A stretch of DNA of 57,481 nucleotides from the NCBI GenBank assembly GCA_017856235.1, contig JAFMFH010000004.1, positions 1-57,481 of the forward strand, in the 5' to 3' direction. Below, in pieces: positions 1 to 57,481 of the stretch. A program made the position numbers and the translations under genes. The notes below the pieces were generated by a model. It ran no database searches. It was given only the letters and a program-made list of their open reading frames with translations, and was not told the DNA's origin. Within the stretch, counting starts at the first letter, position 1. Each line of letters starts with the position of its first letter. The DNA is from Flavobacteriaceae bacterium (GTDB taxonomy: Bacteria; Bacteroidota; Bacteroidia; Flavobacteriales; Flavobacteriaceae).

Positions 1-62
1 GACTCGAACCCACGACCTGCTGATTACAAATCAGCTGCTCTAGCCAGCTGAGCTATATCGGC
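1..62 (-). tRNA. tRNA-Thr (anticodon TGT), 3' end cut by the window edge
   Basis: Read on the minus strand from position 62, the sequence folds as a tRNA. It has a 7-nt 5' acceptor strand GCCGATA, a D arm GCTC...GAGC, an anticodon stem GCTGA/TCAGC closing the loop TTTGTAA (anticodon TGT, threonine), and the start of the T arm with GGTTCGA. The 3' acceptor strand lies outside the window. It is downstream of xerC on the same strand, 73 bases after that gene's stop. In flavobacteria a tRNA cluster leading to tuf usually sits here, which fits. Confidence 0.93.
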
Positions 63-135
63 TTATATTAAAACAGTTGCAAAATAAATGCTTTTTTTGC
101 CTACAACAAAGTAAAAAGAAATAATTTTTAAAATA

Positions 136-1023
136 TTATTTAGCTCTAGGATGTGAATTTTGGAACACCTCTTTTATCCGCTCCATGCTAGTGTGACTAT
201 AGATTTGTGTAGCAGATAAACTTGCATGACCCAGGAGCTCTTTTACAGAATTAATATCTGCACCTTCATTGATTAAATGAGTTGCAAAACTATGCCTTAG
301 AACATGAGGAGCTTTTTTAACTTTAGGTGAAACAAGATTGAAATATTCGTTTACTGTCCTATAAACAAATTTCTCTGATAGTTGCTTTCCATCCTTTGAT
401 ATAAAAAGAAGATCAAGATCTAAGTTTTTAAAACTCTTGGATTTTAACTCCATATACTCATTAATTGATTGATTTAGCTTAGGAAGAATAGGAATTATCC
501 TTTCTTTATTTCTTTTTCCTATTATTTTTAGGGTAGATGATTCAAGGTTAACATTAGATGATTTTAGCGAAATAAGCTCAATTCTTCTTACACCGGTAAA
601 ATAAAAGAATAAAATTATTGTCTTTTTAAGAGTTCCACTGTAATCTTTATTAAAATAATTACTATCAAGTAAACTATTTATTTCTTCTTTTGAGAATGGC
701 ACCTGAATCTTTTTTGATTGTTTAAGAGGGGAATGAGCAACCAAAGGCGAAGACTTAATAGTATCTGTTTTTATTAGAAATTTAAAGAATGATTTTAAAC
801 TAGACACCTTTCTGTTTATTGAACGATTAGATATATTATCATTTACCATTTTAACAATCCAAAGTCTAATAACTTTATAATCGATGTTTTCAATTTTAGT
901 GTTATTACCTGATTGAATTAAGAAGTCATTGAAATTATTCAAGTCAGTATTGTAAGCATTAATTGTATGGATTGAGTAGTTTTTTTCTACTCTAAGGTAT
1001 TCAACAAACTTTTTAATAAGCAT
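136..1023 (-). CDS. xerC: Tyrosine recombinase of the XerC/XerD family
   Basis: A 295-residue site-specific recombinase, the usual length for Xer proteins that resolve chromosome dimers at dif. The N-terminal SAM-like core-binding domain spans about residues 1-90 and the catalytic domain about 105-290. The full catalytic set is visible: R146 in the TGVR motif, a beta-hairpin lysine near K170-K173, H240 and R243 in the HVLRH motif, H266 in LLGHAS, and the nucleophile Y275 in QIYSH. The gene follows rpsU by 42 bases and precedes tRNA-Thr, the standard flavobacterial position. That argues for a housekeeping Xer protein and not a mobile-element integrase. Whether it is the XerC or XerD partner cannot be decided here. 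Confidence 0.9.
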   Translation of the reverse strand: MLIKKFVEYLRVEKNYSIHTINAYNTDLNNFNDFLIQSGNNTKIENIDYKVIRLWIVKMVNDNISNRSINRKVSSLKSFFKFLIKTDTIKSSPLVAHSPLKQSKKIQVPFSKEEINSLLDSNYFNKDYSGTLKKTIILFFYFTGVRRIELISLKSSNVNLESSTLKIIGKRNKERIIPILPKLNQSINEYMELKSKSFKNLDLDLLFISKDGKQLSEKFVYRTVNEYFNLVSPKVKKAPHVLRHSFATHLINEGADINSVKELLGHASLSATQIYSHTSMERIKEVFQNSHPRAK

Positions 1024-1065
1024 TATACATCTAAATTACGATGTGTAAATAAAATATTAAAAAAT

Positions 1066-1260
1066 TTAGAGATTTTCTTGATCTTTAAGTTTTTGTATAT
1101 GACGAGCTTTGAGAATTTTGCTTCTATGCTCAACTGATGGCTTAACAAATTGCTTTCTATCTCTAAGAGATCTCATAACACCTGTTTTATCAAACTTACG
1201 TTTGAATCTCTTTAGAGCTTTATCAATGTTTTCGCCGTCTTTAATAGGTATAATTAACAT
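1066..1260 (-). CDS. rpsU: 30S ribosomal protein bS21
   Basis: A 64-residue basic protein of normal length for bS21, beginning MLIIPIKDGENIDKAL, the typical Bacteroidota start. It sits on the 30S platform. In Bacteroidota, bS21 together with bS18 and bS6 covers the anti-Shine-Dalgarno tail of 16S rRNA. Two things are unusual. Residue 54 is His (KARHIQ), whereas I recall Tyr in Flavobacterium johnsoniae. The 30 bases before the ATG hold no GGAGG-like purine run, although a strong Shine-Dalgarno before rpsU is reported for many Flavobacteriia. It is likely cotranscribed with xerC. Confidence 0.96.
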   Translation of the reverse strand: MLIIPIKDGENIDKALKRFKRKFDKTGVMRSLRDRKQFVKPSVEHRSKILKARHIQKLKDQENL

Positions 1261-1279
1261 ATAAGATTAATTTCGGAGG

Positions 1280-1287
1280 CAAATATA
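1280..1287 (-). promoter_or_regulatory. Predicted -7 promoter box before rpsU
   Basis: On the minus strand this reads TATATTTG, an exact match to the Bacteroidota -7 consensus TAnnTTTG. It lies 19 bases before the rpsU ATG. I do not see a good TTTG -33 partner at the usual distance. Immediately after the box the sequence is CCTCCG. If transcription starts about 5 bases after the box, most of CCTCC is not in the mRNA and the leader is about 15 bases. Confidence 0.45.
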
Positions 1288-1310
1288 ACTAATTGTATTA
1301 AATAAGCTTA

Positions 1311-2807
1311 TTAATTTTTACCATTTATTGCTTCAACATACCTAGTAAGCTCCTCTTTAACTTTTGGAAATAGTATAAAAAGCCCTATCATATTTGGAAA
1401 AACCAGAGCAAGAATCATAGCATCAGAAAAAGCCCATACAGATGACATATCTCCTGCCGCACCAATTACAATAAATACAAGGAATAATATTTTATAAGTA
1501 AGATCTGATATTTTTCCTTTACCAAAAACATACATCCAGGACTGTAAACCATAGTATGACCATGATATCATAGTTGATAACGCAAAAAGAACTACTGCAA
1601 TTGCAAGAAAGGGACCAGAAAAAGAAATATATTCAGCAAATGCAGCTGAAGTTAGACCAGCTCCCTCAAGCTCTTGTCCTCTTACCATTACAGCTGATGA
1701 TCCTTCAACTAGGTTTCCGTATGTAAATACGCTGTTATCACCATTAAAGATAATTATTACCAGAGCAGTCATGGTACAAATAACAACAGTATCAATAAAT
1801 GGTTCAAGAAGTGCAACTAACCCCTCAGAAGCAGGATAACTTGTAATAACAGCTGAGTGAGCTATTGATGCAGATCCAGCTCCAGCCTCATTTGAAAAAG
1901 CACCTCTTCTAAATCCTTGTACTAGAACGCCTATAAAACCACCAACAGCTGCCGTAGGTGCAAAAGCTTGATTAACAATCATAGCAAAGGCATCATCTAC
2001 AAATGATAGATTTGTAAAAATAATATATAAACATGCTATTACATACATACCTGCCATAAATGGAACTATTTTTTCAGTAACTGAAGCAATTCTTTTGATA
2101 CCTCCAATAATTATAATTCCAACGACAATCATCATTATAATTCCAACAATTGTTCTAGCTGATCCTCCACTTAAACCAAACAAGCTTACCATTTGAAGTG
2201 CAGCTTGATTAGACTGAGCGGCATTTCCACCTCCAAATGATGCACCAATACATAGAATAGCAAAAATTACTGCAAGGATTTTACCTAACTTATCAAAGCC
2301 ACGTTCTTTTAAACCTTTCGAAAGATAATACATTGGCCCACCGTAAACAGTTCCATCTGAACCAACATCTCTATATTTTACACCAAGTGTACATTCAACG
2401 AACTTTGATGACATGCCAAGTAATCCACACAAAATCATCCAGAATGTAGCTCCGGGTCCTCCAATAGCAATCGCCATAGCAACACCTGCAATATTTCCAT
2501 TACCAACAGTTCCTGAAACGGCTGTTGCTAATGCTTGAAAATGACTTACCTCACCGCTATCTTTTCTCTTCTTATCAAGGACGTCATATTTACCCATTAC
2601 AGTTCTCAAAGACAATCCAAAACCTCTAATATTAATGAATCCAAAATATAATGTAAAGAATGCTGCACCACCTACTAGTAAAAAAATGATTGTTGGAATG
2701 CCTGTTCCAAAAAACTCATGAAGAATTAATCCCTCCCAAAAGTTTGAAATCGGCTGAAAAGCTTCATTTATTCTTTCATCAATCCCTAATTTTTCTTGTG
2801 TAACCAT
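1311..2807 (-). CDS. Sodium:alanine symporter family (AgcS) amino-acid carrier
   Basis: A 498-residue inner-membrane protein with about ten or more hydrophobic segments. It carries the AgcS family signature around residues 115-135 (GGPGATFWMILCGLLG) and a conserved GAFSNEAGAGSASIAH stretch near residue 310, both diagnostic of Na+-coupled alanine/glycine carriers. The usual role is import of alanine or glycine with sodium. The exact substrate cannot be read from the sequence. It is a single-gene unit with its own predicted promoter and a palindrome in the leader. Full length for the family, no sign of decay. Confidence 0.9.
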   Translation of the reverse strand: MVTQEKLGIDERINEAFQPISNFWEGLILHEFFGTGIPTIIFLLVGGAAFFTLYFGFINIRGFGLSLRTVMGKYDVLDKKRKDSGEVSHFQALATAVSGTVGNGNIAGVAMAIAIGGPGATFWMILCGLLGMSSKFVECTLGVKYRDVGSDGTVYGGPMYYLSKGLKERGFDKLGKILAVIFAILCIGASFGGGNAAQSNQAALQMVSLFGLSGGSARTIVGIIMMIVVGIIIIGGIKRIASVTEKIVPFMAGMYVIACLYIIFTNLSFVDDAFAMIVNQAFAPTAAVGGFIGVLVQGFRRGAFSNEAGAGSASIAHSAVITSYPASEGLVALLEPFIDTVVICTMTALVIIIFNGDNSVFTYGNLVEGSSAVMVRGQELEGAGLTSAAFAEYISFSGPFLAIAVVLFALSTMISWSYYGLQSWMYVFGKGKISDLTYKILFLVFIVIGAAGDMSSVWAFSDAMILALVFPNMIGLFILFPKVKEELTRYVEAINGKN

Positions 2808-2843
2808 AATTATTAATGTATTGTATTTCTAAATGATTTAATG

Positions 2844-2857
2844 CCAAATTAATTTGG
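2844..2857. promoter_or_regulatory. Perfect 14-bp palindrome in the symporter leader (operator candidate)
   Basis: The sequence CCAAATTAATTTGG is a perfect inverted repeat with no spacer. It lies just downstream of the predicted transcription start of the symporter gene and 37 bases before its ATG. That position fits a transcription-factor operator acting as a roadblock. No candidate regulator gene is adjacent. AT-rich DNA gives short palindromes by chance, but the GG/CC ends make this one more notable. Confidence 0.35.
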
Positions 2858-2865
2858 ATGAGCTC

Positions 2866-2897
2866 CAAATATAAAATAAATAGTATGAGATTAGAAA
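2866..2897 (-). promoter_or_regulatory. Predicted promoter of the alanine symporter gene
   Basis: On the minus strand a TATATTTG box (2866-2873) matches the Bacteroidota -7 consensus TAnnTTTG exactly. A TTTC (2894-2897) lies 20 bases upstream as a 3-of-4 match to the -33 element. The predicted start is near 2861, giving a leader of about 55 bases. Confidence 0.45.
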
Positions 2898-2927
2898 AAT
2901 TATTATATAAATTCTGAAATAACTTTT

Positions 2928-3242
2928 TTAAGAGTTATTTTTTTCACCTGTCCACTCAGATATTCCACCTAATAAGTTAAATAAATTTTCGTATCCAAAT
3001 GTTTTCATTATTTGACATGCCTGTACACTTCTTACACCAGAATGGCAATAAACATAATAATTTAAAGATTTATCCATTTTTTTAAGACCATCAATAAATA
3101 ATTGAGGATTTCTAATGCTCAAAAGTTTAGCAGTGGGGATATGTGATTCTTCAAATTCTTCCTCAGATCTTACATCAAGTAAACATCCTTTCTCATCATT
3201 TTTTAGCTTATCAATAAGTTGTTGTGAATTTAAATCAATCAT
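2928..3242 (-). CDS. Single-domain rhodanese-like sulfurtransferase
   Basis: A 104-residue protein consisting of one rhodanese domain. The catalytic loop is YCHSGVR with C66 as the persulfide-forming cysteine. The upstream LLDVRSEEEFEESHIP segment (residues 21-36) is the CH2A-type conserved region of the fold. There is no signal peptide, so it is cytoplasmic. Single-domain rhodaneses carry or donate sulfane sulfur, but the physiological partner is unknown here. It is transcribed alone, upstream of and in the same direction as the symporter gene, with 120 bases between. Confidence 0.88.
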   Translation of the reverse strand: MIDLNSQQLIDKLKNDEKGCLLDVRSEEEFEESHIPTAKLLSIRNPQLFIDGLKKMDKSLNYYVYCHSGVRSVQACQIMKTFGYENLFNLLGGISEWTGEKNNS

Positions 3243-3349
3243 ATTTTTTACTTAAAAATAAGTAAATACAATAGTATATTAAAAAAACTTAATGATTAGT
3301 TTTTTTTTATTCAATACTATTTATGTATTTTGGATAAAATATTTTACAT

Positions 3350-3523
3350 ATGAAATTTATTCAAAAATCTGATTTATTTTTAATAGGTGCAGCATTTGTT
3401 TCTTTTGTTTTGTCTGTATCATTATGGTTTTATGGCTATAAAGACGAAGGTTTATTTGTTGGACTTTGGGTTCCATCAATTCTTTCTTTTGGATGTTATT
3501 TTAAACAAATGTTGAATAAATAA
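3350..3523 (+). CDS. Small two-helix membrane protein, function unknown
   Basis: A 57-codon frame with ATG at 3350 and TAA at 3521-3523. The product has two hydrophobic stretches, about residues 8-28 and 36-50, separated by a short loop GYKDEG. It has no recognisable catalytic motif. Its stop codon directly abuts the ATG of the next small membrane gene, suggesting coupled translation. It resembles small uncharacterised membrane proteins that I associate with flavobacteria, but I cannot name a family. Confidence 0.55.
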   Translation: MKFIQKSDLFLIGAAFVSFVLSVSLWFYGYKDEGLFVGLWVPSILSFGCYFKQMLNK

Positions 3524-3751
3524 ATGGGGGATACATTCATTTTTATCATGGGACTAGTATGTACTGGCGCAGTTGTTGCAGCTACATTTTTATCTATAAA
3601 TGAGCTTAAGGATGTCAATGAACCTCAGCTTCAATCAGTTGATATGGCTGAAGGTGCAAGAAAACATTTAAAGCTTATATCAACAGCTATATTAATTATT
3701 ATTGGGTTTGTTTCTTTAGGATTATTTTGTTTTTATTTTATATTTGCCTAA
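3524..3751 (+). CDS. Small membrane protein, function unknown
   Basis: A 75-residue protein with hydrophobic segments at about residues 4-24 and 50-74 and a hydrophilic stretch between (ELKDVNEPQLQSVDMAEGARKH region). No family recognised. It begins directly after the stop of the upstream 57-codon gene and its own TAA ends one base before the ATG of the trp leader peptide, so three reading frames follow one another with zero spacing. Transcripts from an upstream promoter would therefore run into the trp attenuator. Any functional tie to tryptophan is only inferred from position. Confidence 0.6.
   Translation: MGDTFIFIMGLVCTGAVVAATFLSINELKDVNEPQLQSVDMAEGARKHLKLISTAILIIIGFVSLGLFCFYFIFA
3715..3746 (+). 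promoter_or_regulatory. Predicted trp operon promoter
   Basis: A TATATTTG box at 3739-3746 matches the Bacteroidota -7 consensus TAnnTTTG exactly. A TTTA at 3715-3718 lies 20 bases upstream as a 3-of-4 match to the TTTG -33 element. Both lie inside the 3' end of the upstream small membrane gene. The expected start, about 5 bases after the box, falls at or beside the leader-peptide ATG (3752), so the leader mRNA may be leaderless or nearly so. Confidence 0.4.
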
Positions 3752-3796
3752 ATGATTAAAGTTAACACATACTGGTGGTGGATACATGAACTTTAG
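3752..3796 (+). CDS. trpL: trp operon leader peptide with three tandem Trp codons
   Basis: A 14-codon frame encoding MIKVNTYWWWIHEL and ending at TAG 3794-3796. Three consecutive TGG codons (3773-3781) in a 14-residue peptide of an AT-rich genome are very unlikely by chance. The frame lies 58 bases before trpE and is followed by an intrinsic terminator, the arrangement of ribosome-mediated attenuators. A ribosome stalled at the Trp codons would mask 3785-3790 and prevent that segment from pairing with 3799-3804. No Shine-Dalgarno is visible, as expected in Bacteroidota. Confidence 0.88.
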   Translation: MIKVNTYWWWIHEL

Positions 3797-3851
3797 AATT
3801 CGTGAATAAAACTATTATATTATAGCTTGTCTCACGACAGGCTTTTTTTTT
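3785..3851 (+). terminator. trp attenuator: pause hairpin, antiterminator and intrinsic terminator
   Basis: Three mutually exclusive pairings are visible. (1) CATGAA 3785-3790 with TTCGTG 3799-3804, loop of 8. (2) TCGTGA 3800-3805 with TCACGA 3832-3837, the antiterminator. (3) The terminator AGCTTGTC 3824-3831 with GACAGGCT 3836-3843, loop TCAC, one G-T pair, followed by nine T (3843-3851). Pairing 2 uses the terminator loop and two stem bases, so it blocks pairing 3. When Trp is short, a ribosome stalled at 3773-3781 disrupts pairing 1 and frees segment 3800-3805 for antitermination. The U-tract ends four bases before the trpE ATG. Confidence 0.85.
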
Positions 3852-3854
3852 GCT

Positions 3855-5252
3855 ATGAAAATAAAAATTAACACATATCACAAAAAAATTTTTGCAGATA
3901 CAATTACTCCTGTAGAAGTATACCTAAAAATTCGAGATATCTTTCCTAATAGCCTTCTTCTTGAAAACAGTGATTATATGCTAGCAAATAATAATTACTC
4001 ATACATATGCTTTAACCAGATTGGTCATATTAAAATAAAAGATTATGAAGTTGAATGTAAATTCCCTGGAGGGGATTATGAGTTTAAAAAACTAATAAAG
4101 GGCGAAAAAGTTTCAAGTTTAATTCATAATTACATAGAAAAATTTGAGATAGACAATTCAAAATTTAAATTTCTTAATAATGGAATGTTTGGCTTTATGA
4201 GTCATGAATCAATTAAATATTTTGATAGTGTAGAAATAGAAAACAAAAAAGATTTTGATATACCTGACATTTATTATGGGCTATATCAAAATATTATAGC
4301 TATAAGTCAATATAACCATGAAGCTCATCTTTTTTGTAATTCAGTTGATAAGCCATCAAATATTGATACTATTGAAGGTATATTAAATAACAAAAGTTTC
4401 TCAGTATTTAATTTTAAAAAAATTGGTAAATCGGAATCTGAAATTACTGATGAGGAATATATCGAGTACGTCAATAAGGCAAAAGACCATTGTAAAAGAG
4501 GTGACGTCTTTCAACTTGTTTTATCAAGAAGGTATACTCAAAAGTTTAAGGGTGATGAATTCAACGTATACAGAGCTTTAAGATCTATAAATCCTTCTCC
4601 ATATTTATTCTTTTTTGATTATGGTGATTATAAGATTTTTGGAAGCTCACCTGAGGCCCAAATAGTAATTAACAACAGAAAGGCAGAAATACATCCAATC
4701 GCAGGAACATTCAAAAGGACTGGAGATGATGAAAAAGATCAAATCACTGCAAAGGAGTTAGCAAAAGATCCAAAAGAAAATTCCGAACACATAATGCTTG
4801 TAGATCTTGCAAGAAATGATCTTAGTAGAAGTGGGAATAATGTTAAAGTTGAAAAAAATAGAGAGATTCAGTTTTATTCACATGTAATCCATTTAGTGTC
4901 AAAGGTAACTGCAGAATTAAAAGAAGGTATAAAGTCTTATCAGGTTGTAGAAGATACTTTCCCAGCTGGAACACTTTCTGGTGCACCAAAACATAAAGCA
5001 TTAGAACTAATTGAAAAATATGAAAAAGTTAATAGGAACTTCTACGGTGGGGCTATTGGCTTTATTGATTTTAGTGGAAACTTTAATCATGCAATTATTA
5101 TTAGATCATTCTTTAGTAAAAACAATATTTTAAATTATCAAGCTGGTGCAGGAATAGTTATTGATTCAGATCCAGAAAAAGAATTAGAAGAAGTTCAAAA
5201 TAAATTAGGAGCGTTAGATAAAGCTTTAATTGAAGCTGAGTTGATAAAATGA
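3855..5252 (+). CDS. trpE: Anthranilate synthase component I
   Basis: Converts chorismate to anthranilate using ammonia supplied by TrpG, the committed step to tryptophan. At 465 residues it has the usual N-terminal lobe and the C-terminal chorismate-binding domain (about 195-460). Visible conserved blocks are FQLVLSRR, SSPEAQ, HPIAGTFKRTG, LVDLARNDL and AGAGIV. The Trp-binding segment near residue 36 reads LLLENSD. By my alignment the Asn falls where enterobacterial enzymes have the feedback-relevant Ser of LLES. It is the first structural gene after the attenuator and overlaps trpG by 4 bases (ATGA). Confidence 0.96.
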   Translation: MKIKINTYHKKIFADTITPVEVYLKIRDIFPNSLLLENSDYMLANNNYSYICFNQIGHIKIKDYEVECKFPGGDYEFKKLIKGEKVSSLIHNYIEKFEIDNSKFKFLNNGMFGFMSHESIKYFDSVEIENKKDFDIPDIYYGLYQNIIAISQYNHEAHLFCNSVDKPSNIDTIEGILNNKSFSVFNFKKIGKSESEITDEEYIEYVNKAKDHCKRGDVFQLVLSRRYTQKFKGDEFNVYRALRSINPSPYLFFFDYGDYKIFGSSPEAQIVINNRKAEIHPIAGTFKRTGDDEKDQITAKELAKDPKENSEHIMLVDLARNDLSRSGNNVKVEKNREIQFYSHVIHLVSKVTAELKEGIKSYQVVEDTFPAGTLSGAPKHKALELIEKYEKVNRNFYGGAIGFIDFSGNFNHAIIIRSFFSKNNILNYQAGAGIVIDSDPEKELEEVQNKLGALDKALIEAELIK

Positions 5253-5815
5253 AAAAAATTTTTTTAATAGATAATTATGATTCATTCACTTATAATCTTC
5301 TATTTTATTTAGAGGAATTAGGTTGTGAAGTAACAGTAAAAAGAAATGATTTATTCGAGGTTGAGGATATAAAAAATTTTGATGCAATCTTAATTTCACC
5401 TGGACCTGGAATACCATCAGAATCTGGAAAAACTTTAGAGGTTTTGAAGTATTATTCAAAAAGTAAAAATATTTTAGGTGTTTGTCTTGGACAGCAAGCA
5501 ATTGCAGAGGCATTTGGAGGAAAACTTAGAAATTTAGAGAGAGTTTATCATGGAATTGCAAGTAAAATCAACGTAGTAGAAGATGATATAATTTTTGACG
5601 GAATTAAGGGTAAAATTAAAGTTGGTAGATACCACTCTTGGATTGTTGACAAACCAATTCCTGAAAATTTAATTATAACATCTTTAGATAAAAATGGTGA
5701 AATAATGTCATTAAAACATAGAGAATATAATGTAAGAGGTGTTCAATTCCATCCTGAATCTGTTTTAACACCAAAGGGCAAAAAGATGATAAAAAATTGG
5801 GTAAAAAGTATATGA
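5249..5815 (+). CDS. trpG: Anthranilate synthase component II (glutamine amidotransferase)
   Basis: A class I glutamine amidotransferase of 188 residues that releases ammonia from glutamine for TrpE. The catalytic triad is visible: C79 in GVCLGQQ, H168 and E170 in QFHPES. The oxyanion-hole region SPGPGIP lies at about residues 50-56. It overlaps trpE by 4 bases and trpD by 4 bases. It may also serve aminodeoxychorismate synthase (PabA role), as in several bacteria with a single such subunit, but that is not tested here. Confidence 0.95.
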   Translation: MKKIFLIDNYDSFTYNLLFYLEELGCEVTVKRNDLFEVEDIKNFDAILISPGPGIPSESGKTLEVLKYYSKSKNILGVCLGQQAIAEAFGGKLRNLERVYHGIASKINVVEDDIIFDGIKGKIKVGRYHSWIVDKPIPENLIITSLDKNGEIMSLKHREYNVRGVQFHPESVLTPKGKKMIKNWVKSI

Positions 5816-6804
5816 AAGAAATTTTAAATAGACTTACAAATTATGAGACCTTAACTGAAAAGGAAGCTACTGATATTATTATTCAAATTTCAGAGGGCAA
5901 ACTAAATACAAGTGAAATATCTTCATTTCTGACAATCTTTATGATTAGAAATATAACTATTGAAGAATTAAGTGGATTTAGAAAAGCTCTAATTGACTTA
6001 TCATTAAAAATTGACCTTAATGAATTTGACACTATAGACCTATGTGGGACTGGAGGAGATGAAAAAGATACATTCAATATATCAACTTTAGCATCGTTTG
6101 TTACTGCTGGAAGTGGAGTAAAAGTTGCAAAACATGGAAATTATGGTGTTTCATCTAGTTGTGGATCCAGTAATGTACTGGAACATTTAGGTATCAATTT
6201 TACGAATGATTATGATAAAATTAAAAATGCTGTTGATAAAGCAAACATTTGTTTTCTTCATGCTCCATTATTTCATCCTGCAATGAAAAACGTAGCTCCA
6301 GTTAGAAAAGAACTAAGATTAAAAACATTTTTTAATATGCTAGGTCCAATGGTTAATCCATCAATGCCAAAAAAACAGATGGTTGGTGTATATAATTTAG
6401 AACTTGCAAGAATTTATAACTACCTCTATCAGAATACTAATATTGAATATAATATAATTCATGCATTAGATGGATATGATGAGATTTCTCTGACAGGAAA
6501 TACAAAAGTATATTCTAGATCAAATGAGTTTATATTACAATCTAAGGATTTTAATTTAGACGATATAGATGCAGATTTAATTAAAGGGGGGAAGGATGTC
6601 GAATCATCATCTAAGATTTTTATGAGTGTTCTTAATGGTAGTGGATCCAATGAACAAGAAAATGTTGTTTGTGCAAATGCTTCGATGGCTATTTCTCTGT
6701 CAAAAAATGTTTCAATAATTGAGGCTTTTGAAATTGCTAAGGAATCTATTAAGAGTAAGAGTGCATTAAGATGTTTTGAAAAACTTATTGAATTAATGAA
6801 ATGA
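5812..6804 (+). CDS. trpD: Anthranilate phosphoribosyltransferase
   Basis: Transfers phosphoribose from PRPP to anthranilate. The PRPP-binding loop GTGGDEKDTFNIST is present at about residues 78-91, with the KHGNYGVSSSCGSSN anthranilate/PRPP segment following. I place the start at ATG 5812, which overlaps the trpG stop as ATGA and gives 330 residues. An in-frame start at 5797 would add five residues and overlap trpG further. It overlaps trpC by 4 bases. Complete and normal in length. Confidence 0.95.
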   Translation: MKEILNRLTNYETLTEKEATDIIIQISEGKLNTSEISSFLTIFMIRNITIEELSGFRKALIDLSLKIDLNEFDTIDLCGTGGDEKDTFNISTLASFVTAGSGVKVAKHGNYGVSSSCGSSNVLEHLGINFTNDYDKIKNAVDKANICFLHAPLFHPAMKNVAPVRKELRLKTFFNMLGPMVNPSMPKKQMVGVYNLELARIYNYLYQNTNIEYNIIHALDGYDEISLTGNTKVYSRSNEFILQSKDFNLDDIDADLIKGGKDVESSSKIFMSVLNGSGSNEQENVVCANASMAISLSKNVSIIEAFEIAKESIKSKSALRCFEKLIELMK

Positions 6805-7592
6805 AAATTTTAGATAAGATTGTTGCTGATAAAAAAAATGAGATAGATAATTTATCTTCAAAAATACCAATATCTGTTTTGCAAGATAATATTCTATTTT
6901 CTCGAAAATGTATTTCTCTAAAAGAGTCTATATTAAAAAGTTCCAGTGGAATAATATGTGAATTTAAAAGAAGATCTCCCTCCAATGCTAATATAAATTA
7001 CAAATCAACTATTTCAGAAGTTGTTAGAGGATATCAAGAGGCTGGAGCTGCTGGATTATCAATCCTTACAAATAAGAAATATTTTGATGGAAATATTGAG
7101 GATATCATTGAAATAAGAAATTTTGTAGAAATTCCTATTTTACGAAAAGAATTTATAATTAGCGAATATCAAATATTTGAAGCTAAATCAATTGGGGCTG
7201 ACGCAATATTATTAATTGCATCAATTCTTAATTCAGAGGATATTTTGAATTTTAGTTCCTTAGCCAAGAGTCTAGGTCTTGAAGTATTAATTGAGGTACA
7301 CTCCTATGAAGAATTGAAAAAAATATCAGGAAATGATATTGATATAATTGGTGTTAATAATAGAAATCTTGACACCTTAAAGATCGATTTAAACATAAGT
7401 ATTGAGATGTATAAAGAGATTCCTGATGAATTTCTAAAGATATCTGAAAGTGGTATTGATAAGGTTGAATCAATTCTTAAACTTAGAGAAGCTGGCTATC
7501 AAGGATTTTTAATTGGTGAGAATTTTATGAAAAGTAATGATCCAATGGAGGAGGCTTACAAATTTATAAAAGAGGTTGAAAATGAAATTTAA
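6801..7592 (+). CDS. trpC: Indole-3-glycerol phosphate synthase
   Basis: Closes the indole ring from CdRP. It is a 263-residue TIM barrel. The catalytic lysine segment CEFKRRSPS lies at about 51-59, LRKEF at about 113-117, the GVNNRNLDTLKIDL strand near 190-203, SESGI near 215 and the phosphate-binding GENF near 243. It is a stand-alone enzyme, not fused to TrpF as in enterobacteria. ATGA overlap with trpD and an 11-base overlap with trpF. Confidence 0.95.
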   Translation: MKILDKIVADKKNEIDNLSSKIPISVLQDNILFSRKCISLKESILKSSSGIICEFKRRSPSNANINYKSTISEVVRGYQEAGAAGLSILTNKKYFDGNIEDIIEIRNFVEIPILRKEFIISEYQIFEAKSIGADAILLIASILNSEDILNFSSLAKSLGLEVLIEVHSYEELKKISGNDIDIIGVNNRNLDTLKIDLNISIEMYKEIPDEFLKISESGIDKVESILKLREAGYQGFLIGENFMKSNDPMEEAYKFIKEVENEI

Positions 7593-8208
7593 AATTTGTG
7601 GATTATTTGATTATAAAAATATTCAACAAGTAGCTGAATTAAATCCTGATTACATCGGTCATATTTTTTGGGAAAAATCTGTAAGGTATGTAAAGACTAA
7701 AACTCCAAACTTTAAATCTGAAATAAAAAAAACTGGTGTTTTTTTTAACTCAAATTTTGATGTTATAAATGACAAAGTATCAAAACATAATTTAGCTTGT
7801 GTTCAATTACATGGAGATGAGTCACCAGAATTTTGTAAAAAAATATTAGATAGCGGGATTCAAGTTATCAAGTCATTTAGAATTGATGATAAATTTGATT
7901 TTGGTGTTTTAAAAAATTATGAAGACTATTGTGACATGTTTTTATTTGATTCAAAATCAGAACTTCCTGGAGGAACTGGCATATCATTTAACTGGGAGAA
8001 TTTAAAAAAATATAATTTAAAAAAGGGTTTTTTTATCAGTGGTGGTATAGGGCTTCACTCTATTGATTCACTATTTGATCTTTTAAAAATGGGTCTTCCT
8101 ATTTATGGTATAGACATCAATAGTAAATTTGAGGACGACAACTATTTAAAAAAAATTGATGAATTAAAAACTTTTATAGAAACAATTAAAAATGAAATAT
8201 ACAGTTGA
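7582..8208 (+). CDS. trpF: Phosphoribosylanthranilate isomerase
   Basis: Isomerises phosphoribosylanthranilate to CdRP. It begins MKFKICGLF, giving the catalytic cysteine in KICG. The other catalytic block, LFDSKSELPGGTG, is near residue 125. ISGGI near 155 contributes to phosphate binding. ATG 7582 gives 208 residues and is preferred to a TTG two codons earlier. It overlaps trpC by 11 bases and trpB by 17 bases, indicating coupled translation. Confidence 0.93.
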   Translation: MKFKICGLFDYKNIQQVAELNPDYIGHIFWEKSVRYVKTKTPNFKSEIKKTGVFFNSNFDVINDKVSKHNLACVQLHGDESPEFCKKILDSGIQVIKSFRIDDKFDFGVLKNYEDYCDMFLFDSKSELPGGTGISFNWENLKKYNLKKGFFISGGIGLHSIDSLFDLLKMGLPIYGIDINSKFEDDNYLKKIDELKTFIETIKNEIYS

Positions 8209-9373
8209 CAAAAAAGGGTTTTATGGTAACTATGGAGGTGCGTTTGTACCTGAAATGCTATTTCCAAACCTTGACGAATTAGAAAAAAACTATATCAAGA
8301 TTATAAATGATACTGATTTCCAAAATGATTATAATAACCTTTTAAAGGACTACGTAGGAAGACCAACTCCGCTATATTTTGCTGAAAGAATGTCAGGTAA
8401 ATATAAATGTAAAATATATTTTAAAAGAGAAGACTTGTGTCATACAGGAGCTCATAAAATAAATAACACCGTTGGTCAAATTTTACTAGCAAAAAGATTA
8501 GGAAAGAAAAGAATCATTGCTGAAACCGGTGCTGGTCAACATGGAGTTGCCACTGCAACTGTTTGTGCTTTAGCTGGAATTGAATGTGTAATATATATGG
8601 GAGCTATTGATATCAAAAGACAAGCTCCTAATGTTGCTAGAATGAAAATGCTAGGAGCAAGTGTAATTGCAGCTGAATCTGGGAGCAAAACTCTTAAGGA
8701 TGCTACTAATGAAGCTATTAGAGATTGGATAAATAATCCTATTACAACGCACTACATTATTGGATCAGTTGTTGGTCCTCATCCTTATCCTGATATGGTT
8801 GCTAAATTTCAATCAATAGTTTCTAAAGAGATAAAGTCTCAGTTAATTGAAAAAGAAGGAACTGATAGTCCAGATTATCTAATAGCTAATATTGGAGGTG
8901 GAAGTAATGCTGCTGGATTATATTATCATTATTTAGAAGACGAGAAAGTAAAAATTATTTCAGTTGAAGCAGCTGGTGAAGGTATTGAGTCTGGAAAAAG
9001 TGCTGCTACATCAGTTCTTGGTAAAACTGGAATTATTCATGGAAGTAAAACTCTTTTAATGCAAACTAAGGATGGTCAAATAGTCGAGCCTTACTCCATA
9101 TCAGCTGGTTTAGATTATCCAGGCGTTGGTCCACTTCATGCACATTTATTAGAAAGCAAAAGAGCAGAGTTTATGTCGATAACAGATAGTGATGCTATGC
9201 TAGCAGGATTAGAAGTCTCTAAACTAGAAGGGATTATTCCTGCAATAGAAACTGCTCATGCATTTGCTGCATTTAAGTATTTGAATTTTAAACCAAATGA
9301 TATAATTGTTGTTAACTTCTCTGGAAGAGGAGATAAAGACTTAAATACTTACATTGATTATTTTAAATTATAA
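8192..9373 (+). CDS. trpB: Tryptophan synthase beta chain
   Basis: PLP enzyme joining indole and serine to give tryptophan. It has 393 residues, the standard length for TrpB1. The PLP lysine is K89 in HTGAHKINN and the catalytic glutamate is E111 in AETGAGQHG. The phosphate-binding loop GGGSNA lies near residue 233. The N-terminal segment YGGAFVPEML is typical of TrpB1, the form that pairs with TrpA. The 17-base overlap with trpF and 1-base overlap with trpA place it firmly in the operon. Confidence 0.97.
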   Translation: MKYTVDKKGFYGNYGGAFVPEMLFPNLDELEKNYIKIINDTDFQNDYNNLLKDYVGRPTPLYFAERMSGKYKCKIYFKREDLCHTGAHKINNTVGQILLAKRLGKKRIIAETGAGQHGVATATVCALAGIECVIYMGAIDIKRQAPNVARMKMLGASVIAAESGSKTLKDATNEAIRDWINNPITTHYIIGSVVGPHPYPDMVAKFQSIVSKEIKSQLIEKEGTDSPDYLIANIGGGSNAAGLYYHYLEDEKVKIISVEAAGEGIESGKSAATSVLGKTGIIHGSKTLLMQTKDGQIVEPYSISAGLDYPGVGPLHAHLLESKRAEFMSITDSDAMLAGLEVSKLEGIIPAIETAHAFAAFKYLNFKPNDIIVVNFSGRGDKDLNTYIDYFKL

Positions 9374-10134
9374 TGAATAGAATTGACAAAAAATTAAAAG
9401 AAGAAGGCAAACTGTTGTCAATATATTTTACAGCAGGATATCCTAGTTTAGATGATACAGTTGATATTATTTTTAAGCTTCAGGAATCTGGTGTTGATAT
9501 GATAGAGATAGGACTACCTTTTAGTGATCCACTTGCTGATGGTCCTACAATTCAAGATAGCTCTACAAAAGCAATTAAAAATGGAATGAACACTAATGTC
9601 CTATTTGATCAACTAAAAGGGATTAGGGATAAAGTTTCAATTCCTTTAATAATAATGGGATATTTTAACCCTATCCTTCAGTATGGTGTAGAAGACTTTT
9701 GTAAAAAATGTAATGAAATTGGAATTGATGGATTAATCATTCCTGACTTACCAATTGACTATTATGAAGCAAATTATAAATCAATATTTGAAGAAAATCA
9801 TCTTTATAATATGTTTTTAATAGCTCCACAAACTTCAGATGAAAGAATAAGAAAGATTGACTCTATATCTAATGGTTTTATATATATGGTAAGCTCTTCT
9901 AGTATAACTGGATCAAAAAATTCCTTTAGCCCTGATCAAATAAATTATTTTGAAAGAATTGAAAAAATGAATCTAAAAACTCCTAGAATAATTGGTTTTG
10001 GAGTTGGAAACAAAAAGACATTTAATTCTGTCGTAAAATATTCTAAGGGAGCGATAATTGGATCTGCATTTATAAAAAATCTATATGAGCATGGAATTGA
10101 TTCAATTCCTTCATACATAGGTTCAATTAGATAA
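9373..10134 (+). CDS. trpA: Tryptophan synthase alpha chain
   Basis: Cleaves indole-3-glycerol phosphate and channels indole to TrpB. It is a 253-residue TIM barrel with the catalytic residues E45 (MIEIGLPFSDP) and D56 (LADGPTIQ). The flexible loop 6 region SSSSITGSKNSF near 173-184 closes the active site. Its ATG overlaps the trpB stop by one base (TAATG). menG follows after a single base, so the transcript continues past trpA. Confidence 0.96.
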   Translation: MNRIDKKLKEEGKLLSIYFTAGYPSLDDTVDIIFKLQESGVDMIEIGLPFSDPLADGPTIQDSSTKAIKNGMNTNVLFDQLKGIRDKVSIPLIIMGYFNPILQYGVEDFCKKCNEIGIDGLIIPDLPIDYYEANYKSIFEENHLYNMFLIAPQTSDERIRKIDSISNGFIYMVSSSSITGSKNSFSPDQINYFERIEKMNLKTPRIIGFGVGNKKTFNSVVKYSKGAIIGSAFIKNLYEHGIDSIPSYIGSIR

Positions 10135-10135
10135 A

Positions 10136-10840
10136 ATGAAAAATAAAGAAAAGTCCAATTTCTTATACATCAAAAATATTTTTGAATCAATTTCTAATGA
10201 ATATGATTTTATGAATGATTTGATGAGTTTTAAAAATCATTCTAAATGGAAAGAAGAAATTGTTGAAATTGCAATAGATTCATCTCCAAAAAAAATTCTT
10301 GACATTGCAACAGGTACAGGAGATATTGCAATAAAACTTAGTAAAATAAAAGGGTCAATTATAGATGCAGTTGACGTATCAGATAATATGCTTAAAATTG
10401 CTCACAGTAAAATTGACAAGCTAAATATTAATAATATTAGTTTAAAAACATGCGAAGCTGAGAATCTGATTTTTGATGATAATCACTTTGACATCATATC
10501 AATAGGATATGGAGTTAGAAACTTTAGTAATCTTGATAAAGGGTTAAGTGAGAGTTTCAGAGTTTTAAAAAAAAATGGAAGGCTTATAATTCTTGAAACT
10601 TCAATTCCAGAAAATCCAATAATTAAATTAATTTATTCACTAATTACCACCATATATATTCCTGTAATTGCTTTTATCTTTTCTAGAAAAACAAAAGCAT
10701 ACCTTTATTTATTAGATTCTACGAAGAACTTCCCTCCTAGAAAAAAATTTCTTGAAATACTTAAAAAAATAGGTTTTAAAAAGGTTGAAACAAGAAAAAA
10801 ACTTTATGGTGCTTCTACAATTTATATAGCGTCAAAGTAA
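10136..10840 (+). CDS. menG: Demethylmenaquinone methyltransferase
   Basis: SAM-dependent C-methyltransferase of 234 residues in the UbiE/MenG family, making menaquinone from demethylmenaquinone at the inner membrane. Motif I is DIATGTGDIA at 56-65. The family-typical N-terminal YDFMNDLMSF and the segment IGYGVRNF (near 122-129) are both present. Flavobacteria respire with menaquinone, so menG is the better name than ubiE. It is one base downstream of trpA and so may be controlled by the trp attenuator. Chorismate as the common precursor makes the link plausible. Confidence 0.92.
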   Translation: MKNKEKSNFLYIKNIFESISNEYDFMNDLMSFKNHSKWKEEIVEIAIDSSPKKILDIATGTGDIAIKLSKIKGSIIDAVDVSDNMLKIAHSKIDKLNINNISLKTCEAENLIFDDNHFDIISIGYGVRNFSNLDKGLSESFRVLKKNGRLIILETSIPENPIIKLIYSLITTIYIPVIAFIFSRKTKAYLYLLDSTKNFPPRKKFLEILKKIGFKKVETRKKLYGASTIYIASK

Positions 10841-10866
10841 TAAGCTAATTAAGTTTTAGGTAATTA

Positions 10867-11748
10867 TTAAATCTGAAATAATTTAAAGTCAGAAAAACTA
10901 GAGTTTATTTGATCATTAAAATCAAATACCAAGAAGAAACCCCCACCCCCTGATCCACAAAGTTTCATATAATATGAATCACTTTTAAATCCATCTTCCC
11001 AAATATCTATTAGTTGATTTGGAATCATTTCTTTAAAATTATTAAATGTATTTACTGATAATTTTTTTAAGGAGCCTCTAAATAAATCTGAACTATTAAG
11101 AAGGTGTTCAATACATTTATTGGTATTAGTAATGTATTTATTGTCAAAGAAATTTCTAAATTCACTTTCATTCATTTTATTATGAAATACCTCGATCATT
11201 TTCTTTGTTGAAGAGTTTACTTTACTATCCATTATATAAACCTTAAAGTTTTTATGATGAATTTTATCTATCAATTTAATTTGCTTATTAGAATAAAATA
11301 TTGGACTATTAAATAGCGAAACAGATGGGTCAAGACCAGAAGAGTTTCCATGAAATTTGGATTCGATAATTGACAATAGATTTTTTATCTCTTCTAGATT
11401 TAAATTAACAATATCTTTTTTATAATACGAATCAAAAACTGATGCAACAAGAGCGCCACTGCTTCCTAGACCTGAACCAATAGGTATACTACTAACAAAA
11501 TGTAACCCTTTATCCAGATCATTTTTTAAAAAATTTAAATCAATAATTTCCTTAATTTCTGTATCAGTAATAAATTCATACAACTCAAGAATATTAGAAT
11601 TAGAAATCTTTTCTTCATTATTTAAAAAATCTGATTTATTTAAATAACCGTAGAATTTTTCAAAAGGAATGGATAATGCATTAGAGTTTGATATAACTCC
11701 ATATTCGCCAAATAGTAAAATTTTTGAATAAAATTTTTTATTATCCAT
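10867..11748 (-). CDS. GHMP kinase, probable mevalonate kinase
   Basis: A 293-residue GHMP-superfamily kinase. The ATP-binding glycine loop PIGSGLGSSGAL is at residues 89-100, an LLFGEYGV N-terminal motif at 11-18, and the C-terminal CGSGGGGFFLVF loop near 265-276. It overlaps by one base the gene for diphosphomevalonate decarboxylase, so its substrate is most likely mevalonate (or phosphomevalonate) in isoprenoid synthesis. The sequence alone does not separate those two kinases. Flavobacteria typically use the mevalonate route. Confidence 0.82.
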   Translation of the reverse strand: MDNKKFYSKILLFGEYGVISNSNALSIPFEKFYGYLNKSDFLNNEEKISNSNILELYEFITDTEIKEIIDLNFLKNDLDKGLHFVSSIPIGSGLGSSGALVASVFDSYYKKDIVNLNLEEIKNLLSIIESKFHGNSSGLDPSVSLFNSPIFYSNKQIKLIDKIHHKNFKVYIMDSKVNSSTKKMIEVFHNKMNESEFRNFFDNKYITNTNKCIEHLLNSSDLFRGSLKKLSVNTFNNFKEMIPNQLIDIWEDGFKSDSYYMKLCGSGGGGFFLVFDFNDQINSSFSDFKLFQI

Positions 11749-12818
11749 TATCTGATTTTTGTAGCACCATTACCTAGATGATCATGAATACAAGAGTTAG
11801 ACTTACATAACATTAGAAGTTCATTGTCTATGAATTTTGTTATTAATTCACTCTCAGATTTAGGGTATAATAAATGGACATTCGAACCTGCATCTAATGT
11901 AAAGCTTAAATGAAGTTTAGTCTCTTTCCGGAATTCCAATACTTTGTAAATTGCCTCTAAAGTATTTGGTTTCATAAGTATATAGTATGGATCAGATGAT
12001 AACATTAAAGAGTGAATCATTAATGCTTCTGATTCAGAAATAGTAATGAAGTCATCAAGCTCACCTGATTTTAAAATATCTTTTAGTCTTTCAATATTAT
12101 TTTTTGCAATTTCAAATCTTTTATTAGAAAAAGGGTTCTTATTCATTAACTCATGTCCTAAAGAACTTGAAATAACTTTCTGACCAGGATCAATTATTAA
12201 TATAGTATTATTATAATCATGAAATACTTGATCAACTTCACTTGAAATATTCACAGCATATAAATCTGAACTTTCTTTGAAAGCATCTGTTTTTCCCCAA
12301 AGTATTACCGGACCTTCAATACTCCTAGATGCACTTCCTGATCCAAGTCTAGATATAAATGATTTCTTTCTAAGATTAAAATTATTATCATAATTAGTAA
12401 ACTGAGATTCAATATCTACTAAACATGATGCCAAAGCTGACATAGAAGATGCAGAAGATGCTATTCCACTACTATGAGGAAAATTATTTTTTGAGTTTAT
12501 GTATAAATCATGATTTTTTAGAAATCCAAAATAATTGTCAATACTTTTAATATAAGTTTCTACTTTTTTTTCAAAATTTTGATTTTCCTTTCCATTAAAT
12601 CTAAAATGGATTTCATTTTGAGTATTTTTTTTTGGTTTAAATTCAACTACAGTATTCGTATAGCACTTAGATAAAGTAAAACTAATAGATGGGTTTTGAG
12701 GTATTTGATTTTGTTTTTTACCCCAATACTTAACAAGAGCAATATTACTTGGAGAATTCCATTCAACTATTCCACTAGACTCAAAACTATCAGAACAAAT
12801 AAAATCCTGCTCAACCAT
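11748..12818 (-). CDS. mvaD: Diphosphomevalonate decarboxylase
   Basis: Makes isopentenyl diphosphate from mevalonate diphosphate with ATP. It has 356 residues. The family hallmark SNIALVKYWGK is at 24-34, the phosphate-binding stretch FPHSSGIASSASSMSAL at 113-129, and the C-terminal TLDAGSNVH block contains the catalytic aspartate. The usual Pro of DAGPN is Ser here. It is the first gene of a two-gene unit with the GHMP kinase and is divergent from the VWA gene. Confidence 0.94.
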   Translation of the reverse strand: MVEQDFICSDSFESSGIVEWNSPSNIALVKYWGKKQNQIPQNPSISFTLSKCYTNTVVEFKPKKNTQNEIHFRFNGKENQNFEKKVETYIKSIDNYFGFLKNHDLYINSKNNFPHSSGIASSASSMSALASCLVDIESQFTNYDNNFNLRKKSFISRLGSGSASRSIEGPVILWGKTDAFKESSDLYAVNISSEVDQVFHDYNNTILIIDPGQKVISSSLGHELMNKNPFSNKRFEIAKNNIERLKDILKSGELDDFITISESEALMIHSLMLSSDPYYILMKPNTLEAIYKVLEFRKETKLHLSFTLDAGSNVHLLYPKSESELITKFIDNELLMLCKSNSCIHDHLGNGATKIR

Positions 12819-12911
12819 ATAAATATTGTTAAAAATCCTTTAAATATAAGAAAGATAAACTCCAGGATGAATATTATTTGTTTAATTTGGATTTCCTAAA
12901 AGTAAATTAAA

Positions 12912-14015
12912 TTGAAAAAGTCAGCTTTTAAATTCAGTTCTTTTCAAGAACCAACCTTATCACCATTTGAAAAGCTATTTAATATCTTTAAAGAGCTAAT
13001 CATTCATACATCTGGTGATTTTGATGAAGCTATTGAATGGCTCAGAGAACTTGATAAAGAATATAAACTGACCGATGAAAATTATACTATTGATGATTTT
13101 GTTAATGATCTTTTAAAAAAAGGGTATATAAGAAAAGAGATTTCATCAAATGGAGATAGTATTAAGATTAGCTCCAAAACAGAGAGACTTCTCAGAAAGC
13201 ATGTTCTTAAACACTTATTTGGAAACTTAAAAAAAACTAAAAAAGGTAATCATAAGACAAAATATTCATCTTCTGGAAGTGATGAAAACCTAAATATTAA
13301 AGATTTCGAATTTGGTGACCCGCTTGATAGAATTTTGTTAACTGAAAGTCTAAAAAACGCTATAATATCTTCAGGTGAAAATGATTTAAGTCTAAAGAAG
13401 GATGACCTGGTTGTTTGGGATTCAAAACATAATTCACAGATGAGTACAGTCCTTATGATTGATATAAGTCACAGCATGATTCTTTATGGTGAAGATAGGA
13501 TCACACCAGCAAAAAAGGTTGCTATGGCATTAGTTGAATATATTAGAACTAAATTTCCAAAAGATACTATTGATATTTTATCATTTGGAGATGAAGCAAG
13601 ACCAATAAGTATAAGAGATCTTCCGTATTTAAAAGTAGGTCCATATCATACTAATACAGTTGCTGGTCTTGACCTAGCTTTTGATATTCTTAGAAAGAGA
13701 AAAAATAATAATAAACAGATATTTATGATAACTGATGGAAAACCAAGCTGTATGTTTACTAAAGATGGCTTTTACAAGAATAGTGCTGGACTTGACAACT
13801 TCATATTGGATCAATGTTATAATAGGGCTAGGCAAGCAAAAAAGAATAATATTCCAATAACTACTTTTATGATTGCTAGTGATCCATATCTTCAGACATT
13901 TGTAAAAAAATTCTCTGAAGTTAATAACGGTAAAGCATTTTACACAGGTCTTGATGGTTTGAGTGAAATGATTTTTGAAGATTATGATAAAAATAGAAGA
14001 CAAAAATTGAGATAA
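12912..14015 (+). CDS. VWA-domain protein, chelatase/MoxR partner type
   Basis: A 367-residue cytoplasmic protein. The C-terminal half is a von Willebrand A domain with a complete MIDAS: DISHS at 184-188, a Thr in the GPYHTNT segment, and ITDG near 273. The N-terminal part is a charged helical domain I do not recognise. The start is TTG at 12912; a stop lies three codons upstream and no ATG is near. It overlaps by one base an AAA ATPase, the classic MoxR/VWA pairing, in which the pair acts as a chaperone or metal-insertase. Its client is unknown. Confidence 0.85.
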   Translation: MKKSAFKFSSFQEPTLSPFEKLFNIFKELIIHTSGDFDEAIEWLRELDKEYKLTDENYTIDDFVNDLLKKGYIRKEISSNGDSIKISSKTERLLRKHVLKHLFGNLKKTKKGNHKTKYSSSGSDENLNIKDFEFGDPLDRILLTESLKNAIISSGENDLSLKKDDLVVWDSKHNSQMSTVLMIDISHSMILYGEDRITPAKKVAMALVEYIRTKFPKDTIDILSFGDEARPISIRDLPYLKVGPYHTNTVAGLDLAFDILRKRKNNNKQIFMITDGKPSCMFTKDGFYKNSAGLDNFILDQCYNRARQAKKNNIPITTFMIASDPYLQTFVKKFSEVNNGKAFYTGLDGLSEMIFEDYDKNRRQKLR

Positions 14016-15475
14016 TGAAAAAACCTAAATACAAAACAATAGGAGAATTAAAAAAGAGTGGTTACAATTCAAAAACTTTGAACCAAGAAATAACTGATAA
14101 TCTAAGGTCAAACTTGCTTGATGGCAAAAATGTTTTTTCTGAATTAATTGGGTATGAGGAAACAGTTATACCAAGTGTAGAAAGGGCATTTTTATCAAAT
14201 CATAGCATCAATCTTCTTGGTCTAAGAGGTCAAGCAAAAACAAAACTTGCTAGAACTTGTATAGAACTTTTAGACGATTGGATTCCTATTGTAAAAGATT
14301 CTGACACAAATGATGATCCTTTGAATCCCATCTTCAAAAGTTCTTTAGAAAAAATTAAATTAAATGGAGATTATACAGAGATTGACTGGATTCATAAGAG
14401 CGAAAGGTTTTACGAAAAACTTGCAACACCTGACGTAACTGTATCTGACCTAATAGGTGATATAGATCCAATCAAAGCTACTAATCTCAAGTTATCCTAT
14501 TCTGATGAAGAGGTAATTCATTTTGGTTTGATACCTAGAGCTCACAGATGTATTTTTGTTTTAAATGAGTTACCTGACCTTCAACCTAGAATTCAAGTAT
14601 CTTTATTTTCAATCCTTGAGGAAAAAGAAATTCAAATAAGAGGATTTAAGGTTAGGCTTCCCCTTGATATTCAATTTATTTTTACCTCTAACCCTGAGGA
14701 TTATACAAATAGAGGAAGTATAGTAACACCATTAAAAGATAGAATTGGTTCTCAGATTTTAACACATTATCCTGAGTCAGTAGATATTGCAAAAAAAATT
14801 ACAAGTCAAGAGTCAAAATTGAATTCTGAAACTATTTCAAAGATTCATATACCAGAGATTGCTAGAGATATTATTGAACAAGTATCTTTTGAAGCGAGAG
14901 AAAGTGAATTAGTGGACAAAAAAAGTGGAGTAAGTGCTAGAATGAGTATTACTAGTTTACAAAATTTATTTAGCTCTGCAGAAAGAAGGATGTTAATCAA
15001 TAAAGAAGAAATAACATCAATTAGAATGTCTGATTTTAACTCAGTTATCTCTTCAATAAATGGTAAAGTTGAGCTTGTTTATGAAGGTGAGGAAGAAGGT
15101 GCTGAGCAGGTTTCTTATAATTTAATATCAGATGCCGTAAAGACATTATTTATAAAATATTTTCCAAAAATTGAGAAACTCACAAAGCCAGATGAGGTAT
15201 CAGTTTATGATTCTATCCTAGAATGGTTTACAGTCAATCAAGTAATTCTTAGAGATGATCTAAGTAATAAGGATTATGAATCAATTCTTAATAAAGTTAA
15301 AGATGCAGATTCACTACTAAAAAGATTTATGCCAGACATTGATAAAAAAGATAAACTTTTCTTTATTGAATTCTTATTATGGGGACTTGAGAGTTTTAAT
15401 AAGTTGAGTATAATGAGGACTAACAACGGAGTTGAATTTAAGGACCCGTTTAATAACTTTATCAATAAGATCTAA
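14015..15475 (+). CDS. MoxR/magnesium-chelatase-type AAA+ ATPase
   Basis: A 486-residue ATPase. Walker A is GLRGQAKT at about residues 69-76, and a Walker B-like strand CIFVLNELPDL lies near 183-193. Sensor 1 is FIFTSNPEDY and the arginine-finger region includes LKDRIGSQI. It resembles the ChlI/RavA branch of AAA+ proteins. It overlaps the VWA gene by one base, so the two proteins likely form one machine. No chlorophyll or cobalamin genes are nearby, so magnesium or cobalt chelation is not implied. Its stop overlaps the convergent FNR gene. Confidence 0.85.
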   Translation: MKKPKYKTIGELKKSGYNSKTLNQEITDNLRSNLLDGKNVFSELIGYEETVIPSVERAFLSNHSINLLGLRGQAKTKLARTCIELLDDWIPIVKDSDTNDDPLNPIFKSSLEKIKLNGDYTEIDWIHKSERFYEKLATPDVTVSDLIGDIDPIKATNLKLSYSDEEVIHFGLIPRAHRCIFVLNELPDLQPRIQVSLFSILEEKEIQIRGFKVRLPLDIQFIFTSNPEDYTNRGSIVTPLKDRIGSQILTHYPESVDIAKKITSQESKLNSETISKIHIPEIARDIIEQVSFEARESELVDKKSGVSARMSITSLQNLFSSAERRMLINKEEITSIRMSDFNSVISSINGKVELVYEGEEEGAEQVSYNLISDAVKTLFIKYFPKIEKLTKPDEVSVYDSILEWFTVNQVILRDDLSNKDYESILNKVKDADSLLKRFMPDIDKKDKLFFIEFLLWGLESFNKLSIMRTNNGVEFKDPFNNFINKI

Positions 15476-16524
15476 TCAATCTTTTTAATTTGGGACTTTT
15501 TGGCTTCTTTTTTTGATCCATCAAATCCTTCCACACCACTTACAGTTGTGTATTTGAGAATGTTCTTCTTTCCAGGATTTAACTTAGAATAAGCACTATG
15601 ACACATTACTGCTGCTTCATGAAAACCAGAAAGTATTAATTTGAGTTTTCCTGGGTATGTATTAACATCTCCAATAGCATAAATGCCATCAATATTAGTC
15701 TGATAATCCAAACTATTATTAACTTTTATTGCATTGTTTTCAATATTTAGTCCCCAGTCTTTAATTGGGCCAAGCCTAGGGACAAGACCAAATAAAGGAA
15801 TAAAATAGTCAAAATTAAAAGTTTCAATATTTCCATCAATGTCAATAGAAACAGAGTCTAAAGATTTGTCTCCATGAAGTTGAGTAACATGGCCAGGAGT
15901 TATCACATCAATTTTTCCAGAATTTTTTAATTCTTGAACCTTTGATACAGATTCATCAGCTCCTCTAAATTCATTTCTTCTATGAACTAAAGTTACTTTT
16001 TTAGCAATATCAGATAAGTGTATTGTCCAATCAAGAGCAGAGTCACCACCACCTGCAATTAAAACATTTTTATCATGCAAATCATCTGGATTCTTGATCA
16101 TGTAGAGAACACCATTTTCTTCATAATCAGATATATTAGAAATATTAGGTTTTCGAGGAGTAAAGGTTCCAAGGCCTCCAGCTATTGCTATGACACTAGC
16201 ATTTATTTTAGTTTTCTTGTCAGTTGAAACAATAAATGACCCATCATCAATCTTTTCAATTCCTTGAGCAGTCTCACCAAGAGTGTATGAGGGAGAGAAA
16301 GGCTTAATCTGTTCTATAAGATTTTCAATTAAGTCACCTGCAATTATCTCTGGATATCCTGGAATATCATAGATAGGTTTTTTTGGATATAATTCAGTAA
16401 GCTGACCACCTGGCTGTGTTAGAGAGTCAAGAATATGGCATTTCATTTTTAAAAGACCAGCTTCAAATACTGCAAATAATCCTGTAGGACCAGCACCAAT
16501 AATTAATATATCTGTTTTAATCAT
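15472..16524 (-). CDS. Ferredoxin-NADP reductase, thioredoxin-reductase-like (YumC type)
   Basis: A 350-residue FAD/NAD(P)H oxidoreductase. The FAD-binding motif GAGPTG is at 10-15 and the NAD(P)H-binding GGGDSA at 158-163. It lacks the CxxC disulfide of thioredoxin reductases, which is the mark of the YumC-type ferredoxin-NADP reductases. It overlaps the NifU-domain gene by 4 bases and shares a transcript with Mrp, so it may supply electrons for Fe-S cluster assembly; that role is inferred from context. Its stop codon overlaps that of the convergent AAA ATPase gene. Confidence 0.88.
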   Translation of the reverse strand: MIKTDILIIGAGPTGLFAVFEAGLLKMKCHILDSLTQPGGQLTELYPKKPIYDIPGYPEIIAGDLIENLIEQIKPFSPSYTLGETAQGIEKIDDGSFIVSTDKKTKINASVIAIAGGLGTFTPRKPNISNISDYEENGVLYMIKNPDDLHDKNVLIAGGGDSALDWTIHLSDIAKKVTLVHRRNEFRGADESVSKVQELKNSGKIDVITPGHVTQLHGDKSLDSVSIDIDGNIETFNFDYFIPLFGLVPRLGPIKDWGLNIENNAIKVNNSLDYQTNIDGIYAIGDVNTYPGKLKLILSGFHEAAVMCHSAYSKLNPGKKNILKYTTVSGVEGFDGSKKEAKKSQIKKID

Positions 16525-16763
16525 TTAGAGAGAGGTAAGACAGATTTAACTTCTTTAATCTCAGGAGCATATTTTTTAATTGTTGTTTCAACACCTATCT
16601 TAAGGGTCATTTGGTTTACCTTACAACTAGCACATGCACCATGTAGTTTAATATTAACAGTTGATTTATTAATTGATTCAAGTGAGATATCACCACCATC
16701 TTGAACTAGAAATGGTCTAATTTCATCTAATGCTGCTAATATTTTTTCTTCAAGTTTTGTCAT
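16521..16763 (-). CDS. NifU C-terminal-domain Fe-S scaffold protein
   Basis: An 80-residue protein made only of the NifU-like (Nfu) domain. The cluster-binding motif is C44-A-S-C47 within GACASCKVN. Stand-alone Nfu domains carry [4Fe-4S] clusters to target proteins. It lies between mrp and the YumC-type FNR, overlapping them by 1 and 4 bases respectively, a Fe-S delivery operon. Complete. Confidence 0.93.
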   Translation of the reverse strand: MTKLEEKILAALDEIRPFLVQDGGDISLESINKSTVNIKLHGACASCKVNQMTLKIGVETTIKKYAPEIKEVKSVLPLSK

Positions 16764-17890
16764 TATTTTTTAATTGCAGAACATCCAACTAAATTAGTTA
16801 TTTCAACAATCTTTGTTGGAGGTAATTCTTTATTTCTTATTAATAATTGTTCAACTACATTTTTAGAAATATCATCAAAGATTTTTGAGGCTTCAGTTGA
16901 TTCTTGCAATGATGCAGGCCTTCCAAAATCAGAGGCTTCTCTTAAACTTTTAATTAAGGGTATCTCTCCTAGAAAATTGATATTTAAATCCTTTGAAAGG
17001 TATTTAACTCCTGCTTCTCCAAAAATATAATGCTTCTCTTCTGAGCCTTCAGTTTTAAAATATGCCATATTTTCAACCAAGCCAAGAATCGGAACTGATA
17101 TGCTATCTTGCTGGAACATTTTTATTCCTCTTCTAGCATCTGCAAGAGCTACATTCTGTGGAGTACTAACAATAATAGATCCCGTAATTGGAAGTGATTG
17201 CACAAGGCTTAGATGAATATCACCAGTTCCTGGAGGAAGATCTAAAAATAGAAAATCAAGGTCACCCCAATTAGTATCAAAAATCATTTGGTTTAGAGCT
17301 TTGGAAGCCATAGGGCCTCGCCATACGACAGCCTGGTCAAGTTTAGTAAAAAAACCAATTGACATAATTTTTACACCATAACTTTCAATTGGTTCGATCT
17401 TTGACTCATCATTAACTTTTATCGACTTAGGAACATACCCTTCAACATCCATCATTGTTGGGACTGAAGGACCATAAATATCTGCATCTAATATTCCTAC
17501 TTTACATCCTTTTTTGGCAAGAGAGGCAGCAAGATTAATTGTTAAAGTAGATTTACCTACCCCACCTTTTGCAGATGAAACTGCAATAATTGAGTCAACA
17601 CCAGGAATTTTTTTTGATTGTGATGAGATTTTAGCTGGTACCTTTTCAATTTTAGTGTTGATATTTATCTTAGCTTTTTCATAAATCTCATTATGAATAA
17701 TTTTCATTATATCTACTTCAAGCTTTTTTCTTGCCTGAAGAGTTGGATTACTTAATGAGAGATCAATATCAACTTGATCACCAAAAACTTGAATATTTTT
17801 TATAACTCCAGATGAAACTATGTTATCATCTGAACCCGATATATTAATTTTTTCAAGAGTTTTTGAAATATTTTTTTTTGATAGCTCCAT
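16763..17890 (-). CDS. mrp: Mrp/ApbC family Fe-S carrier P-loop ATPase
   Basis: A 375-residue protein with an N-terminal MIP18/DUF59 domain (about 1-85) and a deviant Walker A KGGVGKST at 108-115. The GILDADIYGPSVP block follows at about 136-148. It carries or inserts Fe-S clusters in the cytoplasm. The CPxC motif of the enterobacterial protein, expected after ENMAYF (near residue 285), is absent; the segment instead reads KTEGSEEKHYIFG. I believe this loss is common in Bacteroidota. The adjacent Nfu domain protein has the cysteines Mrp lacks. Confidence 0.93.
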   Translation of the reverse strand: MELSKKNISKTLEKINISGSDDNIVSSGVIKNIQVFGDQVDIDLSLSNPTLQARKKLEVDIMKIIHNEIYEKAKININTKIEKVPAKISSQSKKIPGVDSIIAVSSAKGGVGKSTLTINLAASLAKKGCKVGILDADIYGPSVPTMMDVEGYVPKSIKVNDESKIEPIESYGVKIMSIGFFTKLDQAVVWRGPMASKALNQMIFDTNWGDLDFLFLDLPPGTGDIHLSLVQSLPITGSIIVSTPQNVALADARRGIKMFQQDSISVPILGLVENMAYFKTEGSEEKHYIFGEAGVKYLSKDLNINFLGEIPLIKSLREASDFGRPASLQESTEASKIFDDISKNVVEQLLIRNKELPPTKIVEITNLVGCSAIKK

Positions 17891-17948
17891 AAAACTTAGT
17901 ACAAATATACTAGTAAGTAATAACTTAAAAAACCCAAGAAAATACTAA

Positions 17949-18266
17949 TTATTTAGGAACCCAAATCTTTTGTTCAAATTCTAATACTTTATCATCTTCT
18001 ATTACTATTCCTTCACTCTCTAATAATTGTCGCATTAATTCAAAACCTTTAAAATGGTTTTTACCTGTTAAGAGTCCATTTCTATTAACAACTCTATGGG
18101 CAGGTATTGAAGAATCACTATGACTAGCGTTTAATGCCCAACCAACTGTTCGTGCACTTGAAGAAGATCCTAAATATTTTGCAATTAAACCATAGGTTGT
18201 AACTCTTCCATAAGGTATTCTTTTCACTACTTGATAAACCCTTTGAAAAAAATCATCTTTTTTCAT
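17949..18266 (-). CDS. Alkyltransferase-like protein (ATL), MGMT family without catalytic Cys
   Basis: A 105-residue protein matching the DNA-binding domain of O6-alkylguanine-DNA alkyltransferases: YGRVTTYG near 19-26, the arginine finger R39 in SARTVGWAL, and PAHRVV at 55-60. In active MGMT the last motif is PCHRV; here Cys is replaced by Ala. This is the signature of ATL proteins, which bind O6-alkylguanine and hand it to nucleotide excision repair without removing the alkyl group. It lies 18 bases after phoR and is probably read through from the two-component operon. Confidence 0.9.
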   Translation of the reverse strand: MKKDDFFQRVYQVVKRIPYGRVTTYGLIAKYLGSSSSARTVGWALNASHSDSSIPAHRVVNRNGLLTGKNHFKGFELMRQLLESEGIVIEDDKVLEFEQKIWVPK

Positions 18267-18284
18267 TTACTATAAACCTAGTAG

Positions 18285-19343
18285 TTAAGTATTTGATTTT
18301 TGGATTGTAAAAGAAAATTCAGTACCTATACCAACATTACTTTTAACAAATATTTGTTCTTGATGAGCTTCAATTATATGCTTAACAATTGAAAGACCTA
18401 AACCAGATCCACCTTTTTTTCTAGAACGATTTTTATCAATTCTGTAGAATCTTTCAAAGAGTCTAGGAAGATGTTTTTGATCAATCCCTTCACCATTATC
18501 TGAGACTTTAACTAAAATTTTATCTTTATTAAAATTTTCAACAGAAATTTTAGTAGAACCATTTTTTTTTCCGTATTTAAATGAATTAACAACAAGGTTA
18601 GTTAGAACTTGAAGTATTCTTTCTTGATCAGCATTAACAAAAATAGGATTCAAGTAATCTTTATCATATTCCAGGGTAATTGTAGTTCTTTCAGATTCAA
18701 ATTCCATTAATTCAAATACATTATCAATTAAATCAAAAATATTAAAGTCTGATTTGTCAACAGTTTTAATACCTGATTCAAATTGTGTAATAAGGTCTAA
18801 ATCTTTTACAATTGCAATTATTCTTTCAACTCCTTTTGCAGCTCTTTTTAGATATTTATCTCTAACTTTTCTATCCTTAACGGCCCCTTCAATAAGAGTA
18901 AGAATATAACCTTGAATAGTGAATAGAGGGGTTTTTAGTTCATGAGAAATATTTCCAAGGAACTCTTTTCTATAATTATCTTTATCCTTTAAAACATTTA
19001 TTTCAGAGGTTCTATCTTTAGCTTTCTGAATTAAATCAAGAGTTAATTTTTCAAGATTTTTATCATCATAAGTATCTTTTAAAATTTCTTCATTTAACTC
19101 ATCTAAAACTTTTTTAACTACTCTTTCAATATATAGTCTTATATATATTTCAAGAGTAAAACGTATTATAAAAAAAAGGATTAAATAGTATATACTAGAG
19201 ATAAATAACTGGTTGATTCCTTCAATATGAGATGGTACAATTAATTGAAAGAATAAAAAATCTAAGAAAAATGAAAATAAAGTTAAAATTAGAGAGGCTC
19301 TAAAAGCTTGGGGATTATATGATAACTTAAAGAAAGAAGGCAT
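18285..19343 (-). CDS. Sensor histidine kinase, PhoR-like
   Basis: A 352-residue membrane kinase. Two transmembrane segments lie at about residues 14-36 and 43-66 with almost no periplasmic loop between, so the signal is likely sensed in the membrane or cytoplasm. The phospho-acceptor is H134 in SHELKTP. The N-box (LTNLVVNSFKYG), G1 (DNGEGI) and G2 (GGSGLGLSIV) motifs of the HATPase domain are all present. It overlaps the response-regulator gene by one base. Phosphate control is suggested by the PhoR-like layout but not shown, since no pst genes are in the window. Confidence 0.88.
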   Translation of the reverse strand: MPSFFKLSYNPQAFRASLILTLFSFFLDFLFFQLIVPSHIEGINQLFISSIYYLILFFIIRFTLEIYIRLYIERVVKKVLDELNEEILKDTYDDKNLEKLTLDLIQKAKDRTSEINVLKDKDNYRKEFLGNISHELKTPLFTIQGYILTLIEGAVKDRKVRDKYLKRAAKGVERIIAIVKDLDLITQFESGIKTVDKSDFNIFDLIDNVFELMEFESERTTITLEYDKDYLNPIFVNADQERILQVLTNLVVNSFKYGKKNGSTKISVENFNKDKILVKVSDNGEGIDQKHLPRLFERFYRIDKNRSRKKGGSGLGLSIVKHIIEAHQEQIFVKSNVGIGTEFSFTIQKSNT

Positions 19344-20032
19344 TATTCGGCTACAAACTTATATCCTACACCTTTAATAGTTTTAAAATATTTATCACCT
19401 ATCTTTTCCCTTAACTTTCTTATATGAACATCAATTGTTCTATCTCCAACTACAACTTCACTTCCCCAGACTAACTCCATTATTTTTTCTCTTTTAAAAA
19501 CCTTATCAGGTTTAGAGGCGAGAAGATACATAAGTTCAAATTCCTTTCTTGGAAGATTCAAGACATTGTCAGATATAAAAACTTTATACTTTTCCCTATC
19601 TATTCTAATTTCGTCAAAAACTATCTCATTAATATCTTTAGGAAAAACTTTTTTTAATCTTCTTAGTAGACCTTTAACTTTAGAAACAAGTACTTTAGGT
19701 TTTACTGGTTTAGTAACATAATCATCAGCTCCTGCTTCATAAGCTGCTACATGAGAGTATTCTTCTCCTCGTGCGGTTAGAAACATTATTATTGTATCAT
19801 TAAATTTTTCATCTAATCTAATTTTTTCGCATGCTGCAATACCATCAATATTGGGCATCATTACATCCAAAATTATTAAGTTTGGAATAATTTTGTTAGC
19901 TTTTTCAATTGCAGACCTTCCATCAGATGCGGTAGAAACATCATATCCTTCGTTTGATAAATTATATTTTAAAATTTCTAAAATATCTGGCTCATCATCA
20001 ACGCAAAGTATTTTTATATCAGATTTTTTCAT
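19343..20032 (-). CDS. Response regulator, OmpR/PhoB family
   Basis: A 229-residue two-domain regulator. The receiver domain (about 1-120) has the acidic pair D12-D13, the phospho-acceptor D56 in LDVMMP, T86 and K108. The winged-helix domain (about 130-227) ends VDVHIRKLREKIGDKYFKT region typical of OmpR proteins. It is the first gene of the operon phoB-like, phoR-like, ATL and probably the Fe-S genes. The target regulon is unknown. Confidence 0.9.
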   Translation of the reverse strand: MKKSDIKILCVDDEPDILEILKYNLSNEGYDVSTASDGRSAIEKANKIIPNLIILDVMMPNIDGIAACEKIRLDEKFNDTIIMFLTARGEEYSHVAAYEAGADDYVTKPVKPKVLVSKVKGLLRRLKKVFPKDINEIVFDEIRIDREKYKVFISDNVLNLPRKEFELMYLLASKPDKVFKREKIMELVWGSEVVVGDRTIDVHIRKLREKIGDKYFKTIKGVGYKFVAE

Positions 20033-20102
20033 TTTAATGTTAAATTAGTGTTTTAATCAATTTAAATTTACTTTATAAAAAAAATTAATTTTTATTAAAT
20101 GA

Positions 20103-21395
20103 TTACTTAACAATAACTAAATAATAGTTTTTTCGTCCCCTTTGAAGAAGTAGATATTTATTATTAATTAAATCTTTAACTGAAACTATAGTGTTTTCAG
20201 ATGCTTTAATTTTATTTACTGAAATAGAATTTTCTTTTAACGATCTTCTTGCCTCACCTATTGATTTCAAAAAACCAGTATTCTTAGCCAATAAAAAATC
20301 GATATTTATTCCTTTATTAAGTTCTTTAGAACTTATTATTGAATTAGGTACACCATCAAAAATTTCATTAAACGTATTCTCATCTAATGATTCTAAATCT
20401 TCTTTACTTGACATGCCAAAAATGACTTTAGATGCTTTGATTGCATTGACCAAATCTTCTTCACTATGAACCATTGATGTTATTGAGTCTGCAATCTTGT
20501 TTTGAAGTATTCTTTTTGATTTATCTTTTTGATGTTCATTGACTAAATCTTCAACTTCTTGTTTATTAAGAAAAGTGAAAATTTTAATATAATTAACTGC
20601 ATCTTCATCAGAAATGTTTAACCAATATTGATAAAACTTATAAACAGATGTTTTTTCTTTATCAAGCCAAATATTTCCCCCTTCTGACTTACCAAATTTT
20701 GACCCATCTGATTTTTTAACTAATGGACATGTTATAGCAAAAACCTTTTTATTTTCTTTTCTTCTTATTAACTCAGTTCCTGTAGTTATATTTCCCCATT
20801 GATCACTTCCTCCCATTTGAAGCATACAATTCATTTCTTTAAATAAATGAAGAAAATCATAACCTTGAATAAGTTGATATGTAAATTCGGTAAATGACAT
20901 TCCTTGAGTTGTATCCTTTGAAATTCTTTTTTTAACTGACTCTTTAGCCATCATGTAATTGACAGTTATATGTTTCCCAATATCTCTAGAAAAATCTATA
21001 ATAGAGAAATTTTTCATCCACTTATAATTATTAACTAATATGGCATTGTTGGATTTTTTAGATTTGAAATCTAAAAATTTTTCAAATTGTTTAGTTAGTT
21101 TTTTTTCATTGTAATCTAAGACCTTTTTATCAAGTAAATTTCTTTCATCAGATTTACCAGAGGGATCACCAATCATTCCTGTTGCTCCTCCTAATAAAAC
21201 TATTGGAGTGTGACCTGAATTCTGAAAGTGTTTTAGAATAAAAATTGGAACTAAACTCCCAATATGAAGAGAGTCAGATGTTGGATCAAATCCAATGTAA
21301 CCAATTGTTTTATTTTTTCCTAAATATTCTTCAGTACCAGGAATTATATCATGTAGCATTCCTCTCCATTTCAATTCTTCTATAAAATCTTTCAT
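20103..21395 (-). CDS. tyrS: Tyrosyl-tRNA synthetase
   Basis: Class I synthetase of 430 residues attaching tyrosine to tRNA-Tyr. The HIGH motif is HIGS at 44-47 and the KMSKS motif is KFGKS at 233-237. The tyrosine-binding segments YDFLHLF and GGSDQWGNI lie near 179-203. An S4 RNA-binding domain follows at about 365-428. It overlaps the upstream lipoprotein gene by one base. Complete. Confidence 0.97.
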   Translation of the reverse strand: MKDFIEELKWRGMLHDIIPGTEEYLGKNKTIGYIGFDPTSDSLHIGSLVPIFILKHFQNSGHTPIVLLGGATGMIGDPSGKSDERNLLDKKVLDYNEKKLTKQFEKFLDFKSKKSNNAILVNNYKWMKNFSIIDFSRDIGKHITVNYMMAKESVKKRISKDTTQGMSFTEFTYQLIQGYDFLHLFKEMNCMLQMGGSDQWGNITTGTELIRRKENKKVFAITCPLVKKSDGSKFGKSEGGNIWLDKEKTSVYKFYQYWLNISDEDAVNYIKIFTFLNKQEVEDLVNEHQKDKSKRILQNKIADSITSMVHSEEDLVNAIKASKVIFGMSSKEDLESLDENTFNEIFDGVPNSIISSKELNKGINIDFLLAKNTGFLKSIGEARRSLKENSISVNKIKASENTIVSVKDLINNKYLLLQRGRKNYYLVIVK

Positions 21396-21712
21396 TAATT
21401 AATATTTTTTAAACTATCAATAGACTTCAATATTCTAATTTTGACTTTTGCATAAATTTCATAATGTTCTCTTGGATTTTTTGAATAATAAAGCTCACTT
21501 TCAAAAAACTGTAAACTATCAATATTATGTTTTTTATAAATCAATTCATCGCTTAATAAGTTATTATCTATTTTAAGGTCAAATCCACTAGAAGCATTCA
21601 ATATCATTATATCAAAAATAATTTTTTCCATTTTTTCTTTGCTAATAAGATTATCTGGAACATTATCAGTGCATCCTATAAATAAAAATATAATTAATAA
21701 ATATTTTTTCAT
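21395..21712 (-). CDS. DUF4296-type lipoprotein
   Basis: A 105-residue protein with a lipoprotein signal peptide: MKKYLLIIFLFIGC, with the cysteine at residue 14 the lipidation site. The mature part contains a block IYKKHNIDSLQFFESELYYS near 58-77, characteristic of DUF4296, a family confined to Bacteroidota with no known function. It is likely anchored in the outer or inner membrane facing the periplasm. It overlaps tyrS by one base and pyrC by four, so it is transcribed with both. Confidence 0.8.
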   Translation of the reverse strand: MKKYLLIIFLFIGCTDNVPDNLISKEKMEKIIFDIMILNASSGFDLKIDNNLLSDELIYKKHNIDSLQFFESELYYSKNPREHYEIYAKVKIRILKSIDSLKNIN

Positions 21713-23046
21713 CTATCAAAAACTAGTTTTTTGCCATATGGAGTTTCATTTACCTTTCCATTAGAATACACAACTCTTCCATTTAAAATTGTTGAATGAA
21801 TAGATGAACTAAAAGTTACTCCTTCGAAAGGTGACCATCCGCATTTATAAAGTAGTGATTTTTTTGAAACTAGAGTTGGAGAATTAGGATCAATAAGAAC
21901 GATGTCTGCAAAGTAACCCTCTTTTACAAAGCCTCTTTTACTAATATTAAAAACTTTTGAAGGGTTGTGCGCAATTTTTTCTACAATTTTTTCAATGTTT
22001 ACTCCATGTTTTGGTGACTCCTCAAGTAAAGATAAAATAGTGTGTTGAACCATAGGTCCACCAGATGGACAATTAAAATAACTGTTTTCTTTTTCAGTTT
22101 CTGTATGAGGTGCATGATCTGAGGCTATTATATCTATTTTATCGTCTTTAATAGCACTCCAAAGTGCATCTTTATCACTTTGTGATTTAATAGCAGGATT
22201 CCATTTAATTTTTGATCCCAATTTTTTATAGTCTTTGTCTGTAAACCATAGATGATGAGCACAAACCTCAGCCGTTAATTTCTTTTGCTCAACAGGAAGT
22301 TTATTTTCAAATAGGTCAAGTTCTTTTTGAGTAGAAATATGGAATACATTTAGCCTTGCTCCGGTTATTTTTGCTAAATCAGTAGCATATTTTGAACTTT
22401 TATAACATGCCTCTTCGCTTCTAATCGCAGGATGATATTCCATTGGAACATTTTCACCATAGATTTCTTTAAATTTTTTGGAGTTATTCTTAATTATTTG
22501 TTCATCTTCACAATGAGCAGATATTGGTATAGATGTAGATGAAAAAATTTTTTCTATAGAATTTAAATCATCTATTAACATTTTTCCTGTTGATGAGCCA
22601 AGAAAAAGTTTTATACCAGCAACTTGAGTAGGATCTATTTTTTTAATTTCATCTAGATTGTCATTTGTACCTCCAAACATAAAAGAGAAATTAGAGAAAG
22701 AATTAGTTGATGCAATACTTATTTTTTTGTTAAAATCTTCAATTGTCGTAGTATTAGGAATAGTATTTGGCATTTCTATATATGAAGTTACACCACCTGC
22801 AATTGCAGCTTTTGATTCAGATGAAATATTTCCTTTATGAGTAAGTCCAGGTTCTCTAAAATGTACTTGATCATCAATCATTCCAGGAATTAGAATTAAT
22901 CCATCAGCATCTATTACTTTAGTTACTGAATCTATTTTTATCTTTTTTGATATTGAGGATATTATTTCACCTTCGATTAGTATATCTTCTTTTAATCTGT
23001 TTCCTTCGTTAATTATGGTTGCATTTTTTATTAATAGTTTTTCCAT
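21709..23046 (-). CDS. pyrC: Dihydroorotase
   Basis: Amidohydrolase of 445 residues converting carbamoyl aspartate to dihydroorotate in pyrimidine synthesis. The N-terminal metal motif reads DDQVHFREPG: Gln60 stands where other class I enzymes have the first His of HxH, and H62 is kept. I recall the same Gln in other Bacteroidota. Other ligands are K146 (likely carboxylated, in GIKLFLG), H178 (SAHCED), H236 (FHIST) and D310 (ASDHAPH). It overlaps the DUF4296 gene by 4 bases. Confidence 0.92.
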   Translation of the reverse strand: MEKLLIKNATIINEGNRLKEDILIEGEIISSISKKIKIDSVTKVIDADGLILIPGMIDDQVHFREPGLTHKGNISSESKAAIAGGVTSYIEMPNTIPNTTTIEDFNKKISIASTNSFSNFSFMFGGTNDNLDEIKKIDPTQVAGIKLFLGSSTGKMLIDDLNSIEKIFSSTSIPISAHCEDEQIIKNNSKKFKEIYGENVPMEYHPAIRSEEACYKSSKYATDLAKITGARLNVFHISTQKELDLFENKLPVEQKKLTAEVCAHHLWFTDKDYKKLGSKIKWNPAIKSQSDKDALWSAIKDDKIDIIASDHAPHTETEKENSYFNCPSGGPMVQHTILSLLEESPKHGVNIEKIVEKIAHNPSKVFNISKRGFVKEGYFADIVLIDPNSPTLVSKKSLLYKCGWSPFEGVTFSSSIHSTILNGRVVYSNGKVNETPYGKKLVFDR

Positions 23047-23047
23047 T

Positions 23048-23770
23048 CTACTTAAAAAAAGAATTTATTTTTAATTTAATAACTCCAAAAATTGCCTCAA
23101 AAATTATCTTATGATTCATTTTTGATTTCCCTAATTTTCTATTGACAAAAATTATTTGATGCTCTTTTAATTTAAAATTTTTTTTCCAAAGTTTAAATTT
23201 CATTTCAATTTGAAATGCATATCCATTAAATTTTATTTCACTTAATTCAATTGAACTTAGTGCATTTTTAGTATAACCAATAAAACCAGATGTTGCATCT
23301 TTTATTGGCATACTAGTAATTATCCTAACATATAAGTTTGCAAAATATGAAAGAAATATTCTGGACAAAGGCCAATTAACAACACTTACACCATCAATAT
23401 ATCTAGATCCAACTACAACATCATATTTATTTTGAGTTAATTGAATTTTAAAGTTCTTAATTTCGTATGGGTCATGTGACATATCAGCGTCCATCTCAAA
23501 AATATAAGAGTAGTTGTTTTCTAGTGCCCATTTAAATCCAGCCTTATATGCAGAACCTAGACCAGATTTTTTATCTCTTTTTATAAGAAAAACTCTGTTA
23601 TCATGAATATTGATTTGATTTTTAACTATTTCAGAAGTTCCATCAGGAGAATTATCATCTACAACAAGTACATCATTAGAGTCATCAATACTAATAATCT
23701 TATTTATTATTAATTCAATATTTTCTGATTCATTAAAAGTTGGAATAATAATTATACTTTTATTTATCAT
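23048..23770 (-). CDS. Polyprenol-phosphate mannosyltransferase-like GT2 glycosyltransferase
   Basis: A 240-residue family 2 glycosyltransferase. The nucleotide-binding VVDDNSPDGT is at 37-46 and the DxD motif is D94-A-D96 in FEMDADMSHDP. The KRDKKSGLGSAYKAGF segment (65-79) is typical of dolichyl-phosphate-mannose synthases. It lacks the C-terminal membrane helices of larger forms. It likely charges polyprenyl phosphate with a sugar for periplasmic glycosylation; the sugar is not certain. It is the first gene of the pyrC-tyrS unit, one base before pyrC. Confidence 0.85.
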   Translation of the reverse strand: MINKSIIIIPTFNESENIELIINKIISIDDSNDVLVVDDNSPDGTSEIVKNQINIHDNRVFLIKRDKKSGLGSAYKAGFKWALENNYSYIFEMDADMSHDPYEIKNFKIQLTQNKYDVVVGSRYIDGVSVVNWPLSRIFLSYFANLYVRIITSMPIKDATSGFIGYTKNALSSIELSEIKFNGYAFQIEMKFKLWKKNFKLKEHQIIFVNRKLGKSKMNHKIIFEAIFGVIKLKINSFFK

Positions 23771-23789
23771 TTAGATATTTACTTATTCA

Positions 23790-23797
23790 TAATTTTG
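23790..23797 (+). promoter_or_regulatory. Predicted -7 promoter box before the DUF4271 gene
   Basis: TAATTTTG matches TAnnTTTG. It lies 21 bases before the ATG at 23819. A TTTA at 23770-23773 could be a -33 element, but the 16-base spacing is short. Confidence 0.35.
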
Positions 23798-23818
23798 TAG
23801 TTTACTAGACCTGTATTA

Positions 23819-24487
23819 ATGATTATAACTAGAGATATTATTGATGTTTTTGTATTAATCTTAATCTTAGTTTTTTACCTTTTTAATATCTATCAAAAGG
23901 TAAAATTAATTTATTTATTTAGAAGTTTACAATATCATTTTTCTAATCTGTTTTTTCCATACAATGCAGATGATCTCTCTATATCCAAAATAAGTTATAT
24001 TAATTATTTCAATGGATTCTTTTTTTTAATTATTAATGTTGTTATTGGATGCTATTCAAGTTCTTTTATATTAAATGGAAGTTCTGATGAATTGCAGTTA
24101 TATCAATTTAACACTATACTTTTTATTATTTCAATTTCTGCTATTATTATAGTAATCAGGTTTTTAATCATTGAGTATATCCTAAACATATTCATTGGTG
24201 ATATGCTGAAGTTAGTTTTTTATAAAAACTTTATAATAAGTACCATAATCTCACTATTGATGATATTTAATTTTTTTATATACACATATAATGATTTTTA
24301 TGATTTTAATTCACTAAAAATCAGTTTAATAGTTTTGATTTTATTATTTATGATCCTACAAACAAAGAACTACTTGAGTTATTTTGTAAAACTAGAGGTG
24401 AAAGAATTAATGTATTTTATTTTGTATCTTTGTGCGTTCAAACTAGCCCCTTGGATATGGTTGTATTCTTTTTTTTATAAAAACTAA
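23819..24487 (+). CDS. DUF4271 membrane protein
   Basis: A 222-residue inner-membrane protein with about six or seven hydrophobic helices and the C-terminal pattern LCAFKLAPWIWLY (near 205-217) that I associate with DUF4271. The family is Bacteroidota-specific, and its genes commonly sit just before hemD, as here (6-base gap). No catalytic residues are apparent. A link to haem synthesis or to the cell envelope is suggested only by this repeated neighbourhood. Confidence 0.75.
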   Translation: MIITRDIIDVFVLILILVFYLFNIYQKVKLIYLFRSLQYHFSNLFFPYNADDLSISKISYINYFNGFFFLIINVVIGCYSSSFILNGSSDELQLYQFNTILFIISISAIIIVIRFLIIEYILNIFIGDMLKLVFYKNFIISTIISLLMIFNFFIYTYNDFYDFNSLKISLIVLILLFMILQTKNYLSYFVKLEVKELMYFILYLCAFKLAPWIWLYSFFYKN

Positions 24488-24493
24488 TTAGAT

Positions 24494-25228
24494 ATGAGTA
24501 TTAAAAGCGTTCTTATTTCTCAACCTGAACCAACTAATGGTAATTCTCCATATTCTAAGCTTACAAGGAAATATAAGATTAAAGTTGATTATAGACCTTT
24601 TATTCATGTTGAAGGTTTAACAGCAAAGGAAGTTAGAGCTCAAAAAGTTGATTTTTCAAGATATCAGAATATTGTTCTCACTAGTCGAAATGCAGTAGAT
24701 CACTTTTTTAGAATTGCTGAAGAAATGAGATTTAAAGTTCCGAATCAGACAAAATATTTTTGTCAATCTGAAGCAGTAGCTTACTATCTGCAAAAATATG
24801 TAGTTTATAGAAAACGTAAGATATATGTAGGAAATAATAGTTTTAAAGATCTTAAGGCAACCTTTTTAAAATTTCATAGAGAAGAATTTATAGTTCCAAC
24901 TTCCGGTAGCCTTAATCCAGATATAGTAAATACACTTAATTCATTTGAAATTTCATGGGATCGAGCACAGCTTTTTAAAACTGTGGTTTCAGATTTATCT
25001 GACTTAAGTGACGTATACTATGACATACTAGTTTTCTTTAGTCCGCTAGGTATTGAGTCACTATTTGAAAATTTTCCTGACTTTAAACAAAATAAAACTA
25101 TTATTGCTGTTTATGGAAACACAACTGAAGAGGCAGCTGTAGAAAAAGATCTTAGAGTTGATATTAAGGCGCCCAATGAAGTAACTCCTTCAATGGCAAT
25201 GGCAATTGAAAAATATATAAAAGATTAA
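24494..25228 (+). CDS. hemD: Uroporphyrinogen-III synthase
   Basis: A 244-residue protein of the HemD fold, which cyclises hydroxymethylbilane with inversion of ring D on the way to haem. HemD sequences are poorly conserved. Support comes from the start KSVLISQPEP, the NIVLTSRNAVDHFF segment (54-67), the FFSPLGIESLF segment (near 178-188) and the AIYGNTT-like AVYGNTTEEAA (near 202-212), together with the DUF4271 neighbour. Its stop overlaps that of the convergent Zn-peptidase gene by 4 bases. Confidence 0.85.
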   Translation: MSIKSVLISQPEPTNGNSPYSKLTRKYKIKVDYRPFIHVEGLTAKEVRAQKVDFSRYQNIVLTSRNAVDHFFRIAEEMRFKVPNQTKYFCQSEAVAYYLQKYVVYRKRKIYVGNNSFKDLKATFLKFHREEFIVPTSGSLNPDIVNTLNSFEISWDRAQLFKTVVSDLSDLSDVYYDILVFFSPLGIESLFENFPDFKQNKTIIAVYGNTTEEAAVEKDLRVDIKAPNEVTPSMAMAIEKYIKD

Positions 25229-25935
25229 TTTCTTTTACCAAATCTCATCCAAAGATATACTAAGTTAGCAATTGATGCCAAAGCAGCTACAACGTATGTA
25301 CCAGCTGCCCAGTTAAGGGCTTCTTTTGATTGAACTAGTTCTCTTTGATTTACTATTCTTTTTCTTTCTAACCAATAAATTGCTCTTTTACTAGCATCAA
25401 ATTCAACAGGAAGTGTTACTAAACTAAATAAAGTTCCAAAAGCAAAGCCCAAAATTCCTAAACTAACAAGATTACCACCTAAAGCTGGAGATGTCTGAGA
25501 CAGAATAGAACCTGCAATTAAAACCCAGAGACCAAAATTTGAAGTTACTCCAACCATAGGAACTAAAATTGATCTCATCTGCAACCATTCATAACCTTTT
25601 GCATGCTGAACAGCATGACCACACTCGTGAGCAGCAACTGCTGCTGCAGCTGCATTTCTCTCATTATATACACCTTGACTAAGGTTAACAGTCTTTTTTT
25701 GAGGATTATAATGATCCGTTAATTGACCTCTAACAGAAATAACTTTAACATCATATATACCATGGTCATTTAACATTTTTTCAGCAATTTCTTTTCCAGA
25801 TAAGTTAGCTGTTAAAGTCTGTTGTGAGAATTTTTTAAATTTTGACTTTAGTTTATTTTGAATAAAAAAACTAAGTAAAAATATTGGTATAAATATAAAC
25901 AAGTATGCAGAGTCAAAATAAAACAAGTATTCCAT
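25225..25935 (-). CDS. Zinc metallopeptidase of the YugP type
   Basis: A 236-residue membrane protein of the neutral zinc metallopeptidase family (Zn_peptidase_2). The zinc-binding motif is HECGH at 103-107 within AAHECGHAVQ. Hydrophobic segments lie at about 8-24, 120-150, 155-175 and 205-230, so the active site probably faces the cytoplasm at the membrane. The substrate is unknown. It lies 48 bases downstream of the SemiSWEET gene. Confidence 0.88.
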   Translation of the reverse strand: MEYLFYFDSAYLFIFIPIFLLSFFIQNKLKSKFKKFSQQTLTANLSGKEIAEKMLNDHGIYDVKVISVRGQLTDHYNPQKKTVNLSQGVYNERNAAAAAVAAHECGHAVQHAKGYEWLQMRSILVPMVGVTSNFGLWVLIAGSILSQTSPALGGNLVSLGILGFAFGTLFSLVTLPVEFDASKRAIYWLERKRIVNQRELVQSKEALNWAAGTYVVAALASIANLVYLWMRFGKRN

Positions 25936-25983
25936 ATTTTTTTTTGTAAAATTATATAAAGAGTTTAATAGAAAAAAAAAATA

Positions 25984-26241
25984 TCAATTTTTTAACTTAA
26001 AAATAATTACACAGAGTTGAAGAAGAGCTGTTACACTATTGGCAATTATTATTGATAAACTTCCGATAAGAATACCATAGACAAGCCAGAGTAAGACACC
26101 AATAATTAGAATTAAATACATTGTAAGGGAAACACCTTTAGCATTTTTTTCTTTATAAATTTTATATACTTGAGGAATAAATCCAGAAGTTGTAAGAATC
26201 GCAGCTATTATACCAATTATTTCATATGATGGGTCTATCAT
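25984..26241 (-). CDS. SemiSWEET-type sugar transporter
   Basis: An 85-residue protein with three hydrophobic helices, the size of bacterial SemiSWEETs, which dimerise to form a six-helix sugar uniporter. The PQ motif is at P23-Q24 in SGFIPQVYK, and a conserved Trp-Leu-Val-Tyr-Gly stretch is near 52-56. It overlaps leuS by 4 bases, so both are translated from one message. Family members carry sugars, but no substrate can be assigned. Confidence 0.85.
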   Translation of the reverse strand: MIDPSYEIIGIIAAILTTSGFIPQVYKIYKEKNAKGVSLTMYLILIIGVLLWLVYGILIGSLSIIIANSVTALLQLCVIIFKLKN

Positions 26242-29048
26242 GTTACTATATTAATTATTTTACCAGGAACTACTATGACTTTCTTTGGTTTATTGTTATT
26301 CAAGATTGATATTGTTTTCTCATTAGATAAGATAATTTTTTCAATTTCATTAGCATCAAGATCCAATGATAGGTTTAAGGTAAATTTTGTTTTGCCATTA
26401 AAAGATACTGGGTAATTCTTTTCAGATTCAATTAGGTATTTTTTATCAAATTCAGGGTATTTTTCATCTATTATTGATTTTGTATTTCCAATTTGACTCC
26501 AAAGTTCCTCAGCAATATGAGGAGCAAATGGAGAGATTAGAACAAGTAATTGCTCAAGAATTAATCTATTGTTACATTTTAATGAACTAAGTTCATTTAC
26601 ACAAATCATAAATGAGCTTATACATGTATTTAGACTAAGTTTTTCAATGTCTTCAGTAACCTTTTTAATTGTTTTATGAAGTGATTTTAGAGATTCTTCA
26701 GATGGCTTGTCTTCAGTTAAGATTAATTTTTCATCTTCAAAAAAAAGATTCCAAAACTTTTTCAAAAAAGAAAAAACTCCAGAGATACCTCTAGTATCCC
26801 AGGGTTTGGACTGTTCAATTGGCCCTAGAAACATTTCATACATCCTTAAAGTATCTGCTCCATATTGATCACATATTTCATCAGGATTAACTACATTAAA
26901 TTTTGATTTAGACATTTTTTCTTGCTCTCTTATACACTCAAATTTTTCATTATCAAAATTAAAAGATGCATTATTAAAATCTTTGTCTTCTTTTTTTAAA
27001 CTATTGACATCAACATTGTTTTCACCATTTACATATTTTATATCTATTCTAATTTTATCAACTTTAATATTTTTTATTAAATTCTTGGAAAAATATTCTA
27101 AAGTACCTGACTTACGATAAATAAATGCAGAGTTACCAAGAATCATTCCTTGATTAACAAGTTTCTTAGCATACTCATCTTTTTCTAAAAAGCCTAAATC
27201 AAATAAAAATTTTTGATAAAATCTTGAATAAAGTAAATGACCAGTAGCATGTTCACTCCCTCCAAAGTAAACATCGACATCAGACCAATAAGATTGAGAA
27301 TCTTTAGAAATAAATTCATTATCATTTTGGGGATCCATATATCTGTAAAAATACCAAGAGCTTCCAGCCCAACCAGGCATTGTATTGAGTTCGATTGGAA
27401 AGACATTAACATTATCAATGTTACTGTTATTAGTTACTTTTTTGTTTTTTTCATCCCACGCCCACTCACTGGAATTTCCTAATGGAGAATCACCATTTTT
27501 TGTGGGTAAAAAATTATCTACTTCAGGGAGTTTTAATGGAAGATAGATTTCTTCAATAATTTTTGGTATATCATTTTTATAGTATATTGGAATTGGCTCA
27601 CCCCAATATCTTTGCCTACTAAAAATAGCATCTCTTAGTTTATATTGTATTTTTGATTTCCCAATTTTTTTATTTTCTATTTTACTAATTATTATATCTA
27701 AAGAGGATTCATAGTCATGACCATTAAGAAAATCTGAATTAATTAGTTTAAATCCTGTTTTTTCAGTAAAAGCTGATTTTGAAATATCAATCTGATCAAA
27801 AATATTTGGAATATCTAGCTTAAACTTTTTTGCAAACTCAAAATCTCTATCATCACCAGCAGGAACTCCCATTACTGCACCAGTTCCATAGCTTCCTATA
27901 ACATAATCCGAAATCCATATTGGAATTTTCTTACCAGAAAATGGATGGAGTGCATAAGATCCAGTAAATACCCCAGATACAGTTTTAACATCTGATAATC
28001 TATCTCTTTCAGACTTAACTGATACTTCTTTTATATAATCGTCAATTTCTTTTCTATTTTTTGATGTAGAGATATCATATAAGTCTCCATATTCAGGTGC
28101 GACAGTTAAAAATGAAACTCCAAAGATAGTATCGGGTCTAGTTGTAAAAACTTCAATTTTTTTATCTGAGTTTTCAACTTCAAATTTTAATGAAACTCCT
28201 TTGGATTTTCCAATCCAATTTCTTTGCATTTCTTTTAAAGGCTCTGGCCAATCAATTTTGTCTAAGCCTTTTAAAAGTCTATCTGAGTATTTACTTATTC
28301 TTAGGCACCAATGTTTAACTTTTCTTTTTGTTACTGGGTATCCACCCCTTTCACTTACTCCATTAACAATCTCATCATTAGCCAAAACAGTTCCCAACTC
28401 CTCACACCAATTAACTTCTCCATCAGTAATATAGGCTAATCTAAATTTCAATAAAATATCTGATTTAATTTTATCATTGAAGTTTTTCCATTCCTCATTT
28501 GTAAATGAATAGCCTAGATTTTCTAACTCATTTTTATATAAATCATCACCATTTTTTTCAAATGAACTAGTTAACTCGCTAATATGCTTTGCCTTATTTT
28601 CAATTTTGCAATAGAAGGAATTAAACATTAAAGTAAAAATCCATTGTGTCCATTTATAGTAACCAGGCTCAGAGGTTCTTATTTCTCTTGACCAATCAAA
28701 TGTGAAACCAATTCTATCTAATTGCCTTCTATACATTTCAATATTTTCTTGAGTTGTTTTTTTGGGATGCTGCCCTGTTTTTATTGCATATTGTTCTGCC
28801 GGCAAACCAAATGAGTCATAGCCTTGGGGATGAAGAACATTAAAACCTTTATGTCTCTTATATCTTGAAAAAATATCACTAGCAATATAACCAAGAGGAT
28901 GACCTACATGAAGGCCAGCACCTGATGGATAAGGGAACATGTCTAAAATATAATATTTTGGTTTTTCAGAAATATTTACTTCGAAAGTTTTATTATCTCG
29001 CCAGTATTCCTGCCATTTTTTTTCTATTTCTAGAAAATTGTATTTCAC
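26238..29048 (-). CDS. leuS: Leucyl-tRNA synthetase
   Basis: Class I synthetase of 936 residues, long as in other Bacteroidota. HIGH is HVGH at 47-50 and KMSKS lies near residue 711. Between them are the CP1 editing domain (about 225-430, with the TTRPDTIFG threonine-rich region near 308) and an inserted segment before KMSKS that I consider typical of the phylum. The start is GTG at 29048. It is the first gene of a unit with SemiSWEET and the Zn-peptidase, divergent from ftsX. Confidence 0.97.
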   Translation of the reverse strand: MKYNFLEIEKKWQEYWRDNKTFEVNISEKPKYYILDMFPYPSGAGLHVGHPLGYIASDIFSRYKRHKGFNVLHPQGYDSFGLPAEQYAIKTGQHPKKTTQENIEMYRRQLDRIGFTFDWSREIRTSEPGYYKWTQWIFTLMFNSFYCKIENKAKHISELTSSFEKNGDDLYKNELENLGYSFTNEEWKNFNDKIKSDILLKFRLAYITDGEVNWCEELGTVLANDEIVNGVSERGGYPVTKRKVKHWCLRISKYSDRLLKGLDKIDWPEPLKEMQRNWIGKSKGVSLKFEVENSDKKIEVFTTRPDTIFGVSFLTVAPEYGDLYDISTSKNRKEIDDYIKEVSVKSERDRLSDVKTVSGVFTGSYALHPFSGKKIPIWISDYVIGSYGTGAVMGVPAGDDRDFEFAKKFKLDIPNIFDQIDISKSAFTEKTGFKLINSDFLNGHDYESSLDIIISKIENKKIGKSKIQYKLRDAIFSRQRYWGEPIPIYYKNDIPKIIEEIYLPLKLPEVDNFLPTKNGDSPLGNSSEWAWDEKNKKVTNNSNIDNVNVFPIELNTMPGWAGSSWYFYRYMDPQNDNEFISKDSQSYWSDVDVYFGGSEHATGHLLYSRFYQKFLFDLGFLEKDEYAKKLVNQGMILGNSAFIYRKSGTLEYFSKNLIKNIKVDKIRIDIKYVNGENNVDVNSLKKEDKDFNNASFNFDNEKFECIREQEKMSKSKFNVVNPDEICDQYGADTLRMYEMFLGPIEQSKPWDTRGISGVFSFLKKFWNLFFEDEKLILTEDKPSEESLKSLHKTIKKVTEDIEKLSLNTCISSFMICVNELSSLKCNNRLILEQLLVLISPFAPHIAEELWSQIGNTKSIIDEKYPEFDKKYLIESEKNYPVSFNGKTKFTLNLSLDLDANEIEKIILSNEKTISILNNNKPKKVIVVPGKIINIVT

Positions 29049-29135
29049 TGAAAATAAATTTTTACAAAGGAAGAACTTATTTAAATAACATAAAAATTAA
29101 TTTATTAATTGTTTAGTACTTTTATAATACTTAAA

Positions 29136-30002
29136 ATGGATTTTAAAAACTCTTATCAAAGAAAAAAAGCAATAAATAACCAAATATCTTTATTTGTAAT
29201 AAATACTATTGTATTATTTTTTCTATCCATAGCTTTATTTACCTACTTAAAATCATCTTCAATAGAAAATTATTTCAAGGAGAATGTAACAGTTAATATT
29301 TATCTAAAAAATTCATCTGTAGATAGTAATGTTAAGCAACTTAATAAGTTTTTGAATTTAAATGAAACTGTGAAATCTATTGAGTTTATATCAAAAGAAG
29401 ATGCAGCAGAATTATTTGCAAACGAAATAGGTGAAGAATTTGTTGGCTTTTTAGGTTATAATCCATTATTAGATCTAGTTTCAGTAAGGCTTTATGGAGA
29501 AAAAATTGATATTTATAATATTGAAGATTTTATAGAAAGTCTTGATAATTTTGAATTTATTGAAGAAATTGAATATGATAGGCCGTTAGTTGAATCTTTA
29601 GTATATAATTTTGAGAGAATTGGAATATTGATTGTTCTCGTTAGTGTTCTATTTTTTATTACAAGCTTTATTTTAATTAATAATTCTATTAAGATTTCAA
29701 TATATTCTAAGAAAGATATTATAAAAACAATGCAACTTGTTGGGGCTACAAAAAGTTTTATAAGAAGACCTTTTATTGCAAGTTATGTTAAGATAGGGTT
29801 TTACTCATCCATTACCTCTCTAATATTAATATTTACTTTATTATTTCAAGTTAGTTTTGAATTAGATGAAATTGATTTTTTTTCAAATACTAACGATATT
29901 ATGATTTTAGTTTCATTCATAATTTTATTTGGAATATTTACATCATATATTAGTTCTCATTTTATGACTCAGAAATATTTAAAATTAAAAATATCAAGAT
30001 AA
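29136..30002 (+). CDS. ftsX: Cell-division ABC transporter permease FtsX
   Basis: Partner of FtsE, regulating peptidoglycan hydrolases at the division site. From ATG 29136 the product has 288 residues: TM1 at about 17-37, a periplasmic domain (about 38-165), and three C-terminal TM segments (about 168-190, 220-240, 255-275). The motif MQLVGATKSFIRRPF near 205-219 is typical. An upstream in-frame TTG at 29109 would add nine hydrophobic residues and is less likely. ftsE is not in the window, as is common in Bacteroidota. Confidence 0.92.
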   Translation: MDFKNSYQRKKAINNQISLFVINTIVLFFLSIALFTYLKSSSIENYFKENVTVNIYLKNSSVDSNVKQLNKFLNLNETVKSIEFISKEDAAELFANEIGEEFVGFLGYNPLLDLVSVRLYGEKIDIYNIEDFIESLDNFEFIEEIEYDRPLVESLVYNFERIGILIVLVSVLFFITSFILINNSIKISIYSKKDIIKTMQLVGATKSFIRRPFIASYVKIGFYSSITSLILIFTLLFQVSFELDEIDFFSNTNDIMILVSFIILFGIFTSYISSHFMTQKYLKLKISR

Positions 30003-30007
30003 TATTG

Positions 30008-30235
30008 ATGAAAAAGAATGATTTTTTATTTGATAAGAATAGATATAGACTTCTAATTGTATCACTTTTAATTATTAGTATTGGATTTTTACTGATGTCA
30101 GGAGGAGCATCAGATGACCCTGAAGTATTTAATGATAGAATTTATAATTTTAGAAGGATTAGACTTGCACCTCTTATTGTAATTTTAGGTTTTACTTTTT
30201 GCATTTTTACAATTCTTAAAAAACCTAAAAATTAA
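30008..30235 (+). CDS. DUF3098 membrane protein
   Basis: A 75-residue protein with two hydrophobic helices (about 14-32 and 53-69). Between them is the diagnostic GGASDDPEVFNDRIYNFRRI stretch of DUF3098. The family is Bacteroidota-specific and regularly found beside ftsX, so a role at the division site or in the envelope is possible but unproven. ATG 30008 is chosen over the TTG immediately before it. Gaps are 5 bases to ftsX and 6 bases to truB. Confidence 0.85.
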   Translation: MKKNDFLFDKNRYRLLIVSLLIISIGFLLMSGGASDDPEVFNDRIYNFRRIRLAPLIVILGFTFCIFTILKKPKN

Positions 30236-30241
30236 GTTATA

Positions 30242-30931
30242 ATGTTAAATAACTTTCTAGAGTCTGTAACACTTGATGATATTTCAAATGGTAAGATGAT
30301 TTTAATTGATAAACCAATTGAATGGACTTCATTCGATGTTGTTAAATATATTCGCAAGAGTTTACAAACAAGACTAAAGGTTAAAAAAATTAAGGTTGGA
30401 CATGCTGGTACACTTGATCCTCTTGCTACTGGTCTTTTGATTATATGTATTGGAAAAGAGACAAAAAATATTTCTAAATATCAAGATTTATCAAAAAAAT
30501 ATACTGGTATAATTAAATTAGGTGAAACAACTCCTTCATATGACAGGGAAACAGAAATAAATGAAACTTACGATTATGATCATATTGATGAAGAAAAAGT
30601 TTTAAAAATTTCAAAAAAATTTATTGGGAGACAAAAACAATTACCTCCAATATATTCTGCTTTAAAAAAAGATGGAAAAAGAATGTACAAGTATGCTAGA
30701 GAAAAAATTAAAATTCTTATTGAACCAAGGGATATTGAAATTTATGATTTTCAAATATTAAATTTCTCTTTACCGTATATTGAATTCATTATTAAATGTT
30801 CTAAAGGCACCTATATTAGGTCTGTTGCTAGTGATTATGGAAAAAAACTTAATTCAGGATCTCATCTTTATGAATTGAAGAGAGTTAGTATTGGGGATTT
30901 TTCGATTAGTGATGCTTTAAGATTTGAATAG
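30242..30931 (+). CDS. truB: tRNA pseudouridine-55 synthase
   Basis: Makes pseudouridine 55 in the T loop of tRNAs. It has 229 residues; the catalytic aspartate is D59 in GHAGTLDPLATGLL. The conserved segments QLPPIYSALKKDGKR (near 131-145) and CSKGTYIRS (near 187-195) are present. It lacks the C-terminal PUA extension of longer forms, as usual in this phylum. Its 3' end carries the predicted pyrH promoter. In many flavobacteria uppP lies between DUF3098 and truB; it is absent here. Confidence 0.95.
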   Translation: MLNNFLESVTLDDISNGKMILIDKPIEWTSFDVVKYIRKSLQTRLKVKKIKVGHAGTLDPLATGLLIICIGKETKNISKYQDLSKKYTGIIKLGETTPSYDRETEINETYDYDHIDEEKVLKISKKFIGRQKQLPPIYSALKKDGKRMYKYAREKIKILIEPRDIEIYDFQILNFSLPYIEFIIKCSKGTYIRSVASDYGKKLNSGSHLYELKRVSIGDFSISDALRFE

Positions 30932-30956
30932 ATTTGAAACATTATAATTATATTTG
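30923..30956 (+). promoter_or_regulatory. Predicted promoter of the pyrH-frr-asnS-rpoN unit
   Basis: TTTG at 30923-30926 and TATATTTG at 30949-30956 are separated by 22 bases, matching the Bacteroidota promoter pattern TTTG-N(about 17-23)-TAnnTTTG exactly in both boxes. A second TTTG at 30933-30936 is too close. The upstream box overlaps the end of truB. The expected start gives a leader of about 10 bases before the pyrH ATG. Confidence 0.6.
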
Positions 30957-30971
30957 CATAATCCCTAAGAG

Positions 30972-31679
30972 ATGAAGTATAATCGAATTTTACTAAAATT
31001 AAGTGGTGAAGCACTGCTAGGAAAAAATTCTTATGGAATAGATAATGACAGGCTTGTTATTTATGCTGAAGAAATCAAAGAGATTCATAAGCAAGGAGTC
31101 GAGATTGCAATTGTTATTGGTGGTGGTAATATTTTCAGAGGATTGAGTGGTTCAAAAGATGGAATTGATAGAGTTCAAGCAGATTACATGGGTATGCTAG
31201 CTACAGTTATTAATGGATTAGCTCTTCAGAATGCTCTAGAAAACATTGAAATTCCAACAAGACTTCAGTCAGCAATAAAAATGGAGTCAATAGCAGAACC
31301 TTTTATTAAAAGAAAAGCAACTAGACATCTAGAAAAAGGTAGAGTTGTAATTTTTGCATCTGGAACTGGTAATCCATATTTTACAACTGATTCTGCTGCA
31401 GTTCTTAGAGCAATTGAAATTAATGCTGATGTTATATTAAAGGGTACTAGAGTAGATGGTATTTATAATGAAGATCCTGAAAAGAACAAAGAAGCTGTTA
31501 AATTTGATGATATTTCTTTTGAAGAAACAATTCGTAAAGGTTTAAAAATTATGGACACAACTGCTTTCACATTAAGTAAAGAGAATAAACTTCCAATAAT
31601 AGTTTTTGATATTAATACGAAAGGTAATTTAACTAAAATTATTATGGGGGAAAAAATTGGAACAAAAGTTTCAAGTTAA
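30972..31679 (+). CDS. pyrH: UMP kinase
   Basis: Phosphorylates UMP to UDP. It is a 235-residue amino-acid-kinase-fold enzyme with the start [13 protein letters not shown], the phosphate-binding [11 protein letters not shown] at about 47-57, and the nucleotide-binding [12 protein letters not shown] near 134-145. The segment [12 protein letters not shown] (near 159-170) is characteristic of bacterial UMP kinases. It leads the unit with frr (10-base gap). Confidence 0.97.
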
Positions 31680-31689
31680 ATAATGTAAT

Positions 31690-32241
31690 ATGGAAGATAA
31701 CAAAGAAATAATAGAAAATGCAGAATTTAATATGATAGCAGCTATTAGTCATTTAGAGTCAGAGCTTGCAAAAATTAGAGCCGGTAAGGCAAATCCCATA
31801 ATGTTGAAAGGTATTTCAGTTGATTACTATGGTAATTTAACTCCTTTAAATCAGGTTGCTTCTGTAAGCACACCTAATGCTCAAACTATAAGTATTCAGC
31901 CTTGGGAAAAGTCAATAATTGATGAAATTGAAAAAAGTATAATTAATTCTAATCTTGGATTTAACCCTGTTAATAATGGGGAGTCTATTCTAATTAATAT
32001 TCCTCCTCTAACAGAAGAAAGAAGAATTGAATTAACAAAATTTGCAAAGTCTGAATCTGAATCTGCAAAAGTAAGTATTCGAAATATAAGAAAAGATGCA
32101 AATAATAAGATTAAAGCTCTAGAAATTTCTGATGACTTAAAATCCAATCTAGAAGTAGATACTCAAGATCTTACTAATAAATACATTAATAAGGTAGAGG
32201 AAATGTTTGCATTAAAAGAGAAAGATATTCTAACTGTCTAA
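31690..32241 (+). CDS. frr: Ribosome recycling factor
   Basis: A 183-residue factor that, with EF-G, splits post-termination ribosomes. The family blocks LAKIRAGKANP (near 28-38), YYGNLTPLNQVASV (near 47-60), the PPLTEERR segment (near 106-113) and the paired IRNIRKDANNKIK (near 130-142) are present. It follows pyrH, a common bacterial pairing, and overlaps asnS by one base. Confidence 0.97.
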   Translation: MEDNKEIIENAEFNMIAAISHLESELAKIRAGKANPIMLKGISVDYYGNLTPLNQVASVSTPNAQTISIQPWEKSIIDEIEKSIINSNLGFNPVNNGESILINIPPLTEERRIELTKFAKSESESAKVSIRNIRKDANNKIKALEISDDLKSNLEVDTQDLTNKYINKVEEMFALKEKDILTV

Positions 32242-33668
32242 TGAAGAATCTATCAAAGGTCAAGGAAATTTATAACTCTCCATTGATCAATAGCGAGGTT
32301 AATCTAGGTGGATGGGTGAGGGCTTTTAGAGCTAATAAATTTATCGAATTAAATGATGGATCTACAATCAAAAATATTCAATGTGTAATTGATGATGGTG
32401 TAGTTGATGAAGATATTATTAAGAGAATTAATGTTGGATGTTCATTGATTATTACTGGTTTACTAGTTAATAGCATTGGAAAAGGTCAGAGTTTTGAGAT
32501 AAATGTTTTAGATATTAAGGTAATAGGTGAATCAGATCCAGAAAAATATCCTATTCAACCTAAGAAACACAGCTTTGAGTTTTTAAGGGAACAAGCTCAT
32601 CTTAGAATACGAACTTCAACATTTAGTTCTGTAATGAGAATTAGATCAAAACTAGCTTTTAGTATTCATGATTATTTTAACAAAAATGGATTCAATTATA
32701 TTCATACTCCAATTATTACATCAAGTGATGCTGAGGGAGCAGGAGAAATGTTTAAGGTAACTACATTAGGAAGAGAGGACCTGTCTAATAAAGATATTGA
32801 CTTTTCAGATGATTTTTTCGGCAAAAAAACTAGCCTTACTGTCTCAGGTCAGTTAGAAGCGGAAACCTATGCCCTTGGATTAGGTAATGTTTATACATTT
32901 GGTCCAACTTTTAGAGCAGAAAATTCAAATACTTCAAGACATGCCTCAGAATTCTGGATGATTGAGCCAGAAATGGCTTTTTATGAGCTTAATGATAATA
33001 TGGATTTAGCAGAATCATTTGTAAAGCATATTCTTAATTATATTTTAAATAATTGTGAAGAAGATTTAAAATTTCTTGAGGAGAGACTTTTAAAAGAGGA
33101 GAGTCAAAAGCCACAAAATGATAGGAGTGATTTGAGCCTAATTGAGAAAATAAAATTTACTGTAAATAATCAATTTACTCGTATATCATATACTGAGGCA
33201 TTTAAAATATTAAAAAACTGCAATTATAACAAAAAGAAAAAGTTTAAATATTTATTAGATAATTGGGGTTCCGATCTTCAAAGTGAACATGAGAGATTTT
33301 TAGTTGAAAAACATTTTAAATGCCCTGTAATTATTTATGATTATCCCTCAACAATTAAAGCATTTTATATGAGGTTAAATGATGATAATAAAACAGTCAG
33401 AGCAATGGATGTGCTATTCCCAGGTATTGGTGAAATAATTGGGGGTTCTCAAAGAGAAGAGAGACTAGATATACTCATAAAAAGAATGAATGAAATGGGT
33501 GTTGATGAAAAAGAATTATGGTGGTATTTAGATCTTAGAAAATATGGAAGTGTTCCTCACAGTGGATTTGGACTAGGTTTTGAAAGAATTGTAATGTTTT
33601 GTACTGGTATGTCAAATATTAGAGACGTTATTCCTTTCCCAAGAACACCAAAAAATGCATCTTTCTGA
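32241..33668 (+). CDS. asnS: Asparaginyl-tRNA synthetase
   Basis: Class II synthetase of 475 residues. The N-terminal OB-fold anticodon-binding domain spans about 10-105. Motif 2 is in the FRAENSNTSRHASEFWMIE segment and motif 3 in GLGFERIVMF near the C-terminus. The asparagine-specific subfamily is indicated by RHASEFWMIEPEM. A mid-protein insertion (about 265-345) is typical of Bacteroidota forms. Direct charging by AsnS means the organism need not rely on transamidation for Asn-tRNA. Confidence 0.96.
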   Translation: MKNLSKVKEIYNSPLINSEVNLGGWVRAFRANKFIELNDGSTIKNIQCVIDDGVVDEDIIKRINVGCSLIITGLLVNSIGKGQSFEINVLDIKVIGESDPEKYPIQPKKHSFEFLREQAHLRIRTSTFSSVMRIRSKLAFSIHDYFNKNGFNYIHTPIITSSDAEGAGEMFKVTTLGREDLSNKDIDFSDDFFGKKTSLTVSGQLEAETYALGLGNVYTFGPTFRAENSNTSRHASEFWMIEPEMAFYELNDNMDLAESFVKHILNYILNNCEEDLKFLEERLLKEESQKPQNDRSDLSLIEKIKFTVNNQFTRISYTEAFKILKNCNYNKKKKFKYLLDNWGSDLQSEHERFLVEKHFKCPVIIYDYPSTIKAFYMRLNDDNKTVRAMDVLFPGIGEIIGGSQREERLDILIKRMNEMGVDEKELWWYLDLRKYGSVPHSGFGLGFERIVMFCTGMSNIRDVIPFPRTPKNASF

Positions 33669-33712
33669 TTGAAATTAATTCTTTTCTTAATTTTGCTTAA
33701 GTCTCACTAAAT

Positions 33713-35134
33713 ATGCTTAATCAAAAATTACAGTTAAAGCTTACTCAGAAACTATCTCCACAACAGATTCAGTTGATGAAACTAATTCAGCTTACTACAG
33801 CAGAATTAGAACAAAAAATTAAAAATGAAATTGAGGAGAACCCTGCATTAGAAACAGGTAAAGAGAAATCAGAAACTGATAAAGATGATTTTGAATTTGA
33901 TATAAATGATGGTGTAGATGTAGATGATTATATAACTGATATCTCTGATGATTATGACAACAGTCAAAATTATTATTCAGGTGAAGAAGAAAACACTAAT
34001 TTTCAAACAAAAGCTACATTTAGCTTTCATCAATATTTAGATGATCAATCTAAAAATTTGATTCTCAATGAAAAACACAAGCCTATATGTGAATTTTTAA
34101 TTGGAAGTATCGATGAAAGTGGTTATTTAAGAAGAGAGATAGAGGATATTATTGATGATTTAGCATTTACACAGAACATAATAAGTTCAAAAGAAGAAAT
34201 ATTATCAGTATTAGAGAAAATTCAAGAATTAGATCCTCCAGGAGTTGGTGCAAGATCTTTGAAAGAATGCCTATTACTTCAATTGAGAAGAAAAAACTTG
34301 AAAGAGTCAATTGAAAATTCCATTAAAATCATTGAAAATGATTTTGATTCTTTTTCTAATAAAAAATTCTCTAAATTATCAGATAGACTAAACTTATCCG
34401 AGCAAAAATTAAAAGAAGCTATAGAGGAAATTTCAAAACTAAATCCCAAACCAGGAGGTTCAATAACCAGTGATTTTGCAAATAATACTATTACTCCAGA
34501 CTTTATCTTAACAATTGAGGACGGAAATTTAATCGTAGAATTAAATAAAAGGAACTCTCCAGACTTAAGACTTTCTAACTCTTATAAAAATATTTTAGAG
34601 GGATATAAAAAAGATCCAAATAAAACAAAATCACAAAATCAAGCAATTCAATTTTTAAAACAAAAACTTGATTCTGCAAAATGGTTTATTGAAGCAATAG
34701 AACAAAGACATCAAACTCTTTTTCAAACAGTTAATGCAATTGTTAACTTTCAAAAAAACTATTTCTTATCTGGAGAAGAAAGTGATCTCAAACCTATGAT
34801 ACTAAAGGATATAGCCGAAATGATAAATATGGATATTTCTACAGTTTCTAGAGTTGCAAATAGTAAGTATATTGACACCCCATACGGTATAAAACTTCTT
34901 AAAAGTTATTTCTCAGAGGGAATGAAAAATAATGAAGGAGATGATATATCTACAATTGAAATTAAAAGAGTATTAAAAGAAATTATTGAATCTGAAGATA
35001 AAGCCAAGCCATTGTCAGATATTGATTTATCTAAAAAATTATCTGATAATGGATTCAAGGTAGCAAGAAGAACTATATCAAAATATAGAGAACAGTTAGA
35101 CATACCAGTAGCAAGATTAAGAAAAGAACTATAA
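33713..35134 (+). CDS. rpoN: RNA polymerase sigma-54 factor
   Basis: The alternative sigma factor that needs AAA+ enhancer-binding activators. It has 473 residues. The Gln-rich region I is at about 1-50 (QKLSPQQIQLMKLIQL), an acidic region II at about 55-100, a core-binding domain in the middle, and the C-terminal RpoN box ARRTISKYRE near 452-461. It is complete. No activator gene is present in the window. Its stop overlaps the convergent outer-membrane protein gene by 6 bases. Confidence 0.95.
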   Translation: MLNQKLQLKLTQKLSPQQIQLMKLIQLTTAELEQKIKNEIEENPALETGKEKSETDKDDFEFDINDGVDVDDYITDISDDYDNSQNYYSGEEENTNFQTKATFSFHQYLDDQSKNLILNEKHKPICEFLIGSIDESGYLRREIEDIIDDLAFTQNIISSKEEILSVLEKIQELDPPGVGARSLKECLLLQLRRKNLKESIENSIKIIENDFDSFSNKKFSKLSDRLNLSEQKLKEAIEEISKLNPKPGGSITSDFANNTITPDFILTIEDGNLIVELNKRNSPDLRLSNSYKNILEGYKKDPNKTKSQNQAIQFLKQKLDSAKWFIEAIEQRHQTLFQTVNAIVNFQKNYFLSGEESDLKPMILKDIAEMINMDISTVSRVANSKYIDTPYGIKLLKSYFSEGMKNNEGDDISTIEIKRVLKEIIESEDKAKPLSDIDLSKKLSDNGFKVARRTISKYREQLDIPVARLRKEL

Positions 35135-35818
35135 AAAATAAAAAATAAGTCCAAGTCTAAAAAAACTTAAATTTAAATTATCTCCATCTATTGTTTTTTT
35201 ATTTTTTATTATCGGATTTAAATCATATTCAAGCGAAATATTCCAAGTGTTATATCCAGCATTAAAGTATATTGAGGAAATCCAGTCTTGAATTTCTTCA
35301 ATTACTAATTCAGATCCATAAGAAGGATTAGAATACAATGAAAAGTTCTTTTTAATCTTGAAGCCTGAATAAATTCTCCAGAATTTATATTCTTTAAGGG
35401 AGGATTTTCTCCACCTATATTCAAATGGAAAAGAAATTGATGAAAATGAAATTTTATTTTTTGACTCAAGAAATCTACTTATAACTATTCTATAATCAAT
35501 TTGATCATCTTGCTCAATTGGCTGAATATTAGATGTAAAATAGTTTCTTTCATATCCAAGTCCAATACCTAATGCTCTTGTTGAATCTTTATTTAATGGA
35601 ATATCCCTAATAAATCCTATCTGAAAATTACCAGAGAAACCATTTTGTTTAAAATCTTTGATTGATTCGGTCTGAATAAAATAGGTTGATGCAAAATAGA
35701 ATTGATCCTCTCTATATGAATTTGATTCAATATTATTCTGAGAATGTAAGCCTAAGCCTAAAAAACAAAATAATGTGATTAACTTCTTTTTAGTTGAAAT
35801 TTTGAGTGTAATCTCCAA
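35129..35818 (-). CDS. PorT-like outer-membrane beta-barrel protein
   Basis: A 229-residue secreted protein. A signal peptide runs from the start to LHSQ near residue 27, followed by alternating short hydrophobic strands and turns and a C-terminal aromatic residue pair (YF), consistent with an eight-stranded barrel of the PorT/outer-membrane beta-barrel group. The start is TTG at 35818, overlapping exbD by 29 bases; I see no in-frame ATG near it. It is the last gene of the TolQ/ExbD unit. A role in type IX secretion is possible but not shown. Confidence 0.7.
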   Translation of the reverse strand: MEITLKISTKKKLITLFCFLGLGLHSQNNIESNSYREDQFYFASTYFIQTESIKDFKQNGFSGNFQIGFIRDIPLNKDSTRALGIGLGYERNYFTSNIQPIEQDDQIDYRIVISRFLESKNKISFSSISFPFEYRWRKSSLKEYKFWRIYSGFKIKKNFSLYSNPSYGSELVIEEIQDWISSIYFNAGYNTWNISLEYDLNPIIKNKKTIDGDNLNLSFFRLGLIFYFL

Positions 35819-36272
35819 CTCTAGTTGTATAGTTTAGCTTAAGAGCGTTTACTTTTCGCAACTCCTGCTTTATATCACTTATGATTCCCATTTTAGTATC
35901 ACTATCAACTTTTAATGCAGTTGTAAGAACATTTTGAAGCTCTTGACGTTTTGCAGCTCTTTCAGCAAGAACAAAAGCGCCAACTTCTTCTACAGTTCCG
36001 AACTTGTCATTAAGTTGAATTTTAGCAGAGGTACCATAAGTATCAATATATCTACTAGAAGGTTTACCAGCATAGATATAAATAACTCTATCCTTTTTAT
36101 CAAGCTTCTGAACTTGATCAGCAGCAGGTAATGTATTTTGTACCATAAGCGTACTATCCCTCATTACAGTTGCAACCATAAAAAAGAATAACAACATAAA
36201 TACTATATCTGGAAGAGATGCAGTAGATATTGCAGGTAGATCTCCACTTTTATTTTTTTTAAATTTTGGCAT
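35790..36272 (-). CDS. ExbD/TolR family protein
   Basis: A 160-residue single-span protein of the ExbB/ExbD-type proton-motive energiser. The membrane helix is at about 20-40, with the proton-path aspartate D22 in SLPDIVFMLLFF. The remainder is periplasmic. It lies 2 bases after a second ExbD gene, which suggests an ExbD heteromer with the TolQ-like protein, as seen in Bacteroidota. Such complexes energise TonB-dependent transport or envelope constriction. Confidence 0.9.
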   Translation of the reverse strand: MPKFKKNKSGDLPAISTASLPDIVFMLLFFFMVATVMRDSTLMVQNTLPAADQVQKLDKKDRVIYIYAGKPSSRYIDTYGTSAKIQLNDKFGTVEEVGAFVLAERAAKRQELQNVLTTALKVDSDTKMGIISDIKQELRKVNALKLNYTTRVGDYTQNFN

Positions 36273-36274
36273 AT

Positions 36275-36898
36275 TTAATTTACTTTACTTGGTTCAGCCT
36301 CAGATAACTTCTGAGGGTATAATGCTTGTACAACATCTAGTTTTTCCTTTAGACTTGATTTTTCATCAGCAGAAGTTCTAGGGTCAGTATACCTAAGATC
36401 AGCCTCAACATAAGTTAGAGTCTCGTTAGGATATAATCTAGCAAATTCTCTGTTTCTAAGAACATTATAGGCTGCAACTAATTCATTTTGAACTGCTATA
36501 TAAACCTTATATTCAGTCTCTCTATCATTTTTTAAAGATATAATAGCTTTATCTGGGTTATCAGATGATCTTGGGTCTCTATTGCCTTGACAATAGTTAC
36601 ATGCTTCTTCTCCAGAGCCACCACCATTATCAAGAAATTCAATAGCAAGATTTCTTAAATCTTTAATTTCGGTAAGTTCTTCTTCAACTAATAACTGATT
36701 ATTTTTATTTACTACAACTGTGAAAATATTTTTTTGTCTAATTATTGGTGGATCAATTTGATCCTCCATAGGAGGCAATTTTCGATTAATACCACTATCA
36801 GTCTCAATTGTTGTAGTAACAAGAAAGAAAATCAAAAGCAGAAAGGCAATATCTGCCATTGATCCTGCATTAACTTCTGGTGACTTTCTTCTAGCCAT
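36275..36898 (-). CDS. ExbD/TolR family protein, longer paralogue
   Basis: A 207-residue ExbD-like protein. The membrane helix is at about 12-32 with the proton-path aspartate D16 in SMADIAFLLLIFF. The periplasmic domain contains an extra loop with two cysteines (ACNYCQGNRDPRSS near 97-110) absent from the shorter paralogue and from classical ExbD; they may form a disulfide. It is flanked by the shorter ExbD (2-base gap) and a four-helix membrane protein (3-base gap). Confidence 0.88.
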   Translation of the reverse strand: MARRKSPEVNAGSMADIAFLLLIFFLVTTTIETDSGINRKLPPMEDQIDPPIIRQKNIFTVVVNKNNQLLVEEELTEIKDLRNLAIEFLDNGGGSGEEACNYCQGNRDPRSSDNPDKAIISLKNDRETEYKVYIAVQNELVAAYNVLRNREFARLYPNETLTYVEADLRYTDPRTSADEKSSLKEKLDVVQALYPQKLSEAEPSKVN

Positions 36899-36901
36899 AA
36901 T

Positions 36902-37351
36902 TTACTTTTTAATAAATTTTTTACCTCCAGAAAATATCATCAGTCCAACTGCAACAATTGCTAAAATATAGAATACTCTAATACCTGTACCAACAAGTCT
37001 TGAACCGATAGCTGATAAAACTTTACCGTCTCTCATAGGAGTTTCAACACCACTTGAAAGAATAAATGCAATAACTATTACACCTAGAAATAATCCAGCA
37101 GAAGTCAAAGCACTTTTCATTTTAGCCTTATCTTTCGCCAAACCTCTTAAAGAAAAAGTAAGAGTTACAATAACAGCAATAAAAAGTATTAACTGACTTA
37201 AAAGTATTATCGGGGTAATCACTCCAAAGTTTCCTGAAGCTGCAGACATTTTAATAGCATCATCTCCTGTTCCAAAAACTAGAAAAAGAAATATTATACC
37301 TAAAACACCTAGAGTTATACACCCTAATTTTGTAATTTTTTGAAGATTCAT
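36902..37351 (-). CDS. Four-helix membrane protein in the TolQ/ExbD unit, function unknown
   Basis: A 149-residue protein with hydrophobic helices at about 8-28, 43-67, 82-102 and 123-143. There is no recognised domain. It lies between the TolQ-like and ExbD genes with gaps of 6 and 3 bases, and I associate this position with flavobacterial operons of the same kind. That suggests an accessory subunit of the energiser complex, an inference from position only. Confidence 0.7.
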   Translation of the reverse strand: MNLQKITKLGCITLGVLGIIFLFLVFGTGDDAIKMSAASGNFGVITPIILLSQLILFIAVIVTLTFSLRGLAKDKAKMKSALTSAGLFLGVIVIAFILSSGVETPMRDGKVLSAIGSRLVGTGIRVFYILAIVAVGLMIFSGGKKFIKK

Positions 37352-37357
37352 ATTAAC

Positions 37358-38140
37358 TTATTTTTTTTGAGATGAAAGAATATCAATTAAAGTAATTGAT
37401 GCATCTTCCATATCATTTACAATTGAATCAATTTTAGCAACTATATAGTTATAGAATACCTGAAGTATAATTGCAACAATAAGACCAAATACAGTCGTTA
37501 AAAGTGCAACTTTAATACCACCTGCAACTAATGATGGTTGCATATCACCAGCAGCTTCAATTCTGTCAAATGCAGTAATCATACCAATTACTGTCCCCAT
37601 AAACCCAAGCATAGGTGCAAGTGCAATAAATAAAGATATCCATGAGACATTTTTTTCAAGCTGCCCCATCTGAACACCACCGTAAGAAATTACAGCTTTC
37701 TCAGCAGAATCAACTCCATCTTTTGCTCTATCTAAACCTTGATAAAAGATTGATGCAACAGGTCCTTTAGTATTTCTACAAACTTCTTTAGCAGCTTCGA
37801 CACCACCAGATTTTAGAGCATCTTCAACATCACCTGTTAACTTTTCTGTGTTAGTAGTTGATAGATTAAGATAAATTATTCTTTCAATTGATATAGCTAA
37901 ACCAAGAATAAGACATATAAGGACAATACCCATAAAGCTTGGACCACCTTCAATAAAACGCTTTTTTAATTCTTGAGTAAAACCAGCTGAAGCTTGATCT
38001 GATGAAGCTTCCATCATAGGTTCGTCTTGAGAATCCTGAATAGTAATAACACTATTAACTATTGTTGTTGCATTCAGGTTATTTGTGAACGTAGAACCAA
38101 CAAAAACAGACAGGATTAATGCAAATAATATTTTTTTCAT
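37358..38140 (-). CDS. MotA/TolQ/ExbB proton-channel protein
   Basis: A 260-residue membrane protein. An N-terminal signal-like segment (1-24) is followed by a helix at about 55-75 and the paired C-terminal helices of the MotA_ExbB domain (about 165-190 and 205-232), with the conserved LAPMLGFMGTVIGMITAF block near 168-185. It forms the proton channel with the two ExbD proteins. It is the first gene of the unit and has a predicted promoter upstream. Confidence 0.9.
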   Translation of the reverse strand: MKKILFALILSVFVGSTFTNNLNATTIVNSVITIQDSQDEPMMEASSDQASAGFTQELKKRFIEGGPSFMGIVLICLILGLAISIERIIYLNLSTTNTEKLTGDVEDALKSGGVEAAKEVCRNTKGPVASIFYQGLDRAKDGVDSAEKAVISYGGVQMGQLEKNVSWISLFIALAPMLGFMGTVIGMITAFDRIEAAGDMQPSLVAGGIKVALLTTVFGLIVAIILQVFYNYIVAKIDSIVNDMEDASITLIDILSSQKK

Positions 38141-38169
38141 TTTTATAATATTTTCAATAATTGAGAATC

Positions 38170-38200
38170 GAAAGATATAAAAATTATTATACGATTCAAA
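38170..38200 (-). promoter_or_regulatory. Predicted promoter of the TolQ/ExbD unit
   Basis: On the minus strand TTTG (38197-38200) and TATCTTTC (38170-38177) are 19 bases apart. The -33 box is exact and the -7 box differs from TAnnTTTG only at the last base. The expected leader is about 25 bases. The 105-base gap holding it also contains the 3' flank of the hydrolase gene, in which I see no convincing GC-rich terminator. Confidence 0.5.
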
Positions 38201-38245
38201 TTTTTTTGTGAGTTGATAATTTTCTTTTTTTAACTATAAAATTAT

Positions 38246-39646
38246 CTAATATTTAACTTGATATTTTTCATATGGATAAGTATCGGGTAGAACATATGGT
38301 CCAGATGAAATCGTAAGTGGAAAATTAGAATCTGGATCAATTACAAACTCTAACATTATTGCTTTATAGCCAGAAGTTTCTTGGCCTATATCAATATTAT
38401 ATCTATTGTTTTCCGATCTTTGAATTTTAGATTGGATCCATAACTTTCCTTCTTCCCATAATCTAAAATCTCTTTGTTTTTCGTTTCTAGCAGTCCAAAC
38501 TGAGACATCATAGTCACCACTATAATCTAATACTGCTTCTATTAAATTTTTATCTAAATCTAATCTCCATTTTAACGAAGGAATCTCAATATTATTTACA
38601 ATTCTATAAAAATAACCTACTAGATCATCATTAAGGTATCTTCCATTTAGGGAGTGATTAGCATTTGGAACATATCTTAAAATTTTATTTCCAGGCAATT
38701 CATCATAATAGAATCTCCAGGAGTCTGTAGAGAAGAACTCATCTGAACCTGCATTTATAATATATTTAGGCATAGTAAATCTTTCTAAAAAGGAATACGG
38801 TTCAACGTAACTCATTAGTTTTTTATATTCGTCAGTTTCCATCCAATCCTGAATATTGTATTTAGTATATGATGAAACTGCAGGAGAAAATTCACCATAG
38901 CTCCTGTAGTGGTTTTCAAAAGAAGGAACAACATTAAGAAGGTCAATTACCATAGGTACAACTGCAATGATTCTTTCATCAACAGCAGCAGTTGTCCAGG
39001 CTGTCCAACCTCTTTTAGAAGCTCCAGAAACAACAAAATCTTTTATGTTAAGATCATTTTGTAAAGTAATTTCCTGAGCTAGATCCATAGACCTAACTAC
39101 TGCCCTAGTCATTGGGAACCTCGGTAACCACTCAGTATATTTTTGCTTAGCTCCTGATTGTAAAAATTCTTTCCATGCATAGGCTATAAGATCATCTTCA
39201 TAAAAAGACTCTTGTTCTGAATCTAAGAAATTAGTAGGTTGGAAAGGTATATTGCTAACATTTATAATTACTGACTTAGTTTCTATTGCGTATTCAGCTG
39301 ATTTAGAATCTAATCTAAAAAAGTCTTCTTCTTTAACACCTCCATCTATAAACATAATACCAGTAGAAGTTTGAGTATTTTTAGGAATTATGATATCGAC
39401 ATAATGCCACCACTCAACTTGATCAACTTTTTTTGAATTTAACCACTCACCAGATATCATTTTAATATGGTATCCAGTCCATTCATCCTCGTATATTATC
39501 TCCTCAATTTCATAGCTAAACTCATCTTTAGTTGAGTCAATATAATCCTCAATAGACTTATAACCCTCGTTAGATAAAAATGCATAATTGAGTGTGAAGT
39601 AAATTGCTGCTAGTGCAAAGAAAATAAATATTTTTTTTAATGACAT
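38246..39646 (-). CDS. PhoPQ-activated pathogenicity-related (PqaA-like) alpha/beta hydrolase
   Basis: A 466-residue exported protein. An N-terminal hydrophobic segment (about 4-24) is a signal peptide or anchor. The domain is of the PhoPQ_related family (PqaA of Salmonella). The nucleophile-elbow-like GASKRGWTAW is near 208-217, preceded by VVRSMDLAQE. A later MPKYIINAGSDEFFSTDSW block (near 293-311) would supply the acid and NANHSLNG the histidine. It is therefore probably a periplasmic hydrolase of unknown substrate. The family name reflects the Salmonella regulon and does not imply virulence here. Confidence 0.82.
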   Translation of the reverse strand: MSLKKIFIFFALAAIYFTLNYAFLSNEGYKSIEDYIDSTKDEFSYEIEEIIYEDEWTGYHIKMISGEWLNSKKVDQVEWWHYVDIIIPKNTQTSTGIMFIDGGVKEEDFFRLDSKSAEYAIETKSVIINVSNIPFQPTNFLDSEQESFYEDDLIAYAWKEFLQSGAKQKYTEWLPRFPMTRAVVRSMDLAQEITLQNDLNIKDFVVSGASKRGWTAWTTAAVDERIIAVVPMVIDLLNVVPSFENHYRSYGEFSPAVSSYTKYNIQDWMETDEYKKLMSYVEPYSFLERFTMPKYIINAGSDEFFSTDSWRFYYDELPGNKILRYVPNANHSLNGRYLNDDLVGYFYRIVNNIEIPSLKWRLDLDKNLIEAVLDYSGDYDVSVWTARNEKQRDFRLWEEGKLWIQSKIQRSENNRYNIDIGQETSGYKAIMLEFVIDPDSNFPLTISSGPYVLPDTYPYEKYQVKY

Positions 39647-39665
39647 TTTTTAAAATTTAAATTTT

Positions 39666-40673
39666 CTACCATTTAATAATTGTACTTCCCCATGTGAAAC
39701 CACTTCCAAAAGCTGCAAGAACAACTATATCTCCTGATTTTATTTTTCCTTCCTGCCATGCCTCTGTTAATGCGATAGGGATTGATCCAGCGGTAGTATT
39801 ACCATATTTTTGAATATTATTATAAACTTGATCGTCTGATAAACCAAACTTTTGTTGAACAAATTGAGATATTCTTAGGTTTGCTTGATGAGGAATTAGC
39901 AAATCAATTTGATCAGGTTTAAGACCATTATGATTTAATCCCTCCATTATAACCTCTGAAAATCTGACCACTGCATTTTTGAATACTAACTGACCGTTCA
40001 TATATGGGAAGTAAGATATATCATCAGGATCATTTGCTTCTAAAATTTCTGGAACCCATCTATTTGTGCTAGGTCCTATTAATGAGAGTTCTTCTGCATG
40101 TTTTCCCTCTGAATGTAAGTGAGATGAAAGAATCCCTTTTGAAAGATCTTCTTCCCTAGTAACAACAGCAGCGCCTGCCCCATCTCCAAAAATTACACTT
40201 ACACCTCTTCCTCTAGTTGTAAAATCTAATCCTCCCGAATGATTTTCTGAACCAATTACAAGAATATTATTATACATCCCTGATTTGATAAATTGATCAG
40301 CAGTTGAAATAGCATATATGAATCCTGAACATTGATTTCTTATATCCATTGCAGGGCAAGTAGGAATATCAAGCATTTCTTGAGCAAGAACTCCACTTCC
40401 AGGGAAATAATAGTCTGGACTTAAAGTAGCAAATAGTATTAAGTCAATATCATCTTTTTCAATGCCCGCTCTATCTATAGCAATCTTACCAGCTTTGACT
40501 CCCATAACAACGGTAGAATTACCATCACCTTTTTTTATATGTCTCCTTTCTTTGATTCCTGTTCTTTCAATTATCCATTCATTGGAAGTATCCATAATTT
40601 TAGAAAGATCATCATTTGTAACAACGTTTTCCGGAACATACATTCCTAGACCTGAAATTCTTGAATTATACAT
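39666..40673 (-). CDS. fabH: Beta-ketoacyl-ACP synthase III
   Basis: A 335-residue condensing enzyme starting fatty-acid synthesis from acetyl-CoA and malonyl-ACP. The catalytic triad is C115 (RNQCSGF), H262 (IPHQANL) and N292 (GNTTAGS). I place the start at ATG 40673 (MYNSRISGLGMYVPE). The open frame continues upstream through tRNA-Ser and that extension is not real protein. No acpP, plsX or rpmF neighbours are present, unlike the standard fab locus, so this may be a second KAS III with a specialised primer. Confidence 0.92.
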   Translation of the reverse strand: MYNSRISGLGMYVPENVVTNDDLSKIMDTSNEWIIERTGIKERRHIKKGDGNSTVVMGVKAGKIAIDRAGIEKDDIDLILFATLSPDYYFPGSGVLAQEMLDIPTCPAMDIRNQCSGFIYAISTADQFIKSGMYNNILVIGSENHSGGLDFTTRGRGVSVIFGDGAGAAVVTREEDLSKGILSSHLHSEGKHAEELSLIGPSTNRWVPEILEANDPDDISYFPYMNGQLVFKNAVVRFSEVIMEGLNHNGLKPDQIDLLIPHQANLRISQFVQQKFGLSDDQVYNNIQKYGNTTAGSIPIALTEAWQEGKIKSGDIVVLAAFGSGFTWGSTIIKW

Positions 40674-40706
40674 AGTTTGGTTTTTGTTAATATACTTATT
40701 TTTTTG

Positions 40707-40793
40707 CAGAGAGGATGGGATTCGAACCCACGATTCCATTTCTAGAATACACGCTTTCCAAGCGTGCGCCTTAAACCGCTCGGCCACCTCTCT
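40707..40793 (-). tRNA. tRNA-Ser (anticodon GGA)
   Basis: On the minus strand an 87-nt class II tRNA. The acceptor stem is AGAGAGG (40793-40787) with CCTCTCT (40714-40708), and the discriminator is G at 40707. The D arm is GCCGAGCGGTTTAAGGC, the anticodon stem CACGC/GCGTG closes loop TTGGAAA (anticodon GGA), and there is the long variable arm expected for serine. CCA is not encoded. It lies 33 bases before the fabH ATG on the same strand, so the two may share a transcript. Confidence 0.96.
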
Positions 40794-40816
40794 ATTTCAT
40801 AAATTTATTTAAATAA

Positions 40817-41578
40817 TTAATTTCCAAAAATGTCTAAAGAATTTTTTTGTGTAATCTTTGAAACCTCTGCTAAATTAATATTGTATAAATCTGCAATTTT
40901 CTCAGCAATTATTTTTATGTAAGAACTCTCATTTCTTTTTCCTCTATATGGAGAAGGAGCTAAATATGGTGAGTCAGTCTCTAATACAATTCTCTCAATT
41001 GGAATAGAATTTAAAAATTCGGAAATTTTTCCATTTTTAAAAGTTACCACACCTCCAATACCAAGATAAAAATTAAGATCAATAATTTTTTTTGCTTGTT
41101 GTTTATCTCCAGTAAAACAATGAAAAATTCCTCTTAATTTTTCAGATTTAAATTTTTTCAAAACTTCATAGATTTCATCAAAAGAATCTCTTGAATGAAT
41201 TACAATTGGAAGATTATTTTCTAGAGCTAGTTTTATTTGTTCTTCAAAAACATACACTTGCTGCTCAAAATATTTTTTTTCATGAAAAAGATCAATACCG
41301 ATTTCCCCTATAGCTTTATAATCATGTTCTAGAATATTGTCTTTTACAAATTTTAATTCAGAATCATAATTTTCATTTACATAACATGGATGTAGTCCAA
41401 TCATTGAGTAAAAAAAACCTGGAAATTTTTTTTCTAATTCAAGCATATTATGATTATGTTTTGAGCTAATTGAAGGTAGGTAACATCTACTTACACCTTC
41501 TGCTTGCGCTCTATTAACCACATCAGAGATATCTTCACTGAACTGTTCTAAGTATAAATGGGTATGAGTATCAATCAA
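40817..41578 (-). CDS. tatD: TatD-family metal-dependent DNase
   Basis: A 253-residue TIM-barrel hydrolase. The metal ligands are visible as the N-terminal HTH (THTHLY, residues 4-6), E in IGEIGID (near 92-98), H in VIHSRDSF, H in IFHCFTGD, and D in LETDSPYLAP (near 201-210). Members degrade DNA in repair or turnover. The start is TTG at 41578, two bases after the sucB stop, so it is cotranscribed with sucB. No ATG is available close by. Confidence 0.9.
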   Translation of the reverse strand: MIDTHTHLYLEQFSEDISDVVNRAQAEGVSRCYLPSISSKHNHNMLELEKKFPGFFYSMIGLHPCYVNENYDSELKFVKDNILEHDYKAIGEIGIDLFHEKKYFEQQVYVFEEQIKLALENNLPIVIHSRDSFDEIYEVLKKFKSEKLRGIFHCFTGDKQQAKKIIDLNFYLGIGGVVTFKNGKISEFLNSIPIERIVLETDSPYLAPSPYRGKRNESSYIKIIAEKIADLYNINLAEVSKITQKNSLDIFGN

Positions 41579-41579
41579 A

Positions 41580-42782
41580 TTAAGTAAGTCCTAGTGATTT
41601 TTCTATTTTACCACCCATAAGAATATTTTCAGGATCTTCAACCCCTTCCTTAACAGCTATTAAAAAACCAACAGATTGATTGCCGTCAATAATTCTATGA
41701 TCATATGATAAAGCTAAATACATCATCGGTCTTATTTCAATTTTACCATCTACAGCAACAGGTCTTTGAATTATATTATGCATACCAAGGATTCCAGATT
41801 GAGGGGGATTTATAATAGGTGTTGAAAGCATTGAACCAAATACACCACCGTTTGAAATAGTAAATGTTCCGCCTGTTAAATCATCAACTGTTATAGTTTT
41901 ATTTCTTACACTATCAGCTAGTCTTTTTATTTCCTGTTCTACAGACGAAAATGATAATTTTTGTGCATTTCTAAGTACAGGGGTCATTAGTCCCTTTGGT
42001 CCTGAGACTGCTACACTTATATCGCTATAATTATATGATATTTTTTCGTCACCATCTATCATAGAATTAACATCAGGGAAAAGCTTCAATGCTCTTGTAA
42101 CGGCAAGAGTAAAAAAGCTCATAAATCCAAGGCTAACTCCATGTCTTTGTAAAAAAGCTTCTTTAAATTTTTTTCTAATTTCAAATATATTTGAAAGGTC
42201 TGCTTCATTAAATGTAGTTAACATTGCAGTTTCGTTTTTTACTGAAACCAGTCTCTCCGAAACCTTTCTTCTAAGCATAGAAAGTTTTTCTCTTGTTTCA
42301 GTTCTTGAATTATCACTGGATGAACCCATTGCAGGTACTGCCTCAGGTACTGCCTTAAGAACATCATCTTTTGTAATTTTATGACCCTCAGTTTTAATCT
42401 CATTAAGATCTATACCCTTCTCAGAGGCAATATTTCTAGCAAGTGGAGTAACACTTATATTTTTACTTTGAGTTATTTGAGTCTTATGTTCTTCAATAGG
42501 CTCTATATTTGATTGAGTTTCATCGGTTTCTATTTCTGTGACAGACTCTGATGTATCAATTAAACAAACCACATCACCTACAGACATTGAGTCTCCCTCC
42601 TGTGCTTTTAGGGTAATTTTTCCAGATGCTTCCGCTGGAAGATCAAGTGTAGCTTTATCAGAGTCCAACTCAGCAATAGTCTGGTCTTTTCTGACAACAT
42701 CTCCATCTTTTACAAGCCATTGGGAAATCTCTACTTCAGTAATTGACTCACCCGGGGAAGGAATTTTCATTTCTAAGACCAT
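41580..42782 (-). CDS. sucB: 2-oxoglutarate dehydrogenase E2 (dihydrolipoyl succinyltransferase)
   Basis: The core subunit of the TCA-cycle 2-oxoglutarate dehydrogenase, 400 residues. The lipoyl domain has K43 in ELDSDKATL. The E3-binding domain is at about 118-155 ([14 protein letters not shown]). The catalytic acyltransferase domain ends with [10 protein letters not shown] near 366-375. sucA, which normally adjoins it in flavobacteria, lies about 3 kb upstream with three genes between. E3 is not in the window. A TATATTTG box ends two bases before the ATG. Confidence 0.94.
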
Positions 42783-42784
42783 CT

Positions 42785-42812
42785 CAAATATATAGCTAGT
42801 TTATCAATCAAA
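42785..42812 (-). promoter_or_regulatory. Candidate sucB promoter abutting the start codon
   Basis: On the minus strand TATATTTG (42785-42792) is an exact -7 consensus. TTTG (42809-42812) lies 16 bases upstream, slightly short of the usual spacing. The box ends two bases before the sucB ATG, so if used the mRNA would start at or just inside the start codon. Alternatively the ATG four codons downstream (residue 5) could serve such a transcript. Confidence 0.3.
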
Positions 42813-42868
42813 ATTAATGATAAAAAATTACTATTTAAATATTATGCAAACTAAATGTTGGAGATAAA

Positions 42869-43894
42869 TTAGAACTTTAAATCAACTAAATTTTCATTTA
42901 TCCAATCCTCATTAATGTCGCTATCATCTATTACTGTATACCAAAGTTTATCTTTAGATTTAACATAGTTTTTTAATGCAAGTAGAGAGTCTTTTAAATC
43001 ATCTCTTTTAATGTTCATAGAATTTGGATGATAAATTAGGCCTGATTCATCCATCATTTCAGTAATGAATTTAGAATCGTTTTCTTGAAGTCTACTCAAC
43101 AAGTATATTCCAAGACCGATTATATTTCCATGGATAAATGGACGTTTAAGCCTTTCTTCTAGTTCATAAAAAAGATAGTGTTCTGATCCTTCTTCAATTC
43201 TAAAATGGTCAATAGGAAGACAGATTGTGTTTAATGAGATATATGCCTCAACAATAGACCTTAAACCATTGTCATTATTTGCTTTAATATTACCTATGTT
43301 ATTATAAATAAAATCAAGGATTTTTTTTCCATTATCAATGGCATCTTGACTAAATGGATACTCAGATTTTCCTTTTGAATGTGCATATTGCCAATCAAAT
43401 GATGCAGTGTGAATTGAGAATAAATCTCCAACACCGGCAATGTTAAGTTCTTTCGGAGCAGATCTTAATAGATCATAATCAATTATTAGCGGATTTGGAG
43501 ATGCAATTCCAAGATATTCCACATCATGATTTACTCTAACACCAGCAGCAGGAGTAGTGAAAGCATCTACACTAAGTATTGTTGGAATTGAGACTAAATT
43601 CTTATCTAATTTCCATGAAATGTATTTAGCTACATCAATAGCCATTCCACCACCAATGCCAACAATTGTATCAAATTCAGGAAGATTTTTGATCTGATCT
43701 TCAATCCATTTTTTCTCTACAGAAGTTACATCAATAACTTTTTCAGGTGATTTGCCCATTTCATTTTTAATAATATTCCATGGAATCTCCATTGTAGCAA
43801 CAACATATTTTCCAAGTTCTTTCCCTATTCCCTTGGCGACACCTCTCCCAATCCTTAATTGTTTGACATTTGTATTTAAACTAAAGTATTGCAT
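42869..43894 (-). CDS. Glycerol-1-phosphate-dehydrogenase-like (EgsA/AraM family) oxidoreductase
   Basis: A 341-residue member of the iron-containing alcohol dehydrogenase fold, closest in pattern to EgsA/AraM. The dinucleotide-binding GIGGGMAIDVAK is at 79-90 and the IPTILSVDAFTTPAA segment at 103-117. Metal ligands appear to be D157 (GVGDLF), H239 (GSEHY) and H255 (FIHGN). Family members reduce DHAP to sn-glycerol-1-phosphate, but related enzymes use other polyols. It overlaps the APC permease gene by 14 bases inside the sucA-sucB locus, which suggests a catabolic substrate delivered by the permease. Confidence 0.8.
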   Translation of the reverse strand: MQYFSLNTNVKQLRIGRGVAKGIGKELGKYVVATMEIPWNIIKNEMGKSPEKVIDVTSVEKKWIEDQIKNLPEFDTIVGIGGGMAIDVAKYISWKLDKNLVSIPTILSVDAFTTPAAGVRVNHDVEYLGIASPNPLIIDYDLLRSAPKELNIAGVGDLFSIHTASFDWQYAHSKGKSEYPFSQDAIDNGKKILDFIYNNIGNIKANNDNGLRSIVEAYISLNTICLPIDHFRIEEGSEHYLFYELEERLKRPFIHGNIIGLGIYLLSRLQENDSKFITEMMDESGLIYHPNSMNIKRDDLKDSLLALKNYVKSKDKLWYTVIDDSDINEDWINENLVDLKF

Positions 43895-45287
43895 TTTTAT
43901 TCTTGTTTTTAATTATAAAGATTATTAGTCCTAAGATTATAAATATTCCAGTCGAAATAGCAGGAATATATTCAGTATCGAAGCCATCAATAGATTGTCC
44001 TGGTATAATTAAGCATAATACGACAAATACACACCAAAGTAGTGTAAAAAACTTAACATATTTGGGGGTTCTAATTCCATCTTTGTTATCATAATTAAGA
44101 TAAAATGATGAAAAGATAATTCCACAATATCCAATATAACCAGCAATTGCAGATACACTTGTTATTACCTCAATTTTATTAAAGATGATTATAAAAAGTG
44201 TTGCTAATACTCCGATAAGAATTAGTGAATTCCCAGGAGATTTATTTTTATCAATTGACTTGAGCCAAGTTGAATTTGGAAGAACAGAATCTCTAGACAT
44301 TGAGAAAATTAGCCTTGAAGCAGTAGCCATACAAGCAACTCCACATGCAAAAATTGCAGCTATTACAAATAAAAGAATTACGGAGTATAGCAACACCCCA
44401 AATTCATTTCTCAGTAAATCTGTTAAAAAATTTTCAGAACCGGTCATGTAAATATCTTTTTGTAATAAAATGATAGAAAATATTATTATAACTATTCCGA
44501 AAAAACCAGATGTTAACAGAGAATTAATTATTGACTTAGGAACAATCTTTGTTGGGTTTTTAGTTTCTTCAGACATATCTGCAGCTGCCTCAAAACCAGT
44601 TAAACACCATGCTCCTAATAAAATTGACAAGGCAAAAGATTCAAATCCTATATCAGAAATTTTAAAATCATTGGTCATTTTTGAAATTGAAAAATCCTCA
44701 ATCCCATTAGTTACAAAGAAACCAAGTGCCAATATCAAAAGAATTACTCCTATAATTTCTGTTACAACTCCTATATTATTGATATATGAAACCATTTTAA
44801 TTCCATTTTTATGGATAAGAGTAATTATCCAAATTATAATTATTGAAATGACAATATCATTTACCTCAAGAGAAAATACTTGAGATAAAAAATCACTTAA
44901 AACTATACCTAGAGTTTTACAAATTCCAGGAAATCCAGTAAGAAACTGCATTAATAACAACCAACCCGTTGCAAATCCTAATCTAGAATTTACAAGCCTT
45001 GATGACCATTGATACCCATAGCCAGAAATCGGAAATCTAACTGATAGTTCAGCCATAATCAAGGCTACAAAAAATTGTCCCACAAAAACTATTAACCATG
45101 ATAATGATATCCACGGACCAACTTCAGAATATCCAAAATGAAAGTTTGCAAAGATTCCTGTTAAAATAGATATTAAAGAAAATGATATTGCAAAAGATGA
45201 AAAACCTTTCATCGACCTATTTAGATCTTGCTTATATCCAAATTTTGCGAGAAGTTTAGAATCCTTATCAACCTTAGACTGGGACAT
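43881..45287 (-). CDS. APC-superfamily amino acid/amine permease
   Basis: A 468-residue transporter with about twelve hydrophobic helices. The N-terminal segment KFGYKQDLNRSMKGFSSFAI and the following SILTGIF resemble the amino acid/choline (ACT) subfamily of APC permeases. Substrates in that group include GABA, choline and basic amino acids; none can be assigned here. It overlaps the GNAT gene upstream and the dehydrogenase gene downstream by 14 bases each, which is strong evidence for a coupled three-gene unit. Confidence 0.85.
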   Translation of the reverse strand: MSQSKVDKDSKLLAKFGYKQDLNRSMKGFSSFAISFSLISILTGIFANFHFGYSEVGPWISLSWLIVFVGQFFVALIMAELSVRFPISGYGYQWSSRLVNSRLGFATGWLLLMQFLTGFPGICKTLGIVLSDFLSQVFSLEVNDIVISIIIIWIITLIHKNGIKMVSYINNIGVVTEIIGVILLILALGFFVTNGIEDFSISKMTNDFKISDIGFESFALSILLGAWCLTGFEAAADMSEETKNPTKIVPKSIINSLLTSGFFGIVIIIFSIILLQKDIYMTGSENFLTDLLRNEFGVLLYSVILLFVIAAIFACGVACMATASRLIFSMSRDSVLPNSTWLKSIDKNKSPGNSLILIGVLATLFIIIFNKIEVITSVSAIAGYIGYCGIIFSSFYLNYDNKDGIRTPKYVKFFTLLWCVFVVLCLIIPGQSIDGFDTEYIPAISTGIFIILGLIIFIIKNKNKNAIL

Positions 45288-45753
45288 GACTTAATATTCC
45301 TTTATAAATTCCTGGGTCAGATCCCTCTATTATTTTTGCATCAAATGTTTTTTCATAGAATTCAGCAGGTCCAACACCACCAATTATTGCATAGGCATAA
45401 CCCATTTCTTTCATGGAGTTTAAAGCTAAAAAAAGTAATGCTTTTCCAAGTCCCTTTTTTCTATTACTTTTTTTGACTCCCATAGGACCAAGAAAATTTA
45501 AATAAGCTGCGTCATAGGTGGCAAAACCAAGTATCTGATCATTTTGGATTGCTATGAAAGTTGTTATAGGTTTTCTAGAGAATGAGACATCTACTTCACT
45601 TTCCCAACCATCACCAAATTCATTTTTAACCCAATTGTTAACTACAGACTTTTCAGCAGCAAGTGGACGTCTAAATGAGATCGATTTTGAAAGTTCCTCG
45701 ACTTCTTTACAATTTTTTGGAAGATTATAAAGCTTAACTAACATATCTTTCAT
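45274..45753 (-). CDS. GNAT-family N-acetyltransferase
   Basis: A 159-residue acetyltransferase. The acetyl-CoA pyrophosphate-binding motif is NRKKGLGKALL near 97-107. A C-terminal AIIGGVGPAEFYEK segment (near 127-140) is distinctive. The substrate is unknown. It starts 28 bases after sucA stops and overlaps the permease gene by 14 bases, suggesting acetylation of the amine or amino acid imported by the permease, an inference only. Confidence 0.8.
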   Translation of the reverse strand: MKDMLVKLYNLPKNCKEVEELSKSISFRRPLAAEKSVVNNWVKNEFGDGWESEVDVSFSRKPITTFIAIQNDQILGFATYDAAYLNFLGPMGVKKSNRKKGLGKALLFLALNSMKEMGYAYAIIGGVGPAEFYEKTFDAKIIEGSDPGIYKGILSHVPV

Positions 45754-45781
45754 AGCTCAAATAAAAGATTTAATATAGAAA

Positions 45782-48535
45782 TTATTTCTTAAAATTATTT
45801 TTAGTCTTATCAAAAACATATTCAATAACTTGATTATGTCTTCTTTCAAATCTAGCATAACTTCCAGAGGCAGTTGACCCATAGAACCTTCTTGTAGCAG
45901 GCCTCATATTCTTAGCAATTGGATGATATGTTTGAATATGATTCCAAGCTCCCATATTTCTAGGTTCTTCTTGGGCCCAAACTATATCCTTTGCATTTGA
46001 GAATTTTTTAATTTCAGAAATAATCAATTTAACAGGAAGAGGAAAAAGCTGTTCTATTCTTACAATTGCAACATTATTAATATTATTCTTTTCTCTGTAA
46101 TCAATTAAATCAAAATAGAATTTTCCAGAACAAAAGACTAATGACTTGGCTTTATCTGGATCGATTTCATTATCAGAAATTACAGGCATAAACTTAGATG
46201 AAGTTAATTCCTGAATATCTGAGATAACCTTAGGATGTCTTAAGAGACTTTTGGGTGTAAATAATATTAATGGTTTCCTAAAGTTTGTAATCATTTGCCT
46301 TCTTAGAAGATGAAAAAGATTTGCTGGAGTTGTACAATTTGCAGCATACATATTATCCTTTGCACATAATTGAAGATATCTTTCCATTCTAGCTGAAGAG
46401 TGCTCTGCTCCTTGTCCTTCATATCCATGAGGTAGGTAAAGCACAATACCATTTTGTAGTTTCCATTTATCCTCGGCAGATGATATATACTGATCAATTA
46501 TTATTTGAGCTCCATTAGAAAAATCTCCAAATTGAGCTTCCCAAATTGTTAGACAGTTAGGACTTGCTAATGCATATCCATAGTCAAAACCCAGTACACC
46601 ATATTCTGAAAGAAGAGAGTTGTAAATTTTTAATACTCCTTTTTTATTAGAATCAATACTGTTAAGAGGCAAATATTCCTCTTCAAAATCTTCGGACTTT
46701 AAAACTGCATGACGGTGAGAGAATGTACCCCTTTCTACATCTTGACCAGATAATCTTACATTAAACCCTTCAAGCATTAATGTACCATAAGCTAGTTGTT
46801 CAGCTAATGCCCAGTCAACTTTTTTTGATTCAAAAAGCATTTTTTTTCTAGCATCAAACAGTTTAATTACTTTTCTTAAAAATTGTTTATTTGGAAGTTT
46901 TGTAATAGAATTTCCTACAGTTAGAATATCTTTTTCATTAGAATTTGTGTCATATTCATTAAGCATTTTATTCTCATCAACGCTTTTAAATCCTTTCCAA
47001 ACTTCTTGCATAAAAGGAGTAATCTTTGTTTTATCCTTTTTCTTTGAGTCATCCAGCTCTTCTTCTAAAGATTTAAAATAATCTGATTCAATTTTAGAAA
47101 CATAGTCGTAATTAATTATTCCTTGTTCAATTAATTTATCTGCATATATATCTCTTGGATTTGGGTGTGAAGAAATAAACTTATAAAGCTTAGGTTGAGT
47201 AAATCTTGGCTCATCTCCTTCATTGTGTCCATATTTTCTATAACCAAGTAAGTCAATAAAAACATCTCTATTAAACTGATTTCTAAATTCAAAAGCAAAA
47301 GTAACTGCATGAATAACAGCCTCAACATCATCAGAGTTTACATGTAAAACTGGTGAAAGAGTTACTTTAGCAACATCTGAACAATAAGTACTAGATCTTG
47401 CATCTAAATAGTTCGTTGTAAATCCAACTTGATTATTTACTATAAGATGAATAGTCCCACCTGTGCTGTATCCTTTAAGCCTAGACATTTGAATTACTTC
47501 ATAGACAACTCCTTGCCCTGCAATTGCAGCGTCTCCATGAACTAAAATGGGTAAAATTTTATTTGTCTTATTATTTAGTTTGTTTTCCAGTTTAGCTCTT
47601 GCTATTCCTTGAACAACTGGATCAACTGACTCAAGGTGAGATGGATTTGGAGCTAAATTCAAGGTAATTTTATTTCCTGATTTGGTAACTCTATCTTTTG
47701 TCCAACCCAGGTGATATTTAACATCACCATCAAAAATATCCTCTTCGTAATCTTTTCCATCAAATTCTCCAAAAATATCCTTACTGGACTTATCAAAAAT
47801 ATTTACAAGTGTATTTAATCTTCCTCTGTGAGACATCCCCATAACAACCTCCTCAACTCCTTTATCAGCGGCTATATTTATTAGAAAATCTATAGCTGGA
47901 ATTAAAGATTCTCCACCTTCAAGGGAAAATCTTTTTTGTCCTACATATTTTTTTTGAAGAAAATTTTCAAAAGTAAAAGCTTTATTCAAGTTGTCTAATA
48001 TTTTTAATTTTTCGTCTTTTGAGAAATTAGGATGATTACCATTTACATTAATATGGTTTTGAATCCATTTAACTTTATTAGGATCTCTAATATACATGTA
48101 CTCAATACCTATTGAAGCACAATAGATTCTCTTTAAATGATCAATTATATTTTTTAATTTATCAGGTCCTATTCCAACAACTTCACCTGCACTAAAAACT
48201 AGCTCGAGATCTGCAGCTTCAAGACCAAAGTTTTCAATATCTAGATTTGGTAGGTATTTTCTTCTCTCCCTAACTGGATTTGTAATTGTAAAGAGATGCC
48301 CTCTTTTTCTATAGGCATCTATTAGACTAATTACTTGAAACTCCTTTTTAATATTTTCTGGAACTTCAAATTTTCTCTCCTCAACTGTAATATTTGCACT
48401 CTCCATTCCAAAATCAAAACCTTGAAAAAAAGCTTTCCAACTTGGCTCCAGAGTATCTGGTGATTGCAAGTACTGATCATACATTTCTGCAAATAAACTT
48501 GTGTGAGCTGAATTAAGGAATGAAAATTTGTCCAT
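45782..48535 (-). CDS. sucA: 2-oxoglutarate dehydrogenase E1
   Basis: The thiamine-diphosphate decarboxylase subunit of the TCA-cycle complex, 917 residues from ATG 48535 (a TTG one codon earlier is less likely). The N-terminal LNSAHTSLFAEMYDQY helix binds E2. The ThDP region includes GMSHRGRLN (near 234-242) and HGDAAIAGQG (near 333-342). The transketolase-like Pyr domain occupies about 570-780. It is full length. It leads a six-gene run ending in sucB and tatD and diverges from umuC across 71 bases. Confidence 0.96.
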   Translation of the reverse strand: MDKFSFLNSAHTSLFAEMYDQYLQSPDTLEPSWKAFFQGFDFGMESANITVEERKFEVPENIKKEFQVISLIDAYRKRGHLFTITNPVRERRKYLPNLDIENFGLEAADLELVFSAGEVVGIGPDKLKNIIDHLKRIYCASIGIEYMYIRDPNKVKWIQNHINVNGNHPNFSKDEKLKILDNLNKAFTFENFLQKKYVGQKRFSLEGGESLIPAIDFLINIAADKGVEEVVMGMSHRGRLNTLVNIFDKSSKDIFGEFDGKDYEEDIFDGDVKYHLGWTKDRVTKSGNKITLNLAPNPSHLESVDPVVQGIARAKLENKLNNKTNKILPILVHGDAAIAGQGVVYEVIQMSRLKGYSTGGTIHLIVNNQVGFTTNYLDARSSTYCSDVAKVTLSPVLHVNSDDVEAVIHAVTFAFEFRNQFNRDVFIDLLGYRKYGHNEGDEPRFTQPKLYKFISSHPNPRDIYADKLIEQGIINYDYVSKIESDYFKSLEEELDDSKKKDKTKITPFMQEVWKGFKSVDENKMLNEYDTNSNEKDILTVGNSITKLPNKQFLRKVIKLFDARKKMLFESKKVDWALAEQLAYGTLMLEGFNVRLSGQDVERGTFSHRHAVLKSEDFEEEYLPLNSIDSNKKGVLKIYNSLLSEYGVLGFDYGYALASPNCLTIWEAQFGDFSNGAQIIIDQYISSAEDKWKLQNGIVLYLPHGYEGQGAEHSSARMERYLQLCAKDNMYAANCTTPANLFHLLRRQMITNFRKPLILFTPKSLLRHPKVISDIQELTSSKFMPVISDNEIDPDKAKSLVFCSGKFYFDLIDYREKNNINNVAIVRIEQLFPLPVKLIISEIKKFSNAKDIVWAQEEPRNMGAWNHIQTYHPIAKNMRPATRRFYGSTASGSYARFERRHNQVIEYVFDKTKNNFKK

Positions 48536-48606
48536 CAAGTTTTATATAGTTAATAAAATTACAACTTGTTTTTTATGTTTCTTAATAATTTTTAGATTTT
48601 TGTATC

Positions 48607-49866
48607 ATGTTTGCTCTAATAGATTGTAATAATTTTTATGCTTCATGTGAAAGAGTTTTTCAACCACACTTAAATAAAAAACCAATCGTTATTCTTTCAA
48701 ATAATGATGGTTGTGTAATAGCTAGAAGTAATGAGGCTAAAGCTCTTGGGATTCCTATGGGAGCACCTGCATTTAAATTTAAAGAAGTCTTTCAAAAAAA
48801 CAAAGTTGAGATATTCTCATCAAATTTTACTCTGTATGGGGATATGAGCAATAGGGTTATGTCTATAGTGTCCCGCTTTGTTCCGGATGTAGAGATTTAT
48901 AGCATTGATGAAGCATTTCTAAAATTCAACGGCTTTACTGAGGATCAGGCTGATAAAAAATGTAAAGAGATCATAAGTACTGTTTGGAGATGGACTGGCA
49001 TTCCTGTCTCGATCGGATTAGCTCCTACTAAATCGCTTGCTAAAATTGCAAACAGAATTGCAAAAAAAAATCCTAATATTACCAAGGGGTTTTATTCAAT
49101 CAATAATAATAATAAACGTCTAGAAGCCTTGGAGAAAATATCTACTGGTGATATTTGGGGTATTGGATTACAAAATGAAAAAAAGCTATCAAATATAAAT
49201 GTTAAGTCTGGAATTGATTTTATAAATCTCCCTGATCAATGGGTAAAAAAAAACATGAGTATAATCGGCCTAAAACTAAAAAAGGAACTTGAGGGTTATC
49301 CTACACTTGATATTGAAGAAACAAAAAGTGATAAAAAATCTATTGCAACAACTAGAAGCTTTGAGTCTGATATTTCATCGCTTGAAGATTTAGTTGAAAG
49401 AATCACAACATATTCAGTTGTTGCTTCTAAAAAATTAAGAAATCAAAAGAGTGAATGTAATATGATTTGTGTTTTTATTAGGAGTAATCCATTTAAAAAT
49501 AGTAATGAAAGATATCATTATAGCCTAACAGGATCATTACCATTTTCTACTAGCTCAAGTATTGAGATTAGTAGATTTGCAGTAAAGCTTCTAAAAAAGA
49601 TTTACTCTAAAAACAAATCATATAAAAAAGCAGGTATAATTTTGATGGGTTTATCTCCAGAATCAAATCATCAGTTTAGTTTATTTGATAGAGATATTGA
49701 AAAACAGAAAAAGCTCATGAAAAGCATCGATACAATTGATGCCAAATATGGACTGTATAAGGTAAGACTTGCAAGTCAAGATCAAAAAAGAATTTGGAAA
49801 ATGAAAAGGCAAAAGCTTTCTAGAAACTATACTACTGAAATTGACGAAATATTAATTGTAAAGTAG
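48607..49866 (+). CDS. umuC: Y-family DNA polymerase V subunit UmuC
   Basis: Translesion polymerase of 419 residues. Palm catalytic acids are D6 ([14 protein letters not shown]) and D101-E102 (YSIDEAFL). The little-finger domain is at about 240-350 and the UmuC-specific C-terminal region at about 370-419. It is complete and active-looking. It precedes umuD by one base, the reverse of the usual umuDC order. I see no clear SOS box in the 71-base upstream gap. Confidence 0.95.
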
Positions 49867-49867
49867 A

Positions 49868-50302
49868 ATGAATAAAGAGAATAATATTAGAATATTTAAA
49901 CCTACTGATAAAGAGTCCATTAAAAATATATTTATTAAAGATGGTATTTCAGCTGGATTTCCATCACCTGCTAGTGATTTCGAGGAGTCAAGAATTAGTA
50001 TTGAAAAAATTGTAGTAAAAAATAAAGAGTCAACTTTTTATGCTAAAGTTTCAGGTGAATCAATGAAAAATGCAGGGCTTGATGATGGAGATATTCTTAT
50101 AATTGATAGAAGTGAAGAATTAAAAAATAATAAAATTGCTGTCTGCTATCTTAATGGAGAATTCACGGTGAAAAGAGTAAAGATTAATAAGGATCATATA
50201 TACTTGGTGCCTGAAAATGATAAGTATGAGCCAATAAAGGTTACAGAAGAAAATGAGTTTATAGTATGGGGAATAGTAACTTACGTTATTAAAAAAATTT
50301 AG
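49868..50302 (+). CDS. umuD: UmuD-like self-cleaving S24 protease
   Basis: A 144-residue LexA/UmuD-fold protein. The predicted self-cleavage site is A29-G30 in ISAGFPSPA, the nucleophile is S65 in SGESM and the general base is K102 in FTVKR. It has no N-terminal DNA-binding domain, so it is UmuD and not LexA. RecA-stimulated cleavage would give UmuD', the active partner of UmuC for translesion synthesis. Its stop overlaps that of the convergent thiolase gene by 4 bases. Confidence 0.93.
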   Translation: MNKENNIRIFKPTDKESIKNIFIKDGISAGFPSPASDFEESRISIEKIVVKNKESTFYAKVSGESMKNAGLDDGDILIIDRSEELKNNKIAVCYLNGEFTVKRVKINKDHIYLVPENDKYEPIKVTEENEFIVWGIVTYVIKKI

Positions 50303-51468
50303 AGTCTCTCGTAAATACCTGCAATTCCTTGACCTCCTCCAACACAAGCAGTAACCATTCCATACTTTTGATTTCTTCTTTTCATCTCATTAAGCAGTTG
50401 TATTGAAAGTTTTGCGCCAGTACAACCTAAAGGATGACCAAGAGCAATTGCTCCACCATTAACATTTACAGTATCAGGATTTAAACCACTCTCCTGAATT
50501 ACAGCAAGAGCTTGGCAAGCGAAAGCTTCATTTAATTCTGTCTGTTCTATATCTGATAATTTTAATCCAGCCTGACTTAAAGCTTTTGGGATTGCTTCAA
50601 CAGGTCCTATTCCCATGTATAAAGGATCTACACCTCCTGAGGTACAGGTTACCATCCTAGCAATTGGTTTAACTCCTAGCTGTTTAACCATCTCTTCAGA
50701 CATAACTAATACAAAAGCAGCACCATCAGACATTTGAGATGAACTACCAGCAGTAACTATTCCTCCAAGTTTAAATGCAGGTCTTAGTTTAGCTAGAGCT
50801 TCAACTGTTGTTTCCCTTCTAACTCCCTCATCCATATCAACCGTGTAAGATTTAGCCACTTTCTTTCCATTTTGAACAAAGACTTCTTCAACAGTAACTG
50901 GAACAATTTCATCTTTAAATAATCCTTTTTCAATTGCATTAGCTGCCTTTTGGTGAGACTCGTATGAAAATTGATCTGAAGCTTCTCTAGATATTTTATA
51001 TTTTTCAGCAACAGCTTCAGCTGTATGCCCCATACCAATATGATAATTCATATTCTCTAGATTTGCCTTGTAACTGGGAGATAATTTATATCCAGTCATT
51101 GGAATAAGACTCATACTTTCAATACCTCCAGCAACAAAAATATGACCAAATCCAGCTCTTACCTTACTAACAGCCATAGAAATAGCTTCAAGCCCCGAAG
51201 CACAATACCTATTAATTGTAACACCTGGCACCTCTTTGCCAAGAGCTCTAGCTGATATTAATCTTGCTACTTGAAGACCCTGCTCACCCTCAGGATTAGC
51301 ACATCCTACTATAACATCATCAACTTTTGTAGTATCAAGTTCTGGAACTTGAGATGCAAGATGTTTTATAACATCTACAGCAAGATCATCGCTTCTATAA
51401 TTTTTAAAGCCACCTCTTTTTGCTTTTCCAACTGCTGATCTATAACCAGCTACAATATATGCTTCCAT
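50299..51468 (-). CDS. fadA: Acetyl-CoA acyltransferase (3-ketoacyl-CoA thiolase)
   Basis: A 389-residue thiolase. The active-site residues are C89 (NRYCASGLE), H347 approximately (ALGHPLGCTGAK) and C377 approximately (CVGGGQG). Length and the NHHFxAxFG-like NEAFACQ (near 313) indicate a degradative thiolase for the last beta-oxidation step. It lies 2 bases downstream of the multifunctional FadN-type gene, so the pair forms a beta-oxidation operon. Confidence 0.93.
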   Translation of the reverse strand: MEAYIVAGYRSAVGKAKRGGFKNYRSDDLAVDVIKHLASQVPELDTTKVDDVIVGCANPEGEQGLQVARLISARALGKEVPGVTINRYCASGLEAISMAVSKVRAGFGHIFVAGGIESMSLIPMTGYKLSPSYKANLENMNYHIGMGHTAEAVAEKYKISREASDQFSYESHQKAANAIEKGLFKDEIVPVTVEEVFVQNGKKVAKSYTVDMDEGVRRETTVEALAKLRPAFKLGGIVTAGSSSQMSDGAAFVLVMSEEMVKQLGVKPIARMVTCTSGGVDPLYMGIGPVEAIPKALSQAGLKLSDIEQTELNEAFACQALAVIQESGLNPDTVNVNGGAIALGHPLGCTGAKLSIQLLNEMKRRNQKYGMVTACVGGGQGIAGIYERL

Positions 51469-51470
51469 AA

Positions 51471-53855
51471 TTAATTTCTTAATGGTTTTTTTGTCATCAG
51501 CATATGCTGAATTCTATCTAATGTTTTTTGATTTCCAAGCAAACTCATAAAGTTTTCTCTTTCAAGATCAAGAAGATATTCTTCACTTACATTCTGAGAA
51601 TATGTTAAATCTCCTCCACACATAACATATGCTATTTTTCTGGATACTTCTACGTCATAGTCAGACATGTAATTGCCAAGTCTGAATTCATTTATAGCAG
51701 AGTATAATGTTGATAATCCTGATCTTCCTAAAACTTCAATGTCTTGTCTTGATGAAGGAGGGATATAACCTGTTTTTAGGGTTAAAACTTTTTCTTTCGC
51801 CATACTAATATTTCTCATACGATTCATACAAATAAAATCTCTATGTGGAAGAAGATAGTGAAGATCATATGCCTCTTGTGCTGACATGGATACAGATCCC
51901 ATAGCAATTGATTTAAAATGATCAATTAATGAAGGTATTTTTACATCTCCTGAATTAAATGAATCAGATACCCTCATTGCCATTTCTTTTGTTCCACCAC
52001 CTCCAGGTATAAGTCCAACTCCAGCCTCAACAAGACCAATATATGACTCTGAAGCGTGAATACCAGCATCACAGTGTATTGAAACTTCAAGCCCTCCGCC
52101 CATAACAAATCCATGAGTTGCAGAAACAACAGGAACATTACATGTCCTCATCCTCATAAGTATCTTTTGAAATCCTACTAGAAACTTTTCTATTTCATCA
52201 AAATTCTTCTGCATAGCCATCATTCCGATATTCATCAGATTAGCTCCAACAGAGAACTGTTTATCATTATTACCAATTACAATCCCATTCCATCCATCTC
52301 TTTCAGCAATATCAATTGCCTCATTTATTCCTTTAGCTATTCCTTCCCCTATAGAGTTTCCTTTTGTTTGAAATTCAATACACATAACACCATCTCCAAT
52401 ATCATGCACAGTACACTCTGGGTTCCTTAAAATCTTTTTATTTTCTCTAAACGCATCAAGAATATAGTGATTTTCAGCACTTGGAACATTTATATATTTC
52501 TTAGAATTAACATCATAAAATTTCTTTTTTCCATCTTCAAATTTGTAGAATGATTCTGCTCCAGAAGCAGACATGTCGATGATCCAATTAGGAACTTCTT
52601 CACCACAGCTTTTTATCATTTCAATTCCAGTTTGAATTCCAATATTATCCCATATTTCAAATGGACCATAGCTCCATGCATATCCAGTTCTTATTGCGTC
52701 ATCTATTTGATAATAGTCATCTGCAATCTCTGGAATACTCATAGCAGAATATGACAGAATACATGAAAAATATTCTTTATAGAATTTATTAACTTTTGAA
52801 TCACCCTCTACCAAAAACTTTAATCTTCTATCAAACAGCTCTATAGATTTTGCTTCTTTAATTTCAAGTAAATTAGGTTTAATTGATTTTCTGTATTCAT
52901 TAGTTTCAAGATCAAGAGCATTAATGACTGACCTACCATTTTCATCTTTTTCATTAGTTTTTTCATAATACCCTTTACCAGATTTATTTCCGAAAAACTT
53001 ATTTTTAATTAAAAATTTGAAAGATTTATTCTCAGGTTGATCTTTTAGTTTGCTGTAAAATGTGTCATCATTAACATTGTTTATTAAAAAGTTAGTTACG
53101 TTGTCACTCGTATCTAGCCCAACCAAATCTTGTAATCTAAATGTTCCGGAATTTGGAAGACCTATAACACTACCTGTCATCAAATCTATTTCTTCAATTT
53201 TAAAATTGTATTTATCTGTTAACTGAGATGATTTGATGCCACACATCACACCAATTCTATTACCAATGAAACCTGGAGTATCTTTACATAGTACTGTTTG
53301 CTTTCCAAGAATAACATCTCCAAACTCCATCAAAAATGAAACTAATTTAGGATCAGTTTTTGTTTGAGGAATAACTTCAAATAGTCTTAAATATCTAGGA
53401 GGATTAAAAAAATGTGTTCCACAAAATAACGATTTAAAGCTATCTGATCTTCCCTCGCACAAAAGAGATATTGGGATACTAGAAGTATTAGAAGTTACAA
53501 AAGCACCATCAGACTTATATTTCTCAACCTTTTCAAAAATCGTTTTTTTAATTTCTAAATTTTCAACAACGACTTCAATAATCCAATCTGCATCTTTGAT
53601 TTTTTCAAAATCATCATCAAAATTACCTGTGGTTATTCTTGATGCATATTCTTTTTTGTATAGTGGATTGGGCTTGGACTTAATTGCGTTATTTAATGCA
53701 TCATCGGCAATTATATTCCTATTTTTTATTGATTTGTCTTTAGGCTGGATATCGAGCATTAAAACATCTATCCCAACATTTGCAAGATGACAAGCAATTC
53801 CTGAACCCATTACACCAGAACCAAGAACAGCGGCTTTTTTAACTTTAAAATTCAT
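51471..53855 (-). CDS. 3-hydroxyacyl-CoA dehydrogenase / enoyl-CoA hydratase (FadN type)
   Basis: A 794-residue bifunctional beta-oxidation enzyme. The NAD-binding dehydrogenase comes first (GSGVMGSG at 12-19; HFFNPPRYL near 147-155) and the enoyl-CoA hydratase second (about 470-700, with GFVMGGGLE and GLIPGGGGTKEM). This domain order is opposite to E. coli FadB and matches Bacillus FadN. A C-terminal hydroxyacyl dehydrogenase-like tail follows. It is cotranscribed with the thiolase and diverges from the SCP2 gene. Confidence 0.92.
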   Translation of the reverse strand: MNFKVKKAAVLGSGVMGSGIACHLANVGIDVLMLDIQPKDKSIKNRNIIADDALNNAIKSKPNPLYKKEYASRITTGNFDDDFEKIKDADWIIEVVVENLEIKKTIFEKVEKYKSDGAFVTSNTSSIPISLLCEGRSDSFKSLFCGTHFFNPPRYLRLFEVIPQTKTDPKLVSFLMEFGDVILGKQTVLCKDTPGFIGNRIGVMCGIKSSQLTDKYNFKIEEIDLMTGSVIGLPNSGTFRLQDLVGLDTSDNVTNFLINNVNDDTFYSKLKDQPENKSFKFLIKNKFFGNKSGKGYYEKTNEKDENGRSVINALDLETNEYRKSIKPNLLEIKEAKSIELFDRRLKFLVEGDSKVNKFYKEYFSCILSYSAMSIPEIADDYYQIDDAIRTGYAWSYGPFEIWDNIGIQTGIEMIKSCGEEVPNWIIDMSASGAESFYKFEDGKKKFYDVNSKKYINVPSAENHYILDAFRENKKILRNPECTVHDIGDGVMCIEFQTKGNSIGEGIAKGINEAIDIAERDGWNGIVIGNNDKQFSVGANLMNIGMMAMQKNFDEIEKFLVGFQKILMRMRTCNVPVVSATHGFVMGGGLEVSIHCDAGIHASESYIGLVEAGVGLIPGGGGTKEMAMRVSDSFNSGDVKIPSLIDHFKSIAMGSVSMSAQEAYDLHYLLPHRDFICMNRMRNISMAKEKVLTLKTGYIPPSSRQDIEVLGRSGLSTLYSAINEFRLGNYMSDYDVEVSRKIAYVMCGGDLTYSQNVSEEYLLDLERENFMSLLGNQKTLDRIQHMLMTKKPLRN

Positions 53856-53924
53856 TTTTTAATAATATTTGCTAATCTAAATAAATTATTTTAATTACTA
53901 ACTTTACAACATAAACATATAACT

Positions 53925-54218
53925 ATGGACAAAGAAAACATACTTTCAAACTTTCAATCTAAAGCAAAAAATGCAGCTCCAATAGGAGGTATAATTAAGT
54001 TTGAGATTGATGGTAACTCTATCTGTATCGATGGGACCGGATCTGAAAATAAAATTTTGCTAGAAGATATGGAGGCTGATTGTACTATTACTATGGCAGG
54101 TTCTTTAATGGAGGATCTCAAAAATGGTAAAGTGAATCCTATGATGGCAGTTATGAGTGGAAAACTTAAAATTAAAGGTGATCAAGGACTTGCAATGAAA
54201 CTTCAGGCTTTTATGTAA
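53925..54218 (+). CDS. SCP2 sterol-binding-domain protein
   Basis: A 97-residue stand-alone SCP2-like domain: the FEIDGNSICIDG strand pair, a DCTITMAGSLMEDLKNGKVNP turn-helix (near 51-71) and the final MSGKLKIKGDQGLAMKL (near 77-93). Such proteins bind acyl-CoAs or other lipids in the cytoplasm. It diverges from the beta-oxidation operon, which makes a lipid-handling role plausible. Intact and of normal length. Confidence 0.87.
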   Translation: MDKENILSNFQSKAKNAAPIGGIIKFEIDGNSICIDGTGSENKILLEDMEADCTITMAGSLMEDLKNGKVNPMMAVMSGKLKIKGDQGLAMKLQAFM

Positions 54219-54277
54219 ATTTTTTAAAATTTTGTTAACTGATTTAATTTTTTTTATACATTTATTTGACTAATTAA

Positions 54278-54481
54278 CCAGTTATCGAAAAAATTAACCT
54301 AAAGATCAACAGATCCAAAGTAAATTACGCAGTCACTTTGGCTAAATCCATAGCTTCTAAAGACTCAACATCTATTAATAAGATTTGGGAGTTGTGTGGT
54401 TTTAGATCAAAACTTGAATTTGAAAGAAATTTCACACGCATACATGGTATTTCATTCAAAGAATACGTCGATAATCTTTAG
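54278..54481 (+). pseudogene. AraC-type helix-turn-helix remnant
   Basis: An open stretch of 67 codons with no ATG, GTG or plausible early start, ended by TAG at 54479-54481. The last 45 codons read like the second helix-turn-helix of AraC regulators: SINKIWELCGFRSKLEFERN followed by FTRIHGISFKEYVDNL, matching the GF-S-FxRxFK-G-P-Y pattern. The N-terminal sensor domain and first helix are missing. A TTG at 54338 could start a 47-residue product. It may be a decayed regulator of the adjacent lipid genes or, less likely, a short gene using a rare start. It fills most of the only gap over 300 bases (54219-54526); the rest is AT-rich with no other feature seen. Confidence 0.5.
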
Positions 54482-54511
54482 TATTAATTATCTCAAATTA
54501 TAATCTTGAAG

Positions 54512-54519
54512 TAAATTTG
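54512..54519 (+). promoter_or_regulatory. Predicted -7 promoter box before the LpxH-like gene
   Basis: TAAATTTG matches TAnnTTTG exactly and ends 7 bases before the GTG start at 54527. No convincing -33 TTTG is seen at the right distance. The predicted transcript start is within about two bases of the start codon. Confidence 0.35.
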
Positions 54520-54526
54520 TAAACTA

Positions 54527-55366
54527 GTGAAACGTAATATAGACATACTAGTTATCTCAGATTTACACCTTGGGACCTATGGGTCTGAAGCTGATGAAGT
54601 TTTGTCATATTTAAAAACAATTGATGCAAGAAAAATTGTAATTAATGGAGACTTTGTAGATATTTTATTATTCAATAAAAAGTATTGGCCTAACTCTCAC
54701 ATGAAAGTTATAAAATACTTTCTAGATCTAATATCTCAGGGTAAAGAAATCCATTATGTAGTTGGCAACCATGATGAACTATTGAGAAAGTTTTTAAATT
54801 TTAAAATTCAAAACTTTCAAATTGTTAATCAGGTAGTACTAGATACTAATGAGGGAAAAGTGTGGATTTTTCATGGCGATGTTTTTGATTTTTCCATTCA
54901 GACTCAATGGATAACAAAATTTGCTGGATTTGTTTATGACTATATGATAATGTTCAATAGTTGGCTTAATAAAAAAATAATGAAGCCTCTTGGAGGTAGG
55001 AGATTAAATTTCTCAAAAGCTATTAAAGCTAATGTCAAAACTGCTATCCAGTACTTTAGCAATTTTGAAAGAGTAGCAGCTGAAACAGCTCATAAAAATG
55101 GATATAAATTTGTTGTCTGTGGGCATATTCATACCCCAAAAATTAAATCCTTTGATGTTAATGGTGACGAAATAATTTACATGAATTCAGGTGATTGGCT
55201 AGAGAGTTTATCGTCTCTAGAGTATGAAGATAATAAATGGTCTATCTATAATCACACACGCACCGAATCTGATTTCAGTAATGATGAAGGGTCTAGAGTT
55301 GAAATGACAAATAAGGAGCTATTCAATGACTTGATTGAAGAGTTTAAAATCCTTAAGGATAAATGA
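54527..55366 (+). CDS. LpxH-like metallophosphoesterase (UDP-2,3-diacylglucosamine diphosphatase family)
   Basis: A 279-residue calcineurin-type phosphoesterase. Metal ligands are D12 and H14 (SDLHLG), D42 (NGDFVD), N81 and H82 (GNHDE), H117 (FHGD), H200 and H202 (CGHIHTP). Homologues in Bacteroidota are annotated as UDP-2,3-diacylglucosamine diphosphatase, a lipid A step, though the clade (LpxH versus LpxH2-like) cannot be fixed here. The start is GTG 54527. It overlaps the following glycosyltransferase by 4 bases, consistent with envelope glycolipid synthesis. Confidence 0.8.
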   Translation: MKRNIDILVISDLHLGTYGSEADEVLSYLKTIDARKIVINGDFVDILLFNKKYWPNSHMKVIKYFLDLISQGKEIHYVVGNHDELLRKFLNFKIQNFQIVNQVVLDTNEGKVWIFHGDVFDFSIQTQWITKFAGFVYDYMIMFNSWLNKKIMKPLGGRRLNFSKAIKANVKTAIQYFSNFERVAAETAHKNGYKFVVCGHIHTPKIKSFDVNGDEIIYMNSGDWLESLSSLEYEDNKWSIYNHTRTESDFSNDEGSRVEMTNKELFNDLIEEFKILKDK

Positions 55367-56361
55367 AAATTCTGTATGCAATTCAGACTACTGGCAATGG
55401 ACATCTAGCAAGAGCCCAAACTATTATTCCAAGAATAAAAGAAGTAGCTGAACTTGAAATTATTACAAGTGGCCCTGAAAATAATTTTTTACTAGAAGAA
55501 AAACCCATCAAACATTTCAAAGGTGTTACTTTTTTTTATACCGATAATGGATCGGTTAATTGGGTGAAAACTGTTTTTCTAAATAATTATTTTAGATTAT
55601 TAAAAGAGATTTTATCATTCCCCGTAAAAAAATATGATTTAATAATAAATGATTTTGAACCAGTTTCTGCATGGTCTGCAAAATTTAATAATGTGAAGTG
55701 TTTTGAATTAACCAATCAATATTCGATGAGTCTTAAGGATACTCCTAAACCAAAAAATTATAATAGGCTTGTATTATGGGCAATTAATTATATAATACCT
55801 ACTAAACTTGGATATGGATATCATTATAAAAAATATACAGACAGGATTTTTTTCCCAATAATTAGAAATAAAATTAGAAATCTGAAAGCAACAACTAGTG
55901 ATGAAATAATTGTCTACTTACCGACCTACTCTGCTTCATATTTGATTGAAATTATCAATCAATTAACTCATAAGAAAAAGTGGACTATTTTTTCTCTTGA
56001 TGCTGACAAAAAAGAAATAATATCTGGTGTAAATGTTGAACCTCTTTCTGAAGATTTATTTTTAAGTAAATTTGCTTCTTGTTATGGGATTATTTGTGCT
56101 GGTGGTTTCACTACAACCTCAGAAGCAATATTTTTAGGTAAACCTATGATTGTAGTTCCTGTAGAAGGACAAATAGAACAGCAATTTAATGCTGCAGCAC
56201 TAAAGAAAGAAGGAGTAACAGTAATTGATAGGTTCTCAAAAAAAAATATAGACATTATCTCTGATTGGATTGAGTCCCCAAAAGTGTTAGAAATAAAATA
56301 CAAAGATGAATCCAAAAAAATAATTGAAACAATTATAAATGATTACTCAAACTTAAACTAA
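55363..56361 (+). CDS. UGT-like glycosyltransferase (GT-B fold)
   Basis: A 332-residue GT-B protein. The N-terminal GNGHLARA (11-18) and the C-terminal donor-binding CAGGFTTTSEAIFLGKP (245-261) followed by EGQIEQQFNA are typical of the glycosyltransferase family related to MurG and MJ1255. Substrate unknown. Its ATG overlaps the LpxH-like stop (ATGA), so the two are translationally coupled and may act on the same lipid. A DinB-like gene follows after 7 bases. Confidence 0.82.
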   Translation: MKILYAIQTTGNGHLARAQTIIPRIKEVAELEIITSGPENNFLLEEKPIKHFKGVTFFYTDNGSVNWVKTVFLNNYFRLLKEILSFPVKKYDLIINDFEPVSAWSAKFNNVKCFELTNQYSMSLKDTPKPKNYNRLVLWAINYIIPTKLGYGYHYKKYTDRIFFPIIRNKIRNLKATTSDEIIVYLPTYSASYLIEIINQLTHKKKWTIFSLDADKKEIISGVNVEPLSEDLFLSKFASCYGIICAGGFTTTSEAIFLGKPMIVVPVEGQIEQQFNAAALKKEGVTVIDRFSKKNIDIISDWIESPKVLEIKYKDESKKIIETIINDYSNLN

Positions 56362-56368
56362 ACCTACT

Positions 56369-56926
56369 ATGGAAAATGAACTAGATAATTTAAAGTTTCC
56401 TATTGGAAAATATAAAGCCATACTTGATTTTAACTTCTCAAAAACAGTTAAAGATATAAAAACACTAGAGTCATTTGCCAGTGACCTAAGAGAGTCCGTA
56501 AAAGGTCTTGACAAGACAGATTTTAAAAAATCTTATAGAGATGGGGGAATGAATATTGCTCAAATTATACACCATTTTTGTGATACCCACATATATGCGT
56601 TCTTAAGGACAAAACATACTTTACTTGAGGAAAATCCAAGCGTAAAAATGTATGATGTTGCTGAATTTTTAACAACTCCTGACTCAAATGTATTAGATGT
56701 AAAAGATAGTCTAAATGTGATTGAAGGAATTCATGCTAAATGGGTAAGTCTTCTAAAAACATTATCAGAAGATGATTTCAAAAAAACTTACTATCACTCA
56801 TCAAGAGATAAAAATATAATTCTTCACGAGCATGTTGGAATGTATGCATGGCATACTAATCATCATATTGAGCATATTAAAATGGCTAAAAAGAATATTA
56901 AACAAAAAGGGAAAAGAACAAAATAA
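56369..56926 (+). CDS. DinB/YfiT-like putative metal-dependent hydrolase
   Basis: A 185-residue four-helix-bundle protein of the DinB_2/YfiT group. A histidine pair in IAQIIHHFCDTH (near 63-74) and the HTNHHIEH motif (162-169) supply the three-histidine metal site. YfiT of B. subtilis is described as a putative metal-dependent hydrolase and relatives act as thiol S-transferases. The cofactor thiol in this organism is unknown. It sits 7 bases after the glycosyltransferase and 3 bases before the PepSY gene. Confidence 0.85.
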   Translation: MENELDNLKFPIGKYKAILDFNFSKTVKDIKTLESFASDLRESVKGLDKTDFKKSYRDGGMNIAQIIHHFCDTHIYAFLRTKHTLLEENPSVKMYDVAEFLTTPDSNVLDVKDSLNVIEGIHAKWVSLLKTLSEDDFKKTYYHSSRDKNIILHEHVGMYAWHTNHHIEHIKMAKKNIKQKGKRTK

Positions 56927-56929
56927 AAT

Positions 56930-57478
56930 ATGAGTTCCAAAACAGTGATTTTTACTAGATTATATAGGAAGCTACACAGAAATGTTGGGATTATTTTTAT
57001 TGGTTTTTTTCTACTAATATCTGTAAGTGGTTTTCTACTTGGTCTAAAAGATGAGCTAGGTTTAAAGCCTGAAACTCAATCGACTAATTCTCTAAATCAA
57101 AGCAGCTGGATTTCAATACATAGTATAGATTCAATAGCTAGAACCTTTGCAAGTGGTGAACTTAAAATTGATTCTGAAATTGACAGAATAGACATAAGGC
57201 CAGATAAAGGAATTGCTAAGATTTTGTTTAAGAATAATTTTCAAGAGCTTCAGTTAGATCTAGAAAGTGGTGAAATTTTATCTGTAGAAAAAAGAGCAGA
57301 TAATTTTATTGAAAGATTACATGATGGCTCTATAATTGATTTCTATTTTACAGAAAACAATATTTCAACTATTACATATATTAGTATAATATCATTAAGC
57401 CTAGTTTTTATGATATATAGTGGATATTTGTTGTGGGTAAATCCAAGAAAGATTAGACGAAATAAAAAAGCCCCCTAA
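56930..57478 (+). CDS. Short PepSY-associated transmembrane protein
   Basis: A 182-residue membrane protein. It starts with a basic YRKLHRNVG segment, followed by a helix at about 20-42. A periplasmic PepSY-like part contains IDRIDIRPDKGIAKILFKN (near 85-103) and IERLHDGS (near 126-133), and a second helix lies at about 145-168. PepSY-TM proteins are linked to iron-siderophore reduction or protease control; this short two-helix form is common in Bacteroidota and unassigned. It is complete and stops three bases before the window ends. Confidence 0.8.
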   Translation: MSSKTVIFTRLYRKLHRNVGIIFIGFFLLISVSGFLLGLKDELGLKPETQSTNSLNQSSWISIHSIDSIARTFASGELKIDSEIDRIDIRPDKGIAKILFKNNFQELQLDLESGEILSVEKRADNFIERLHDGSIIDFYFTENNISTITYISIISLSLVFMIYSGYLLWVNPRKIRRNKKAP

Positions 57479-57481
57479 AAG

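Follow-up and report, generated by a model that had tools for sequence, protein, structure and literature searches.

The window, a stretch of 57,481 nucleotides from contig JAFMFH010000004.1 (assembly GCA_017856235.1), carries an intact trp operon in the order trpE-G-D-C-F-B-A, which ends at position 10134 and lies downstream of a putative attenuator. The assembly to which the window belongs comprises 1.2 Mb and is 92% complete. The family referred to below is taken to be Flavobacteriaceae, and these bacteria are presumably marine. The following features were located at the start of the operon:

3524-3751, plus strand: small ORF of 75 amino acids; its stop codon TAA is directly followed by the ATG of the leader, and the ORF includes the predicted -7 box
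3739-3746, plus strand: predicted -7 box TATATTTG, an exact match to the Bacteroidota box TAnnTTTG as given in PMC9723704; predicted transcription start at 3751
3752-3796, plus strand: leader ORF, MIKVNTYWWWIHEL followed by TAG, read from the sequence; ATG at 3752, 14 codons, stop codon at 3794-3796; tandem-Trp leader in 17/17 testable loci of the genus
3773-3781, plus strand: TGG TGG TGG, the three Trp codons of the putative sensor; 3773-3779 double as a strand of the lower protector helix
3785-3790, plus strand: region 1, CATGAA; partner 3799-3804
3799-3805, plus strand: region 2, T-TCGTGA; 3799-3804 pair with region 1, 3800-3805 with region 3
3811-3817, plus strand: ACTATTA, 3' strand of the lower protector helix formed with the Trp codons
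3824-3851, plus strand: intrinsic terminator; stem 3824-3831/3836-3843, loop 3832-3835, T run 3843-3851
3832-3837, plus strand: region 3, TCACGA, consisting of the terminator loop and the first two bases of the 3' arm; partner 3800-3805
3855-5252, plus strand: trpE, anthranilate synthase component I, first gene of the operon (NCBIfam and Pfam matches)
5249-10134, plus strand: trpG, trpD, trpC, trpF, trpB and trpA, the remaining operon (NCBIfam and Pfam matches)

The frame, the Trp codons, the terminator, the mutually exclusive helices, their spacing and the operon were read directly in the DNA. The 14-codon frame with TGG TGG TGG was present at the coordinates claimed for it in the preliminary description, and the terminator was present exactly as described there, with an 8-bp stem (AGCTTGTC, 3824-3831, with GACAGGCT, 3836-3843, one of the pairs being G-U) and nine T (3843-3851) between the leader ORF and trpE. 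The competing hairpin was also found where it had been placed; in this helix 1:2, CATGAA (3785-3790) pairs with TTCGTG (3799-3804) by six pairs, including one G-U. Helix 2:3 consists of six Watson-Crick pairs between TCGTGA (3800-3805) and TCACGA (3832-3837) and is exclusive with the terminator. While its placement was confirmed, the extent to which it breaks the terminator is limited, as it takes up only the top two of the eight stem pairs and finds its other four partners in the loop. Switching helices of 6 bp were likewise confirmed, but the predicted ribosome-free fold adds a lower helix and is one long hairpin, in which the Trp codons (3773-3779) pair with 3811-3817 and, above these, 3785-3790 with 3799-3804. 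The compact design that had been claimed is only modestly so, with 92 bases from ATG to terminator end compared with 108 in E. coli trpL.

The small ORF at 3524-3751 was without a match in NCBIfam or Pfam. The N-termini of the leader (MIKVNTY, 3752-3772) and of TrpE (MKIKINTY, 3855-3878) are alike, and their DNA shares TTAACACATA; N-T-Y words resembling these starts recur in several loci of the genus, not in all of them. Reuse of a generic terminator within the window was considered and rejected, the core of the terminator occurring there once without mismatch.

Recurrence of the leader and terminator before trpE

Homologous trpE loci were collected from 60 relatives (30 loci kept), from the best 80 matches of a genome-contig scan and from a phylum sample of 392 genomes. 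From the latter, 99 loci with E <= 4e-122 were used, not counting that of the window, together with 12 loci of weaker match; the remaining weaker loci, including G389 at the end of a contig (E 2.8e-118), were left out. A tandem-Trp leader was defined as a frame that has two or more Trp codons in tandem, is no longer than 45 codons and lies within 400 bases upstream of trpE. Before counting, L009, L038 and L091 were dropped on account of their short upstream sequence, as were L031-L044, which by match coordinates and identity repeated genomes of the 60-relative set.

Conserved tandem Trp codons in homologous leaders were a check set beforehand, and they were found: a tandem-Trp leader preceded trpE in all 17 testable loci of the genus, in 9 of 9 other relatives, in 61 of 65 contig-scan loci, in 91 of 99 phylum-sample loci and in 8 of 12 weaker loci, compared with 3 of 202 reverse-complement controls. 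It was absent from 8 of the 99 phylum-sample loci. The 16 loci without such a leader (L047, L048, L098, L103, L164, L165, L178, L189, L200, L201, L202, L204, L207, L209, L213 and L216) were excluded from later counts. In the leaders of L208 and L181 the word WLWWWH was observed, that is four Trp codons with Leu between.

A hairpin of -10 kcal/mol or lower with a T run was located behind the Trp codons in 180 of 186 leaders and in 0 of 40 shuffles. Five loci in which the terminator was not found (L019, L020, L065, L184 and L217) were also excluded from later counts. An alignment of the genus was made from 16 of its 17 loci, L011 being omitted as it contains N, and in these 16 rows 100% of the terminator stem cells were paired.

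Predicted transcription start and initiation at the leader

According to PMC9723704, the -7 box TAnnTTTG of Bacteroidota lies at -12 to -5. As TATATTTG occupies 3739-3746, transcription is predicted to start at 3751, and the leader mRNA would be nearly leaderless, beginning at or next to the ATG. Leaderless mRNAs account for 5.5% in F. psychrophilum according to the same paper, and about 3.7% of the 5' UTRs of B. thetaiotaomicron are shorter than 10 nt (PMC7366714).

In 17 of 17 genus loci, the leader start codon was preceded by an exact box at a gap of 4, 5 or 7 bases. Among all 186 loci, with start codons picked without regard to the box, an exact box occurred at a gap of 4-11 in 95 (58 of these at 4-5) and at a gap of 0-3 in none. 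A box at a gap of 12-22 was found in 36 loci, 28 of them in the family. By comparison, other ORFs of the window with at least 120 codons had a box at 4-11 in 2 of 51 cases.

The same attenuator could also be served by coupling: the transcript would begin at a more distant upstream site, and ribosomes that finish the small ORF at its TAA would restart at the adjoining ATG. We consider this somewhat unlikely, though a serious alternative. The TAA (3749-3751) indeed touches the ATG (3752), and no clear -33 element was recognized by eye at the usual distance. Moreover, 21 sites of the genome have TATATTTG followed by 3-8 bases and ATG, as against 8 in the reversed control, so that the box alone proves nothing. 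Coupling is opposed by the exact box 4-11 bases upstream of the leader start in the 95 loci, which are spread through the phylum, lie mostly outside the genus and differ in their upstream sequence.

Helices of the leader RNA and the proposed switch

In the window itself, helix 1:2 of the putative protector hairpin was only modestly unusual against shuffles (p 0.065). It reached p 0.05 in 11 of the 17 loci of the genus but rarely elsewhere, namely in 2 of 8 other relatives, 11 of 89 loci of the phylum sample, 1 of 59 contig-scan loci and 1 of 6 weaker loci. In the 16 genus rows, 95.5% of the cells of the lower helix and 82.6% of those of helix 1:2 were paired, and the pairing of the lower helix fell to 19-66% when its partner strand was slid by 1-3 columns. 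Within these rows all changes in the helices were one-sided, and two-sided changes were found in none of them. Neither helix was in excess of column shuffles, and as the shuffles equalled or exceeded the observed pairing and covariation in the count that included helix 1:2, this count provides no evidence for covariation. An alignment joining the genus and its relatives was omitted from the pair counts, since the register of helix 1:2 differs between them. In 30 other loci of the family, which were hand-picked for one shared register and thus favour the structure counted there, the outer 1:2 pair was U-A in 19, C-G in 9 and A-U in 2.

Helix 2:3 was modestly unusual in the window (p 0.03 against shuffles). 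Pairing of region 2 to the terminator hairpin reached p <= 0.05 in 79 of 181 loci, including 7 of the 17 in the genus; independent loci, which these are not, would give about 9 of the 181. There is almost no variation of this helix within the genus, where 100% of the cells are paired and a single pair varies, on one side only. When regions 2 and hairpins of all loci were cross-paired at random, a mean fraction of 0.256 of the foreign hairpins was as good, and 0 of 16 genus loci came to 0.1 or below; since identical loops in many hairpins make this control a weak one, a cross-clade control was used. With region 2 of 69 family loci against the hairpins of 112 loci of other families, the median fraction of equally good pairings was 0.045, and with region 2 of these 112 loci against the family hairpins it was 0.014. 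A total of 58 distinct helix 2:3 sequences was present among 112 loci at p 0.10, for example TCGTGA/TCACGA, CGGGGTTC/GAACCCCG, TCAAAGTCTT/AAGACTTTGA and GTGAACAGC/GCTGTTCAC. Between clades, matching changes on the two strands maintain the putative antiterminator helix. As for compensatory changes in homologs, they were found in the match of region 2 to the terminator between clades and in the one 1:2 pair that changes on both sides in other family loci, and were lacking within the genus, where no change was two-sided.

Region 2 followed the last Trp codon at a median distance of 17 bases, with quartiles of 14-18 (loci at p 0.10), and at 18 bases in the window. Given the usual footprint of a ribosome, region 2 should stay accessible during stalling at the Trp codons and be masked once the stop codon is reached. 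In 91 of 112 loci, the start of region 2 fell within the range from 13 bases before to 9 bases after the end of the stop codon. In 8 of the 112 it lay 27-31 bases before that end, where a ribosome at the stop would hardly cover it, and these loci depart from the simple scheme. For L070, L079, L081, L088 and L170 this distance is 31 bases, so that a ribosome finishing at the stop codon should miss region 2.

The target of region 2 differed between families. All 17 genus loci, and 61 of the 69 loci of the family, have an antiterminator of the loop type, in which region 2 pairs with the loop and the top of the 3' arm. Among the 112 loci of other families, 83 were of the 5'-arm type and 14 of the loop type. 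Calculated energies were -4.7 kcal/mol for the antiterminator alone and -10.4 kcal/mol for the terminator, and as soon as the 3' arm was free in full, the terminator was the minimum-energy fold of every state. If 14 bases of RNA are assumed to be hidden in the polymerase, region 3 is wholly free only with the polymerase near 3851, the end of the T run. Folding without a ribosome also passes through helix 2:3. In our reading, antitermination would consist in the capture of the terminator loop and the nucleating top pairs.

Taken as a whole, the locus is very probably a ribosome-mediated transcription attenuator of the trp operon and a divergent member of the Bacteroid-trp RNA (RF01692). The E. 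coli type of ribosome-mediated trp attenuation that had been proposed is supported by the Trp codons and by the cross-clade match of helix and terminator, and very probably works as had been claimed. Weighing against this reading are the low stability of the antiterminator, the fold that passes through helix 2:3 even without a ribosome, the lack of two-sided changes in the genus, the rarity of helix 1:2 elsewhere, the 8 loci with a distant region 2 and the 8 phylum-sample loci lacking the leader. For the start site, the stalling, the folding order and the response to tryptophan, we infer the following course. Transcription would start at or next to the leader ATG. With plentiful Trp-tRNA, the ribosome would reach the stop codon (3794-3796) and cover region 2 (3800-3805), and the terminator would end transcription before trpE. 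With scarce Trp-tRNA, it would stall on 3773-3781 and open the protector hairpin of Trp codons and region 1. The freed region 2 could then pair with 3832-3837 as these bases leave the RNA polymerase, which would hinder nucleation of the terminator and allow trpE-A to be transcribed.

Tentatively, and with somewhat less than even confidence, we propose that the trp attenuators of the family, including that of the window, are a distinct version of this switch. Their mRNA would begin at or next to the start codon, and an antiterminator of 6-7 pairs would act by capturing the terminator loop and the nucleating pairs at the top of the stem, not the 5' arm, when these emerge from the RNA polymerase. 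The target would have moved in evolution, while the Trp sensor and the spacing stayed.

The pairing of region 2 with the loop might instead form a pseudoknot on an intact lower terminator stem, real antitermination being brought about otherwise, for example by steric hindrance in the exit channel or by a longer alternative helix. The pairing leaves six of the eight terminator pairs free, and the 2-base link (3830-3831) beside a 6-pair helix would be compatible with the geometry of a pseudoknot. It is also generally known, however, that the top pairs are the usual site of hairpin nucleation, and a 5'-arm antiterminator occurs at the same place in other families; we therefore regard a pseudoknot of this kind as unlikely. 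It is highly improbable that the leader ORF is fortuitous and the hairpin merely the terminator of the upstream small ORF, as might be suggested by the short helices and the modest shuffle values of the window (0.03 and 0.065), in view of the phylum-wide recurrence before trpE, the cross-clade complementarity and the match to RF01692. Because the leader recurs (17/17 and 91/99 as against 3/202), the terminator is present in 180/186 and helix 2:3 is matched between clades, the predicted leader and terminator before trpE are more than chance.

A search for sister attenuators gave no match to HisG in the window's own, 92% complete assembly, and none was seen by eye before ilvD or thrA of the same genome.

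Comparison with known trp leaders

At gathering scores, Rfam yielded only two tRNAs in the window; a tRNA on the minus strand at 1-62 is cut by the window's end. With relaxed thresholds, RF01692 (Bacteroid-trp) matched the window with 36.2 bits (E 0.0053), below its cut-off of 49. The alignment ran end to end, with model positions 1-131 at 3732-3847, upstream of the trp genes. The cut-off was passed by 0 of 17 genus loci and by 20 of the 20 best-matching other loci of the same family. In a mixed set, 1 of 19 loci of other families passed (L170, of the same order) and the family locus L185 failed; in a further set, 2 of 3 family loci reached the cut-off (L139 and L190, not L177) and 0 of 17 others. 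Judged by its sequence, the window contains a genuine divergent relative of RF01692 that the model misses and not a formal Rfam member, because the match is of full length and upstream of trp genes but has 36.2 instead of 49 bits. The Bacteroid-trp family is probably much wider than its model, since leaders stand before 91 of 99 sampled trpE genes while RF01692 passes only 1 of 19 loci of other families.

RF01692 is listed in Table 1 of Weinberg and others 2010 (PMC2864571) as the Bacteroidete tryptophan peptide leader RNA. It has in common with the window the place before the trp operon, the Trp codons and a long hairpin that pairs the Trp codons beyond region 2. The model stops at the GGCUUGUC of the terminator and does not itself contain the terminator. 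In F. psychrophilum, a Bacteroid-Trp RNA before the trp operon was likened to E. coli (PMC6414381), and strong indications of attenuation by leader peptides upstream of amino acid operons were described (PMC9723704). The mechanism and the RNA family are already on record for these bacteria, as a tryptophan leader RNA or as leader-peptide attenuation, by RF01692 and the two Flavobacterium papers.

A description of a leaderless trp leader or of loop-capture antitermination in Bacteroidota was not found in the open-access papers searched, supplements aside. Apparently new are therefore the -7 box 4-7 bases upstream of the leader start (17/17 genus loci) and the loop/3'-arm antiterminator (61/69 family loci). 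In Sinorhizobium meliloti, according to PMC7298713, the trp leader RNA begins with the ATG of trpL and encodes a leader peptide of 14 amino acids; the same start is predicted here within about a base, in a different phylum.

The window reached 15.4 bits with RF00513 (Trp_leader, E. coli type), below the cut-off of 41. E. coli trpL has the Trp-codon leader and regions 1 to 4 in common with the window, and its spacing from the Trp codons to region 2 is similar, with 14 bases compared with 18 here. By the same reading, region 3 of E. coli is the 5' arm of the terminator, whereas in the window it is the loop and the 3' arm. These leaders appear to form a natural series in which the sensor and its spacing are constant, and the placement of the start codon and the target of the antiterminator vary. 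If loop capture is true, it would represent an antiterminator of minimal size and would allow one to test up to what point the formation of a nascent hairpin can still be prevented.
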